This document shows, in pieces, positions 1-50,209 of a stretch of DNA of 50,209 nt. The stretch is from Desulfallas thermosapovorans DSM 6562. Its GTDB lineage: Bacteria; Bacillota; Desulfotomaculia; Desulfotomaculales; Desulfallaceae. Below the pieces are notes generated by a model. It was not told the origin of the DNA, searched no databases, and saw only the letters and a program-made list of their open reading frames with translations. A program made the position numbers and the translations under genes. The stretch covers positions 1-50,209 of the forward strand of contig NZ_VNHM01000018.1 of NCBI RefSeq assembly GCF_008124625.1. Reading direction: 5' to 3'. The first letter of the stretch is position 1. Each line of letters begins with the position of its first letter.

Positions 1-221
1 CGGCAATAGGCATAAAACAGAATCTTAGTCATTAAAACAGGATGATACGGTGGTTGACCTTTTATCCCTTTCTCGTATACCTTGTGGATAACCGTTAGAT
101 CCAAGTGGTCAACAAGATCACTGATAAAATAAACAAGATGTTCCTTGGGTAACCAATCCTGTGGCGCGGGCGGAAATAAATATATTTGATTTGGGTTGTA
201 TGGCTTATATCCTTTGATCAT
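1..221 (-). CDS. IS1182-like transposase, N-terminal part (runs off the left edge)
   Basis: Reading leftward from the ATG at 221, the frame stays open to the edge and encodes about 73 residues beginning MIKGYKPYNPNQIYLFPP, followed by a DWLPKEHLVYF stretch and PPYHPVLMTKILFYAYC. This layout (short basic start, a P-x-D-W-L-P-x-x-H-L motif, then Y-H-P) is typical of the N-terminal DUF772 domain of IS1182/IS5-group transposases, which cut and paste their own insertion sequence. The catalytic DDE part lies outside the window, so I cannot say whether the element is intact. Its right end should lie somewhere between 222 and about 390, but no terminal repeat can be identified without the other end. 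Confidence 0.8.
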   Translation of the reverse strand, partial: MIKGYKPYNPNQIYLFPPAPQDWLPKEHLVYFISDLVDHLDLTVIHKVYEKGIKGQPPYHPVLMTKILFYAYC

Positions 222-299
222 AATATTGTATATTTCGACAACTTGTACCAATTGCCCTGCTAATAGTATCTAATTTTCCTTGATTATGTTAATACTCAG

Positions 300-317
300 A
301 CAGGCTGCTAGCCTGTA
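300..317. repeat. Short perfect inverted repeat near the presumed IS end
   Basis: ACAGGCT, a 3-base spacer and AGCCTGT form a perfect 7-bp inverted repeat about 80 bases upstream of the transposase start. It may be part of the IS end or of the transposase promoter region. Nothing else shows its function. Confidence 0.35.
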
Positions 318-393
318 CTATCCATCAAGTTCCCAAGTCCCGGTAAACGCACTATTTGTTTGTTCCACAGATCTTCCCTTAATTAATTTAATC

Positions 394-547
394 ATGAAAG
401 GTAGGATATAACAATAGAATATTCTACTTTGTAATGGTGCTGATTTTCACCGGTACCCTGTTATATGGAACCATAGTACCTCTAATACCTGTCTATACCC
501 TACAGTTACAATTAACCTTGGTGAAATTTCAATCATTTTTTCGCTAG
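394..547 (+). pseudogene. Truncated second copy of the 5' end of the MFS gene at 4649
   Basis: From about 398 the plus strand encodes KVGYNNRIFYFVMVLIFTG and then TLLYGTIVPLIPVYT, closely matching residues 2 to about 36 of the MFS transporter at 4649. Over about 105 bases from 420 the DNA differs at only about nine positions. The reading frame is open to a TAG at 545-547 but the similarity stops near 525. The copy of the ATG at 394 is out of frame because of a few extra bases. It is therefore a fragment with no complete function, left by duplication or recombination. The presumed right end of an insertion sequence lies just upstream. Confidence 0.8.
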
Positions 548-605
548 TTTAAAAGAATAATTATTTTGAAAAAATGCTAAATAATCATTGTTTAGTTCAC
601 AATTA

Positions 606-617
606 AATTGTACAATT
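606..617. promoter_or_regulatory. 12-bp palindrome AATTGTACAATT upstream of the first Ca2+ ATPase
   Basis: A perfect 12-bp palindrome centred on TGTACA lies 116 bases before the ATPase start codon. A similar TGTACA-centred palindrome lies about 106 bases before the second ATPase gene at 26331. The shared core and distance suggest a regulator binding site, but no regulator is identified. A TTGACA hexamer at 656-661 is a possible -35 box, though the best -10-like hexamer (TATAAA, 675-680) is only 13 bases away. Confidence 0.4.
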
Positions 618-727
618 AGACCATTTAAAACCAATAAAACCATAAAAATAAAAACTTGACACATCTAAACTTGATATAAATGCAATGCAACCAACGTGTA
701 TATCAAAGGGGGCAAGGAGCTATTAAC

Positions 728-3340
728 ATGGCACCGCATAGCTTAAATTACAGCCAAGTGCTGGATCAATTACAAGTACGCCCGGAAACGGGCTTGGACT
801 CTGCTGAGGCGTCAAAGCGCCTGGCGAAATACGGTGTAAACAAACTCAAGGCTAAAAAAAATAAAACCAGTTTACAGCGTTTCTTTGAGCAGTTTAAGGA
901 CGTAATGATTCTCATCTTGATACTGGCAGCGGTAATCTCATTTGCAATTGCCTGCCACGAGGGAGAACCCGAAGGTTTTTTCGAGCCTGCCTTGATCCTA
1001 TTGATAGTTGTTATCAACGCCACAATAGGAGTGATCCAGGAGAGCAAGGCGGAAAAAGCACTGGAAGCTTTGCAAAATCTCTCTGCTCCCCACGCGCGGG
1101 TAATTCGCGACGGTAAAGAAACCGTTATCGAAGCGGCACACCTGGTTCCCGGTGACATTATCAGTTTGGAAGCCGGTGACTATGTTCCCGCTGACGCTAG
1201 AATTATTCTGTCCGCCAGTTTACAATCCCAGGAATCCGCCCTGACAGGAGAATCCGTCCCCGTTGAAAAGGATGCCGCTGCTGTGGTGGCGGAAAACGCC
1301 CCGTTGGGTGACCGGGTAAACATGCTTTATTCGGGCTGCAGCATTACCTATGGCCACGCCAAAGCTGTGGTCACCGCAACGGGCACAGATACCGAGATGG
1401 GCAAAATTGCCCATCTGCTGGATTCGGCCATCGACACCCAAACACCCCTTCAGCACAAACTGGCCCAGCTGGGTAAATACCTTGGTTTTATGGCCCTGGC
1501 AGCCTGTGCAATCATTTTTGTCATTGGAATAATGGACGGCATGAACGCCATGGAAATCTTTATGATTGCAGTGTCACTGGCGGTTTCGGCCATACCCGAA
1601 GGCTTACCGGCCATTGTAACGGTTGTACTGGCCATTGGCGTTCAGCGGATGGTCAAAAAGAATGTTATTATCAAGACATTGCCCGCGGTGGAAACACTGG
1701 GCAGCGCAACGGTCATTTGCTCCGACAAAACCGGCACCTTGACACAAAACAAAATGACACTGGTAAAGGCACTGGATGCGGAGACACCCGTTCTTGAGGA
1801 TATCAGTGAGGACAATTCACCGGCAATTAAAAAACTCCTTCAATACGCCGCCCTGTGCTGTGACGGCACAGTGGAATTTGAGAACGGCCGGGAGCACCAC
1901 ATTGGAGATCCCACCGAGACATCCATCGTGCTGGCGGCCCGTAAAAACGGCATGCCCAAGGATGAATTAAATCGCCTGTACCCGAGACTGGCTGAATTAC
2001 CCTTTGATTCCGACCGCAAGTTGATGACTACGGTCAATCATATTGATGGCAAGTACATTGTAATTGTCAAGGGTGCCTTCGATGTCTTGGCGGATAGGTG
2101 TATAAAAGGAAATTTGGAAGCGGGCAGAAAATACGCCCGGGAATTGAGCCGGCAGGCTTTGCGCTTGCTGGCTGTGGCCTATAAAGAAATTGCCACCCTT
2201 CCCCCAACGCCCACAACGGAAGAGCTGGAAAGCGGGCTAACTTTCATGGGTTTGGTGGGCATGATCGACCCGCCCCGCCCCGAAGCGCGGGATGCGGTGG
2301 CGGTTTGCCGCCAGGCAGGTATTAAACCGGTGATGATTACCGGTGACCATGTGGCCACCGCTTCAGCCATTGCCAAAGACCTGGGTATTTTGCTGGATGA
2401 GGATGATGCCATTACCGGCAGGAAACTGGCCATGATGTCCGAAGCGGAACTTAATGAGCGGGTGCGCAATATTGCAGTATATGCCCGTGTTTCACCGGAG
2501 GATAAAATACGCATCGTGCGCGCCTGGCAACACCAGGGTGAAATTGTTTCCATGACCGGCGACGGCGTAAATGATGCCCCTGCCCTGAAGGCAGCGGATA
2601 TCGGGTGCGCAATGGGGATTACGGGTACGGATGTGGCCAAAGGTGCATCGGACATAATACTCACCGATGACAATTTTGCCTCCATTGTGGATGCGGTGCG
2701 GGAAGGTCGCGGCATTTACGACAATATTAGAAAAGTTGTCGGTTTTTTGCTGGGAACCAACATCGGTGAAGTACTGACGGTATTTATCGCTATGCTTTTT
2801 TGGCGGGAGTCCCCCTTACTGGCCATACAGCTTTTATGGATTAACCTCATTACCGACAGCCTGCCCGCCATTGCACTGGGCATGGAAGCTGTGGAAAGGG
2901 ATGTTATGACCCGCAAACCCAGACCCAGAGGCGAGAGTATCTTTGCCCACGGGCTGGGAATACGCATCGTTATGCTGGGCACCATGTTTGCCGCATTAAC
3001 CCTGACCGGCTTTTTGATTGGTTGGAAAAGCACCGGAAATATCGTGGCCGGGCGCACCATGGCATTTCTCGTACTGGCCCTTTCCCAGGTTATTCACTCT
3101 TTCAATATGCGCTCCAACCACTCTTTGTTCAAAACCGGTATTTTTTCCAACCGGTATCTGAATTGGGCTGCGGGCATTTCAGTGGCCTTGATAGGCTTTA
3201 TTGTATTTATTCCCGCTGTGGCAACTGCCTTTGGCTTAACCCAGTTATCCAATAACATGTACCTTTTAGCTCTGGGGTTGGCCATGGCTCCGGTGGTGGT
3301 ATTGGAGATGTCCAAGGCATTTGGCCTGCTAAAGAAGTAA
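728..3340 (+). CDS. P2A-type calcium-transporting P-type ATPase
   Basis: An 870-residue membrane pump that uses ATP to export Ca2+ (or Mn2+) from the cytoplasm. The phosphorylation site is D333 in CSDKTGTLT. The ATP-domain TGD motif is at about 538-540 and the hinge motif GDGVNDAP begins at G611. Transport-site residues of the SERCA/PMR1 class are present: E in PEGLP (290-294, M4), N and E in TNIGE (M5), and N706 and D710 in NLITD (M6). The M8 position that is E908 in SERCA appears to be Q here (ALSQVIHSFN), suggesting a single ion site as in PMR1-type pumps. I chose the ATG at 728 because AAGGAG (714-719) sits 8 bases before it. An earlier in-frame ATG at 680 has no such site. A paralogue lies at 26331. 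Confidence 0.92.
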   Translation: MAPHSLNYSQVLDQLQVRPETGLDSAEASKRLAKYGVNKLKAKKNKTSLQRFFEQFKDVMILILILAAVISFAIACHEGEPEGFFEPALILLIVVINATIGVIQESKAEKALEALQNLSAPHARVIRDGKETVIEAAHLVPGDIISLEAGDYVPADARIILSASLQSQESALTGESVPVEKDAAAVVAENAPLGDRVNMLYSGCSITYGHAKAVVTATGTDTEMGKIAHLLDSAIDTQTPLQHKLAQLGKYLGFMALAACAIIFVIGIMDGMNAMEIFMIAVSLAVSAIPEGLPAIVTVVLAIGVQRMVKKNVIIKTLPAVETLGSATVICSDKTGTLTQNKMTLVKALDAETPVLEDISEDNSPAIKKLLQYAALCCDGTVEFENGREHHIGDPTETSIVLAARKNGMPKDELNRLYPRLAELPFDSDRKLMTTVNHIDGKYIVIVKGAFDVLADRCIKGNLEAGRKYARELSRQALRLLAVAYKEIATLPPTPTTEELESGLTFMGLVGMIDPPRPEARDAVAVCRQAGIKPVMITGDHVATASAIAKDLGILLDEDDAITGRKLAMMSEAELNERVRNIAVYARVSPEDKIRIVRAWQHQGEIVSMTGDGVNDAPALKAADIGCAMGITGTDVAKGASDIILTDDNFASIVDAVREGRGIYDNIRKVVGFLLGTNIGEVLTVFIAMLFWRESPLLAIQLLWINLITDSLPAIALGMEAVERDVMTRKPRPRGESIFAHGLGIRIVMLGTMFAALTLTGFLIGWKSTGNIVAGRTMAFLVLALSQVIHSFNMRSNHSLFKTGIFSNRYLNWAAGISVALIGFIVFIPAVATAFGLTQLSNNMYLLALGLAMAPVVVLEMSKAFGLLKK

Positions 3341-3461
3341 CAATGATGACTCCGGTACGTTTTTTGTTTCTTGCCATCCTGCAAATTTTTTCTGGCAGCC
3401 TGCATAAAACACCAATAAAAGCCGCATCTATATGATTAATAAATGCCGGGGGGTTATTAAT

Positions 3462-4433
3462 GTGGATACGAAAAATAACGAAAAACACTTGGAGCTGGCA
3501 ACCTTTGCAGGCGGCTGTTTTTGGTGCCTGGTGGCCCCTTTTCAGCAGTTACCGGGCGTGGTTAAAGTATTGTCCGGCTATACCGGTGGGCACAAAGAGT
3601 TTCCCACCTATGAGGAAGTCTGCTCCAATACCACGGGGCATTATGAAGCGGTGCAAATAACATTTGATCCCGATATATGCCCGTATGAAAAACTACTTGA
3701 CACTTACTGGCGGCAGATTGACCCCACCGATGCGGGGGGACAGTTTGCGGACCGCGGGCCATCTTACAGAACTGCATTTTTTTACCATAACCAAAACCAA
3801 AAAGAAAAAGCTGAAGCGTCCAAAAGGGCCATCGAAGAAAGTGGTCGTTTTGACAAGCCTATTGCCACGCAAATAATCGAAGCTTCTCCTTTTTACCCCG
3901 CTGAAGAATACCACCAAAACTACCACCAAAAAAATCCCGAACACTACGGCATGTACCGCCGGGGCTCCGGGCGCACCAAATTTATAGAAAAATACTGGGG
4001 AAATGACAGGGACCGGGAATTGATTAAGAAAAAGTTGAACAGGCTCCAGTATGAAGTGACCCAAAACAACGCCACCGAACCGCCCTTTAATAATGAATAC
4101 TGGGATCATCAGCAAGAGGGTATATACGTGGATATCGTTTCCGGTGAACCTCTGTTCAGTTCCCTTGATAAATTTGATTCCGGGTGCGGCTGGCCCAGTT
4201 TCACCAAACCGCTCCACCCGGAAAACATCAAAAAACGCACTGATAAGAGCCATAATATGCTCCGCACCGAAGTTAGAAGCAAAGAGGCGGACTCCCATTT
4301 GGGCCATGTGTTTGACGACGGCCCGGCCCCAACAGGTTTGCGTTACTGCATTAACTCGGCTTCATTACGGTTTATTCCCAAGGAGGATCTGGAAAAGGAG
4401 GGCTATGGAGAATACCGCCGACTTTTTGATTAA
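3462..4433 (+). CDS. msrAB: Bifunctional peptide methionine sulfoxide reductase MsrA/MsrB
   Basis: A fused enzyme of about 323 residues that repairs oxidised methionine. The N-terminal MsrA domain reduces the S-sulfoxide and carries the catalytic cysteine in GGCFWC (C19). The C-terminal MsrB domain reduces the R-sulfoxide and carries [17 protein letters not shown] and the catalytic cysteine in [11 protein letters not shown] (C296). The paired CxxC zinc sites of some MsrB proteins are not seen. I prefer the GTG at 3462, preceded by a run of G at a good distance. An in-frame ATG at 3432 lacks a ribosome site. The gene follows the ATPase by about 120 bases and ends in a strong terminator, so it may be cotranscribed with the ATPase. 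Confidence 0.93.
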
Positions 4434-4454
4434 ACATCATTCCCCGGTTATTGG

Positions 4455-4491
4455 AAAACCCGCCAGCGCGGACTGGCGGGTTTTCTTTTAT
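4455..4491 (+). terminator. Rho-independent terminator after msrAB
   Basis: A 12-bp perfect stem (AAAACCCGCCAG at 4455-4466, its complement at 4473-4484) with a 6-base loop is followed by a T-rich tract. It lies just downstream of the msrAB stop. Confidence 0.92.
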
Positions 4492-4540
4492 TCCTGATTA
4501 AAAATTACCCTCCAAATTAACCGGACTGCCCGGTTGCTTT
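4473..4540. repeat. Double-terminator direct repeat, copy 1
   Basis: This stretch covers the second arm of the msrAB terminator, then CCTGATTAAAAATT, then a second hairpin (AACCGG 4519-4524, CCGGTT 4530-4535) with a T tract. The same arrangement recurs at about 5910-5977 after the MFS gene, with clearly similar sequence including CCTGAT(T/C)AAAAATT. The MFS gene thus lies between two diverged copies. Confidence 0.7.
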
Positions 4541-4648
4541 TTACTGATATATCCCCTTGCTCCCAAAGAAGGATCTTTCAAAGCGTGCCGAGAAAGAATT
4601 CAGGTATCTTTTTTAGCACGACAAATAAAAAACAGGGAGAATTAAGTT

Positions 4649-5836
4649 ATGTTGGGATATAAGCAAAGGATATTCTACTTTGTAATGGTGCTGATTTTCA
4701 CCGATACCCTGTTATATGGAACCATAGTGCCTCTAATACCTGTTTATACCCAGCAGTTGCAATTAAACCCGGTGATGATGGGGGTTATATTTGCTGCCTA
4801 TTCCCTGGGGCTTTTAGTGTTCAGTATCCCTTTGGGCATAATCGCCGAAAGATACGGCTACAGAAAGGTTTTTTTAGCCGGCATGGCGGGTTTAACCCTG
4901 GCCACCGCCCTTTACGGCTTCGCCAACAGCCCCGAAATATTGTTCTGTTGTCGCCTTATACAGGGAATCGCGGCGGCTGCTTCGTGGACGGCGGGACTGG
5001 CCATGGTAGCTTTGTTATACCCCGAACAGCAGGGGGAAAAATTAGGTTTAATTATGGCGGCCATGGGTCTGGGAACAATTCTTGGCCCTCCCATTGGCGG
5101 CATGTTGTTCCACTACCTGGGTTACCGGGAAATGTTTATGACACTGGCAGCTTTTTGTTTTTCGTTGCTTTTAATGCTCTGTTTTGTGAAATTCGGCCAT
5201 TTGGCCGGGGGTAACCGGGATAAGAATTTTGCTATTTGGCAGGTTAGAGATAACCCTGGCCTGGTATGGCTGGGTGTGGTAGTTATAATTGCCAGCAGCA
5301 GCTTTGGCATGCTGGAAATATTATTACCCAATTACCTGCACGGGCGTTTTGGGCTGGGCAGTTTACAAATTGGCATGGTTTTCGGCCTGATGGGCTTGGT
5401 GCACGCCTTCAGTGACGCCGGGGTGGGCTTTTTATCGGACCGGCACGGCTACAAACCATTTGTGTACTGGGGTCTTTGGGCCAGCGCCCTTTGCCTGCCA
5501 TTTTTAGCCCTGGCACCCAACCCGGTAATATTAACCCTGCTGATAACACTTTTAGGCATAGCCCTGGGAGCGGTGCTTACACCCAGTCAACCGTTAATGT
5601 ATCATATTGTTGCGGCCGACCCGGTTTTGTGGCCCGGCGGCGGGGCCGGGCTTGTATACGGGGTCTTTAACACCTGTTTTTCCATGGGGTTAATGCTCGG
5701 GCCGCCGCTGGGCGGGATGCTGGAAAGATATTTGGGTTTTTCGGCGGGGCTAATTATATTTGCTGTGCTGTTAATGGCTTCGGCAGTGCTTTTCCGTTAT
5801 AAAGTAAGCACGTTGCCGTTGCGCAACGCCGTCTAG
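4649..5836 (+). CDS. Major facilitator superfamily (MFS) transporter
   Basis: A 395-residue protein with about twelve hydrophobic segments, of the drug:H+ antiporter type. The first helix is followed by TLLYGTIVPLIPVYT. The loop between helices 2 and 3 reads GIIAERYGYRKVF, a form of the MFS motif A, and its counterpart in the second half is FLSDRHGYKPF. Helix 5 contains GLGTILGPPIGG, like the antiporter motif C. These features suggest export of a small toxic or hydrophobic molecule, but the substrate cannot be read from sequence. Start at ATG 4649 is supported by GGGAG upstream. The gene sits alone between two terminators, and a broken copy of its first 36 codons lies at 394-547. Confidence 0.88.
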   Translation: MLGYKQRIFYFVMVLIFTDTLLYGTIVPLIPVYTQQLQLNPVMMGVIFAAYSLGLLVFSIPLGIIAERYGYRKVFLAGMAGLTLATALYGFANSPEILFCCRLIQGIAAAASWTAGLAMVALLYPEQQGEKLGLIMAAMGLGTILGPPIGGMLFHYLGYREMFMTLAAFCFSLLLMLCFVKFGHLAGGNRDKNFAIWQVRDNPGLVWLGVVVIIASSSFGMLEILLPNYLHGRFGLGSLQIGMVFGLMGLVHAFSDAGVGFLSDRHGYKPFVYWGLWASALCLPFLALAPNPVILTLLITLLGIALGAVLTPSQPLMYHIVAADPVLWPGGGAGLVYGVFNTCFSMGLMLGPPLGGMLERYLGFSAGLIIFAVLLMASAVLFRYKVSTLPLRNAV

Positions 5837-5894
5837 TTAGTGAGCACGGGGGTAGGGTTTCCAGTACCCCCTATAAACTTGGTACATGAGAAAT

Positions 5895-5926
5895 ACCCGC
5901 CAATGTAAACCGGCGGGTTATCTTTT
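5895..5926 (+). terminator. Rho-independent terminator after the MFS gene
   Basis: ACCCGCC (5895-5901) pairs with GGCGGGT (5912-5918) across a 10-base loop, followed by TATCTTTTT. It belongs to the repeated double-terminator unit. Confidence 0.8.
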
Positions 5927-5977
5927 TCTCCTGATCAAAAATTGGCTCTAATTAGCCGGGCTGCCCGTTTTCTTCCT
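5910..5977. repeat. Double-terminator direct repeat, copy 2
   Basis: Diverged copy of 4473-4540: a terminator arm, then CCTGATCAAAAATT, then a second GC-rich motif GGGCTGCCCG with a T-rich tract. The copy ends at the tail of the GyrI-like relic on the other strand. Confidence 0.7.
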
Positions 5978-6173
5978 ATTTAACCGGAAAGGTAATCCTG
6001 GTTAGAAGTTCACTTTCCGGTGTATCACAGGGGCTGTTTAGATAAAATTCATAAGCCAACCGGGTAGGGGTGTAACCGTTTTCACTTATCCACTGTGTAA
6101 GGGCGTTATATGCAAGCTCAAATAATATATCTTTGTTTCCCTTTAGGCGAACTTTTGGGTACTTGGTACGTCT
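5976..6173 (-). pseudogene. C-terminal relic of a GyrI-like effector-binding domain gene
   Basis: The minus strand encodes FELAYNALTQWISENGY, then PTRLAYEFYLNSP, PESELLTRITFPV and a stop. This matches the last third of the GyrI-like/AraC effector-binding fold, where a family-typical W-I-x-x-N-G-Y and Y-E-x-Y-L-x-x-P lead to a final I-x-F-P-V strand. The rest of the domain (normally about 100 more residues) is missing. Upstream codons on this strand read as unrelated sequence. Proteins of this family bind small hydrophobic ligands, often drugs, so it might once have regulated the neighbouring exporter. That link is a guess. Confidence 0.65.
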
Positions 6174-6260
6174 TAATTTTAACAGCCAACATGGCTGAAT
6201 ATAAAACATGCCCGGTTGTAACCAGCGTTGCCCCGGCATAAAAAGTTAGGATGGTGTATC

Positions 6261-7148
6261 GTGCGCAGGTTATTGTTTTTAGTGCTGGCTATTTTACTTC
6301 TGTTCGTCGCCGGCGGCTGCGGTGGAGCGGCCAATGACGCGTCCGCTCCAACCGCAACTGACGGCAGCGGCCAGTATGATAATCAAACAGCCAATATGTC
6401 CACTGAACAAATGGAAAAGGTCAAGGCAGAGGAAGAAGCCCGGGCCGGTGCAACACAAAAAATTATTACCACCGTGAACCTGGTGATGGCAGTGGCTGAT
6501 GTCAATGAAACTGTCTCGAAAGTGGAGCAAATACTCCAGGAGGTTAACGGTTATGTTCAAGATGCCGACTTTTGGTTTGTCAATGACCGCCCCCGGGGTA
6601 ATTTTACTTTACGTTTACCAGTGGAAAAGGTGGATGAGACATTGCCCCGTTTGGAAGCCCTGGGGCAAGTTGAGAGAAAAAACATTTCCGGGCAGGACGT
6701 CACTGAAGAGTATTATGATGTCGAAGCCCGCAAAAACAACCTCCAAAAACAGGAGGAACGATACCTGGAACTACTGAGCAAGGCTAACACGGTTAAGGAT
6801 ATGCTGGAAATCGAGAACGAGCTGGCCCGGATACGCGGTGAGATCGAATCCTTTGAAGCCAGGCTGAAGGTGCTGGATAACCGGGTGAATCTAGCCACCA
6901 TAAACCTGGAACTTCGCTCACCCCAGGGATTATCCACCGGTGAAACTTTGAGGGACCCCTTCGGGCAGCGGATACAGGCCGGGTGGCAGCGCGGCGTTAA
7001 CGGTATGATCAACCTGGTTCAGGATCTGTTTGTCTTTTTGGTTATATTGCTGCCCTATACACCAATCTTGGCCGTGGGTGGCTACTTAATCTACCGGTTG
7101 TATAAAATCAGGGTGTTCAGGAAAAATGGCCACAATGGAAAAGACTAA
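6261..7148 (+). CDS. DUF4349 lipoprotein
   Basis: A 295-residue envelope protein of unknown function. It starts with a lipoprotein signal (hydrophobic residues 4-16, lipobox AGGC with the lipidated cysteine at C20), followed by a low-complexity linker. The DUF4349 domain runs from about residue 60 to 215 (KIITTVNLVMAVADV to NLATINLELRSP), and its middle (about 150-195) is charged and helical, probably coiled coil. A single hydrophobic helix lies near residues 250-275, followed by basic residues, so both ends would be held at the membrane. Start GTG 6261 is chosen for the signal peptide and the AGGATGG ribosome site. An in-frame ATG 33 bases earlier has neither. Confidence 0.82.
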   Translation: MRRLLFLVLAILLLFVAGGCGGAANDASAPTATDGSGQYDNQTANMSTEQMEKVKAEEEARAGATQKIITTVNLVMAVADVNETVSKVEQILQEVNGYVQDADFWFVNDRPRGNFTLRLPVEKVDETLPRLEALGQVERKNISGQDVTEEYYDVEARKNNLQKQEERYLELLSKANTVKDMLEIENELARIRGEIESFEARLKVLDNRVNLATINLELRSPQGLSTGETLRDPFGQRIQAGWQRGVNGMINLVQDLFVFLVILLPYTPILAVGGYLIYRLYKIRVFRKNGHNGKD

Positions 7149-7211
7149 TGGCAATGGGGTGCAAAACAGAATTAATATTCTGCCAACTCATTACACCGGT
7201 GAAGTCACCTT

Positions 7212-7355
7212 GACGTAAAATCTACCGGCCAAACATTTAATGGACCGGCCAAATCCTTTAGCCACCGGAAACTGGTGGAACTGACCTTGACCATTGGTTT
7301 TTATAACTTAGTGGCCCGCGTTTTGGAAAACACGGAAGTTGAGGTGGAAAGCTAG
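7212..7355 (+). pseudogene. C-terminal relic of a carboxymuconolactone decarboxylase-like gene
   Basis: The frame ending at TAG 7353-7355 encodes SFSHRKLVELTLTIGFYN and then LVARVLENTEVEVES. Family members of the AhpD/carboxymuconolactone decarboxylase fold end in a similar helix (L-V-E-L-x-x-x-I-G-x-Y-N-x-x-A-R-x-L). The domain proper, including its CxxC region where present, is missing, and an in-frame stop lies just upstream of 7212. The remainder of the 7149-7486 gap holds no other gene that I can recognise. Confidence 0.6.
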
Positions 7356-7428
7356 CTTTACAAAAAATAGCTGACTGGTATTAGATTTGTCGGCCGAAAA
7401 GACCAGTTGGTAAAAATTCACCTGAACA

Positions 7429-7476
7429 GGGGACAGTTTTTGTGCCAGCAAAACGTAAAGCACCGGAACCGTCCCC
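7429..7476 (-). repeat. GGGGAC hairpin element downstream of hepT
   Basis: On the minus strand GGGGACGGTT pairs with AACTGTCCCC across a 28-base loop (arms 7467-7476 and 7429-7438, one G-U pair). The right part, AACCGTCCCCGTGCTTC at 7467-7483, recurs with one change at 9416-9432. It looks like a dispersed intergenic hairpin repeat. Confidence 0.55.
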
Positions 7477-7486
7477 GTGCTTCTTT

Positions 7487-7903
7487 TCATAGAAATGTTT
7501 TTACTACTGCCCCAACGAATGTTCTAAAATCATCCAGGTTCCTTATCAGAATCTGGTATACCTCTTTATCGTCCACATCATGATACAGGTGAACCACCCG
7601 GTTTCGAAACTTGGCCATCTGTAAAAAAACCGGCTCTTTTTTTTGAGGTAGAATCCCTTGCTCTACTAAAATTAATAAGGCTTCGGCATAAGTTTTGGGG
7701 GTTCGGAAACGTTCCCTGGCAATAACATGGTGGGCAATATCCAGCATCGCTTCAATGGATACCTGTATCAGGTGCTTTGCGGATTCAACATAGTAGAACT
7801 TGTCTAAAAATTCTTCGGGGGAGAGCTGGGCCAGGATTTCCAATTTGGCTAAATTGTCCTCGATAACACTGATTTTATGCTGGACAACTTCCTTATCCAC
7901 CAT
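7487..7903 (-). CDS. hepT: HepT-like HEPN-domain toxin (DUF86)
   Basis: A helical protein of about 138 residues. It carries the HEPN signature near its end: RNRVVHLY, that is R-x4-H followed by x-Y. HepT proteins are RNA-cleaving or RNA-blocking toxins neutralised by a partner MNT nucleotidyltransferase, which in the best studied pairs adds AMPs to the toxin tyrosine. That partner lies immediately upstream and overlaps this gene. I chose the second ATG at 7903 because AGGAGG sits 9 bases before it. The first ATG at 7909 would be only 3 bases away. The gene ends just before a GGGGAC hairpin repeat. Confidence 0.85.
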   Translation of the reverse strand: MVDKEVVQHKISVIEDNLAKLEILAQLSPEEFLDKFYYVESAKHLIQVSIEAMLDIAHHVIARERFRTPKTYAEALLILVEQGILPQKKEPVFLQMAKFRNRVVHLYHDVDDKEVYQILIRNLDDFRTFVGAVVKTFL

Positions 7904-8336
7904 CGACATAAACCTCCTTTAGCGCCTTACACCTTTCGCGCTGAAAGTTTTTCAGGTGGTATGCATAATCAAAATAGTACTTGTAAGTATCCTCCAAAAA
8001 ATTACTGGTCGATACATAATCCGCCTGGTAGATCAATTGACCCTCCGCAATAGCACGGTAACGTAGTTGTATGGGCGACCTGTTTAAATTAACCACGTCA
8101 ATTCGATCTGTTTCCAGTGCCAAACTTAGAGCAACTTCCAGTTCCAGTTCCGTCCTTAAATCCGCCTTAATTTCCGGCAAAAAGATAACACCCAGGTCAA
8201 TATCGCTATGGATGGTTTGATACTCTGTGCCGTATGAGCCAAATAAATACACCGCAGCTATGTCGGTTCTTTGCTCCAGTACCCTGACTACTTTGCCAAT
8301 AGGAACATCAATTTTCTTTCTTTCCCCGGACTGCAT
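7893..8336 (-). CDS. mntA: MntA-like minimal nucleotidyltransferase antitoxin
   Basis: A 147-residue protein of the MNT nucleotidyltransferase family. It has the exact GSX10DXD active-site motif: GSY at about residue 33 and DID ten residues after the GS. This is the fingerprint of MntA-type antitoxins that AMPylate HepT. The gene precedes hepT and overlaps it by about 11 to 17 bases, the standard order for this toxin-antitoxin class, which implies translational coupling and tight stoichiometry. The ribosome site before ATG 8336 is weak. Such pairs are often phage-defence or plasmid-stability modules and are commonly exchanged between strains. Confidence 0.87.
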   Translation of the reverse strand: MQSGERKKIDVPIGKVVRVLEQRTDIAAVYLFGSYGTEYQTIHSDIDLGVIFLPEIKADLRTELELEVALSLALETDRIDVVNLNRSPIQLRYRAIAEGQLIYQADYVSTSNFLEDTYKYYFDYAYHLKNFQRERCKALKEVYVDGG

Positions 8337-8412
8337 AAAAACACCTGCCTTTTCATGTAATTACCCTGTGTAATCTCGAACGAACAGCGGCTTCCGAGAT
8401 ACCCGGGGTAAT

Positions 8413-8652
8413 TTGCTATGCACGCCTTTCCAACATTCAAGTCAAGAGGATGATTTTATTATCGTTATCTTTGAGACAAGAACAAGAGTTATTCATTGCA
8501 ATAAATTAATGTTGGGATTACGCATTGAACAGGATGTCAGCCAGTATGATTATGACAACGAAACTCTTTTATTTATTGATTATTTATGCTGTTTGGAACG
8601 ATATTTTAAAATAGAGATTATTAAACCGCAAAGAAAAATCAGGCCAGTGTAG
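8413..8652 (+). CDS. Small hypothetical ORF, possibly a frameshifted relic
   Basis: I do not recognise this ORF. The 79-codon frame opens with TTG at 8413 and has no ribosome site. Its second half (LMLGLRIEQDVSQYDYDN to the end) looks protein-like and acidic to hydrophobic. A different frame starting at ATG 8450 encodes MILLSLSLRQEQELFIAIN and stops just where the 79-codon frame becomes more protein-like, so the two could be one ancestral gene with a frameshift near 8500. It lies between mntA and the DUF441 gene, on the opposite strand to both. Confidence 0.3.
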   Translation: MLCTPFQHSSQEDDFIIVIFETRTRVIHCNKLMLGLRIEQDVSQYDYDNETLLFIDYLCCLERYFKIEIIKPQRKIRPV

Positions 8653-8670
8653 AATAAATCCCTTGCTTCC

Positions 8671-9135
8671 CTATTTGCCGTGCCCCAGCAGTCCCATCAC
8701 CAGGGCCACCATACCGGCAGCGATGAGGGGGCCGACGGGCACTCCCCGGAAAAAGGCCACCCCAATAATGGTACCAACCATGAGCCCCACCATCACCTGG
8801 GGCTCTACGGTCAGGTAACCTACTCCCCGTGCCCCCAAATAGGCCACAAAAACGCCCGTGACCAGGGCCACCAGCCCGGCGGGACTGGCCAGGGTTCTAT
8901 ATATCTCGGGCCAGCCAATCCCACCGCTGGCAAAGGGAATTAGTATGGCCAGGGTGATCACACCGATACCCACGTTGAGGGCGTGTTTTTCCAGTACGGG
9001 AAACAGCGCCTCGCCGTGCAGCAGGCGCAGCGCCAGCAGCGCCCCTGCAGCGACAGCCACCACGTAATTATGACCGGCAATGCCCAGTAAAATAATAACC
9101 AGCAGCAGAATACCGGCCTGTCCCCATGATGCCAA
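8671..9135 (-). CDS. DUF441 family integral membrane protein
   Basis: A 154-residue protein with about four to five hydrophobic segments rich in glycine and alanine. It carries the typical family stretches LLLVIILLGIAGHN, VGIGVITLAILIPFASG and GVAFFRGVPVGPLIAAGM. The length and pattern match the DUF441 (YeaL/YtwI) family, whose function is unknown. It stands alone, with about 300 bases upstream holding no gene. Nothing in the neighbourhood hints at its role. Confidence 0.85.
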   Translation of the reverse strand: MASWGQAGILLLVIILLGIAGHNYVVAVAAGALLALRLLHGEALFPVLEKHALNVGIGVITLAILIPFASGGIGWPEIYRTLASPAGLVALVTGVFVAYLGARGVGYLTVEPQVMVGLMVGTIIGVAFFRGVPVGPLIAAGMVALVMGLLGHGK

Positions 9136-9432
9136 AGTACTACCCCCTAATTTTAGCTACAGACAACTGCAGTTTGCTATAAACAGTTGCACATATCACA
9201 CCATCGTCGATCCCGCAATCAAGATTTTTGCCGTAAAGATTGGTAAAAAGGGGCTTATACATAATAAGCCGGAGGGGCGGCTGCAAAAGATTGTTAGCTG
9301 TGCAGCACAATTACGCAGCGCGAAACAATTTCCCCCGAAAGCAGTGAATAACCATGACGGCACCCGGCACAGGAGAACAGATGAAAGTTTCCATTTATTC
9401 CTGTACTTTCACACTAACCGCCCCCGTGCTTC
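9136..9432. other. Gene-free stretch with one dispersed repeat
   Basis: No gene supported on either strand. An open frame on the plus strand crosses it but runs deep into the antisense of the helicase gene and has no family resemblance. The right end, 9416-9432, is the AACCGCCCCCGTGCTTC element, nearly identical to 7467-7483, and it abuts the helicase stop codon. Confidence 0.5.
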
Positions 9433-10983
9433 CTATATCAGCACGGCTACCTCGTCCCGGTCCAGGACGTTCCGAATATCATGCACGGCCTGTTTGAAGG
9501 AGCGATCCTCCCCGGCAGCCCGTTCCACTTGCCGCAGCACATCGATCTCCCGGCGGATAATGGAAAAAATATCCCCCTCATGTAAATTGCAGCGTTTCTG
9601 CAGTTCCTCAAAGGTAGCCCCTTTATACCAGGCTTCGGCCAGCGGACCGGGCAGCGGCGACCATACACAAAGGTGTTCGGGCACACCGGCGTCCAGCAGT
9701 TTGTTTCTTAACAGCGCTGCATTGTCCATATTGTACTCGCCGGGCAAAACCACTTCGTCCCGGCCGGGCTGGTAATCAATCCCGGCTAAAATGGCGGCCG
9801 CTTCGGCCGGTGCGGCATCCCGCAGTATGCCGGAAAACACCAGCTCGGTGACCAGTATTTCTTGTACATGTACGTGTAATGCAAACAATCCCCGGGGCAG
9901 CAAAGTTTTACCCTCAATGAAACCAAGCTTCTCCAGCAGGTCACACATGCGTCGAAATTCCTGGTGATAGTCCACGGCATATTTTTTCAGCTGGCGGTTA
10001 CGCCGGACCAGTTCCTTTTTCCGCTCCACCAGCGCAGTAATTTCATCATGGGCGTCCCGGCAGCCATGGTGAAAACACCCTTTGGCGGGCTGGGCCAGAA
10101 TGGATTTGATTTCAGCTATCCGCCCCGGCACTTCGGGTTTGTGCCGCCGCCTGCGGTTGCGCAGCCGGTTCAGCTCTTTCTTTAACTTTTCCCGCAACAT
10201 GGGGCAGGACGGCCCGTCTTTATCCTGGCAAAAGTTTTTACGCAACGTATAAATCTTTTCCTCCACCGTTTCCAGTTCTCCGGCCAGGCTAGCAATTTCC
10301 CGGTTGTTCTGGTAAACCGCCAGGTTTTGGGACAGGTAACGTTCTATTTCCTCGTCAGTTTTCCAGTGCAGCAGGCTGAGGGCAGTATTGGGGGAAATGA
10401 CCAGCCGGCCCCGCACGGGCTCCACCTGGCTTTCATCGAAAAAGCCGGTTTGTTCGGGAAATTTTTCATCTATATTAATATAGACATGTCCCACCTTATC
10501 AAAACCGCGCCGTCCGGCTCGCCCGGCCATCTGAAAAAACTCCCGGTTCAACAGCCCCCGGTGGTTACGCCCGTCCCATTTGCGGGTGGAATCAAAAACC
10601 GTACTGGCCGCCGGAAAGTTGATGCCCACAGCGAAGGTTTCGGTGCAAAAAAGGACAAAGATCAGCCTGGCTTCGTAAAGGTTCTCCACCAGCTCCTTCA
10701 AGGCGGGGGATAAGCCCGCGTGGTGGTAACCAATGCCCTGGAGCAGCAGGCGCCGCAGGTGCTTGCGCCGTCCCCCGAATAAACCCGGGGTAATCTGCTC
10801 CGCCCTTTCCATCATTTCACTCACCCGGCTCTTTTCCCCGGGCAGCAAAAAGTCCCACTCCCGGCTCAGTTCTTCCGCCAGGAGCTCGGTACGTCCCCTG
10901 CTGAATACAAAATAAAGGGCGGGCAGGTGGTCCTGGATAGATTCGATCACGCCCACACACATGGCGTTATTTACTAAAGCCAA
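9433..10983 (-). CDS. Ski2/Mtr4-like helicase, C-terminal half (second RecA domain)
   Basis: A 516-residue frame holding the second half of an SF2 helicase: ALYFVFSRGR (motif IV region), YHHAGLSPALK, FCTETFAVGINFPA (motif V) and QMAGRAGRRGFD (motif VI, beginning at Q151). The Ski2/Mtr4/HelY family normally has both RecA domains in one chain, and the first half is encoded just upstream in another frame. Residues C252, C260, C303 and C308 form two cysteine pairs in the insertion region and could bind a metal. The start would be TTG 10983, two bases after the upstream stop. A GGGGAGGGGG run 7-8 bases before it could act as a ribosome site. Either a frameshift mutation or error, or a true two-subunit helicase. 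Confidence 0.85.
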   Translation of the reverse strand: MALVNNAMCVGVIESIQDHLPALYFVFSRGRTELLAEELSREWDFLLPGEKSRVSEMMERAEQITPGLFGGRRKHLRRLLLQGIGYHHAGLSPALKELVENLYEARLIFVLFCTETFAVGINFPAASTVFDSTRKWDGRNHRGLLNREFFQMAGRAGRRGFDKVGHVYINIDEKFPEQTGFFDESQVEPVRGRLVISPNTALSLLHWKTDEEIERYLSQNLAVYQNNREIASLAGELETVEEKIYTLRKNFCQDKDGPSCPMLREKLKKELNRLRNRRRRHKPEVPGRIAEIKSILAQPAKGCFHHGCRDAHDEITALVERKKELVRRNRQLKKYAVDYHQEFRRMCDLLEKLGFIEGKTLLPRGLFALHVHVQEILVTELVFSGILRDAAPAEAAAILAGIDYQPGRDEVVLPGEYNMDNAALLRNKLLDAGVPEHLCVWSPLPGPLAEAWYKGATFEELQKRCNLHEGDIFSIIRREIDVLRQVERAAGEDRSFKQAVHDIRNVLDRDEVAVLI

Positions 10984-10985
10984 AT

Positions 10986-13277
10986 TTAATCCCCCTCCCC
11001 GCCGTTGCCATACATATAGTACCGGCTGCCCACCTGGCGCAGCGCCTCAATTTCATCCAGGGCTTCCTCTTCATCCAGCACCTCGTTATCCGGGGTAATC
11101 CAGTTAATTTCCAAAGGCACGGCCCGCCGGTATTCCTCCACCACCACTACCTTTTCTCCCCTTACTTCTTCCATCCACCGGGCCAATTCATGGATATTGG
11201 GCACGGTAGCGGACAAACCCAAGATGCGCATGTGGGGCGGTGCAAAAATGATACTTTCTTCCCAGGCCGTACCCCGCTCCACATCGTCAAGGTAATGCAC
11301 TTCGTCAAATATCACGTGGGATATATTATCCATCCATTCGGGATTGGCAAAACACCAGTTGCGGAAAATTTCAGTGGTCATGACCAAAAGCTGCGCCCGC
11401 TCGTTGATGGACACGTCACCGGTTATGAGGCCCACCCGGTAGTGACCGTACTGGCGGGCAAAATCCCGGTATTTCTGGTTGGAAAGGGCTTTGATGGGGG
11501 AAGTATAGACCACCTCCCGGCCCTGTTCCAATATACTTTCCACCAGCCGCTCGGCAATCAGTGTTTTACCGGTGCCGGTGGGCGCGGCCACCAGTACCGA
11601 ATAACCCTCCAGCAGGGCGGCAATGGCTTTTTGCTGGTAATCATCCAGTACTATCGGCCCGGGTTCGGTAACCTTTTCAACCTTATGCCGCCTGGGGCGC
11701 CGTTTTTTACGCCGCACCGGCCGGTCCTGGCTTTGGTCTGTTGCCTCACCCCATCCCGCCCGGATATCGGGCAAGTGCTCCAGTAAATCCTCCACGTCGC
11801 CCCGGCGCAAGTGGTATGCACCCCGCTCCGACCGGCCCGCACTGCGCAGGTGTCCTTCCCGGATCAACCGTTTGATTTGATCCTGGGTGATGGCCAGTAT
11901 TCTGGCGGCGTCGCCTGTTTTAATCTTCTCTGCCCGTCGCAGCAGCCTATCCATGTTGGGGGAACGGCGCAGTGTATCAACGGATACGCGCCAGTAACGC
12001 ACCACCCCCTCCATTTGAAACCCCTGCAGGTGTCCCAGTTCCCGCAGGCCGCCCACATCGCCGGGGCGTATCCCTAAAACCCGTCCCGCTTCCCGGGCGG
12101 TGTAAGAATTGTCTATCAGGTAAGCCACCGGCACCGTCGGGCCGCCCCGGGCCGGCAAGTCCAGCCCGGTAATTTCCTTTAGTTCACGGGCAATTTTGCC
12201 CGGGTCTGATTTAATAGGCGCGCAAAATAGCTCCCGCCGGCCTATTTTAAGTTCCACGCAGCCGGCCTGCAAAGCCTCCTGCCGGGCCAGTTTACGCTCC
12301 CGGGGAGCAAAATCCTCCAGGGTGAAAAAGGAACGCCCACCCATTTTTTGTTGTAATGTATAGTGCACATAGGCCAGTATTTCCCGGCGGCGCAGTTCCC
12401 CGGCGCCCTCGGGCCTTGTTTCCACAGTGACGCGCCCGTCGGGCAGTATCACAAAGGGGGGCTCTTCCCGCCCCTTTTTAATATGGGCCACCAGTTTCTT
12501 GTGGCGTTTGAACATTCGAACAAATTCCTTGCGGCTGATGGGTTCACTGCGGGATAAATACCTGCCCACCTCGTCCCAGGCCGCGTCGCTGTCCGGATGG
12601 GTATAACGCCCGTCCGGCAGGCAAACCAAATGGGCCACCGCCTCGGGGAGCAGCTTTTCACCTAAAGACCGGTTAATTTCTTCCTCCGACAGTGTTTCGT
12701 GCTCCTCAATTAATTCGTCCACCTGCTGGCGCTGCCGCTGCACGCGCCGGCTGTGGGCCCGGGCCTCCTCGGCCCGGCGGGTTAGCTCTGCCTGCCCCGC
12801 CGCAGTATCCCTTAATGTATAGAAATGGCCAGGCAGCATAACTACATCGGGCATACTTCCGGGCAGCCTGGCCGGAAGTTCCACCGCCAAAGTTTCCGAT
12901 AGCTGCTCCCGGGTGCGGGGTACCCCGTCAACCAAAAGCTCTCTGATCTTCTCCTGAACTTCGGCCAAAAGCCTTCCCTTCAACACGGGCATATTGGAGG
13001 AAATTATTTTAGCGGCCATCCTTTTTTCTTTTCCGGCAAGTGCCCCGGCGGTATCCCCGGTACCGTTGGGACGGCTCAAAAATACCTGTTCCGGAGGGCC
13101 GCCCTGGGGCCCGGTCACCGTCACCTCACCCCGGGTAGCCAGGGATTGCAGCGCACCGGAAATCTCGTCAAGGTGGCTCCCGGCCCGGTTCCATAAATCG
13201 GGCAGGCTGACTTGTCCACCGGCCGGTATATGCTCAAGTAATATTTTTTTCAGTTCTTCTGTTCTGGCGTTTGCCAA
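10986..13277 (-). CDS. Ski2/Mtr4-like helicase, N-terminal half (HTH region plus first RecA domain)
   Basis: A 763-residue frame. The C-terminal third is a DEAD/DEAH-type ATPase domain: Walker A AAPTGTGKT (G570, K571), TSPIKALSNQK (motif Ia), LITGD, DEVH at 658-661 (motif II) and LGLSATVPN (motif III). These belong to the Ski2/Mtr4/HelY family of RNA or DNA helicases. The first 500 residues are charged and contain several helix-turn-helix-like stretches, two of which (around YTAREAGRVLGI and KTGDAARILAITQDQIK) look like excisionase/MerR-type folds. The start is TTG 13277, with CAGGAGAG about 9 bases upstream. The frame ends at 10986 beside a run of five G, and the second RecA domain follows in another frame. 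Confidence 0.87.
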   Translation of the reverse strand: MANARTEELKKILLEHIPAGGQVSLPDLWNRAGSHLDEISGALQSLATRGEVTVTGPQGGPPEQVFLSRPNGTGDTAGALAGKEKRMAAKIISSNMPVLKGRLLAEVQEKIRELLVDGVPRTREQLSETLAVELPARLPGSMPDVVMLPGHFYTLRDTAAGQAELTRRAEEARAHSRRVQRQRQQVDELIEEHETLSEEEINRSLGEKLLPEAVAHLVCLPDGRYTHPDSDAAWDEVGRYLSRSEPISRKEFVRMFKRHKKLVAHIKKGREEPPFVILPDGRVTVETRPEGAGELRRREILAYVHYTLQQKMGGRSFFTLEDFAPRERKLARQEALQAGCVELKIGRRELFCAPIKSDPGKIARELKEITGLDLPARGGPTVPVAYLIDNSYTAREAGRVLGIRPGDVGGLRELGHLQGFQMEGVVRYWRVSVDTLRRSPNMDRLLRRAEKIKTGDAARILAITQDQIKRLIREGHLRSAGRSERGAYHLRRGDVEDLLEHLPDIRAGWGEATDQSQDRPVRRKKRRPRRHKVEKVTEPGPIVLDDYQQKAIAALLEGYSVLVAAPTGTGKTLIAERLVESILEQGREVVYTSPIKALSNQKYRDFARQYGHYRVGLITGDVSINERAQLLVMTTEIFRNWCFANPEWMDNISHVIFDEVHYLDDVERGTAWEESIIFAPPHMRILGLSATVPNIHELARWMEEVRGEKVVVVEEYRRAVPLEINWITPDNEVLDEEEALDEIEALRQVGSRYYMYGNGGEGD

Positions 13278-13561
13278 TCTAACAACTCTCCTGATAGCTA
13301 ATTTTATTATTTTGCCCTTAATATATTGTTTTATATTATACGTATTTTTTCCCGGTATATATTACTCCATGCTACTGTGTAAATTATACACACCCTTTAC
13401 GATGCGGGTGTACCGCTGACACTTGCTTTTCGCCTTGCACATGTTTGTAATAATAACCCGGCGACAAAGGTAAACAGTTCCCGGTTGTATTATATCCAAT
13501 AAATAGACAACAAACTACAGTATTTGTTCCACCGTCAAGAATTAGTCACCTGCCTGGTTAA

Positions 13562-14314
13562 TCAGCCGCCCTTCCTTTTAAGAATTTCATTCCACAACAG
13601 ATCCATGGTTTTACCGGCCGAATGGTTAATGATCAGACTGGCTTTGCCATCCGCCATGGTGTTGTCAAGGTTAATTATGGCCAGTTTACCGGCCAGCATG
13701 GGCAGGTAATTGGCGGGTTCCACCTCCAGGCTGGAGCCTATCACCAGCAATAATTCACTGGTGGAAACCTCTTTGAGGGCCTCTGTAAAATCACCGGTCA
13801 GTTGATCACCGAAAAAAACGCAGTCAGGCTTGTAAATACCCTGACAGTCATTGCACCGGGGTGGTATTTGGCTGGCCATCACCTTCTCCAACAGACCATC
13901 CCAGGCAATTTGCCCCCCGCACTGCATGCAGGTTGCCGAGCGCAGGTGCCCGTGCAGTTCCCATACCCTGGCTGAACCGGCCCGCTGGTGCAGGCTGTCT
14001 ACGTTTTGAGTAACCACCCCGGCCAGCATACCTGCATTTTCCAATGCCGCCAGCACCTCATGGGCCCTATTGGGCCGGGCATTATTGATGGAGGCCAGGT
14101 GAGGTAGTCCGGCCTGGTAAAAGGCGGCGGGCCGGTACCTAAAAGTGTCGGCGGAAAAGGCATACATGGGATCAACCCTGGACCACAGCCCGCCCGGACT
14201 GCGAAAGTCAGGAATACCGCTTTCAGTGGATATACCGGCCCCGGTCAGCGCCACTGTCTTTTTGCTGGCCAGCAGCATATCAGCAAGCCTGGCCACCTGC
14301 TCTTGCAAAGACAT
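13562..14314 (-). CDS. cobB: Sir2-family NAD-dependent protein deacylase
   Basis: A 250-residue sirtuin that removes acyl groups from lysines using NAD+, giving nicotinamide and O-acyl-ADP-ribose. Visible motifs are GAGIS (25-29) with SGIPDFR, TQNVDSLHQRAG, the catalytic histidine in ELHG, two zinc-binding CxxC pairs (CMQC, CNDC), FFGD and VIGSSLEVEPA. Length and order are normal for the bacterial class. It is transcribed with the AmmeMemoRadiSam genes upstream, with a 56-base gap, so it could share their message. In a cell using acyl-CoA beta-oxidation it could reverse acylation of metabolic enzymes; that is inference. Confidence 0.93.
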   Translation of the reverse strand: MSLQEQVARLADMLLASKKTVALTGAGISTESGIPDFRSPGGLWSRVDPMYAFSADTFRYRPAAFYQAGLPHLASINNARPNRAHEVLAALENAGMLAGVVTQNVDSLHQRAGSARVWELHGHLRSATCMQCGGQIAWDGLLEKVMASQIPPRCNDCQGIYKPDCVFFGDQLTGDFTEALKEVSTSELLLVIGSSLEVEPANYLPMLAGKLAIINLDNTMADGKASLIINHSAGKTMDLLWNEILKRKGG

Positions 14315-14370
14315 AAAAGCACCCTTTCTTCCTTAATAAACTTTAAAAAACAACCCTTGGTGCATTTAAT

Positions 14371-15372
14371 TCACATCACCATGGAGATCTTTTCCCCGCA
14401 ACGGGAACAGACTCCGCCCGATATCCCCCGCACCCGGGTATGGTAACCTTCCCGGTCAACAAGCACTTCACCGCAACCCGGGCAAACAGTACTGGAAGAT
14501 TTCATGTGCGGGGCATTACCCACGTACACATAGCGCAGCTTGCGCCGGGCTATATCCCGGGCCTGCCTTAAAGTTTCCTCGGGGGTGGGGGGCAAATCCA
14601 ATTTATAATTGGGAAAGTAGCGGGAAAAGTGCAGTGGTATATCCGGGTCCAGTCCCGCCAGCCAGTCCACCAGGCGGCTGATCTCCCCGGGGCTGTCGTT
14701 TAAGCCGGTCACCAAAAGGGTGGTGATTTCCAGGTGGCAGTGCCCGCGGGCTACTTCCACGGTGCGCAAAACCGGGTCCAGCCGGCCCCCGCAGGTGGAG
14801 CGGTAAAAATCATCGGTAAAGGCTTTAACGTCAATGTTCATCGCATCAATATAAGGAAGCAGCTCCCGCAGCGGCTGTTCATTGACATAACCATTGGTCA
14901 CCAGCACATTTTTAAGTCCCGCCTCCCTGGCCAGCCCGGCGGTATCGTAAACATATTCATACCACATGAAGGGCTCTGAATAGGTATAAGCCAGCCCCAC
15001 GCAGGGGTAACCGTGCTTTTTTTGCCGCAGGGCCAGTTGTACCGCTTGTTCCGGGCTCAGGTAAGTGGTGTCGGGGGTTTCCTGGGCTATTTGCCAGTTT
15101 TGGCAAAAACCGCAGCGTAAATTGCAGCCCACCGTTCCCAGGGAAAATATCACATGACCGGGATAAAAATGGTATAACGGCTTCTTCTCAATGGGATCCA
15201 GGGCATAGGAGGAACACTGGCCGTAATTGGCAGCATACAGGGTACCCCCCTGGTTTTGCCGCACCCGGCAAAAACCCTGTTTACCCGGGGCAATGTTGCA
15301 AAGCCGGGGACACACTTTGCAATTAACCTGCTCCCCGGGGCCTTTGGTGTAAAACATGACCTCGCGCCGCAC
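14371..15372 (-). CDS. amrS: AmmeMemoRadiSam system radical SAM enzyme
   Basis: A radical SAM protein of about 333 residues. The Fe-S cluster motif is CNLRCGFC (C-x3-C-x2-C), preceded by an N-terminal cysteine set (CKVCPRLCNIAPGKQGFC) and followed by a C-terminal CPGC/CSRC pair that could bind another metal. This matches the AmrS family, which is always found with Memo and AMMECR1 proteins and whose reaction is not settled. I prefer GTG 15372, with AAGGAG 8 bases before it. The longer frame begins at ATG 15390, which itself contains that ribosome site. It follows the Memo-AMMECR1 gene by a few tens of bases and is surely cotranscribed with it. Confidence 0.9.
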   Translation of the reverse strand: MRREVMFYTKGPGEQVNCKVCPRLCNIAPGKQGFCRVRQNQGGTLYAANYGQCSSYALDPIEKKPLYHFYPGHVIFSLGTVGCNLRCGFCQNWQIAQETPDTTYLSPEQAVQLALRQKKHGYPCVGLAYTYSEPFMWYEYVYDTAGLAREAGLKNVLVTNGYVNEQPLRELLPYIDAMNIDVKAFTDDFYRSTCGGRLDPVLRTVEVARGHCHLEITTLLVTGLNDSPGEISRLVDWLAGLDPDIPLHFSRYFPNYKLDLPPTPEETLRQARDIARRKLRYVYVGNAPHMKSSSTVCPGCGEVLVDREGYHTRVRGISGGVCSRCGEKISMVM

Positions 15373-15411
15373 CCCACCAACTCCTTGCATATATAATACT
15401 GGAACAGGAAC

Positions 15412-16821
15412 CTACCGGTACCTTACCACCTCAAAACGTTCCAACCGCACGGCCTCTCCCGGTCCAATGCCCGCCTTCTGCCTGGCAATGTTCACTTGTT
15501 CCTCCACAGTGTTAATGCCTTCCAGATCGGGCAGCAGCAGTCCCCGCCTGCCCCCCGCGGAGACGATAACTCCGTAACGGCGGGGATCCAGTTCATTTAG
15601 CCCCTGCACCGGCTCGGGGTCGGTTAAAACATCCACTGATATATCCAGTTCCGGCAATTCCCCCGGTTCCACCGGGTTAAACCGGGGATCCCGAATAGCC
15701 GCGCTAATGGCGTTATGGGCAATTTCCTCCGCTATAGTATTATATGTGGGAGCGATGGTACCGATACAACCCCTGAGCTGGCCGTGTTTTTTCAGTGAAA
15801 CAAACACCCCGGCCCGGTTGTTTTTAAATTCCTCCGGCACCTGGGCCGGGTCAAACAGTTTATTCTTTGCACCGCTGAAATATCGCTCCAGTACCTGTCG
15901 GGCAAGCCGCACGGGAAAACTTTCCGCCGCCCTTTTGGCCCCGGCGCGGTACAGCGCGGCTTGCCGCAGTTTTCCAAGAAACAAGCGGTTATCATCCCGG
16001 GCACCGGGCACCAGTGCAGCCACCATATAGCCAACCCCGAAGGGTCCTTCATAGGACAGTACCTCACTTCCTATCGTAACCCCATCCAGGGTACCCAGCA
16101 TCATAATGATGGAACGCAGCCCGCACTCCCCGGCATTTTCCGCCAGTTCGGGATCCAAACCGCATATACCTTCCACATCCGCCGCCCCCACCAGTTCCAC
16201 CAACCGGCTGTCAAACTCCTTCCCGGCGGGATGATAGCCCGCCGGCGCATCCGGGGTCAGCCGGTGGGAAAGATCCGCACTGGCCAATACCGCTATTTTG
16301 CGGTTCAATTGGTCAGCAGCTTCCCGCACCGCCACACCGAAGGCATATAGCTCATGGAAGGGCAGCAGCCCCATGGATACATGCACCAGAGGAAGGTTTA
16401 CACCGGCCTCCCGGATAAAATAAAGGGGTGCCGTAATACCGTGATCCAGCCCGGTGGATACACCATAGCGGCCGGCCAAGGCATTGTCCAGAGCAGCCAC
16501 CGTAATACCTTTCCCGGCGGCCACCTTTCCAATGGCCTGCATCAGTTCCACATCATTGTTCAGTGCAAAGCGCACCCCGGCAGCACCGAACCGGCCCAGG
16601 TCACCCTCGAGTCTCTTTACTGCATTAATGCCAATGCCATCGCTGAACACAGCACCATGAGGAGTAATCATCACCAGCGTGTCCGCACCGCTATCACTGA
16701 CCCGCCTCCCCAATTCCAGCATAGCCCCTTTGGTGTGTGATACATCTTCGTCCCGGCCCTGTCCCACCTCGGGCACCATCACCGGCGGGTGGGGACAAAT
16801 ACCACAAAAAACAACAGGCAT
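15412..16821 (-). CDS. Fused Memo-AMMECR1 protein (AmmeMemoRadiSam proteins B and A)
   Basis: A 469-residue fusion. Residues 1 to about 270 are a Memo/LigB-type domain related to class III extradiol dioxygenases, beginning CGICPHPPVMVPEVG and containing MITPHG, LDHGITAPLYF and SADLSHR, with histidines in the usual metal-binding places. Residues from about 285 to the end are an AMMECR1 domain with VSLKKHGQLRGCIG and its conserved LRGCIG core. In many genomes the two are separate genes beside the radical SAM partner, so the fusion supports a physical complex. The substrate is unknown. The ribosome site before ATG 16821 is weak. The LysE gene upstream is 82 bases away in the same direction. Confidence 0.9.
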   Translation of the reverse strand: MPVVFCGICPHPPVMVPEVGQGRDEDVSHTKGAMLELGRRVSDSGADTLVMITPHGAVFSDGIGINAVKRLEGDLGRFGAAGVRFALNNDVELMQAIGKVAAGKGITVAALDNALAGRYGVSTGLDHGITAPLYFIREAGVNLPLVHVSMGLLPFHELYAFGVAVREAADQLNRKIAVLASADLSHRLTPDAPAGYHPAGKEFDSRLVELVGAADVEGICGLDPELAENAGECGLRSIIMMLGTLDGVTIGSEVLSYEGPFGVGYMVAALVPGARDDNRLFLGKLRQAALYRAGAKRAAESFPVRLARQVLERYFSGAKNKLFDPAQVPEEFKNNRAGVFVSLKKHGQLRGCIGTIAPTYNTIAEEIAHNAISAAIRDPRFNPVEPGELPELDISVDVLTDPEPVQGLNELDPRRYGVIVSAGGRRGLLLPDLEGINTVEEQVNIARQKAGIGPGEAVRLERFEVVRYR

Positions 16822-16903
16822 AGGTATACCCGTAATACGGACAGGCCGCTACGGGTAATCAACTCCTTTCCTTTAATATTCGGTATATGCCATATATTGT
16901 GTT

Positions 16904-17581
16904 TTAACTGAGACCCTGGTATACAAAATAACCGCCCAGCCCCACTAAAAACACCCCGCAAACCACTATCACACCACGATAAAACCGCTGGCTCAAAAAA
17001 CGCCGGCCGCCGGCCACCGCACCCGCCACCAACCCGTACCAAATAAAATCAGACAACAAGTGCCCGCTCATAAATGCCACCAGCCCGCCTGTACCCCGGG
17101 TCATGGAGGTGGTGATATAGGCCAGCCCCACCGTAGCCCACCAAAGGCTCCAGTACGGGTTGGACAGACTTACCAAAATGCCCGCCGGTACCGGGTGCAG
17201 CCTGAACCGGCCACTGGCTGGCCGGTCGCCGGGAAGCTTTTCATCACCGGCAACCCTTTTCTCAGCAGTAGCCAGTTGCAGTGTAACCTTGCCTGCCCGG
17301 GCGTCCCGGTACATGGCCTGGCCCATGTAAATCAAAAAACAACCGCCCACCAAAGCAATGGCGGTATGCACCCGGTCCGACATCAATAGCTCTGCCGCCC
17401 CCCACACCAGTAGCAGTACCAGTAGAATTTCCAGCAGGGCATGCCCCACCATTAACAGCGGCCCGGCAATAAAACCCCGCCGGACGGATTCCCCAATGGT
17501 TACCGTCAACAGCGGCCCCGGCATGATGGCTCCGGAAAAGCCAACCACCAGCGCCGTCCAGAAAATTGTCCCTAATTCCAT
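16904..17581 (-). CDS. LysE/RhtB-family amino acid exporter
   Basis: A 225-residue membrane protein with about six hydrophobic segments. The N-terminus FSGAIMPGPLLTVTIGESVRRGF is the family hallmark (a helix with PGP followed by a basic loop). Later come LVGGCFLIYMGQAMY and SNPYWSLWWATVG, also typical. The loop at about 80-130 is polar. LysE/RhtB proteins export lysine, threonine, homoserine lactones or other small amines, but the substrate here is not readable. It is upstream of the AmmeMemoRadiSam genes in the same orientation. The 257 bases before it (17582-17838) hold no recognisable gene. Confidence 0.88.
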   Translation of the reverse strand: MELGTIFWTALVVGFSGAIMPGPLLTVTIGESVRRGFIAGPLLMVGHALLEILLVLLLVWGAAELLMSDRVHTAIALVGGCFLIYMGQAMYRDARAGKVTLQLATAEKRVAGDEKLPGDRPASGRFRLHPVPAGILVSLSNPYWSLWWATVGLAYITTSMTRGTGGLVAFMSGHLLSDFIWYGLVAGAVAGGRRFLSQRFYRGVIVVCGVFLVGLGGYFVYQGLS

Positions 17582-17934
17582 ATTTTATACCCCTAACCAA
17601 GTTATATTAAACCACCCGTCATGCAATCACCTGTTTATTAATTTCGCCAATTAACCGGCAAAACCTGCCAGGTTGGCCCAAGCGGTTATAATACTCATAC
17701 CTTTTTAGTTATAATGTACAATTCCTATCATACCCGGCAGGAAAAGGGAAGCAGGTAAAGGAATTAATATCAAACCAGTAATTAGCCAGCACAACTCTTA
17801 TTTGAGGGACTGCTCCAAAATGTGCGCGAAACCCGTTTATGTCTATACACTGGCTCGCCTTTGCGATGCTTACGCAGGTGCCCAAGCCCTGCTTTTCGGA
17901 CAAACTTTTTCAGGAAAAGGTAGAGTGGCTACAC

Positions 17935-18489
17935 ATGCAGATTTCCGGCGTATTACCGATATTGCTTAATATCATTTTAAGCGAACAGCAAAACCAGAAA
18001 CAAACGCCCCGGGAACCGGTTGCGAATAAAACCATACCGCGTCCCTCATCGCTGTTTACATCTACACCGGAAACAGAAGCAACCCCCAGGCAACGCCAGG
18101 CGGAAGGTGGTGAACCGTTACTACTACCCTTGCCAGTAAAGACATCGCTTTACCCGGACACCCAATTTTTTGTTTTCCGCAAAACCGGTGACCCCGGGCA
18201 TAAACAATATAGAGAAGAAACCGGCATTGTATTCAGCTTGGCCACAATGAGCCTGGGACAGCTATTCTTCGTGCTTACCCAGCGTGGGAATACAGCAATA
18301 CATATAGCCTGCCGCGTCGAAAATGAAAGTATTGCCGCCCGGCTCACCACCGCCGCAGAAGAGTTGAAGCGGCAGGTACAGCAACTGGGCTTTGCTCAAA
18401 TTACCTTTCACTGTGCCGTTCTGGATCAAAAACTACGCAAGCTCCGGGCTGAATTTGCCTCCCCGGCTTTGCTGGATCGAAAGGTGTAG
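17935..18489 (+). CDS. FliK-like flagellar hook-length control C-terminal domain protein
   Basis: About 184 residues from ATG 17935, or 216 if an ATG at 17839 is used. The first part (to about residue 85) is proline- and threonine-rich linker. The second part (FSLATMSLGQLFFVLTQRG, then IHIACRVENESIAARL and LKRQVQQLGF) resembles the FliK C-terminal (Flg_hook) domain, which interacts with the FlhB switch of the flagellar export apparatus. The next gene encodes an FlhB C-terminal-like protein, supporting the match. It is much shorter than normal FliK, lacking the ruler region. The start is uncertain: the ribosome site before 17935 (AAGG) is distant. Confidence 0.65.
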   Translation: MQISGVLPILLNIILSEQQNQKQTPREPVANKTIPRPSSLFTSTPETEATPRQRQAEGGEPLLLPLPVKTSLYPDTQFFVFRKTGDPGHKQYREETGIVFSLATMSLGQLFFVLTQRGNTAIHIACRVENESIAARLTTAAEELKRQVQQLGFAQITFHCAVLDQKLRKLRAEFASPALLDRKV

Positions 18490-18493
18490 CTAA

Positions 18494-18781
18494 ATGGACA
18501 ACAAACGCAACGATAAAAGGAATATAGCCAATCACTATGCCGCCGCACTGCAGTACCAACCGGGTCAAGATCAGGTCCCCCGGGTAACGGCCGCCGGCCG
18601 GGGTGATTTGGCCCGCGCCATCAGGGAAATGGCTGAAGACCACGGCGTACCGGTTTATGAAGATGCCAGGCTCGCCGAAACGCTGTATAAACTGGGGGTA
18701 AACACGGAAATACCACCGGAATTATATGATGTTGTAGCCCAGATATTGATCTTTGTCGCCCGCCTGGATGCCCAAAAATAA
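18494..18781 (+). CDS. FlhB C-terminal domain-like protein (FlhX type)
   Basis: A 95-residue soluble protein resembling only the cytoplasmic end of FlhB/YscU: AAALQYQPGQDQVPRV, AAGRGDLARAIREMAEDHGV, PVYEDARLAETLYKL and EIPPELYDVVAQILIFV. The membrane half is missing and the self-cleaving NPTH motif is not present, as in stand-alone FlhX proteins. Such proteins can partly replace the FlhB tail in some bacteria. It starts 4 bases after the FliK-like gene and must share its message. No other flagellar gene is in the window, so the pair is separate from the main flagellar cluster. Confidence 0.85.
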   Translation: MDNKRNDKRNIANHYAAALQYQPGQDQVPRVTAAGRGDLARAIREMAEDHGVPVYEDARLAETLYKLGVNTEIPPELYDVVAQILIFVARLDAQK

Positions 18782-18909
18782 ATTCCAGCGCGGTAATTCG
18801 GTGCCCGGTGTCCAAAAATTTGCATGGTTGATACCTGTGTAACGCCCCGCAGTTGCTTTCCCCATTTTAATTTTCAGGACGCAAAATTGCGCTTTTTTAC
18901 CGCGAGCTG

Positions 18910-18937
18910 TTGTTTTTCATATCTCAATGGCTATAAT
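18910..18937 (+). promoter_or_regulatory. Likely sigma-A promoter of the fad operon
   Basis: TTGTTT (18910-18915) and TATAAT (18932-18937) are 16 bases apart. The expected start of transcription, near 18944, falls at the edge of the partial operator at 18945-18960, giving a leader of about 210 bases before fadN. A TACAAT at 19033-19038 overlaps the second operator but has no good -35 box. Confidence 0.6.
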
Positions 18938-18944
18938 TTAACAG

Positions 18945-18960
18945 TGAATGGTCGTTCATT
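18945..18960. promoter_or_regulatory. Partial TetR-type operator at the promoter
   Basis: TGAATGGTCGTTCATT shares the CGTTCA core and flanking TGA/T positions with the perfect palindrome at 19036-19057. It lies just after the TATAAT box, where a bound repressor would block transcription. Confidence 0.5.
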
Positions 18961-19035
18961 GGTCCCGAGCGGTTCCTGGCAACCCTGGTGTACTATTGAT
19001 TTTTTTATTAAAATGAAATATCTTAATATTAATAC

Positions 19036-19057
19036 AATGACTGAACGTTCAGTCATT
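19036..19057. promoter_or_regulatory. Perfect 22-bp palindromic operator upstream of fadN
   Basis: AATGACTGAAC followed exactly by its reverse complement. Long TGA...TCA palindromes of this type are bound by TetR/FadR-type repressors of fatty acid degradation, released by acyl-CoA. A TetR gene follows fadE, giving a simple feedback circuit. The binding itself is inferred. Confidence 0.75.
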
Positions 19058-19154
19058 TATAAAGCCATCCAATTCATTTCTTTTTTGTCAACAACCCGCA
19101 CCCCGCCGTGCGGGTACAGCAAGCAAATAATGCAGTAAAAGGAGGAACCGGAAG

Positions 19155-21578
19155 ATGAAGCGCAGCATTAACAAGGCCGCGGTCCTGGGAGCCGGAGTAA
19201 TGGGTGCCACCATTGCCGCGCACCTGGCAAATGTGGGTATTCCCACCTATTTGCTGGACATCGTGCCTAACCAGCTAACTCCCGATGAAGAGAAAAAGGG
19301 ACTTACCCTGGAAAGTCCTCAGGTAAGAAACCGCCTGGCCACCAATGCCATCGCTGCCCTGATCAAGGCAAAACCGGCACCGTTATATGTACCGGAAAAC
19401 GCAGCTCTGTTAACTCCCGGCAACTTTGAGGACAACATGGATGTACTGGCCGAATGCGACTGGATTATCGAAGTGGTCGTGGAAAGGCTGGATATCAAAC
19501 AAAACCTGTTTAAAAAGGTTGAGGCCGTCCGCAAGCCGGGGACCATCGTTGCTTCCAACACCTCGGGTATTTCCATTAATAAAATGTGCGAAGGACTATC
19601 TCAAGAGTTCAAACAGCACTTCCTGGGCGCCCACTTCTTCAACCCGCCCCGCTACATGAAACTGCTGGAGCTCATTCCCTGCAACGAAACCCTGCCTGAA
19701 GTGATGGAGTTTATGCAAGACTTCGGTGAAAGGGTACTGGGCAAGGGTGTCGTCATCTGCAAAGACACCCCCAACTTCATCGCCAACCGTATCGGTGTTT
19801 ACGGCATGTGCGCCACCATTAAAGCCATGCTGGAATACGGCTTGACCGTGGAAGAGGTGGATGCACTGACCGGCCGCGTCCTGGGCCGTCCCAAGAGCGC
19901 CTCATTCCGCACCCTGGACATGGTGGGCCTGGATGTCATGGTGCACGTGGCCAAAAACGTTTACGACGTGGCCACCGACCCCAAGGAAAAGGCTGTTTTT
20001 GAAACCCCGGAATTCCTCCAGAAGATGCTGGAGAACAAGTGGCTGGGCGACAAAACCAAGCAAGGTTTCTATAAAAAGGTTAAAACTGAAAAGGGCCGCG
20101 AAATACTGGTGCTGGACTACAATACCATGGAATACCGGCCCAAGCAGAAGCCCAAGTTTGCTTCCCTGGAAGCCGCCAAGCAGGCCGGCAAAACTCCCAA
20201 GCAAATGAAAGCCCTGCTGTTCGGCAAGGATAAGGGCGCGGAATTTGCCTGGCGGGTAACCGTGGACACCATTGTTTACGCCGCCAACTTGCTGGGCGAA
20301 ATAGCCGATAATATACAGTCCATTGACGACGCCATGCGCTGGGGCTTCAACTGGGATTTCGGCCCCTTCGAAACCTGGGACGCCCTGGGCGTAAAAGAAG
20401 TGGCCGACCGCATCAAAGCCGAAGGCGGCACCGTGCCCAAAGTGGTGGAAGATTTACTGGCCTCCGGCAGGACCAGTTTCTACGAGAAAAAGGACGGCTA
20501 CCGTTATTATTTCCATCAAGACACCAAGGAAACTGTCCAGGAACGGATTCCCGAAGGGGTTATTTTCCTGGCACCCCTTAAAGAACAAAATAAAGTTATT
20601 AAATCCAACAGCGGCGCCAGCCTCATTGACATCGGCGACGGCGTGGTTTGCCTGGAATTCCACAGCAAAGCCAATGCCATCGGCGACGATATCGCCAATA
20701 TGATTAACTACTCGGTTAAAGAAGTGGAACGGAACTACGAAGGTTTGGTCATCGGTAACTACGGCAAGCACTTCTCGGTGGGGGCCAAACTGTTACTCAT
20801 CTTAATGGAAGCCGAGGACGACGAGTTTGATGAACTGGAAATCATGGTGGATGAGTTCCAGAAAGCCAATATGCGCCTCAAGTACTGCAAAAAACCCGTG
20901 GTGGCGGCACCCCACGGCATGACCGTGGGCGGCGGCTGCGAAGTTTGCCTGCATGCCCACAGGGTTAACGCAGCGGGCGAAACCTACATGGGTCTGGTGG
21001 AAGTGGGTGTCGGCCTGGTACCGGGCGGCGGCGGCTGCAAAGAACTGGCTTTTCGTGCCGCGGAGTTAATGCCCCCCGCCAGCGTGGTTAATGTCGGCGG
21101 TACCAACACGGTGCAGCCCATGATCAACCGGGCCTTTGAAAACATCGCCATGGCCAAAGTGGCCACCAGCGGCCAGGAAGCCATCAAGTTCGGTTACATG
21201 CGGCCCACCGACCGGGTCAGCCCCAACCGTGACCGGATCATCGGCGATGCCAAGCGTATGGTTCTGGAAATGGCAGCCGCCGGGTTTACCCCGCTGCAGC
21301 CTCAAAAGATGAAAGCCGTTGGCAATGCGGGTTATGCCGCCATTGAACTGGGTATCCAAACCATGCTCTGGGGCAAGCAAATCAGTGAACATGATGCCAA
21401 GATTGCCAAAAAAGTGGCTTATATCGTCACCGGCGGTGGCGTAACACCGGGCACTCTGGTTACCGAGCAGGATCTGCTGGATCTGGAAAGGGAAGCCTTC
21501 CTGAGCCTGCTGGGTGAGCCCAAGACCCTCGACCGGATGAGACACATGCTGAAGTACAACAAACCACTGAGGAATTAA
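19155..21578 (+). CDS. fadN: 3-hydroxyacyl-CoA dehydrogenase / enoyl-CoA hydratase
   Basis: An 807-residue bifunctional beta-oxidation enzyme: it hydrates trans-2-enoyl-CoA and oxidises the product to 3-ketoacyl-CoA with NAD+. The dehydrogenase comes first, with the NAD loop GAGVMG (12-17), catalytic histidine H160 in GAHFFNPP, and a second C-terminal dehydrogenase domain. The hydratase is at the C-terminus, with two catalytic glutamates, E596 in GGGCEVC and E616 in [15 protein letters not shown]. This domain order is that of Bacillus FadN, the reverse of E. coli FadB. A perfect AAAGGAGG site precedes ATG 19155. It leads the fadN-fadA-fadE operon. Confidence 0.95.
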
Positions 21579-21592
21579 GGGGGGTAGGAATA

Positions 21593-22768
21593 ATGCGAGA
21601 AGCTGTAATTGTCAGTGCAGTACGTACCGCAGTGGGTAAGGCACCCCGGGGTACATTGAAAAACACCCGGCCGGAATACATGGGTGCCGAGGTAATCAAG
21701 GCCTTGATGGAAAGAACACCCGGCCTTGACCCCGCTGAAATAGATGACGTTATATTCGGTTGCTCCTTCCCGGAAGCCGAGCAGGGTATGAACGTAGGCC
21801 GCATGCTGGTATTAAAGGCCGGCCTGCCCAATTCCGTGGCCGGTGCCACAGTTAACCGCTTCTGCTCTTCAGGACTGGAGTCCATCGCCATCGGTGCCAC
21901 CAGGGTTATGGCGGGTTTTGCTGATGTATACCTGTGCGGCGGCGTGGAAAGCATGAGCCTGGTACCCATGGGCGGAAACAAATGCATGCCGGACCCGGAT
22001 CTAATGAGTATTTGCCCCGAAGCATATATGGGCATGGGTTTAACTGCTGAAAACGTTGCTGAAAAGTACAATATTTCCAGAGAAGAGCAGGACGAATTTT
22101 CCGTGGCCAGTCACGCCAAGGCGGCCAAAGCCATTCAAGAAGGCCGCTTCAAAGAACAAATCGTGCCCCTCACCGTAACCAATAAAACCCGTTCCAAGGG
22201 TAAACTGGTGGAAAAGTCGGTTATCTTTGATACCGACGAAGGTGTCCGGCCCGGTACCAACATGGAAGTTCTGAGCAAGCTGCGCCCGGTGTTTAAAGCG
22301 GGCGGAACGGTTACTGCGGGTAACAGTTCCCAAACCAGTGACGGCGCTGCCGCGGTAATGATTATGAGCAGGGAAAAGGCCGAATCTCTGGGGTTAAAAC
22401 CACTGGCCGTGTTCCGCTCCTATGCCGTGGGCGGCTGCCCGCCGGAAATTATGGGTATGGGACCCACCGTGGCCATTCCCAAAGCACTTAAACTGGCCGG
22501 TATCACCAAGGACCAGGTGGACGTATTTGAATTGAACGAAGCCTTTGCTGTACAGGCCCTGGCCTGCATCAAGGTGCTGGAACTGGATCCCGCCAAGATA
22601 AACTTCAACGGCGGCGCCGTTGCCCTGGGCCACCCGCTGGGCTGCACCGGTTCCAAGCTGACCACCCAGTTGGTTTATGAAATGAAACGGCAAAATGCCC
22701 GTTATGGTGTGGTAAGCATGTGCATCGGCGGCGGAATGGGCGCAGCCGCTGTATTTGAAATGGTTTAA
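21593..22768 (+). CDS. fadA: Acetyl-CoA C-acyltransferase (3-ketoacyl-CoA thiolase)
   Basis: A 391-residue thiolase that cleaves 3-ketoacyl-CoA with CoA to give acetyl-CoA and an acyl-CoA two carbons shorter. The nucleophilic cysteine is C91 in NRFCSSGLE, with H347 in [11 protein letters not shown] and the general-base cysteine C377 in SMCIGGGMG. Length and motifs are normal for the family. It begins 14 bases after fadN with a strong GGGG-rich ribosome site, and is followed by a long hairpin before fadE. Confidence 0.96.
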
Positions 22769-22783
22769 TAACTATCGACAGGT

Positions 22784-22828
22784 AAAATGTGTCCATGCCG
22801 TGCATGGCCATGGCATGGGGCACATTTT
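22784..22828 (+). promoter_or_regulatory. Long hairpin between fadA and fadE
   Basis: AAAATGTGTCCATGCC (22784-22799) pairs with 22812-22828 across a 12-base loop, with one bulge and one mismatch. The right arm ends in TTTT but the T run is short. It may weaken transcription into fadE, stabilise the fadNA message, or mark a processing site. Confidence 0.6.
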
Positions 22829-22887
22829 CACACCGTACTCTTGACTGTTTACTAAATAATGACCAAAATAAGAAAGGGGTAACGAAA

Positions 22888-24642
22888 ATGCAAAAGGGTG
22901 CTATGTTCTTACTGGAAGATATCGACCCAAACGAGATTTTTACTCCAGAGGATTTTTCCGATGAGCATAAAATGATCGCCGATACTGTGGCTGATTTTGT
23001 TGCAAACGAAATACAGCCCAACATCGAGGATTTGGACCAGCAAAAGGAAGGCTTGATGCGTTCCATACTGGAAAAGGCCGGTGAGTTGGGCCTGCTGTCC
23101 GCCGACATTCCCGAGGAATATGAAGGCGGAGAAATGGGTAAAATATCCGCCGCCATTATCACCGAAAACGTATCCACCGGCGGTTCCTTTGCCGTCAGCC
23201 ACGGTGCCCACACCGGTATCGGTTCACTACCCATCGTGCTTTTCGGCAATGAAGAGCAAAAGAAAAAATACCTGCCCGGCCTGGCCACCGGTAAACTGGT
23301 AGCCGCCTATGCTCTGACCGAGCCCATGGCAGGTTCCGACGCGCTGGGTGCCCGGACCAAGGCTGTTCTCAGTGAAGACGGTAAATACTATATTTTAAAC
23401 GGCGAGAAAATTTTCATCACCAATGCCGGGTTTGCCGATGTTTTTGTCACTTATGCCAAAATCGACGGTGATAAATTTACCGCCTTTATCGTGGATAAAG
23501 ATACCCCCGGCTTCTCCATCGGCGCCGAAGAAAAGAAACTGGGCATCAAGGGTTCCTCCACTTGCTCGCTGATATTTGAAGATGCCAAAGTGCCCGTGGA
23601 AAACCTGCTGGGTGAAATAGGCAAAGGGCATGTCATTGCCTTTAACATTTTAAACATCGGTCGCTACAAACTGGGTGCCGGTGGCGTGGGTTCCGCCAAA
23701 GCCGCACTGGCATTGGCAGCCAAGTATGCCATGGAGCGCCAGCAGTTTGGCATGCCTATCGCCAAGTTTGGTATGATTAAAAACAAACTGGCCCAAATGG
23801 CTGCTAAAACATATGCCTCTGAAAGCCTGGTTTACCGCCTGGTGGGTAATATTGAGGAAGCCCTGGAAGGAAAAACCGACGGCAAAGAAATCGGTGCCGC
23901 CATCGAGGACTACGCCATTGAATGCTCCATTGCCAAGGTACACGCTTCAGAAACTCTGGATTACGCCGCCGACGAAACCGTGCAAATTCACGGCGGTTAT
24001 GGTTACACCCAGGAGTTCCCGGCGGAACGCTTCTACCGTGACGCCCGGATCAACCGTATCTTTGAAGGCACCAACGAAGTTAACCGGTTGATCATACCCG
24101 GTACATTGCTCCGCCGCGGCATGAAGGGTCAACTGCCCCTGCTTCAGGCCGCCCAGGCACTGGCCGCCGAAGTAACTTCGTTAAGGGCAAAAACCCCCAC
24201 CGGGGACGAGGCACCCTTTGAAATTGAGATGGACATCATCAACCGGGCCAAGAAACTGCTCTTGCTGGTTGGCGGTACCGCAGCCCAAAAGTACATGCAG
24301 AAGATCGTCAAAGAACAGGAAATCATTGAAATCATGGCTAACATGGTCATTGAAATTTACGCCATGGAGAGCGCAGTGCTGCGGGCCAAAAAAGCCCTTG
24401 CCGCAGACCCGGAAAACGCTGAAACCAAAGTGGAACTGGCACTGGCTTATGTGTATGACGCCTTCCCCAAATTCGATGCCTGGGCCAAGCAAGCACTGGC
24501 TTATATGTTTGAAAACGGCGACATGCTGCGCACCAACCTGAGCATCGCCAAACGCCTGGCCAAGTACACACCCATCAACCTGATCGGCGTTAAGCAGAAA
24601 ATTGCCGCCAAAGTTCTGGACGCTGGCAAATACGTAGTTTAA
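22888..24642 (+). CDS. fadE: Acyl-CoA dehydrogenase
   Basis: A 584-residue flavoenzyme catalysing the first step of beta-oxidation, acyl-CoA to trans-2-enoyl-CoA, passing electrons to an electron-transfer flavoprotein. Visible are AYALTEPMAGSDALGART (FAD/substrate region), IFITNAG, LGIKGSSTC, QFGMPIAKFG, HGGYGYTQEFPAERFYRDARI and the catalytic glutamate E393 in IFEGTNEVNR. The C-terminal extension of about 170 residues is as in the Bacillus FadE class. I chose ATG 22888 with GAAAGGGG upstream. The frame extends further 5' but only through the hairpin region. No ETF genes lie nearby. Confidence 0.94.
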   Translation: MQKGAMFLLEDIDPNEIFTPEDFSDEHKMIADTVADFVANEIQPNIEDLDQQKEGLMRSILEKAGELGLLSADIPEEYEGGEMGKISAAIITENVSTGGSFAVSHGAHTGIGSLPIVLFGNEEQKKKYLPGLATGKLVAAYALTEPMAGSDALGARTKAVLSEDGKYYILNGEKIFITNAGFADVFVTYAKIDGDKFTAFIVDKDTPGFSIGAEEKKLGIKGSSTCSLIFEDAKVPVENLLGEIGKGHVIAFNILNIGRYKLGAGGVGSAKAALALAAKYAMERQQFGMPIAKFGMIKNKLAQMAAKTYASESLVYRLVGNIEEALEGKTDGKEIGAAIEDYAIECSIAKVHASETLDYAADETVQIHGGYGYTQEFPAERFYRDARINRIFEGTNEVNRLIIPGTLLRRGMKGQLPLLQAAQALAAEVTSLRAKTPTGDEAPFEIEMDIINRAKKLLLLVGGTAAQKYMQKIVKEQEIIEIMANMVIEIYAMESAVLRAKKALAADPENAETKVELALAYVYDAFPKFDAWAKQALAYMFENGDMLRTNLSIAKRLAKYTPINLIGVKQKIAAKVLDAGKYVV

Positions 24643-24704
24643 TTACCCTATCGGCGCCCTTTTAAAAACACCATGTACTAAACCAAGTGTGGTTCTCAAT
24701 AACA

Positions 24705-24737
24705 GGAGTTTGTAAGAGTTTAGCTTTTACAAACTCC
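24705..24737 (+). promoter_or_regulatory. Perfect 11-bp hairpin between fadE and the TetR gene
   Basis: GGAGTTTGTAA and its exact complement TTACAAACTCC flank an 11-base loop. No T tract follows, so it is not a classical terminator. GGCGCC..TTT..AAAAA-like repeats lie on either side (about 24651-24667 and 24743-24757). It could be an operator, an attenuator or an RNA stability element for the downstream regulator. Confidence 0.55.
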
Positions 24738-24773
24738 CGTCAGGCGCCTTTAAAAAATGGGAGGAGGTGGCAC

Positions 24774-25388
24774 ATGGCCGCCAAACGGACCGGAGAAAAA
24801 TATTATGCCATCATTGAAGCTGCCGTCAAGGTTATTGCGGAAAATGGCTACCATAACTCCCAGGTATCAAGAATTGCCCGGGAAGCCGGGGTAGCTGACG
24901 GTACAATTTACCTGTACTTCAAAAACAAGGAAGATTTACTGATATCATTGTTTAGAATTAAAATGGGTGAATTTACCGCCGGAGCCCGGCACGAATTAAA
25001 AGACTTAAAAAACCCCTTTATCAAGCTGGCCAGGCTAATTCACCTGCATTTCAACCGGTTGGAGTCCGACCGCAATCTGGCTCTGGTGGTACAAATTCAG
25101 CTGCGCCAGTCGGAAAACTCTATTCGCAAAGGAATTGCAGCACCACTCAAGCTTTACTTCAACATTATTGAGGAAATTGTTGTCGAAGGAATAACCAGCG
25201 GCGCCTTCAGGCAAGATGTCAACCATAAGCTGGCCAGACAGATGATCTTCGGTACCATGGATGAAGTGGCTACCTCCTGGGTAATGTCCACTCATCAATA
25301 TAGCCTGGCCAGTCAAATTGAACCGGTTTATTATTTACTGGCCCGTGCCCTGGCACAGGACGGCAAAATTGAACCCTTTAGCATTTAA
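24774..25388 (+). CDS. TetR/AcrR-family regulator, FadR-like
   Basis: A 204-residue repressor. The N-terminal 60 residues form the TetR helix-turn-helix (YYAIIEAAVKVIAENGYHN, then IAREAGVADGTIYLYFKNKEDLL), and the rest is a ligand-binding helical domain. The gene follows fadE, and two FadR-like operators precede fadN, so it probably represses the beta-oxidation operon and is released by long-chain acyl-CoA, as Bacillus FadR is. ATG 24774 has a strong GGAGGAGG site 7 bases upstream. The open frame extends 29 codons further upstream through the hairpin, and that part is not protein-like. A terminator follows. Confidence 0.88.
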   Translation: MAAKRTGEKYYAIIEAAVKVIAENGYHNSQVSRIAREAGVADGTIYLYFKNKEDLLISLFRIKMGEFTAGARHELKDLKNPFIKLARLIHLHFNRLESDRNLALVVQIQLRQSENSIRKGIAAPLKLYFNIIEEIVVEGITSGAFRQDVNHKLARQMIFGTMDEVATSWVMSTHQYSLASQIEPVYYLLARALAQDGKIEPFSI

Positions 25389-25419
25389 AAAAGCGGGAGT
25401 TTATCTCCCGGCTTTTTTT
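25387..25419 (+). terminator. Rho-independent terminator after the TetR gene
   Basis: A GC stem (AAAAAGC-GGGAG, loop TTTAT, CTCCC-GGC) is followed by seven T. It ends the fad region and, with A residues on its left side, may also serve the convergent yqaA-like gene. Confidence 0.85.
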
Positions 25420-25438
25420 ATGTTTAAAGTATTAATTT

Positions 25439-26026
25439 TTAACCGGTCCTTTTACGATAGACTAGCCAGGCTACATAAAGGGCTAGCCCCAAAAACGCAA
25501 TGACCAGAGTCAGTATGGCAAAATTTGAACTCTCCAGGAAATTAACTGCAGCCCGGCCAAATACCATAATCAGCCAGGCTTCCAAAAAAAAGCGGGCAGC
25601 CCGGCCCAGCGTGGACCAAAAGACCAGCTTTTTTAAGGGTAAGTCCAGCACCCCCGAGGTTATGGTAATCAATTTGAAAGGTATGGGGGTAAAGGCTGCA
25701 ATTAGTACTGCCATTGCCCCGTAGGCATTGATAATATCTTCGGCCCGGGCAATCTTCTCCCGGCGAAAAAACCGCAATAACAACGGCCGGCCACCCTTTT
25801 GTCCCACCCAGTACCCCACCATGGCTCCGATGACGGAAACGGTGGTGGTAATTGATGCCAGCCCCAAAGCGACTTCGGGATTCACTAAACACAAGGGTAT
25901 AAACAGCACCTCGGGCGGTATGGGACTGATGAATGAATCCAAAAAGGTCATTAGCGCCAAACCCCATACTCCATACTGCTCCAAAACCGACAATATCTGT
26001 TCCGTTCCCATAAACACGCTATGCAC
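25439..26026 (-). CDS. YqaA-like VTT/SNARE-associated membrane protein
   Basis: A 195-residue integral membrane protein with about five hydrophobic segments, of the YqaA branch of the DedA/VTT superfamily. It shows LALMTFLDSFISPIPPEVLFIPLCLVNP (re-entrant helix with the PIPPE motif), VGYWVGQKGGRPLLLRF and AFTPIPFKLITITSGVL. DedA relatives flip lipids such as undecaprenyl phosphate or phosphatidylethanolamine, but the role of YqaA proteins is not fixed. The first start is GTG 26026. An ATG at 26011 is an equally possible start, and no clear ribosome site decides. It is convergent with the fad operon. Confidence 0.85.
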   Translation of the reverse strand: MHSVFMGTEQILSVLEQYGVWGLALMTFLDSFISPIPPEVLFIPLCLVNPEVALGLASITTTVSVIGAMVGYWVGQKGGRPLLLRFFRREKIARAEDIINAYGAMAVLIAAFTPIPFKLITITSGVLDLPLKKLVFWSTLGRAARFFLEAWLIMVFGRAAVNFLESSNFAILTLVIAFLGLALYVAWLVYRKRTG

Positions 26027-26218
26027 CCTGCCCTGGCCACATCATATTTATATACACTCCCGGTATGTTTACTAAACTTAAATTATTCACCTGGCTACTA
26101 ATTTTACACTGGTACCAGTATAAAAACCGTGTTTCTATCCAATCAACCCCGGGTCACCATGCTTTTTGTACACGTATATCTCCGGCCATCGTCCTTATAT
26201 TGTATCTTATACCACCCT

Positions 26219-26230
26219 TACTGTACAGTA
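26219..26230. promoter_or_regulatory. 12-bp palindrome TACTGTACAGTA upstream of the second Ca2+ ATPase
   Basis: A perfect palindrome centred on TGTACA, about 106 bases before GTG 26331. It matches in core and distance the palindrome at 606-617 upstream of the first ATPase. The surrounding 304-base gap (26027-26330) has no other recognisable feature. Confidence 0.4.
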
Positions 26231-26330
26231 TCATATTACCAACCCCAATGCATTGAACGGGTCACCGGCGGCCATTATAAAGGATAGTTGGATTGCAGTC
26301 AGGCAAATTTCTTACAGGGGGAGACAACCG

Positions 26331-29003
26331 GTGATTAAACACCCGCATACACTGAAATTTGAGGATATAATTGCCCATTTGAACACAGACGCGGAGAACG
26401 GCCTAACCGGTGAAGAAGTGCAAAGCCGCCTGGCGGAATACGGGGAGAACCGCCTCAAAGAGCATGCTGGCATTTCTCCCTGGGTCATTTTGGTGAACCA
26501 GTTCCGTAATATTATTATGGTATTATTACTGGGTGCCACCGCGATTTCCCTGTTACTGGGGGATTATGTTGAAGCTGTGGCGATAGTGGCGGTGCTGGTG
26601 CTGAACGCCATGTTCGGCTTTGTTACCGAATACAAGGCGGAACAGGCCATGGATGCTTTAAAAAAGATGGTCACGGCCACGGCCAAGGTAATCCGCAACG
26701 GTAAATTACAGGAAATTGACGCGGCGCAACTGGTGCCCGGCGATATTCTGGTTCTGGAGGAGGGTGACCAGGTAACCGCCGACGCCCGGCTGGTAGAGGC
26801 TGAAAATTTGGCCACGGTGGAGGCTTCTTTAACCGGCGAGTCTCAACCCGTAAACAAAAAAACAGATGTACTGGAACAGGAAAACTTGCCCGTGGGAGAC
26901 CGTAAAAATATGGTCTACATGGGCACCGTGGTGGTACGGGGCGTGGGGCACGCCGTGGTTACCGCCACAGGCCAGCGCACGGAAATAGGCAGTGTTTCCG
27001 CCCTGCTGGAGCAAACCGGTGGCGAAGAAACCCCATTGGAAAAGAGGATGGCCGCTTTAGGTCGCTCACTGGCCGGCATAAGCCTGGCCATTGCGGCCTT
27101 GATGGCGGCGGTGGGCATGGCCATGGGCCGGCCGGTTATTGAGGTTTTGGAGACAGCCATTGCTCTGGCCATAGCCGCCGTACCCGAAGGCCTGCCCGCC
27201 GTGACCACCATTACCCTGGCCATCGGCATGACCCGTATGGCCAAACAAAACGCCATCATCCGGCGTTTACCGGCGGTGGAAACCCTGGGTTCCACCACTG
27301 TAATTTGTACCGACAAAACGGGCACCCTCACCGAAAATGAAATGACCCTGGAGCAAATCTGGCTGGGCGGGCGAGCCGTCAAAGTGACCGGCACCGGTTA
27401 TAAACCAGAAGGTGGTTTTTTGGACGGTAATCACCGGGAACAGGTGCGGGGCGATTTGGAGTTGTTTCTCATAGCCGGTGCCCTGGCCAGTAACGCCTCA
27501 ATTAATAGAAACGACACAGGCCAGTGGGATGTGGTGGGTGATCCTACCGAAGGTGCTTTGGTGGTGGCCGCCATGAAGGGCGGTTTTAATCCTGAAACCG
27601 CCAGGCGCTCCGGGTATAAGGAATTAAAGGAAATTCCCTTCAACTCCGATGAAAAACGCATGGCCGTTTATTACCGGATGCCGGACGGGCAAATGCTGGT
27701 GATGGCCAAAGGTGCGCCCGGAGTAATTATGGAAAGCTGTACGTCAATGCTCAAGGACGGTGCCCGGGTACCCCTGGACCGGCAGGTATGGCAGCAGGTG
27801 GAGGAGGCCAACGACCAAATGGCCCACCGGGGATTGCGGGTGCTGGCCGTAGCCTACCGCCCGGTGGATACTGTGGATGAAGAGCCTTACCGGGATTTAG
27901 TGTTAATCGGCCTGGCCGGCATTATGGACCCACCCCGGAAGGAAGCAAAGCAAGCCATTGAAGAAGCATCCCAGGCGGGTATACGTACCATAATGATTAC
28001 CGGAGATCAGCCTGAAACCGCCCGGGCCATCGGTGACCGTCTGGGACTGACCCACACTGATGTTGTCCACGGCTCGTCACTGCAAAACATGTCTAAAATG
28101 GAATTATCCAATGAACTGGCCCACACCAGCATATTTGCCCGGGTTAACCCCAAAGATAAGCTGGAAATTGTGGAAGCCTTGCAAAAGCAAGGTGCGATTG
28201 TGGCCATGACAGGGGACGGCGTAAATGACGCCCCGGCCTTAAAGGAAGCCGATATCGGCATCGCCATGGGCCAGGAAGGCACCGTGGTGGCCAAGGAAGC
28301 GGCCGATATGGTGCTGGCGGATGATAACTTCGCCACCATTATCCGGGCCGTTAAAGAGGGGCGGGTCATATTTGACAATATCACCAAGTTCATTCATTAC
28401 CTGTTTTCCTGCAACCTCAGCGAAATCATCCTCATTTTTGTGGCACTGCTTATGGGTGTGCCTTTGCCCCTGGTGGCTTTACAGATATTATGGCTGAACC
28501 TGGTGACCGACGTATTCCCCGCCCTGTCCCTGGGCTGGGAACCGGCGGAGCGCGGTATCATGAGTCGCCCCCCCCGGAACCCCGGTCAGGATATCCTTAC
28601 CAACCGTTTCAAGCTGCGCCTGCTGGTACAGGGTACGGTACTGGCGCTGGTTAGTTTAGGCAGCTACCTGTTCACCTTGGGCGCCACCGGCGATTTGGCC
28701 GAGGCCCGCACCGTGGCCTTTGTCACCCTGGCGACAGTGCAGTTGTTTCATGTTTTCAACGTGCGCATGGGCGGGATAATCAAATTGGATCGCTCACTGT
28801 TCAGTAACCCCTTAATTTGGGGGGCCATTGCCCTTGTTTTAGCTTTGCTGGCACTGGCCGTCTACATGCCCCTCTTAAACCGCGTGCTGCAAACCGTGCC
28901 GCTTACCTTGGAGAATTTAATAATTGTAGTGATTGCCACTGTAGCTTCGGTGGCGGTAATTCAAATTATGAACCGGATGAGGTTTTTATATGACCCGGCT
29001 TAG
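26331..29003 (+). CDS. P2A-type calcium-transporting P-type ATPase (second copy)
   Basis: A pump of 890 residues, clearly paralogous to the one at 728 but well diverged. It has PEGLP (285-289), the phosphorylated D328 in CTDKTGTLT, TGDQPETA, MTGDGVNDAPALK (M626), NLSE in M5, and N723 and D727 of NLVTD in M6, so the calcium-site residues are present. The M8 position of SERCA E908 appears to be Q (ATVQLFHVFN). I start it at GTG 26331, with GGGGGAG 7 bases before, since the frame further upstream encodes unlikely sequence in the gap. Two such pumps in one region suggest different affinity or expression conditions, perhaps Ca2+ versus Mn2+. Confidence 0.92.
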   Translation: MIKHPHTLKFEDIIAHLNTDAENGLTGEEVQSRLAEYGENRLKEHAGISPWVILVNQFRNIIMVLLLGATAISLLLGDYVEAVAIVAVLVLNAMFGFVTEYKAEQAMDALKKMVTATAKVIRNGKLQEIDAAQLVPGDILVLEEGDQVTADARLVEAENLATVEASLTGESQPVNKKTDVLEQENLPVGDRKNMVYMGTVVVRGVGHAVVTATGQRTEIGSVSALLEQTGGEETPLEKRMAALGRSLAGISLAIAALMAAVGMAMGRPVIEVLETAIALAIAAVPEGLPAVTTITLAIGMTRMAKQNAIIRRLPAVETLGSTTVICTDKTGTLTENEMTLEQIWLGGRAVKVTGTGYKPEGGFLDGNHREQVRGDLELFLIAGALASNASINRNDTGQWDVVGDPTEGALVVAAMKGGFNPETARRSGYKELKEIPFNSDEKRMAVYYRMPDGQMLVMAKGAPGVIMESCTSMLKDGARVPLDRQVWQQVEEANDQMAHRGLRVLAVAYRPVDTVDEEPYRDLVLIGLAGIMDPPRKEAKQAIEEASQAGIRTIMITGDQPETARAIGDRLGLTHTDVVHGSSLQNMSKMELSNELAHTSIFARVNPKDKLEIVEALQKQGAIVAMTGDGVNDAPALKEADIGIAMGQEGTVVAKEAADMVLADDNFATIIRAVKEGRVIFDNITKFIHYLFSCNLSEIILIFVALLMGVPLPLVALQILWLNLVTDVFPALSLGWEPAERGIMSRPPRNPGQDILTNRFKLRLLVQGTVLALVSLGSYLFTLGATGDLAEARTVAFVTLATVQLFHVFNVRMGGIIKLDRSLFSNPLIWGAIALVLALLALAVYMPLLNRVLQTVPLTLENLIIVVIATVASVAVIQIMNRMRFLYDPA

Positions 29004-29060
29004 CCGGGATTCATTTTTTACACAGGCTTTCTGAAAGGCTTGTTTGAAAAGTAAAAATTC

Positions 29061-29089
29061 GGTGCCAGGTATTTAAAACACCTGGCACC
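29061..29089 (-). terminator. Hairpin terminator between the convergent ATPase and amidase genes
   Basis: GGTGCCAGGT and ACCTGGCACC form a perfect 10-bp stem with a 9-base loop. On the minus strand it is followed by GAATTTTTAC, so it probably ends the amidase transcript. The plus-strand side lacks a T tract. The motif ATTCGGTGCC(A/C)GGT also occurs near 18796, so it may be a dispersed repeat. Confidence 0.65.
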
Positions 29090-29131
29090 TTCAATAGCAA
29101 GTTACTTTAATAAACTTTAAGCCTGACCCCT

Positions 29132-29938
29132 CTATGGAGCTCCGAAATCTTTGCCCTCGTTGTGCATAAAGGTCTCGGTAGCCTTCTCCATATCCACCGA
29201 GCCACTGGTGGGTGTGGCCTCCTCAGCAAAATATTTAACCAGGCCCGAATATATCGCGTAAGCCAGTTTCGCCTGGTAATCTTCGTCACACATCAACTTC
29301 TCTTCACCGGGGTTACTAATAAAACCAATTTCCACAATTACCGACGGCATTTTGGCATTGCGGGTGGTATAATAATCCACGGCTTTGGCCCGGCGGGTGG
29401 TGTTTTTTAACAACCGCACCAGTTCACCCTGTATGGCCATGGCCAATCTTTGCCCTTCTTCGGAACCGGGTTGGTAAAATGTCTGTGCCCCGTGTTCTTT
29501 GGGACCGGACTTGAAACTGTTGACATGCACGCAGATAAAGGCATCGGCATTGCGTTCATTGGCCAGGGCTACCCGCCTTGACAAATCCTGTCTTTTGCGG
29601 GTAATTAATTTGCCGCCGTCCGCATCACTGAGATCAGTATCGGATTCCCGGGTCATTAACACAATGGCACCGCCCTGGCCCAGCACAGTGCTCAACTTGC
29701 GCGAAACAGCCAGGGTGATATCCTTCTCCAGTACTCCGGTGGCTCCTGTTGAACCCGGGTCAATACCACCGTGTCCGGGGTCGACAACAATAACCTTGTT
29801 GGCCACCGACCAGGACAGCGTGGCCACCCGGCGGTTTTCCAAATTATTCGCAATGCCCTGTACCGTATAATAAACCGCTACCATTACAATAACTACCAGC
29901 AATAAAAAACGTATCTTTACCCGGATAACCCGAAGCAT
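29132..29938 (-). CDS. cwlD: N-acetylmuramoyl-L-alanine amidase, CwlD-like
   Basis: A 268-residue zinc amidase (Amidase_3 fold) that cuts the bond between muramic acid and L-alanine in peptidoglycan. An N-terminal membrane anchor (FLLLVVIVMVAVYYTV) precedes the catalytic domain. That domain carries the zinc-binding histidine and glutamate in VDPGHGGIDPGSTG and the downstream C-VHVNSF and VEIGFISNPGEE motifs. Length and anchor fit CwlD, which makes muramic delta-lactam in the spore cortex, suggesting a spore former. Other anchored amidases of this family cannot be excluded. Transcription runs away from the ribosomal cluster end, with a hairpin terminator downstream. Confidence 0.85.
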   Translation of the reverse strand: MLRVIRVKIRFLLLVVIVMVAVYYTVQGIANNLENRRVATLSWSVANKVIVVDPGHGGIDPGSTGATGVLEKDITLAVSRKLSTVLGQGGAIVLMTRESDTDLSDADGGKLITRKRQDLSRRVALANERNADAFICVHVNSFKSGPKEHGAQTFYQPGSEEGQRLAMAIQGELVRLLKNTTRRAKAVDYYTTRNAKMPSVIVEIGFISNPGEEKLMCDEDYQAKLAYAIYSGLVKYFAEEATPTSGSVDMEKATETFMHNEGKDFGAP

Positions 29939-30051
29939 TTACCTATCCCCTCCCGCACTTAAAGGGGTCCGTACCCATCCCCCGTTCTAAAATATGCAGG
30001 AGATAAACGGGATATGAGGAAAAGCTGCGGTGTGCACGCAAAGCTTTCGAA

Positions 30052-30084
30052 ACCAAAAAAAAAGACCACCTGTATGTGGTGGTC
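30052..30084 (-). terminator. Rho-independent terminator after rpsI
   Basis: On the minus strand GACCACC (30078-30084 in plus coordinates) pairs with GGTGGTC (30064-30070) across a 7-base loop and is followed by a long T run. It ends the ribosomal protein cluster. Confidence 0.92.
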
Positions 30085-30110
30085 CCGGTTTTACTAAATT
30101 GATGATGGTA

Positions 30111-30503
30111 CTAACGTTTGGAGTACTGCGGAGCACGCCGGGCCTTTTTCAGGCCGTATTTACGCCTTTCCTTCATACGCGGGTCACGGGTTAAGAATCC
30201 GGCTTTTTTAAGCACCGGCCTCAAATTGGGATCCGCCTCTATCAATGCCCGGGCAATACCCATTTTAACCGCACCGGCCTGGCCGCTGACGCCGCCGCCC
30301 AGCACCTTGGCCATGACATCAAAGCGACTCCCTGTACCGGTTAACTCCAACGGTTGGCGGGCAATAATTTGCAGAGTCTTGCGGCCAAAATATTCTTCCA
30401 GAGTTTTATTGTTAACTGTGATTTTGCCTTCACCGGGACGAAGAAAAACCTTGGCTACGGCGTCTTTCCTGCGTCCGGTACCGTAAAACTGAACTAGGGC
30501 CAC
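30111..30503 (-). CDS. rpsI: 30S ribosomal protein S9
   Basis: A 130-residue head protein of the small subunit. Its basic tail ([11 protein letters not shown]) reaches the P-site tRNA anticodon, and the terminal SKR is the family hallmark. It begins [14 protein letters not shown] and contains [13 protein letters not shown] start at 30503, with GGAGG 10 bases before. Cotranscribed with rplM and followed by the terminator. Confidence 0.97.
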
Positions 30504-30528
30504 TGAAAAAGTTCCTCCTTTTCAACCG

Positions 30529-30960
30529 TTACATTTCCCAAACTTCCGGCTTTTGGGCCTCATGGGGGTGTTCACTGCCACGGTACACTCTTAATTTCCT
30601 AGCCATATCCCTGCCCAGGCTGTTATGGGGCAACATGCCGGTAACTGCCTTGTAAACGGCCAGTTCGGGTTTTTCCTGCATCAGTTTATCGTATCTGGTG
30701 GCTTTCAATCCGCCAGGGTAACCGGAATGCCGGTAATACATCTTCTGGCGCAATTTATCACCGGTAAGTACCACTTTATCAGCATTAATAATAATTACAT
30801 GGTCGCCTGTATTAACATGGGGTGTGAAGATTGGCTTATGCTTACCTCTTAATAGCCTGGCGGCCTCAGCAGCCACACGTCCCAGCACCTTGCCTTCACC
30901 GTCAATGATGTACCACTTGCGCTGTACATCGGCGGGTTTGGCCATATATGTCGTCCTCAT
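30529..30960 (-). CDS. rplM: 50S ribosomal protein L13
   Basis: A 143-residue early-assembling protein of the large subunit. The sequence from [15 protein letters not shown] through [18 protein letters not shown] and [18 protein letters not shown] is typical. ATG 30960 lies 11 bases after GGAGG. It heads the rplM-rpsI unit, which has its own promoter and an RNA leader likely to respond to L13. Confidence 0.97.
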
Positions 30961-30977
30961 ACTATTTATTACCTCCC

Positions 30978-31040
30978 GTGTGATGAAAAGAAACCTTACC
31001 GGCCAACCGGGGGCTCGTCGGTCGCCATTAGGTCACACAT
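30978..31040 (-). ncRNA. Probable L13-type autoregulatory leader of rplM-rpsI
   Basis: The transcript from the promoter at 31047-31075 would carry a structured leader. GUGUGA (31033-31038) pairs with UCACAC (30978-30983), and inside it CCGAC pairs with GUUGG. It ends right before the rplM ribosome site. Firmicutes often have an L13-binding leader in this position. The match is by location and structure, not by covariance search. Confidence 0.6.
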
Positions 31041-31046
31041 ATAAAT

Positions 31047-31075
31047 ATTTTAATACATAGCATTACCAGTGTCAA
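31047..31075 (-). promoter_or_regulatory. Sigma-A promoter of rplM-rpsI
   Basis: On the minus strand TTGACA (31070-31075) and TAAAAT (31047-31052) are separated by exactly 17 bases. This is the best consensus promoter in the window and lies just after truA. Confidence 0.8.
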
Positions 31076-31094
31076 GGTAAATGAATTTATAGCT

Positions 31095-31838
31095 CTAATA
31101 TTCCACACGCTCAAGACATAAACCCTGGGGGGGCAGCGTCGGGCCGGCCAGCGCCCGCTTACGGGATTCAATTAAGGTTTTTATTGATTCGGGCTTGATT
31201 TTGCCCATACCCACCTGTAATAACGTCCCGGCCATGATACGCACCATGTTGTACAAAAAACCATCGCCGTTAAAAACAAAGTGTATCACTGGACCTTCAC
31301 GTATAACCCGGGCTTGATACAATGTGCGTACCGTGGTTTTAACGGTGGCACCCGAGGCCTGAAAACATTTAAAGTCATGGGTGCCTTCGAGGTATGTACA
31401 GGCCGCGGACATGGCCTCAGCATCCAGGGATACCGGCCAAAAACAGCTATACAGGCGGTGAAAGGGCGAAGGGATCCCGCTGTTCCATATTGTATACCGG
31501 TATGTTTTAGAACGGGCGCAGATACGGGCATGGAAATTTTCCTCCACCTCCCGGGCTTGGGTCACCACAATATCCCCGGGCAGCAGGCCGTTTAGCGCCA
31601 GTGGTATTCGTTCCACCGGTATGGGCCACCCCGATGCATCGAAATTAACTACCTGGCCCCGGGCATGCACCCCCGAGTCGGTACGCCCCGCACCGATTAC
31701 CTGCACTCGCCGCCTCGCCAGGCGGCCAAGGCATTGTTCCAAAGTTTCCTGTATAGTGGCCAGCCCGGTGCCCCGCTGTTCCTGAAACCCGTGGTAATTG
31801 GTGCCGTCATAGGCCACGGTTAACTTAATATTCCGCAA
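31095..31838 (-). CDS. truA: tRNA pseudouridine(38-40) synthase
   Basis: About 247 residues. TruA converts uridines 38, 39 and 40 in the anticodon arm of many tRNAs to pseudouridine. The catalytic aspartate lies in [15 protein letters not shown], and [21 protein letters not shown] near the C-terminus is also diagnostic. The better start is TTG 31838, with GAGGTGG just upstream, giving the usual [19 protein letters not shown]. An ATG nine codons earlier (31865) has no ribosome site. It ends the ECF-containing transcript and is about 50 bases from ecfT. Confidence 0.95.
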
Positions 31839-31913
31839 CGGACCACCTCGCGTAAAAGTTATCATTGCTTTGGCATTATAGCAGATGTCCGGCGCGAGTT
31901 TTTAATGCATATA

Positions 31914-32711
31914 TCACAGCACACGCATGGCCGCCACCGCCAGCACAACAGCCATGGTAACCAGTAGCGCTGTATAGTCAGCCGGCCCGAACCGCAGTAC
32001 ATGCATCCGGGAGCGCCGGGCACCAACCTCATAGCACCGGATTTCCATGGCCAGAGCCAACTCATCGGCCCGGCTGAAGATATTTGCCAGCAGGGGTACA
32101 ATAAAGGGAGCCAGCCTGCCGGCGCGTTCCTTGATACCGCCACGGGTAAAATCAGCGCCCCTGGAACGCTGCGCCAGTAACAACTGCCTGGCCTCATCAA
32201 AAAGGGTGGGCACAAAACGCAACGCCAAATTAATCATCATGACTAATTCCCGCACCGGTACTTTCACCCGGCGCAGCGGTGACAACAACCATTCCAGCGC
32301 TGCAGTCAGTTGCAGGGGCGTAGTGGTAAAGGTAAGGGCAGCGGCCGCTATCAACAGTACACTGATGCGCCACAACAACCATCCACTGTTGACCAGCCCT
32401 TCCCGGGATATTTTAATAAACCAGGCGGTTAAAACCGCTTCACCGGGAGTAAAAAAAACCTGTAGTACAAAGCTTACCAGCAGGAGCACCCATAAAGGCT
32501 TAAGACTGCTCCAGTACACACCCGGTTTTATTCCCGAAAATGCCGCGGCCAGCAGTACCCACATAGATACCAGGACCAGGGCGATGGTGTTATAGGTCAC
32601 CAGCACGGCGGGAACCGCCATGACCGTGCACAACAGCTTGGCCCTGGGGTCCAGGCGATGCACCGGTGAACAGGCCGGCAGGTATTGCCCCATGGAAATA
32701 CCCTTGATCAT
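31914..32711 (-). CDS. ecfT: Energy-coupling factor transporter transmembrane protein
   Basis: A 265-residue membrane protein that couples ATP hydrolysis to vitamin-binding S subunits in group II ECF importers. It starts MGQYLPACSPVHRLDPR (the typical cytoplasmic start) and has several hydrophobic helices. Near the C-terminus it has two coupling motifs of the A-R-G/A type (QRSRGADF and IRCYEVGARRSR) that bind the ATPases. The ribosome site GGAGG is 7 bases before ATG 32711. It follows ecfA2 by 4 bases. Confidence 0.93.
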   Translation of the reverse strand: MIKGISMGQYLPACSPVHRLDPRAKLLCTVMAVPAVLVTYNTIALVLVSMWVLLAAAFSGIKPGVYWSSLKPLWVLLLVSFVLQVFFTPGEAVLTAWFIKISREGLVNSGWLLWRISVLLIAAAALTFTTTPLQLTAALEWLLSPLRRVKVPVRELVMMINLALRFVPTLFDEARQLLLAQRSRGADFTRGGIKERAGRLAPFIVPLLANIFSRADELALAMEIRCYEVGARRSRMHVLRFGPADYTALLVTMAVVLAVAAMRVL

Positions 32712-32715
32712 TGTT

Positions 32716-33582
32716 TTACCTCCGTCCCGGCTCCGGTGGCTGCATGAGCCCGCACAACAAGCGAGCGGCTTCCGCCAGGGTTAAGGGCACTGCGGGCAGG
32801 TTTATGCCGGCGGCATTTAACCGTTGGGCCAGTTCCACGGCAAATGGCGCCTTGAGACCGGCTTCTTGTAACACTTGCCTTTGACTGAGCACTTCCCGGG
32901 TTTTACCGTCGCATAACAATTCTCCCCGTTTTAGTACCACTACCCGGTCGGCATAGGCGGCTGCATCCTCCAGGAAATGGGTGATTAATATCACAGTGGT
33001 GCCCAGCCGCACCTGAAGGTCCTTAAGACCGGCCAGAATGAATTGTCTGGCCCTGGGCTCAAGACCGGCGCCGGGTTCATCCAAAACCAGCACCCGGGGG
33101 CGCATAACCAGCACTCCGGCTATGGCAACCCGCCGCAGTATTCCCCCGCTGAGCGTAGCCGGGTCTGCGGTTTGTATTGCTTCGGGAAGTCCCACCAGGG
33201 CCAGCGCTTCTTTAACCCGGCCGGCCACCTTCGCCCTATCCCACCCCATATTCCGGGGGCCAAAGGCAATATCATCAAACACAGTGGCACTGAAAATTTG
33301 TCTTTCCGGAAATTGAAATACCAGCCCCACCTGGCTCCATAACCCCTGGCGGTGTTTTTTATCGGTAGTATCCGTGCCAAAAACCCGTACACGGCCGGCA
33401 GTGGGCAACAGCAAGCCGTTGAAATGCTGTACCAGAGTTGATTTGCCACTTCCGGCCGCTCCCACCAGAGCTATAAACTCACCTTCATGCACCGTCAGTT
33501 CAATATCCCGCAGGGCCACATTTTCAAGGGGCGTGCCGGGTAGATATACATGGGTCAGTCTCTCTACTTCAATACACTGCAT
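32716..33582 (-). CDS. ecfA2: Energy-coupling factor ATPase EcfA2
   Basis: A 288-residue ABC ATPase that powers vitamin uptake with EcfA1 and EcfT. Walker A is GAAGSGKST, the Q-loop lies in FQFPERQIF, Walker B is VLVLDEPG and the switch histidine is in LITHF. Two oddities: the signature reads LSGGILRR instead of the usual LSGGQ/M-x-R, and the D-loop reads GLEP instead of GLDP. These may make its ATP site the weaker one. It overlaps ecfA1 by 19 bases, implying coupled translation. Confidence 0.94.
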   Translation of the reverse strand: MQCIEVERLTHVYLPGTPLENVALRDIELTVHEGEFIALVGAAGSGKSTLVQHFNGLLLPTAGRVRVFGTDTTDKKHRQGLWSQVGLVFQFPERQIFSATVFDDIAFGPRNMGWDRAKVAGRVKEALALVGLPEAIQTADPATLSGGILRRVAIAGVLVMRPRVLVLDEPGAGLEPRARQFILAGLKDLQVRLGTTVILITHFLEDAAAYADRVVVLKRGELLCDGKTREVLSQRQVLQEAGLKAPFAVELAQRLNAAGINLPAVPLTLAEAARLLCGLMQPPEPGRR

Positions 33583-34406
33583 AAATACTCCACCATATCA
33601 TCCAGGGTGCAGATACCCGCGGGCGGCTCAAGACCATGCCCGGCCATACACCGGGCCAGTTCCCCCGCCTCGGGTAACGCCAAACCCAGATCATGCAGCA
33701 GTTTAACCTCACTGAATACCGCTGCCGGCTTATCATCGGCCAGCATACTGCCATGACCCAGTACCCAAACCCGGTCAGCGACGGCTGCTTCATCCATATG
33801 GTGGGTAACCAGTACCACAGCGGTACCACCGGCCGCAAGACGGCGCAGTACCTGAAAAACCTCTTGCCGTGCCAGGGGGTCAAGCATGGAGGTGGGTTCG
33901 TCCAGCACCACGCATAACGGGCGCAGAGCCAGTATACCGGCAATGGCCAAACGCTGTTTTTCCCCCCCGGAGAGCATGTGCGGCGGGCGCTGGCGCATTT
34001 TCCCCAAGCCTACCGCGGACAGCGCCTCCTCCACACGATGGCGCACCTGGCCCGGCGGCAATCCCAGGTTTTCCGGGCCAAAGGCCACGTCTTCCTCAAC
34101 CACCGCGGCCACCAGCTGGTTTTCGGGATTTTGCAACACCAATCCAACGCGCCGGCGTATCTCTTTACGGGTATCCGGCACGGCCGTATCCATACCGTCC
34201 ACCAGTACCCGCCCGCCGGTGGGAGTCAATAAACCCGCCATTATCCTGGCCAGAGTGGATTTACCCGACCCGTTGGGACCGATCACTGCAATGAACTGAG
34301 CTTTTTCCACCCGGGCATTTATATCCTGCAGGACGGGAGAATTACCCGCGGGGTAGCTGTAGGATACCCTTTGCAGCTCAATAAGCAAGTTTCTTTGACC
34401 GGGCAT
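33564..34406 (-). CDS. ecfA1: Energy-coupling factor ATPase EcfA1
   Basis: A 280-residue ABC ATPase, partner of EcfA2. Walker A is GPNGSGKST, the Q-loop is LQNPENQLV (the typical ECF form), the signature is LSGGEKQRLAIAG, Walker B is CVVLDEPTSMLDP and the switch histidine is in VTHHMDEA. All key residues are standard, in contrast with EcfA2. It follows rplQ by 71 bases with a hairpin between, so it can share the ribosomal transcript but possibly at a lower level. Confidence 0.95.
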   Translation of the reverse strand: MPGQRNLLIELQRVSYSYPAGNSPVLQDINARVEKAQFIAVIGPNGSGKSTLARIMAGLLTPTGGRVLVDGMDTAVPDTRKEIRRRVGLVLQNPENQLVAAVVEEDVAFGPENLGLPPGQVRHRVEEALSAVGLGKMRQRPPHMLSGGEKQRLAIAGILALRPLCVVLDEPTSMLDPLARQEVFQVLRRLAAGGTAVVLVTHHMDEAAVADRVWVLGHGSMLADDKPAAVFSEVKLLHDLGLALPEAGELARCMAGHGLEPPAGICTLDDMVEYLCSVLK

Positions 34407-34437
34407 AGCAATAACTCCCCGCCTATAAATGCCAAGA

Positions 34438-34460
34438 GGAAACCGCTGGTTGCGATTTCC
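34438..34460 (-). promoter_or_regulatory. Hairpin between rplQ and ecfA1
   Basis: On the minus strand GGAAATCGC pairs with GCGGTTTCC through 9 bp (one G-U) with a 5-base loop. The following sequence has only a weak T content. It may be an attenuator or a processing site that lowers expression of the transporter genes relative to ribosomal genes. Confidence 0.55.
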
Positions 34461-34477
34461 CGGTCAGCAAAAGACTA

Positions 34478-34816
34478 TTAAACCAGTTCCAAAAGAGCCA
34501 TCTGGGCGGCATCACCACGCCGGTAACCCAGTTTGACTACTCGGGTGTAACCCCCCTGGCGTTCGGCGTACTTGGGGCCATAGGTATCAAAAAGTTTACG
34601 TACCACTCTTTCCTCATAAATGTACTCCAGTGCTTGACGGCGAGCGGCAAGGTCCCCCCGCTTGGCCAGGGTGACCATCTTTTCAGCAATTCTTCTAACT
34701 TCCTTGGCTCGGGTCTCGGTGGTGGTAATACGTTCATCACGGAACAGAGCAGTCACCAGGTTACGCAACATAGCTTTTCTATGGCCAGTGTTGCGGCCCA
34801 ATTTAGCGTAAGCCAC
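34478..34816 (-). CDS. rplQ: 50S ribosomal protein L17
   Basis: A protein of about 112 residues lining the exit of the large-subunit tunnel. It starts [20 protein letters not shown] and ends [17 protein letters not shown] prefer GTG 34816: GGAGG is 7 bases before it and it gives the usual N-terminus. An ATG two codons earlier is too close to the ribosome site. It follows rpoA directly. Confidence 0.96.
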
Positions 34817-34828
34817 CTTCATCCCTCC

Positions 34829-35776
34829 TTAATCATCGTCATCGCGCAGTTTCAAATCCAATTCGGCCAGTTTATTCATGACCTCTTCCAGTGACTTTTT
34901 GCCCAGGTTGCGCACCTTCATCATATCTTCCTCGTTGCGCTGAACCAACTCTTCCACGGTGTTGATTCCCGCCCGTTTCAGACAGTTATATGAACGTACA
35001 CTTAAATCCAGTTCCTCAATGGGCATTTCCAGTATTTTATCCTTTTGTTCTTCTTCCTTCTCCACCATGATTTCAACTTCGTCCGTAGACTCGGTTAAAC
35101 CAATGAAAAGCCGCAGGTGCTCGCTTAATATCTTGGCACTTAGACTGACCGCTTCATCTGGTCTGATACTACCGTCCGTCCAGACTTCCATGGTTAACTG
35201 ATCGTAATCTGTACGCTGCCCCACCCTGGTATTATCCACCTGGTAATTTACTTTGCGCACGGGGGTAAATATCGAATCCACCGGAATAACCCCGATAATA
35301 TGATCGCCTTTTTTGTTACGTTCAGCGGATACATAACCGCGGCCTTTGGAAACGGTCATTTCCATAAACAAACGCCCGTCATCGGCCAGGGTGGCAATGT
35401 GCAAATCCGGATTTAGTATCTCCACGTCCGGATCGGTCAAAATATCACCGGCCGTTACAGGTCCTTCCTGCTGGGCCTCAATACGCATAACCCTTTCCTC
35501 ATCGGTGTGCATTTTCAGGCAAAGGGCTTTGAGGTTCAGGATAATGTCAGTAACATCTTCCTTTACACCGGGCACCGTGGAAAATTCATGCAGAACCCCT
35601 TCTATTTTTACCGAGGTTACTGCCGCGCCGGGCAGTGAGGACAGCAAAATACGCCTGAGGGAATTGCCCAGGGTAATGCCATAACCCCTTTCCAGCGGTT
35701 CAACAACAAATTTTCCATAATGCTGTTCATCATCGGTTTCCACACATTCGATTCTAGGCTTCTCAATTTCCAACAT
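34829..35776 (-). CDS. rpoA: DNA-directed RNA polymerase subunit alpha
   Basis: A 315-residue subunit that dimerises to scaffold RNA polymerase. The N-terminal domain (to about 230) includes [22 protein letters not shown]. An acidic linker leads to the C-terminal domain (about 245-305, with [20 protein letters not shown] and [11 protein letters not shown]), which contacts promoter UP elements and activators. It sits in its usual place between rpsD and rplQ. Confidence 0.97.
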
Positions 35777-35833
35777 AGCTGAGATTTAAACCCCTCCTTA
35801 GGACGGAATGGGATTATCCCTGATAAACCCGTA

Positions 35834-36460
35834 CTACTTGGAGTATAGCTCCACAATCAGGGTTTCTTGAACGGGGGCATCTATCTGCTCCCGGGAGGGA
35901 AGCGCCACCACCCGGCCTTTTAATTGCTCGGCGTCGTATTCCAGCCATGCCGGGGGTGTGTTGTCAGCAGCACGTTCAATCAATTCTTTAACCCGCGGCG
36001 ATTCCTTACTTTTTTCACGTACAACAATTTCATCCCCCACCCGTACCAGGAATGAAGGAATATTGGTTTTGCGCCCGTTTACAACAAAGTGACCGTGACG
36101 CACTAACTGGCGGGCCTCGTTACGTGAGGCGGCCAAACCCAGGCGGTATACCACGTTATCTAAACGGCGCTCCAGCAGGCGTAACAGGTTTTCACCGGTC
36201 ACACCAGGCTGCCTGGCGGCTTTTACATAATAATTCCGGAATTGTTTTTCCAATATACCGTAGAAGCGACGGGCTTTTTGTTTTTCCCTTAACTGCAGTC
36301 CGTACTCGGAAATCTTTTTACGACTCTGACCATGCTGACCGGGGGCATAACTACGGCGGTCAATACCGCATTTACCGGTATAGCAGCGGTCACCTTTAAG
36401 ATACAGCTTTTGACCTTCGCGACGGCACAGCTTGCACTGCGCACCCGTATATCTTGCCAT
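35834..36460 (-). CDS. rpsD: 30S ribosomal protein S4
   Basis: A 208-residue primary 16S rRNA binder that nucleates small-subunit assembly. The N-terminus has four cysteines in a zinc-binding layout (CKLC near residue 9-12, then CYTGKC), the C+ form. An S4 RNA-binding domain follows ([28 protein letters not shown]). In Bacillus rpsD is elsewhere; here it is within the alpha operon, as in many Clostridia. Confidence 0.97.
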
Positions 36461-36482
36461 AAGCTTTTCACTACACCTCCTC

Positions 36483-36872
36483 TTATACTCTCCGGCGCTT
36501 GGGCGGCCGGCATCCGTTATGGGGAACAGGTGTAACGTCTTTAATTACGCTAACTTCCAGGCCCACTGCCTGGAGGGAACGAATGGCGGCTTCGCGACCC
36601 GCACCGGGTCCCTTCACTGTCACTTCCAGCTCTTTCATGCCATGTTCCATAGCCTCCCGGGCAGCTTTTTCAGCGGCCATTTGGGCTGCAAAGGGGGTGC
36701 TCTTCCTTGATCCTTTAAAACCAACCCCGCCGGCACTGGCCCAGGAGATGGCGTTACCTTTGGTATCGGTGATGGTAACTATGGTATTGTTAAAGGTGGA
36801 CTTGATGTGGGCCACACCACGATCAATATTTTTACGTTCCTTTCTTCTGGTTCTGGTTGTTCTACGTGCCAT
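36483..36872 (-). CDS. rpsK: 30S ribosomal protein S11
   Basis: A 129-residue platform protein of the small subunit. After a basic start ([19 protein letters not shown]) come [29 protein letters not shown] and the invariant C-terminal [17 protein letters not shown]. It lies 22 bases before rpsD. Confidence 0.98.
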
Positions 36873-36885
36873 TTATTTCACCCCC

Positions 36886-37257
36886 CTACTTCTTCCTGCG
36901 TACGCCAACGGTGCGTTTCGGTCCTTTGCGGGTCCTGGCGTTGTTCTTAGTGTTTTGGCCCCGTACCGGCAGCCCGCGGCGATGGCGCAAGCCTCTGTAG
37001 CAGCCGATTTCAATCAGCCGCTTGATGTTCATGGCTATTTCCCTGCGCAGGTCGCCCTCTACATGGTAGTTCTTTTCAATGGCATCCCTTAACCTGTTAA
37101 CTTCGTCCTCAGTCAGGTCCCGGATTCTGGTATCGGGATTAACTCCGGTTTGTTCTAGAATTTTTTGCGAAGTGGGCTTACCAATACCAAAAATATAGGT
37201 AAGACCAATTTCCACTCTTTTATCCCGCGGTAAATCCACACCCGCGATACGTGCCAT
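36886..37257 (-). CDS. rpsM: 30S ribosomal protein S13
   Basis: A protein of 123 residues that bridges the subunits and touches the P-site tRNA. It begins [21 protein letters not shown] and has the [14 protein letters not shown] motif and a basic tail. ATG 37257 is preferred over a TTG at 37266, which would be only 3 bases from GGAGG. The spacing to the ATG is 12 bases, a little long. Confidence 0.97.
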
Positions 37258-37277
37258 TCTTTTCAAACACCTCCAAC

Positions 37278-37394
<117 letters not shown>

Positions 37395-37444
37395 TCAACC
37401 TCCTCGGCCTTTAGTTGAAAGACATGTATCGTTATTGCCTGTAA

Positions 37445-37663
37445 CTATTTAAAGCGGTAGACAATACGACCCCGGGTTAAATCGTACGGGGATAGTTCCA
37501 CCATCACCCGGTCCCCGGCTAAAATTCGGATAAAATTCATTCTGATTTTTCCGCTCACGTGAGCCAGTACCTTATGGCCGTTTTTCAGTTCCACCCGAAA
37601 CATGGCATTGGGCAACGGCTCAATTACGGTACCTTCCATTTCTATAACATCCTTACCTGACAT
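37445..37663 (-). CDS. infA: Translation initiation factor IF-1
   Basis: A 72-residue OB-fold protein that occupies the A site during initiation. [21 protein letters not shown] through GRIVYRFK is near-invariant. ATG 37663 is chosen to match the family start. The AAAGGAGG lies about 15 bases away, longer than usual, while a TTG at 37678 would be too close to it. Confidence 0.96.
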
Positions 37664-37684
37664 TAGATAAAAAACCAACCTCCT

Positions 37685-37975
37685 TTAAAATGGCGGCTCT
37701 TCCGCGTTGCCCATCAGGCGCAAAATAGCCCTGCGTATTTCAGCGTTACTAATGCGCTGGCCTGATTTCAACTTATCAACAATCTCCCCGGCGATCTGCG
37801 GGTGTATAATGAGATGTTTAATGTTCTTTTTTTTGGGATTCTCCAATCGTCTAACCATGCCATCGACGGCAAGCACATATTTACCATCAATAACGTCAAT
37901 CACCAGATAAAAACTGCCACTGTCCCGCCCGGCCTTGGGTTCCACCAGTTGCCCCGGAGTTATCCTGACTTTCAT
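37685..37975 (-). CDS. KOW-domain RNA-binding protein
   Basis: A 96-residue protein. Its first 50 residues (MKVRITPGQLVEPKAGRDSG, then FYLVIDVIDGKYVLAVDG) resemble the KOW/L14e-type RNA-binding fold, followed by RRLENPKKKNIKHL and a helical tail. Clostridia often have this small gene between map and infA, where it probably binds RNA in ribosome assembly or translation, but its role is not known. ATG 37975 has GGAGG about 10 bases before. Confidence 0.82.
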   Translation of the reverse strand: MKVRITPGQLVEPKAGRDSGSFYLVIDVIDGKYVLAVDGMVRRLENPKKKNIKHLIIHPQIAGEIVDKLKSGQRISNAEIRRAILRLMGNAEEPPF

Positions 37976-38069
37976 TAACAACCAACCTCCCGCTCAACCA
38001 GCGCGTATATACACAGTCCTTTGTTCGAACACCTTGCCCAAGGTCTTGGTCACCGGCAGGCACAGACTG

Positions 38070-38816
38070 TTACGGCAATGTCAGTATCACCGGCTCGCCG
38101 TCGGTAATAACAATGGTATGCTCAAAGTGAGCCGACGGTTGGCCGTCCCTTGTCACCACTGTCCAATTATCCGGAAGAGTTTGCACATGATATGTGCCCA
38201 TATTTACCATCGGTTCTATCGCTAATGTCATGCCTGCTTTAAGCCGTGGCCCCCGTCCGGGCCGGCCATAGTTAGGTACCTGGGGTTCCTCATGCATTTG
38301 GCTGCCGATACCGTGCCCCACGTAATCTCTGACCACGGAAAAACCGTTTTTCTCCACATAAGTTTGTACTGCATGGGATATATCGGAGAGCCGGTTGCCG
38401 CACCTGGCCATACTAATACCCACCGCAAGCGATTCACGGGTTACATCCAGTAATTTTTGCAGCTGGGCAGAAATTTCGCCTACAGCAAAGGTCCGGGCAT
38501 GATCACCGTAATATCCATTTATTTCCGCACCAATGTCAATACTAATAATATCCCCGTTTTCCAATTCTCTTAAACCAGGTATACCATGTACCACCTGTTC
38601 ATTAACCGACGCGCATATAGTGGCTGGAAAGCCATATAATCCTTTGAAGGCCGGGGTGGCACCCATGGACAGGATATACTCCTCGGCTATCCGGTCCAGT
38701 TCCGCAGTGGTTACCCCGGGTTTAATCACCCGGGCCAATTCTTCCAGGGCACCCGCCACCACCTGACCGGCCTTGCGCATATAGGATAATTCCCGTTCGG
38801 ATTTACAGATAATCAT
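38070..38816 (-). CDS. map: Type I methionine aminopeptidase
   Basis: A 248-residue metalloprotease that removes the first methionine from new proteins. The metal and catalytic residues are visible: the His in [10 protein letters not shown], two Asp in [20 protein letters not shown], the His in [12 protein letters not shown], the Glu in AIEPMVNMG and the Glu in [10 protein letters not shown]. It starts 13 bases after secY, without the adenylate kinase gene usually in between. Confidence 0.97.
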
Positions 38817-38829
38817 ACGTACACCCCGG

Positions 38830-40107
38830 CTACTTGATAAATCCTTGGTAGCTGCGCATTAAAAGCTGTGACTCGATTTGTTTCATGGTGTCCAGAGCCA
38901 CACCAACCACAATGAGAAGGGCCGTGCCGCCAAAATAAATATTCGGTATCCTGGTGGCCAGCAATACAAAGTTGGGCAGGATGGCTATTAATGCCAGGAA
39001 AACAGCCCCGGCCAGTGTGATACGATTCATTACCCTGGCAATATATTCAGCTGTTGGTCGCCCCGGTCTGATACCGGGAATAAAGCCGCCGTACTTTTTG
39101 ATGTTGTCGGCCATATCCACGGGGTTCATGATTACTGCAGTGTAAAAATAAGTAAATCCAATAATCAGCAAAGCATAAAGTATAGTGTGAGCTGCTGAAT
39201 TCCAGCCAAAGTAATTTACATAAAACTGCGCAATGGCTGAGCCCTGGAACCACCGGGCAATTTGTTCGGGAAACATTAGTAACGAGGAAGCAAAAATTAC
39301 CGGTATCACGCCAGCCTGGTTCACTTTAAGGGGCAGGTGAGTGGTTTGGCCGCCGTAAACCCGGCGCCCCACCACACGCTTGGCGTATTGTACGGGAATC
39401 CGCCTTTGGCCTTCCTGGACAGCTACCACCGCGGCAATGACCAGAGCACCGATAACCAGCAAGATAAGCAGGCTGAGCACATTTATGGTGCCGGCCTCAA
39501 GCTGCAGGTATAAGTTCTGGATACCGGACGGCAAGCGGCTTACAATACCGGCAAATATCAGCAGTGAAATACCGTTGCCGACACCCCGTTCGGTAATCTG
39601 CTCACCGATCCACATCAGTAAAGTTGTACCTGCCGTAAGGGTGAATACTATTACAGCATAGCTGAAAAAGCCCGGGTTATGCAAAACCCCGTAGTTGCCC
39701 ATCATTACACTCATACCGACGGCCTGCAAAAAAGCCAGTACCACCGTAAAATAACGGGTATACTGTGAAATTTTCTTGCGTCCCTCTTCGCCTTCCTTGG
39801 CCAGGCGTTCCAGATGCGGAATAACCACTGTCAGTAGCTGCATAATAATGGAGGCATTAATATAAGGGATAATGCTCATGGCAAAAACGGAAAAACTCTT
39901 GAAGGCGCCGCCGGAAATAACATCAAAGAAACCCAATATTATACCGGCGGTGCTGATCAGTTCACGAAACGCGTCAACATCCACCCCGGGTACGGGTATG
40001 TGTGCTCCCACCCGAAATATAAAGATCATGGATAAGGTGAACAAAAGCTTGGTGCGCAGCTCACTGACCTTAAAGGCACCCTTCAAGCCGTCCAGCATCT
40101 GAGGCAT
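38830..40107 (-). CDS. secY: Protein translocase subunit SecY
   Basis: A 425-residue channel of the Sec pathway with ten membrane helices. It has [13 protein letters not shown] near the start, [14 protein letters not shown], the basic loop [19 protein letters not shown] that binds SecA and the ribosome, and the C-terminal [22 protein letters not shown]. It immediately follows rplO (1-base gap), as in the spc operon. Confidence 0.98.
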
Positions 40108-40108
40108 T

Positions 40109-40552
40109 TTATATCACCTCGGCCTTGCCGCCGGCGGCCTCGATTTTTTGCAGCGCCGACTTGCTAAATGCATGGGCCTTAATGGTTAATGGTTTTTCCA
40201 GGTTGCCTTCGCCCAGTATCTTAACCCCGTCCTGTATTTTTCTGATCACTCTGGCTTCCAATAAAACTTCCGGGGTCACCTCGGTACCATTTTCAAAGCG
40301 ATTCAGTTTATCCAGGTTAACTGTGGTAATCTCCTTTTTAAAAGGTGCATTGGTGAATCCCCGCTTGGGCATACGTCTTTGCAAGGGCATTTGGCCGCCC
40401 TCAAATCCGGGTCTTACTCCGCCGCCGCTGCGGGCTTTTTGACCTTTATGGCCACGCCCGGCGGTTTTACCCAATCCGGATCCGATGCCCTGGCCTTTAC
40501 GGGTGGGTTTGCGCCGGGATCCAGGGGTGGGTTTCAGTTCATGCAGGTTCAT
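40109..40552 (-). CDS. rplO: 50S ribosomal protein L15
   Basis: A 147-residue protein of late large-subunit assembly. The flexible N-terminus [25 protein letters not shown] is diagnostic, followed by [18 protein letters not shown]. Confidence 0.97.
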
Positions 40553-40564
40553 GGTGCACCTCCT

Positions 40565-40744
40565 TTACACTTCCTCCACTTTTAGTAAATGGGACACTTT
40601 GCTGATGGCGCCCCTTATCTGGGGTGTATCTTCCTGAATTACAAAGCTGTTGGTCTTTTTAAGCCCCAGGGCGCGCACAGTTTTTCTTTGGGTCTCCGGG
40701 CGCCCAATGACGCTCCTGACCAGGGTAATCTTCAACTTGGCCAC
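40565..40744 (-). CDS. rpmD: 50S ribosomal protein L30
   Basis: A 59-residue protein starting at GTG 40744: [20 protein letters not shown], then [14 protein letters not shown]. All its family motifs are present (L-x-R-S-x-I-G and the LGL-K turn). It sits between rpsE and rplO, as expected. Confidence 0.95.
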
Positions 40745-40756
40745 AACTAAAACCCC

Positions 40757-41257
40757 CTAACCCAGCAGTTCTTCCACTGATTTATTGCGCATGCGGGCTA
40801 CCTGTTCCGGCGTTTTCAGCATTTTAATGGCTTCAAAAGTGGCACGCACTACATTATTGGCATTATTGGAGCCCAGGGACTTGGTCAGTACATCCTTTAC
40901 ACCGGCCAGCTCCATAATAGCCCTTACGGGACCGCCCGCAATAACGCCGGTACCGGGTGCGGCAGGTTTTAACAGTACCTTACCGGCGCCAAACCGTCCA
41001 ATCACTTCATGCGGAATGGTAGATCCCGCAAATGGTACGTGAATAAGCTTTTTCTTGGCGTCTTCCACAGCCTTCCGTATAGCTTCAGGCACTTCACTGG
41101 CTTTGCCCAGACCGGCACCAACCGTGCCTTTCTCGTCTCCGACAACTACCAGGGCCGAAAAGCTGAACCGCCTGCCGCCCTTGACCACTTTAGCCACGCG
41201 ATTGATAAATACTACTTTTTCGGAAAACTCGGACTTGGGTGGTTCAAATCTTGACAC
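40757..41257 (-). CDS. rpsE: 30S ribosomal protein S5
   Basis: A 166-residue protein that helps fidelity and mRNA unwinding. [38 protein letters not shown] and [19 protein letters not shown] are typical. Confidence 0.97.
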
Positions 41258-41286
41258 CGTTTCCCCTCCTTTTTAACCGATACATC

Positions 41287-41652
41287 TTAGAATTCAAGGC
41301 CGCCCTCCCTGGCTCCATCGGCCAGGGCCTTGACCCGCCCGTGATATACATAACCAGCCCGGTCAAACACCACTTTTTTGATACCCTTTTCCAGTGCCTT
41401 GGCCGCAATTAGTTTACCCACTGCTGCAGCCGCCTCCTTGTTGCCCCCGGAAACCGTACCTTTTATTTCGGGCGAAAGGGACGACGCGGTCACCAGGGTT
41501 TCACCGCGTTCATCATTAATTATCTGGGCGTATATGTTGTTGAGACTGCGGTACACGTTCAGCCTGGGACGCTGGCCGCTGCCTTTTACCCTGTTACGCA
41601 CACGCTGCTGACGTTTCTTGCGCAGCGCATTACGATCAGGCTTATTAATCAT
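41287..41652 (-). CDS. rplR: 50S ribosomal protein L18
   Basis: A 121-residue 5S rRNA-binding protein. [20 protein letters not shown], then NIYAQIIND, and the C-terminal [20 protein letters not shown] are family marks. Confidence 0.97.
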
Positions 41653-41673
41653 GCCACTTCACTCCTTCCCCCG

Positions 41674-42219
41674 TTAACGTTTAACCCCGGCTTTGCCTAC
41701 CTTGCGGCGGATATGTTCACCCTCGTATTTAATACCTTTACCCTTGTAAGGTTCGGGTTCCCTTACCGCACGAATATTGGCCGCAATGGCACCAACCAAT
41801 TCCTTGTCTATACCCTTGACACATATTTTGGTTGGAGTAGGCACTTCAATCTGTATTCCCTGCGGTGGTTCGATCTCCACCGGATGTGAATAACCCACGG
41901 TTAATACCAGTTTATTGCCCTGCATGGCAGCCCGGTAACCCACACCCACCAGTTCCAAATTTTTCTGGAATCCGTTGGCAACGCCCTGCACCATATTGTT
42001 GAGCAGGGTGCGGGTTAGACCGTGTAAAGACCTGTGCAATTTATTGTCCGATGGTCTTTCCACTACCATGGTACGATCATCTAAAAATTTGATTTGCATG
42101 TCCCGGTGAAACTCTCTTTCCAGCTTCCCTTTGGGTCCCTCGACCCGGACGGTATTTCCTTCCACCGTGACCGTGACCTTATCGGGAAGCGGCACCGGTT
42201 TTTTGCCGATTCTGCTCAT
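41674..42219 (-). CDS. rplF: 50S ribosomal protein L6
   Basis: A 181-residue protein near the factor-binding site of the large subunit. It begins [16 protein letters not shown] and ends with the invariant [20 protein letters not shown]. Two similar halves are visible. Confidence 0.97.
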
Positions 42220-42244
42220 GCCTTACACCTCCTATGCCCCCGCG

Positions 42245-42643
42245 CTACCAGACGTAGCAGATTACCTCGCCGCCGAGGCCCTCTTTACGGGCTTTTTTGT
42301 CTGTCATAATCCCCCGGGAGGTGGATATTATGGCAATGCCCAGCCCACCCAGCACCTTGGGAATGGAATCCTTGCGGACATAGACCCGCAAACCTGGTTT
42401 GGATATACGCTTGAGACCGGTAATAACCCGTTCTTTACCGGCATTGTACTTGAGGTAAACACGAAGAATACCCTGTTTGCCGTCCTCGATATACTCGTAA
42501 TCCCTGATAAAACCTTCCTGTTTGAGAATTTCTGCAATGGCTCGCTTCACCCTGGAAGCGGGTGCTTCAATTTTATCGTGATAAACCATATTGCCGTTTC
42601 TGATACGGGTCAAAAAATCGGCAACAGGATCAGTCATCACCAT
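42245..42643 (-). CDS. rpsH: 30S ribosomal protein S8
   Basis: A 132-residue central-domain assembly protein. [16 protein letters not shown] is typical; the frame begins two codons before this, at ATG 42643, which has GGAGG 10 bases upstream. Later [20 protein letters not shown] is the conserved C-terminal rRNA contact. Confidence 0.97.
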
Positions 42644-42664
42644 CTAAGGAATACCTCCTTCCTT

Positions 42665-42850
42665 TTACCAACTGGCCTTCCTCAGTCCGGGTATCTCGCC
42701 TTTATATGCCAACTCCCGGAAACATACCCTGCAAATCCCGAACTTGCGCATGTAAGCATGAGGCCGGCCACAAATATTGCACCTGTTGTGCGCCCGCACT
42801 GAAAATTTGGGAGGGCGCTTGGACCTGGCGATCATCGACTTTTTCGCCAC
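42665..42850 (-). CDS. rpsZ: 30S ribosomal protein S14, zinc-binding type
   Basis: A 61-residue protein with a zinc ribbon: CNIC in [17 protein letters not shown] and CRVC a little later. This is the short C+ (type Z) form rather than the long zinc-free form. Confidence 0.96.
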
Positions 42851-42883
42851 ACATTTCCCTCCTTTGGCTATAAAATAATATCA

Positions 42884-43426
42884 TCAGGCAGCTTTAAAGG
42901 GCATACCCAGTAAACGGAGCAACTCCCGTGCTTCCTCGTCTGTCCGGGCCGTGGTAACAAAGATTATATCCATACCCCTGACCTTATCGATTTTATCATA
43001 TTCTATCTCAGGGAAAATAAGCTGTTCCCGTACGCCCATGGTGTAATTGCCGCGCCCGTCGAATGACTTCGGGGATATCCCGCGGAAGTCGCGCACCCGC
43101 GGCAGGGCAATATTAAACAGCCTGTCAACAAACTCGTACATACGGTCACCACGCAGCGTGACCTTACAGCCGACGGTCATTCCGGCACGCAGTTTGAAGG
43201 CGGCAATGGACTTTTTCGCTTTCGTCACCACGGGACGCTGGCCGGTGATAATCATCAAATCATTGACAGCGGCGTCAATGGCCTTACTGTTCTGAATGGC
43301 TTCACCCACCCCCATATTGACAACTACCTTTTCCAACCTGGGCACCTGCATGGGGTTTTTATAGCCGAAACGTTCCATCATCGCCTTAACAACTTCATCT
43401 TTGAATTTATCCTTAAGCCTAGGCAC
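42884..43426 (-). CDS. rplE: 50S ribosomal protein L5
   Basis: A 180-residue 5S rRNA partner in the central protuberance. It shows [35 protein letters not shown] and the [20 protein letters not shown] loop. Confidence 0.97.
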
Positions 43427-43450
43427 ACCAATACCCTCCTTCCGCGCAGG

Positions 43451-43777
43451 TTAGTTGAGCACTTCCCCGCATTTCTTGCACTGGCGAACCTTTTTGCCGT
43501 CCTCCAGTATTTTTTTGCCCACCCGGGTGGGTTTGTTGCATTTATTGCAATACAGCATCACATTGGAGCTGTGGATAGGTGCCTCTTTTTCCGTAATACC
43601 GCCTTGCGGCATGCTACGGCTGGGCTTGATATGGCGCTTTACCTTGTTAACCCCTTCCACGATAACACGGCTTTTCAGGGGTTGAACTTCCAACACCTTG
43701 CCCTTTTTACCTGCACTTTTGCCCCGAATTACCAACACTGTATCGCCTTTACGCACATGCACTTTGGGTTTGGTCAT
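43451..43777 (-). CDS. rplX: 50S ribosomal protein L24
   Basis: A 108-residue assembly initiator. An N-terminal KOW domain ([21 protein letters not shown]) is followed by the [19 protein letters not shown] region. The C-terminal part contains cysteines (C in [10 protein letters not shown] and in QCKKCGEV) that could bind zinc. Confidence 0.97.
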
Positions 43778-43806
43778 ATCCGTTACACCTCCTGTAGCGG
43801 CATCTA

Positions 43807-44175
43807 CTACAATACTTCCGGGGCCAGGGAGACGATTTTCATATAATCATGCTCTCTTAATTCCCGGGCCACGGGCCCAAATATACGAGTGCCACGTGGA
43901 GTTCCGTCATCCTTAATAATTACTGCGGCGTTTTCATCGAATTTAATGTAGGACCCATCGGGTCTCCGCACTTCCTTTTTGGTGCGCACGATAACTGCTT
44001 TGACCACGTCACCCTTCTTAACAACGCCGCCTGGTGTGGCTTCCTTGACGGAGGCGATTACCACATCACCCAGGCTGGCATACCGGCGCATAGAACCGCC
44101 CGGTACACGAATACACATCAGCTTTCGAGCACCGGTATTATCTGCTGCTCTAAGCATAGACTGTACTTGAATCAC
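43807..44175 (-). CDS. rplN: 50S ribosomal protein L14
   Basis: A 122-residue protein at the subunit interface. It begins [20 protein letters not shown] and contains [20 protein letters not shown] and [14 protein letters not shown], all diagnostic. Confidence 0.98.
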
Positions 44176-44219
44176 TTAAGTTAGCCTCCTTCGCACAATA
44201 ACCGGCGGGCTACCGGCGG

Positions 44220-44483
44220 CTACAATTGCTCCGCCCTGCGCAATATTTCCACCACACGCCACCGCTTATCCTTGGACAAGGGCCTGGTTTCCATTATTCT
44301 TACCTTATCGCCGATATTGCACATATTTTGTTCATCATGAGCCTTGTATTTCTTGGTTTGCCTGATGGTGCGGCCGTAAAGCGGGTGTCTGACCAGTGTT
44401 TCCACTGCGATAACCGCGGTTTTATCCATTTTATTGCTTACCACCACACCGGTTTGAGATTTGCGCATATTGCGCTCCGTCAA
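44220..44483 (-). CDS. rpsQ: 30S ribosomal protein S17
   Basis: An 87-residue OB-fold 16S rRNA binder: [20 protein letters not shown] and [20 protein letters not shown]. The start is TTG 44483, with GGGGG 8 bases before. Confidence 0.96.
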
Positions 44484-44521
44484 CCTGGCTACCCCCTTCC
44501 TGCCGGGATATTATGTTTTTA

Positions 44522-44725
44522 CTATGCCCGCTTGATACCAATTTCCCGTTCCCTGATCACAGTCTTGACGCGGGCAATATTTCTGCGCACTTCTTTTATA
44601 CGCATGGGATTATCCAGTTGTCCGGTAGCCAATTGAAAGCGTAACCGGAACAATTCGTCTTTGGTATCGTTCATTTTCTTGTGCAATTCTTCAACTGTCA
44701 TATCACGCAGTTCCTTAGCTTTCAC
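44522..44725 (-). CDS. rpmC: 50S ribosomal protein L29
   Basis: A 67-residue helical protein near the tunnel exit: [20 protein letters not shown] and [21 protein letters not shown] prefer GTG 44725, which gives the usual KAKELR start; another GTG three codons earlier (44734) is possible. Either way the start overlaps the end of rplP. Confidence 0.94.
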
Positions 44726-45149
44726 TTGCCTCACCTACTTCCCCACGTCTTACAAACTTGGTTTTAATGGGTAACTTGTGCGAGGCCAGGCGCATGGCCT
44801 CCCGGGCAACTTCTTCACTGACCCCGGCCAGTTCAAACAATATCCGGCCGGGTTTAACCACCGCCACCCACCATTCGGGGGCTCCCTTGCCGCTACCCAT
44901 ACGGGTTTCAGCCGGCTTCTTGGTTATTGGCTTGTCAGGAAATATTTTAATCCACACTTTACCGCCCCGCTTGATATAACGGGTCATGGCAATACGAGCG
45001 GCTTCAATTTGCCTGTTGGTAATCCAGCCAGGCTCCAGGGCTTTTAACCCGTATTCCCCGAAATGGACCTCATTGCCCCCCTTGGATTTACCCGAGGGCA
45101 TTGGTCCGCGGCGCTGCTTGCGGTATTTTACCCTTTTTGGAATGAGCAT
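44715..45149 (-). CDS. rplP: 50S ribosomal protein L16
   Basis: A 144-residue protein organising the A-site region. [25 protein letters not shown]-like [20 protein letters not shown] and [19 protein letters not shown] are diagnostic. Confidence 0.98.
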
Positions 45150-45155
45150 TTAAGC

Positions 45156-45821
45156 CTATTCGCCTCCTTTACCGGCAGCGGTTCTTCTTACTTCCGGCAA
45201 AACTTCTCCTTTATATATCCAAACCTTTACTCCTATTTTTCCGTAAGTTGTATTTGCTTCGGCAAAACCGTAATCAATATCCGCCCTCAATGTATGCAGG
45301 GGTACTTTGCCCTCACTGTACCATTCCGTCCGGGCAATTTCCGCCCCGGCCAGCCGGCCGCTGCAGGAGATCTTAATCCCCTTGGCCCCCATCTTCATGG
45401 CCCGGCCAACACTTTGCTTCATAGCCCGGCGGAAAGCAATCCTTCTTTCCAACTGGGAAGCAACATTTTCCGCCAGCAATTGAGCGTCGATTTCGGGCAC
45501 CTTTATTTCAACTATGTTAATGTTGACATGCTTGCCGGTCATTTGTTCCAGTTGTTTACGCAAATTCTCCACTTCGGCACCACCGCGTCCGATAACAATA
45601 CCCGGTTTGGCGGTGTGAATGGATAATTTTATTTTATTGGCGGCCCGTTCAATCTGGATCCGGGCAATACCGGCGGCATACAGTTTCTTTTTAACAAACT
45701 TGCGGATATTGTAATCCTCCAGCAAAAGAGCGGAAAAATTCTTTTTATCCGCATACCATTTGCCTTCCCAGTCCCTTATGATGCCTATACGCAATCCGAT
45801 CGGATTTACCTTCTGGCCCAC
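45156..45821 (-). CDS. rpsC: 30S ribosomal protein S3
   Basis: A 221-residue protein at the mRNA entrance. It begins [20 protein letters not shown], has the KH RNA-binding core [19 protein letters not shown], and continues with [20 protein letters not shown]. Confidence 0.98.
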
Positions 45822-45822
45822 A

Positions 45823-46167
45823 CTAACCCTCCTTCTTTTCTTTTAGTACCACGGTAATGTGGCTGGTACGGTGACGCAGTACATCCGCGCGGCCCATTGC
45901 CCGGGGCTGCCACCGCTTTAAGGTGGGTCCTTGGTCTACATAACAAGCGGCCACATACAGGTTATCCTTGTTCATATCATAATTATGTTCGGCATTGGCA
46001 GCTGCTGATTTAACCACTTTGGCTACGGGTACCGAAGCCCGCTTGGGTGTAAATTTTAAAATAGCCAGAGCCTCCTGCACATCCTTACCCCTGATGATGT
46101 CAATAACCTGACGTACTTTACGTGGGGAGATACGAATATATTTCGCCACCGCTTTTGCTTCTTGCAT
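45823..46167 (-). CDS. rplV: 50S ribosomal protein L22
   Basis: A 114-residue protein lining the exit tunnel, where mutations give macrolide resistance. [20 protein letters not shown] and the tunnel loop [20 protein letters not shown] are visible. It is 2 bases from rpsC. Confidence 0.97.
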
Positions 46168-46188
46168 GGTTTTACCCCCTTTACACGT

Positions 46189-46473
46189 TTACTTCAAAGC
46201 CGTAGACCTTTCAGTATGTGATCCGTGTCCCCTGAAAAGCCTCGTGGGGGCGAATTCGCCTAATTTATGCCCGACCATATCCTCGGTAATATATACGGGA
46301 ACATGCTTTCTACCATCATGCACCGCAATGGTATGCCCGATCATATCCGGGAAAATGGTGGAACGGCGGGACCAGGTCTTAATGACCCTTTTATCGCCCT
46401 TTTCGTTCATCTCTCGGATTCTTTTAAGGAGTTTCTCGTCACAATACGGGCCTTTTTTTAGAGAGCGACCCAT
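46189..46473 (-). CDS. rpsS: 30S ribosomal protein S19
   Basis: A 94-residue head protein: [38 protein letters not shown] and [15 protein letters not shown] 46473 has a perfect GGAAGGAGG at the right distance. A GTG seven codons earlier lies inside that site. Confidence 0.97.
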
Positions 46474-46509
46474 CGGCTGGCCTCCTTCCTGCACCTGTAC
46501 ATATACATA

Positions 46510-47334
46510 TTATTTACCGCGCCGCTTGACAATTAAGCGATCACTGGGTTTCTTCTTCCTGGTACGTGCGCCCAGCGCCGGTTTACCCCAGGGAGTAACC
46601 GGGTTCCTGCCGACGGGTGAGCGGCCTTCACCACCACCATGGGGGTGGTCCACAGGGTTCATAACCACACCGCGTACTGTCGGGCGCTTGCCCAGCCAGC
46701 GAGAGCGACCGGCTTTACCGATAGAAATGTTTTCGTGATCCACATTGCCCACCTGGCCGATGGTAGCCCGGCAGTCCTGTAATATCAAACGCATTTCGCC
46801 CGAAGGCATGCGCACGTGGGCGTATTTACCTTCCTTGGCCATAAGCTGCGCCGCAGCGCCGGCGGAGCGCACCAGTTGGCCGCCGCCCTTGGGATGCAGC
46901 TCAATGTTATGGATCATCGTACCCAGCGGGATATTGCGCAAAGCCAGGGCATTACCCACTTTGATATCGGCATCGGGCCCGGACTCCACCGTCTGTCCCA
47001 CCTGCAATCCCACCGGTGCAATTATATAACGTTTTTCACCGTCGGCATAATGCAAAAGGGCTATCCGTGCCGAGCGGTTGGGATCGTATTCAATGGTGGC
47101 AACCTTGGCCGGTATACCATCCTTATCCCGTTTAAAGTCAATTAACCGGTACTTCCTTTTGTGCCCGCCACCACGATGACGAACGGTTATTCTGCCGCTG
47201 GCATTTCTGCCGCCTTTTCTTTTAAGCGGTTCCAGCAGGGACTTTTCCGGTTCGGTGGCGGTTATTTCCTCGAAGGTCGATACAGTTACAAACCTCCGAC
47301 CCGGCGATGTGGGCTTGAATTTTTTAATCCCCAC
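46510..47334 (-). CDS. rplB: 50S ribosomal protein L2
   Basis: A 274-residue protein near the peptidyl-transferase centre. [37 protein letters not shown] and the histidine-rich [20 protein letters not shown] are diagnostic. GTG start at 47334, GGAGG 8 bases before. Confidence 0.98.
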
Positions 47335-47394
47335 CTGGTTTCCCTCCTTATCGCACCCCCGCGTCCACTATAATGAAAGCGAAGGGTCATTTCA

Positions 47395-47682
47395 CTAAAC
47401 ACCCTCAAAGAGTTGAATCTTTTGGCCCTCTTTAAGGGTAACAATGGCTTTTTTACGGTCAGGCGCTTTGCCCCAGCGGTTACGTACCCGTTTTGTCTTG
47501 CCCTTCACCCGCATGGTACGCACCTTGTCAACTTTAACATTAAACAATTCTTCCACAGCCTGGCGAATCTCAATTTTGTTGGCACCCATATCCACAATAA
47601 ACGTGTACTTGTTTTCCTCCACCAGGCCCATACTTTTTTCAGTGACCACCGGCTTTTTAATAATATCACGAGGATTTTTCAT
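47395..47682 (-). CDS. rplW: 50S ribosomal protein L23
   Basis: A 95-residue protein at the tunnel exit, the docking site of trigger factor and [23 protein letters not shown] and [19 protein letters not shown] are typical. Its ATG shares a base with the rplD stop, showing coupling. Confidence 0.97.
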
Positions 47683-48305
47683 TAAACAAACACCTCCTCA
47701 ACCCTGGCCACTGCATCCTTGGTAATTACCAGCGTTTTATGAGCCAGTAAATCATACACGTTCAGTCCCGGAACGCTTAACTGTTTAATACCCGGTATGT
47801 TACGTGCCGATTTGTAAACCGCGTCATCCCGCTGGGCTGTCACTACCAAAGCTTTACTATCCACATTGAGGTTCTTCAGTATTTTTACCATATCCTTGGT
47901 TTTGGGGGCATCCAGTTTAAGCTCCTCCAACACCACAATAGTGCCGCCCTTCACCTTGGATGACAGTGCCGATTTCATAGCTAAACGGCGTACCTTTTTG
48001 GGAATCCGGTAGCTGTATTTGCGCGGGTGCGGTCCAAAAACAATGCCGCCGCCACGCCAGATGGGTGAACGTATAGACCCGTGCCGGGCCCGGCCGGTGC
48101 CCTTCTGGCGATACGGTTTACGACCCCCGCCGCTGACCTCGGCCCTTGTTTTGGTATCGTGGGTGCCCTGCCGTCTACCGGCCAGTTGCATGGTTACTGC
48201 ATCATGCAGAGCCTGCTGGTGCACCTCAATACCAAATATTTCATCCTTTAAGTCGATTTCCCCGACTTGGTCACCGTTTATATTATACATGGCAACTCTG
48301 GGCAT
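47682..48305 (-). CDS. rplD: 50S ribosomal protein L4
   Basis: A 207-residue protein with a long tunnel loop: [20 protein letters not shown] and [20 protein letters not shown]. In some bacteria L4 also represses its own operon. Confidence 0.97.
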
Positions 48306-48335
48306 GAATGACTTCCTCCTTTCGCTGCGCCGCCG

Positions 48336-48965
48336 TTACCTGGCTTTAACGGATTGTTTGACCATGACCAGACCGCCGCGCGGGCCCGGAATGGCTCCCT
48401 TAACAGCCAGCAGGTTTTGCCCGGCATCCGCCCGGACAACCTCTAAATTCTGTATGGTTACCCGCTCGGCGCCGTAATGTCCCGGCAGTCTCCTGCCCTT
48501 GAACACCCGGGCCGGGCCTTTGGCCGCCAGCGAACCGGGCCGCCGGTGATACTTGGAACCGTGTGCCATGGGGCCACGATGGAATCCATGGCGTTTGATA
48601 CCGCCTGAGAAACCGCGTCCCTTGGTGGTACCCACAACATCCACTTTTTCGCCGGGGGTGAAGATGTCCGCTTTGATTTCCTGGCCCACTTCGTAAGCAT
48701 CAATATCATCAACGCGAACTTCCCGCAAATAACGCTTGGGCTTAATACCCGCCTTGGCAAAGTGGCCTTTCATGGGTTTGTTAAACAGGTTTTCCCGCTT
48801 TTCACCAAAACCCAATTGAATAGCGTTATAACCATCTTTGGCAATGGTTTTCTTTTGGGCCACCGTACAGGGTCCGGCTTCGATAACGGTTACCGGCACG
48901 GCGATACCTTCATCGGTAAATATTTGGGTCATGCCAACCTTTTTACCCAATATTGCTTTGGGCAT
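48336..48965 (-). CDS. rplC: 50S ribosomal protein L3
   Basis: A 209-residue early assembly protein. KAILGKKVGMTQIFTDEGIA and the central loop GGIKRHGFHRGPMAHGSKYH are diagnostic. ATG 48965 gives the normal start; GTG 48977 is too close to GGAGG. It is separated from rpsJ by an unusually long gap. Confidence 0.96.
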   Translation of the reverse strand: MPKAILGKKVGMTQIFTDEGIAVPVTVIEAGPCTVAQKKTIAKDGYNAIQLGFGEKRENLFNKPMKGHFAKAGIKPKRYLREVRVDDIDAYEVGQEIKADIFTPGEKVDVVGTTKGRGFSGGIKRHGFHRGPMAHGSKYHRRPGSLAAKGPARVFKGRRLPGHYGAERVTIQNLEVVRADAGQNLLAVKGAIPGPRGGLVMVKQSVKAR

Positions 48966-48977
48966 TCTTTCATGCAC

Positions 48978-49123
48978 CTCCCGAGCCTGCTCGAAGTACT
49001 GCCGTATATGCTAGGCTTTTCGATGCCGTCAGCGGTTCAACGTATTGGCCGCCTTGACGAGGTTTGCCACATGCGCTGAACTTGACCTTCGAGACTGCTA
49101 TCTATTGTTTTTAATGCTAGTTA
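48978..49123 (-). ncRNA. Structured gap between rpsJ and rplC, possible RNA element
   Basis: A 146-base gap in an operon where neighbours are usually tens of bases apart. On the minus strand CTCGAAG (49087-49093) can pair with CTTCGAG (48990-48996) and, inside, TCAGCG (49074-49079) with CGCTGA (49029-49034). A GUUCA/UGAAC pairing competes with the latter. No frame in it looks coding. It could control rplC and downstream genes. Confidence 0.4.
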
Positions 49124-49432
49124 CTATAGTTTGATTTCAATATCCACACCTGCAGGCAGATCAAGGCGCATCAACGCGTCCACCGTTTTGGGTGTGGGTT
49201 CCATGATGTCAATCAACCGCTTGTGGGTTCTCATTTCAAACTGTTCCCGGGAGTCTTTGTTGACGTGTGGGGAACGCAGGATGGTGTATATATTTTTTTC
49301 CGTGGGCAGAGGCACAGGGCCTGCCACATTGGCACCGGTCCGCCGGGCGGTATCCACTATTTTCTGGGCCGATTGGTCCAGCATGTGGTGATCATACGCC
49401 TTGAGCCGGATACGGATTTTTTGATTTTTCAT
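49124..49432 (-). CDS. rpsJ: 30S ribosomal protein S10
   Basis: A 102-residue head protein that also joins NusB in antitermination. [20 protein letters not shown] and the loop [20 protein letters not shown] are diagnostic. First gene of the S10 group here, 42 bases after tuf. Confidence 0.98.
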
Positions 49433-49474
49433 GCACTGACCTCCTTTCGCCTGGAAGAAAAGAGTAAATAAAAC

Positions 49475-50209
49475 TTACTCATTAATACCGGTAACCACAC
49501 CGGCACCCACGGTACGGCCACCTTCACGGATGGCGAAACGCAAACCTTCTTCTATGGCAATGGGAGTGATCAGCTCGATGTCAATTTTAATGTTGTCACC
49601 GGGCATAACCATTTCCACACCCTCCGGCAGTTTGGCCACGCCGGTCACGTCGGTGGTGCGGAAGTAAAACTGCGGGCGGTAACCGTTGAAGAACGGGGTA
49701 TGACGGCCGCCTTCTTCTTTGGTCAGCACGTATACTTCAGCATGGAATTTGGTATGCGGTTTAATGCTGCCCGGTTTGGCCAGCACCTGGCCGCGCTCAA
49801 TCTCTTTGCGCTCTACGCCCCGCAGCAGGCAGCCCACGTTGTCGCCGGCTTCGCCGCGATCCAGAATCTTACGGAACATTTCCACGCCGGTGACTACAGT
49901 CTTGCGCGGTTTGTCCATGAGGCCCACGATTTCCACTTCTTCGCCCACCTTAATGGTGCCACGCTCGATACGACCCGTGGCCACGGTGCCCCGCCCGGTG
50001 ATGGTGAATACGTCTTCCACGGGCATCAGGAACGGTTTGTCTATATCACGCTCGGGATCGGGAATGTAGGCGTCAACAGCGTCCATCAGTTCCCAAACGC
50101 TCTTGCACCACTGGCAGTCACGCTTGCCGCAGCCGCATTCCAGTGCTTTTAAAGCAGAGCCGGTAATTACGGGCACGTCGTCCCCGGGAAATTCATACTG
50201 GCTCAAAAG
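49475..50209 (-). CDS. tuf: Elongation factor Tu (partial, start beyond the right edge)
   Basis: The last 244 codons of EF-Tu, which brings aminoacyl-tRNA to the ribosome. Present are the end of the GTPase domain ([20 protein letters not shown]), domain 2 ([19 protein letters not shown]) and domain 3, ending [14 protein letters not shown]. The frame runs off the edge, so no start is in the window. A Cys-rich stretch, [12 protein letters not shown], replaces the usual acidic turn before the helix leading to AYIPDPER. It could bind a metal. Confidence 0.96.

Follow-up and report, generated by a model that had tools for sequence, protein, structure and literature searches.

A Ski2/Mtr4-like helicase encoded by two neighbouring genes, with the break between its RecA domains, in Desulfotomaculia

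The window analysed here is a 50,209-nucleotide stretch of Desulfallas thermosapovorans DSM 6562, and it carries two neighbouring genes on the minus strand that together correspond to a single helicase. The first frame runs from 13277 to 10986 (763 aa) and the second from 10983 to 9433 (516 aa), the latter shifted by -1 (= +2) against the former, as an earlier note on this DNA had described; both open with a TTG codon. Gene 1 (10986..13277, minus strand) encodes the proposed N subunit, which consists of an N-terminal extension followed by RecA1 with motifs I, II and III; the Pfam DEAD match of this DEAD/DExH domain spans residues 546-697 (11187..11642). The extension, of approximately 535 aa (11673..13277), is found in some families only and is predicted to form a string of winged-helix or MerR-like HTH domains and long helices, including an HTH_17/excisionase-like domain at residues 454-500 (11778..11918). 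A Foldseek search with the extension returned one match with E < 0.001, a weak one (8qfc_B UFL1, TM 0.19), and, at E 0.05-0.06, short DNA-binding domains of the MerR type (RacA, BldC).

Gene 1 ends with a TAA stop codon (10986..10988). Just before it, still within gene 1, lies the G-rich run GGGGAGGGGG (10991..11000), interpreted as gene 2's Shine-Dalgarno sequence; on the plus strand it appears as the two C runs to which the note had drawn attention, CCCCC at 10991-10995 and CCCC at 10997-11000. The TTG start codon of gene 2 (10981..10983) is replaced by ATG in six examined relatives of the same genus, where a similar G-rich run precedes the start. Gene 2 (9433..10983, minus strand) encodes the proposed C subunit: RecA2 with motifs IV, V and VI, a helical region and, C-terminal to RecA2, a DSHCT domain. 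The Helicase_C match in RecA2 covers residues 83-160 (10504..10737) and the DSHCT match (PF08148; 61.7 bits against a cut-off of 22.7) residues 363-512 (9448..9897), the sole DSHCT domain detected in the genome. Between them, four conserved cysteines (C252, C260, C303 and C308; region 10060..10230) make up a candidate metal site.

By sequence, the 763-aa frame is closest among solved structures to Ski2 and Mtr4, and the 516-aa frame to Mtr4 (DOB1) and SKI2W/FRH. The motifs, the RecA1-RecA2 order and the DSHCT region are like those of the eukaryotic exosome helicases Mtr4 and Ski2 and of archaeal Hel308. The note's description of a Ski2/Mtr4-like helicase cut between its RecA domains is confirmed. 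Whereas the solved Mtr4 and Ski2 chains carry both RecA domains on one chain, here they lie on two, and the pair is therefore classified as a split offshoot of the Ski2/Mtr4-like family. The place of the Mtr4 arch is taken by the shorter helical region with the four cysteines, a putative replacement. Direct homologues include fused bacterial Ski2-like helicases from this phylum, such as those of Carboxydocella (L124) and Desulfosporosinus (L137), and from the Pelotomaculum group (L107, L115); each is a single open frame of approximately 760 aa, or of 1,120-1,250 aa when the N-terminal extension is present. Over the C half, identity is 35-40% with homologues beyond the class and about 50% with those belonging to it. 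The linker from the SAT motif to LYF amounts to ∼97 residues in the window, both parts summed, versus 88-98 in 12 fused proteins, and is thus not shortened in the split form. A naturally in-frame pair (L075), read through its stop and modelled with aligned rows of which 30 were fused and 6 read-through, gave a pLDDT of 87.5 and a pTM of 0.81. The stop (residue 231) falls within a low-confidence linker, residues 219-237, the only internal segment of this kind, and residues 4-746 superpose on human MTR4 (6ieg_B) with Z 41.8 and rmsd 4.7 over 703 aligned positions. The composite models as a complete Mtr4/Ski2 fold along its whole length; as it was folded as one chain, the model is no test of association in trans.

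The break is widespread and no chance feature. Among 113 genomes of the class that were searched, 88 hold the C half, and in 78 of these the protein is interrupted between RecA1 and RecA2 (two of the 78 copies being decayed or gapped), while eight are fused and two unassessable; the split is consequently not obligatory for the family. The same break was seen in none of the 79 testable relatives outside the class. RecA1 lies just upstream of, or in frame with, the C half in 86 of 87 fetched genomes, the exception being a contig end, although this position was partly imposed by the script, which required the same strand and a distance within 2.5 kb. Several apparent cases of independent splitting were rejected: in L136, from outside the class, a stretch of N in a MAG scaffold accounts for the gap, L128 is cut off by a contig edge, and in G405 and G224 the frame breaks farther downstream rather than between the RecA domains. 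At eight loci the open frames were short or uncertain; seven of these have RecA1 and the C half in one frame, and the eighth (G473) begins at a contig end.

Both halves are well conserved. At all 75 distinct split loci counted, motifs I, II (DExH), III, IV, V and VI occur in order, the first three in the upstream protein and the last three in the downstream one; these counts, and those of the ribosome sites below, use 75 of 80 distinct split rows, five (L128, L136, L187, L183 and L120) having been omitted because of an edge, a gap, decay or truncation. Pairwise dN/dS against seven close relatives is 0.049-0.088 for the RecA1 part and 0.036-0.072 for the C half, values that are approximate because dS is near saturation and that indicate purifying selection on both. 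The gene pair is kept at 30 of 30 loci, while the next flanking cluster is kept at 9 of 30; families do not have their flanking genes in common, and these genes do not form a conserved operon. PADLOC matches to helicase models such as HamB and BrxHI cover the shared helicase domains only, and with such flanks membership of a defence system was discarded.

The junction itself is variable. Across the split genomes the frame relation is +2 in 28, +1 in 36 and 0 in 14, the last with one or more stop codons between the parts; even within the genus it is +2 in four genomes (G000, G002, G003, G005) and +1 in three (G001, G004, G006), and the type of stop codon and the spacing vary as well. Spacing ranges from overlap up to 247 nt from stop to chosen start (158 nt in L074, 176 nt in L087, 247 nt in L084), and at several loci the open frames do not overlap at all (separated by 155 nt in L017/L074 and 29 nt in L018). 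The second start is generally preceded by a strong ribosome site: its best anti-Shine-Dalgarno energy has a mean of -8.6 kcal/mol, whereas control stretches taken from these genes average -4.4 kcal/mol, -6 is reached at 67 of the 75 loci, and at 44 no control stretch matches its strength. At the remaining 31, some control stretches contain a site of equal or greater strength, and in L084-L087, L093 and L153 the ribosome site does not stand out. The TTG of the window scores -11.0 kcal/mol, exceeding all control stretches of its own gene. Split rows average -9.0 kcal/mol (75 rows) versus -6.5 kcal/mol for 47 fused ones, a comparison between rows that are not independent, and three of the eight fused rows within the class (L107, L116, L166) still score -7.2 to -7.7 kcal/mol.

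These observations point, with a high degree of probability, to a Ski2-like helicase that is conserved as two subunits and forms its ATP site between them. Two translationally linked neighbouring genes would yield two proteins: an N subunit that would supply RecA1 with Walker A, DExH and SAT, and a C subunit that would supply RecA2, with motifs IV-VI including the arginine-finger motif VI, and the DSHCT domain. Since neither would have a complete ATP site, the two very probably associate, and the clefts that bind ATP and nucleic acid would form at the subunit interface; the cut runs between the two halves of the motor, which very probably must meet to work. At the level of sequence, the existence of two genes, the conserved break, the ribosome-site signal, purifying selection, adjacency and re-fusion are established. 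Binding in trans, and the ATPase and 3'-5' unwinding activity that mark the family, would be expected from them, the substrate may be RNA or DNA, and the split may confer an advantage, for example regulated assembly.

Other explanations have to be weighed against this proposal. The window belongs to a draft of 48 contigs, its break adjoins homopolymer runs, and single defective cases do exist, such as G074 with internal stops and L136 with its run of N; even so, a sequencing or assembly error, or gene decay in this strain, has a virtually negligible probability, because 77 other genomes of the class carry the same break, both parts are under purifying selection and eight split genomes are single-contig assemblies (G005, G022, G039, G048, G056, G075, G077, G080). 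The split is real, being neither an error, a frameshift nor a single-strain mutation. Programmed frameshifting or stop-codon read-through, which would make a full-length fusion and leave the short form as a by-product, is very improbable: a -1 shift at the G-rich run just before the stop would indeed join the frames in the window, and 14 of the 78 split genomes have their parts in one frame, but the variable frame relation, stop type and spacing, the pairs lying 158-247 nt apart, the ribosome site and start that the second gene mostly has of its own, and the junctions examined, in which no conserved slippery site is visible, all argue against it. The two marks of programmed frameshifting, a constant frame relation and overlapping open frames at the shift site, are both lacking. 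It is likewise quite unlikely that the halves have ceased to form one motor and have taken on separate functions, for example RecA1 as an ATP-binding regulator and RecA2-DSHCT as a nucleic-acid-binding protein. The RecA1 frame is very small (242-325 aa) in at least 34 of the 78 split genomes, as such a reading might lead one to expect, but the motifs acting across the RecA1-RecA2 cleft are all kept, the pair stays together while its neighbours change, and the halves have re-fused. The note, which had left error, frameshifting and a two-subunit enzyme side by side, is thus partly supported: the comparison of orthologues that it proposed, and in which uniformly fused relatives would have spoken for a simple mutation, favours two subunits, with ribosomes recruited to the TTG by the G-rich run.

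The history of the break is best read as one old split followed by at least two re-fusions. Fused copies within the class nest among split ones on a tree of 99 of the 127 distinct rows, and an AU test on 39 of the 127 rejects a single clade of all split rows (p 0.00013); a further AU test, for a second group with L129 left outside, gave p 0.0025 and is weakened because its group was named after seeing the tree. The tree forced five state changes in total, a figure that includes the artefact row L136 and L121, a long-branch row of uncertain class membership. When members of the Pelotomaculum group are aligned, the stop and ribosome site of split copies fall opposite linker that is coding in fused copies. 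The alternative, repeated independent splitting at this one linker, seems unlikely: the linker is disordered and tolerant, and the break differs in frame and position, but without re-fusion some seven or eight separate splits would be needed (a count made on topologies with some weak inner branches), and under either reading the fused rows do not fall outside the split ones. It is moderately probable that the class harbours a natural two-subunit SF2 motor, present in nearly all carriers in one order, which arose once and was reversed by fusion at least twice; as the ATP site would form only on assembly, helicase activity would be set by subunit association.

A helicase made from two neighbouring genes recalls DISARM, in which DrmA-DrmB, a YprA-family SF2 helicase, works as a complex (PMC12458937, PMC9142583); here the complex is the proposed state. 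The DISARM break falls after RecA2, with both RecA domains in DrmA and the DUF1998 array separate, whereas the break described here separates RecA1 from RecA2 and cuts across the ATP site. RecA2 lies in the second protein rather than both domains in the first, as in DrmAB, and a Pfam scan of the gene 2 product to E 1 gave DSHCT and Helicase_C only, with no match to DUF1998 (MZB). A literature search that covered mainly freely accessible papers found no paper on a natural RecA1/RecA2 break.

A tether joins the two RecA domains of SF1 and SF2 helicases, and ATP hydrolysis is coupled to movement as the cleft between these domains opens and closes. A lineage whose tether was cut long ago, and has several times been naturally restored, offers a ready-made test of the tether's role: it can be asked whether stepping is possible for a motor whose halves are free to separate, whether assembly is driven by ATP or by nucleic acid, and whether splitting provides regulation. 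For annotation, each half alone resembles a broken helicase gene, yet is not one. The split spans one order of sulfate-reducing and related bacteria.

The helicase of the window is encoded on the minus strand by two consecutive frames. Frame 1 (13277..10986, 763 aa) carries Pfam HTH_17 (residues 454-500) and DEAD (residues 546-697) domains and ends with the TAA at 10988-10986. Two bases further on, frame 2 (10983..9433, 516 aa), with Helicase_C (residues 83-160) and DSHCT (residues 363-512), opens with the TTG at 10983-10981; both positions are as an earlier note placed them. Six same-genus relatives examined have ATG instead of this TTG. The top-ranked solved structures in sequence searches are Ski2 and Mtr4 for RecA1 and Mtr4/DOB1 for the frame 2 protein. 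The genome contains one DSHCT match; the domain occurs in just two of 14 control genomes, those of Synechococcus elongatus and Corynebacterium glutamicum, once each.

The break between RecA1 and RecA2 is old and common to relatives. The C half is found in 47 of 60 close relatives and in 88 of 113 genomes of the class Desulfotomaculia, the other 25 having no match at the threshold. The surrounding DNA was fetched for 87 of the 88 (G081, with a C-half frame of 523 aa, was left out): a stop codon separates RecA1 from RecA2 in 78, the two are fused in eight, and in G014 the contig ends before RecA1. The 78 split genomes, eight of them single-contig assemblies, include two doubtful copies: G074, decayed with internal stops, and G096, with an assembly gap. 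Carriers include Sporotomaculum syntrophicum, Desulfoscipio geothermicus, Desulfotruncus arcticus, Desulfofundulus australicus, Desulforamulus aeronauticus, Pelotomaculum terephthalicicum and Desulforadius tongensis. This distribution counters the suggestion of a sequencing error or a mutation of one strain.

Across a phylum sample, 91 of 398 genomes show a match at 1e-30, 11 of them class members. The match lies inside an open frame of at least 625 aa in 75 of the 80 others; the remaining five and three more were fetched, and RecA1 and RecA2 share one frame in seven of these eight loci, the eighth (G473) being cut by the contig start. All 19 outside-class loci for which DNA was fetched at the sampling stage are fused. 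The break occurs in none of the 79 testable outside-class genomes, on a criterion that is mostly frame length. In one fused relative outside the class, L214 (G405:C1:844500-850500, within a 3.2-Mb single contig), the frame breaks after motif VI into a 505-aa frame and another, possibly a frameshift or a different split.

The split is one of two genes, not a frameshift. The G-rich run beside the junction had been read either as a ribosome site for the TTG or as a place for programmed frameshifting. The latter is not supported, given the variable frame relation of gene 2 (+2 in 28, +1 in 36 and 0 in 14 of the 78 split genomes, with both +2 and +1 in the window's own genus), the stop-to-chosen-start distances of -83 to +247 nt in 75 distinct split loci, and the ribosome site that gene 2 mostly has of its own. 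The chosen starts are ATG in 41, GTG in 19 and TTG in 15 of these loci. The best anti-Shine-Dalgarno energy there averages -8.6 kcal/mol versus -4.4 in same-gene control stretches; it reaches -6 kcal/mol in 67 of the 75, and in 44 no control stretch matches it. The signal is unremarkable in six loci (L084, L085, L086, L087, L093 and L153). For the window, the reading as a ribosome site is supported: the run (11000-10991, minus strand) is the Shine-Dalgarno site of gene 2, with an energy of -11.0 kcal/mol. Seven pairwise comparisons gave dN/dS values of 0.049-0.088 over the RecA1 part and 0.036-0.072 over the C half. The two genes of L017/L074 are separated by ∼155 nt of intergenic DNA with an apparent GC-rich inverted repeat.

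In all 75 split loci the first protein carries motifs I-III and the second carries motifs IV-VI; a loose Walker-like pattern is present in two of the 75 C halves. Superfamily 2 helicases bind and hydrolyse ATP between RecA1 and RecA2, and therefore neither protein would be expected to work as a motor by itself; we infer a putative heterodimer of N and C subunits. In Desulfoscipio geothermicus DSM 3669 (L075) both genes share a frame that only one TAG interrupts. The predicted structure of the read-through composite (pLDDT 87.5, pTM 0.81) has a sole internal segment below pLDDT 50, residues 219-237, which contains the stop at 231; residues 4-748 match Mtr4, FRH and Ski2 (Foldseek, VIA-align). 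The gene pair is kept together while flanking genes vary between families: all 30 loci compared contain the helicase cluster, and nine contain the next commonest one. Where Mtr4 has its arch, the C subunit has a four-cysteine helical region instead (C252, C260, C303 and C308; window 10060-10230), a likely candidate for a zinc or iron-sulfur site. Of 36 aligned rows, split and fused, 30 have all four cysteines and the other six have none.

The nearest published precedent found is DISARM, in which a YprA-family helicase is divided between DrmA and DrmB; that break falls after RecA2, whereas the present one falls between RecA1 and RecA2 (PMC12458937, PMC9142583). A natural RecA1/RecA2 break was not found in a search of mostly open-access literature, so an earlier description is possible.

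In a 99-row tree, seven fused Pelotomaculum-group rows and L129, a fused row within the class, are placed among split rows. AU tests on a 39-row set rejected a single clade of all split rows (p 0.00013) and a placement of L129 outside every split row (p 0.0025), the latter less cleanly, as the group was chosen post hoc from the tree. The fewest events are required if a single split was followed by two fusions; a history with no fusions would take about seven or eight splits. At the Pelotomaculum junction, the sequence of the split form is approximately ...GGAGGAGTGA..., followed by a start; the position aligned to these in the fused form is coding. L184 (G024) and L185 (G018) are very divergent split pairs, with 28-32% identity in the C half and RecA1 frames of 288-313 aa, and make up a second group of this helicase; their placement is unsure because of long branches near the tree base.

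The first 535 residues of gene 1 (window 11673-13277) form an extension predicted to fold into a series of winged-helix and MerR-like domains (pLDDT 86.8, pTM 0.52). It occurs in loci of the Desulfoscipio family, Desulforamulus and Pelotomaculum; its presence varies from family to family, and it is much diverged (∼25% identity between Desulfoscipio and Pelotomaculum), having probably been acquired or lost on more than one occasion. Of the 78 split genomes, 34 have a RecA1 frame of only 242-325 aa, and in these the partner of the C subunit would thus be a small stand-alone RecA1 protein.

Elsewhere in the window, genes for a HepT-like ribonuclease (PF01934) and a Polbeta nucleotidyltransferase (PF18765) adjoin at 7487-8336, overlapping by a few bases, and look like a HepT/MntA toxin-antitoxin pair. 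Upstream of the helicase pair and on the same strand lie Sir2, radical SAM and LigB-AMMECR1 genes (13562-16821), the last two being common to nine of the 30 loci compared, the window's included.
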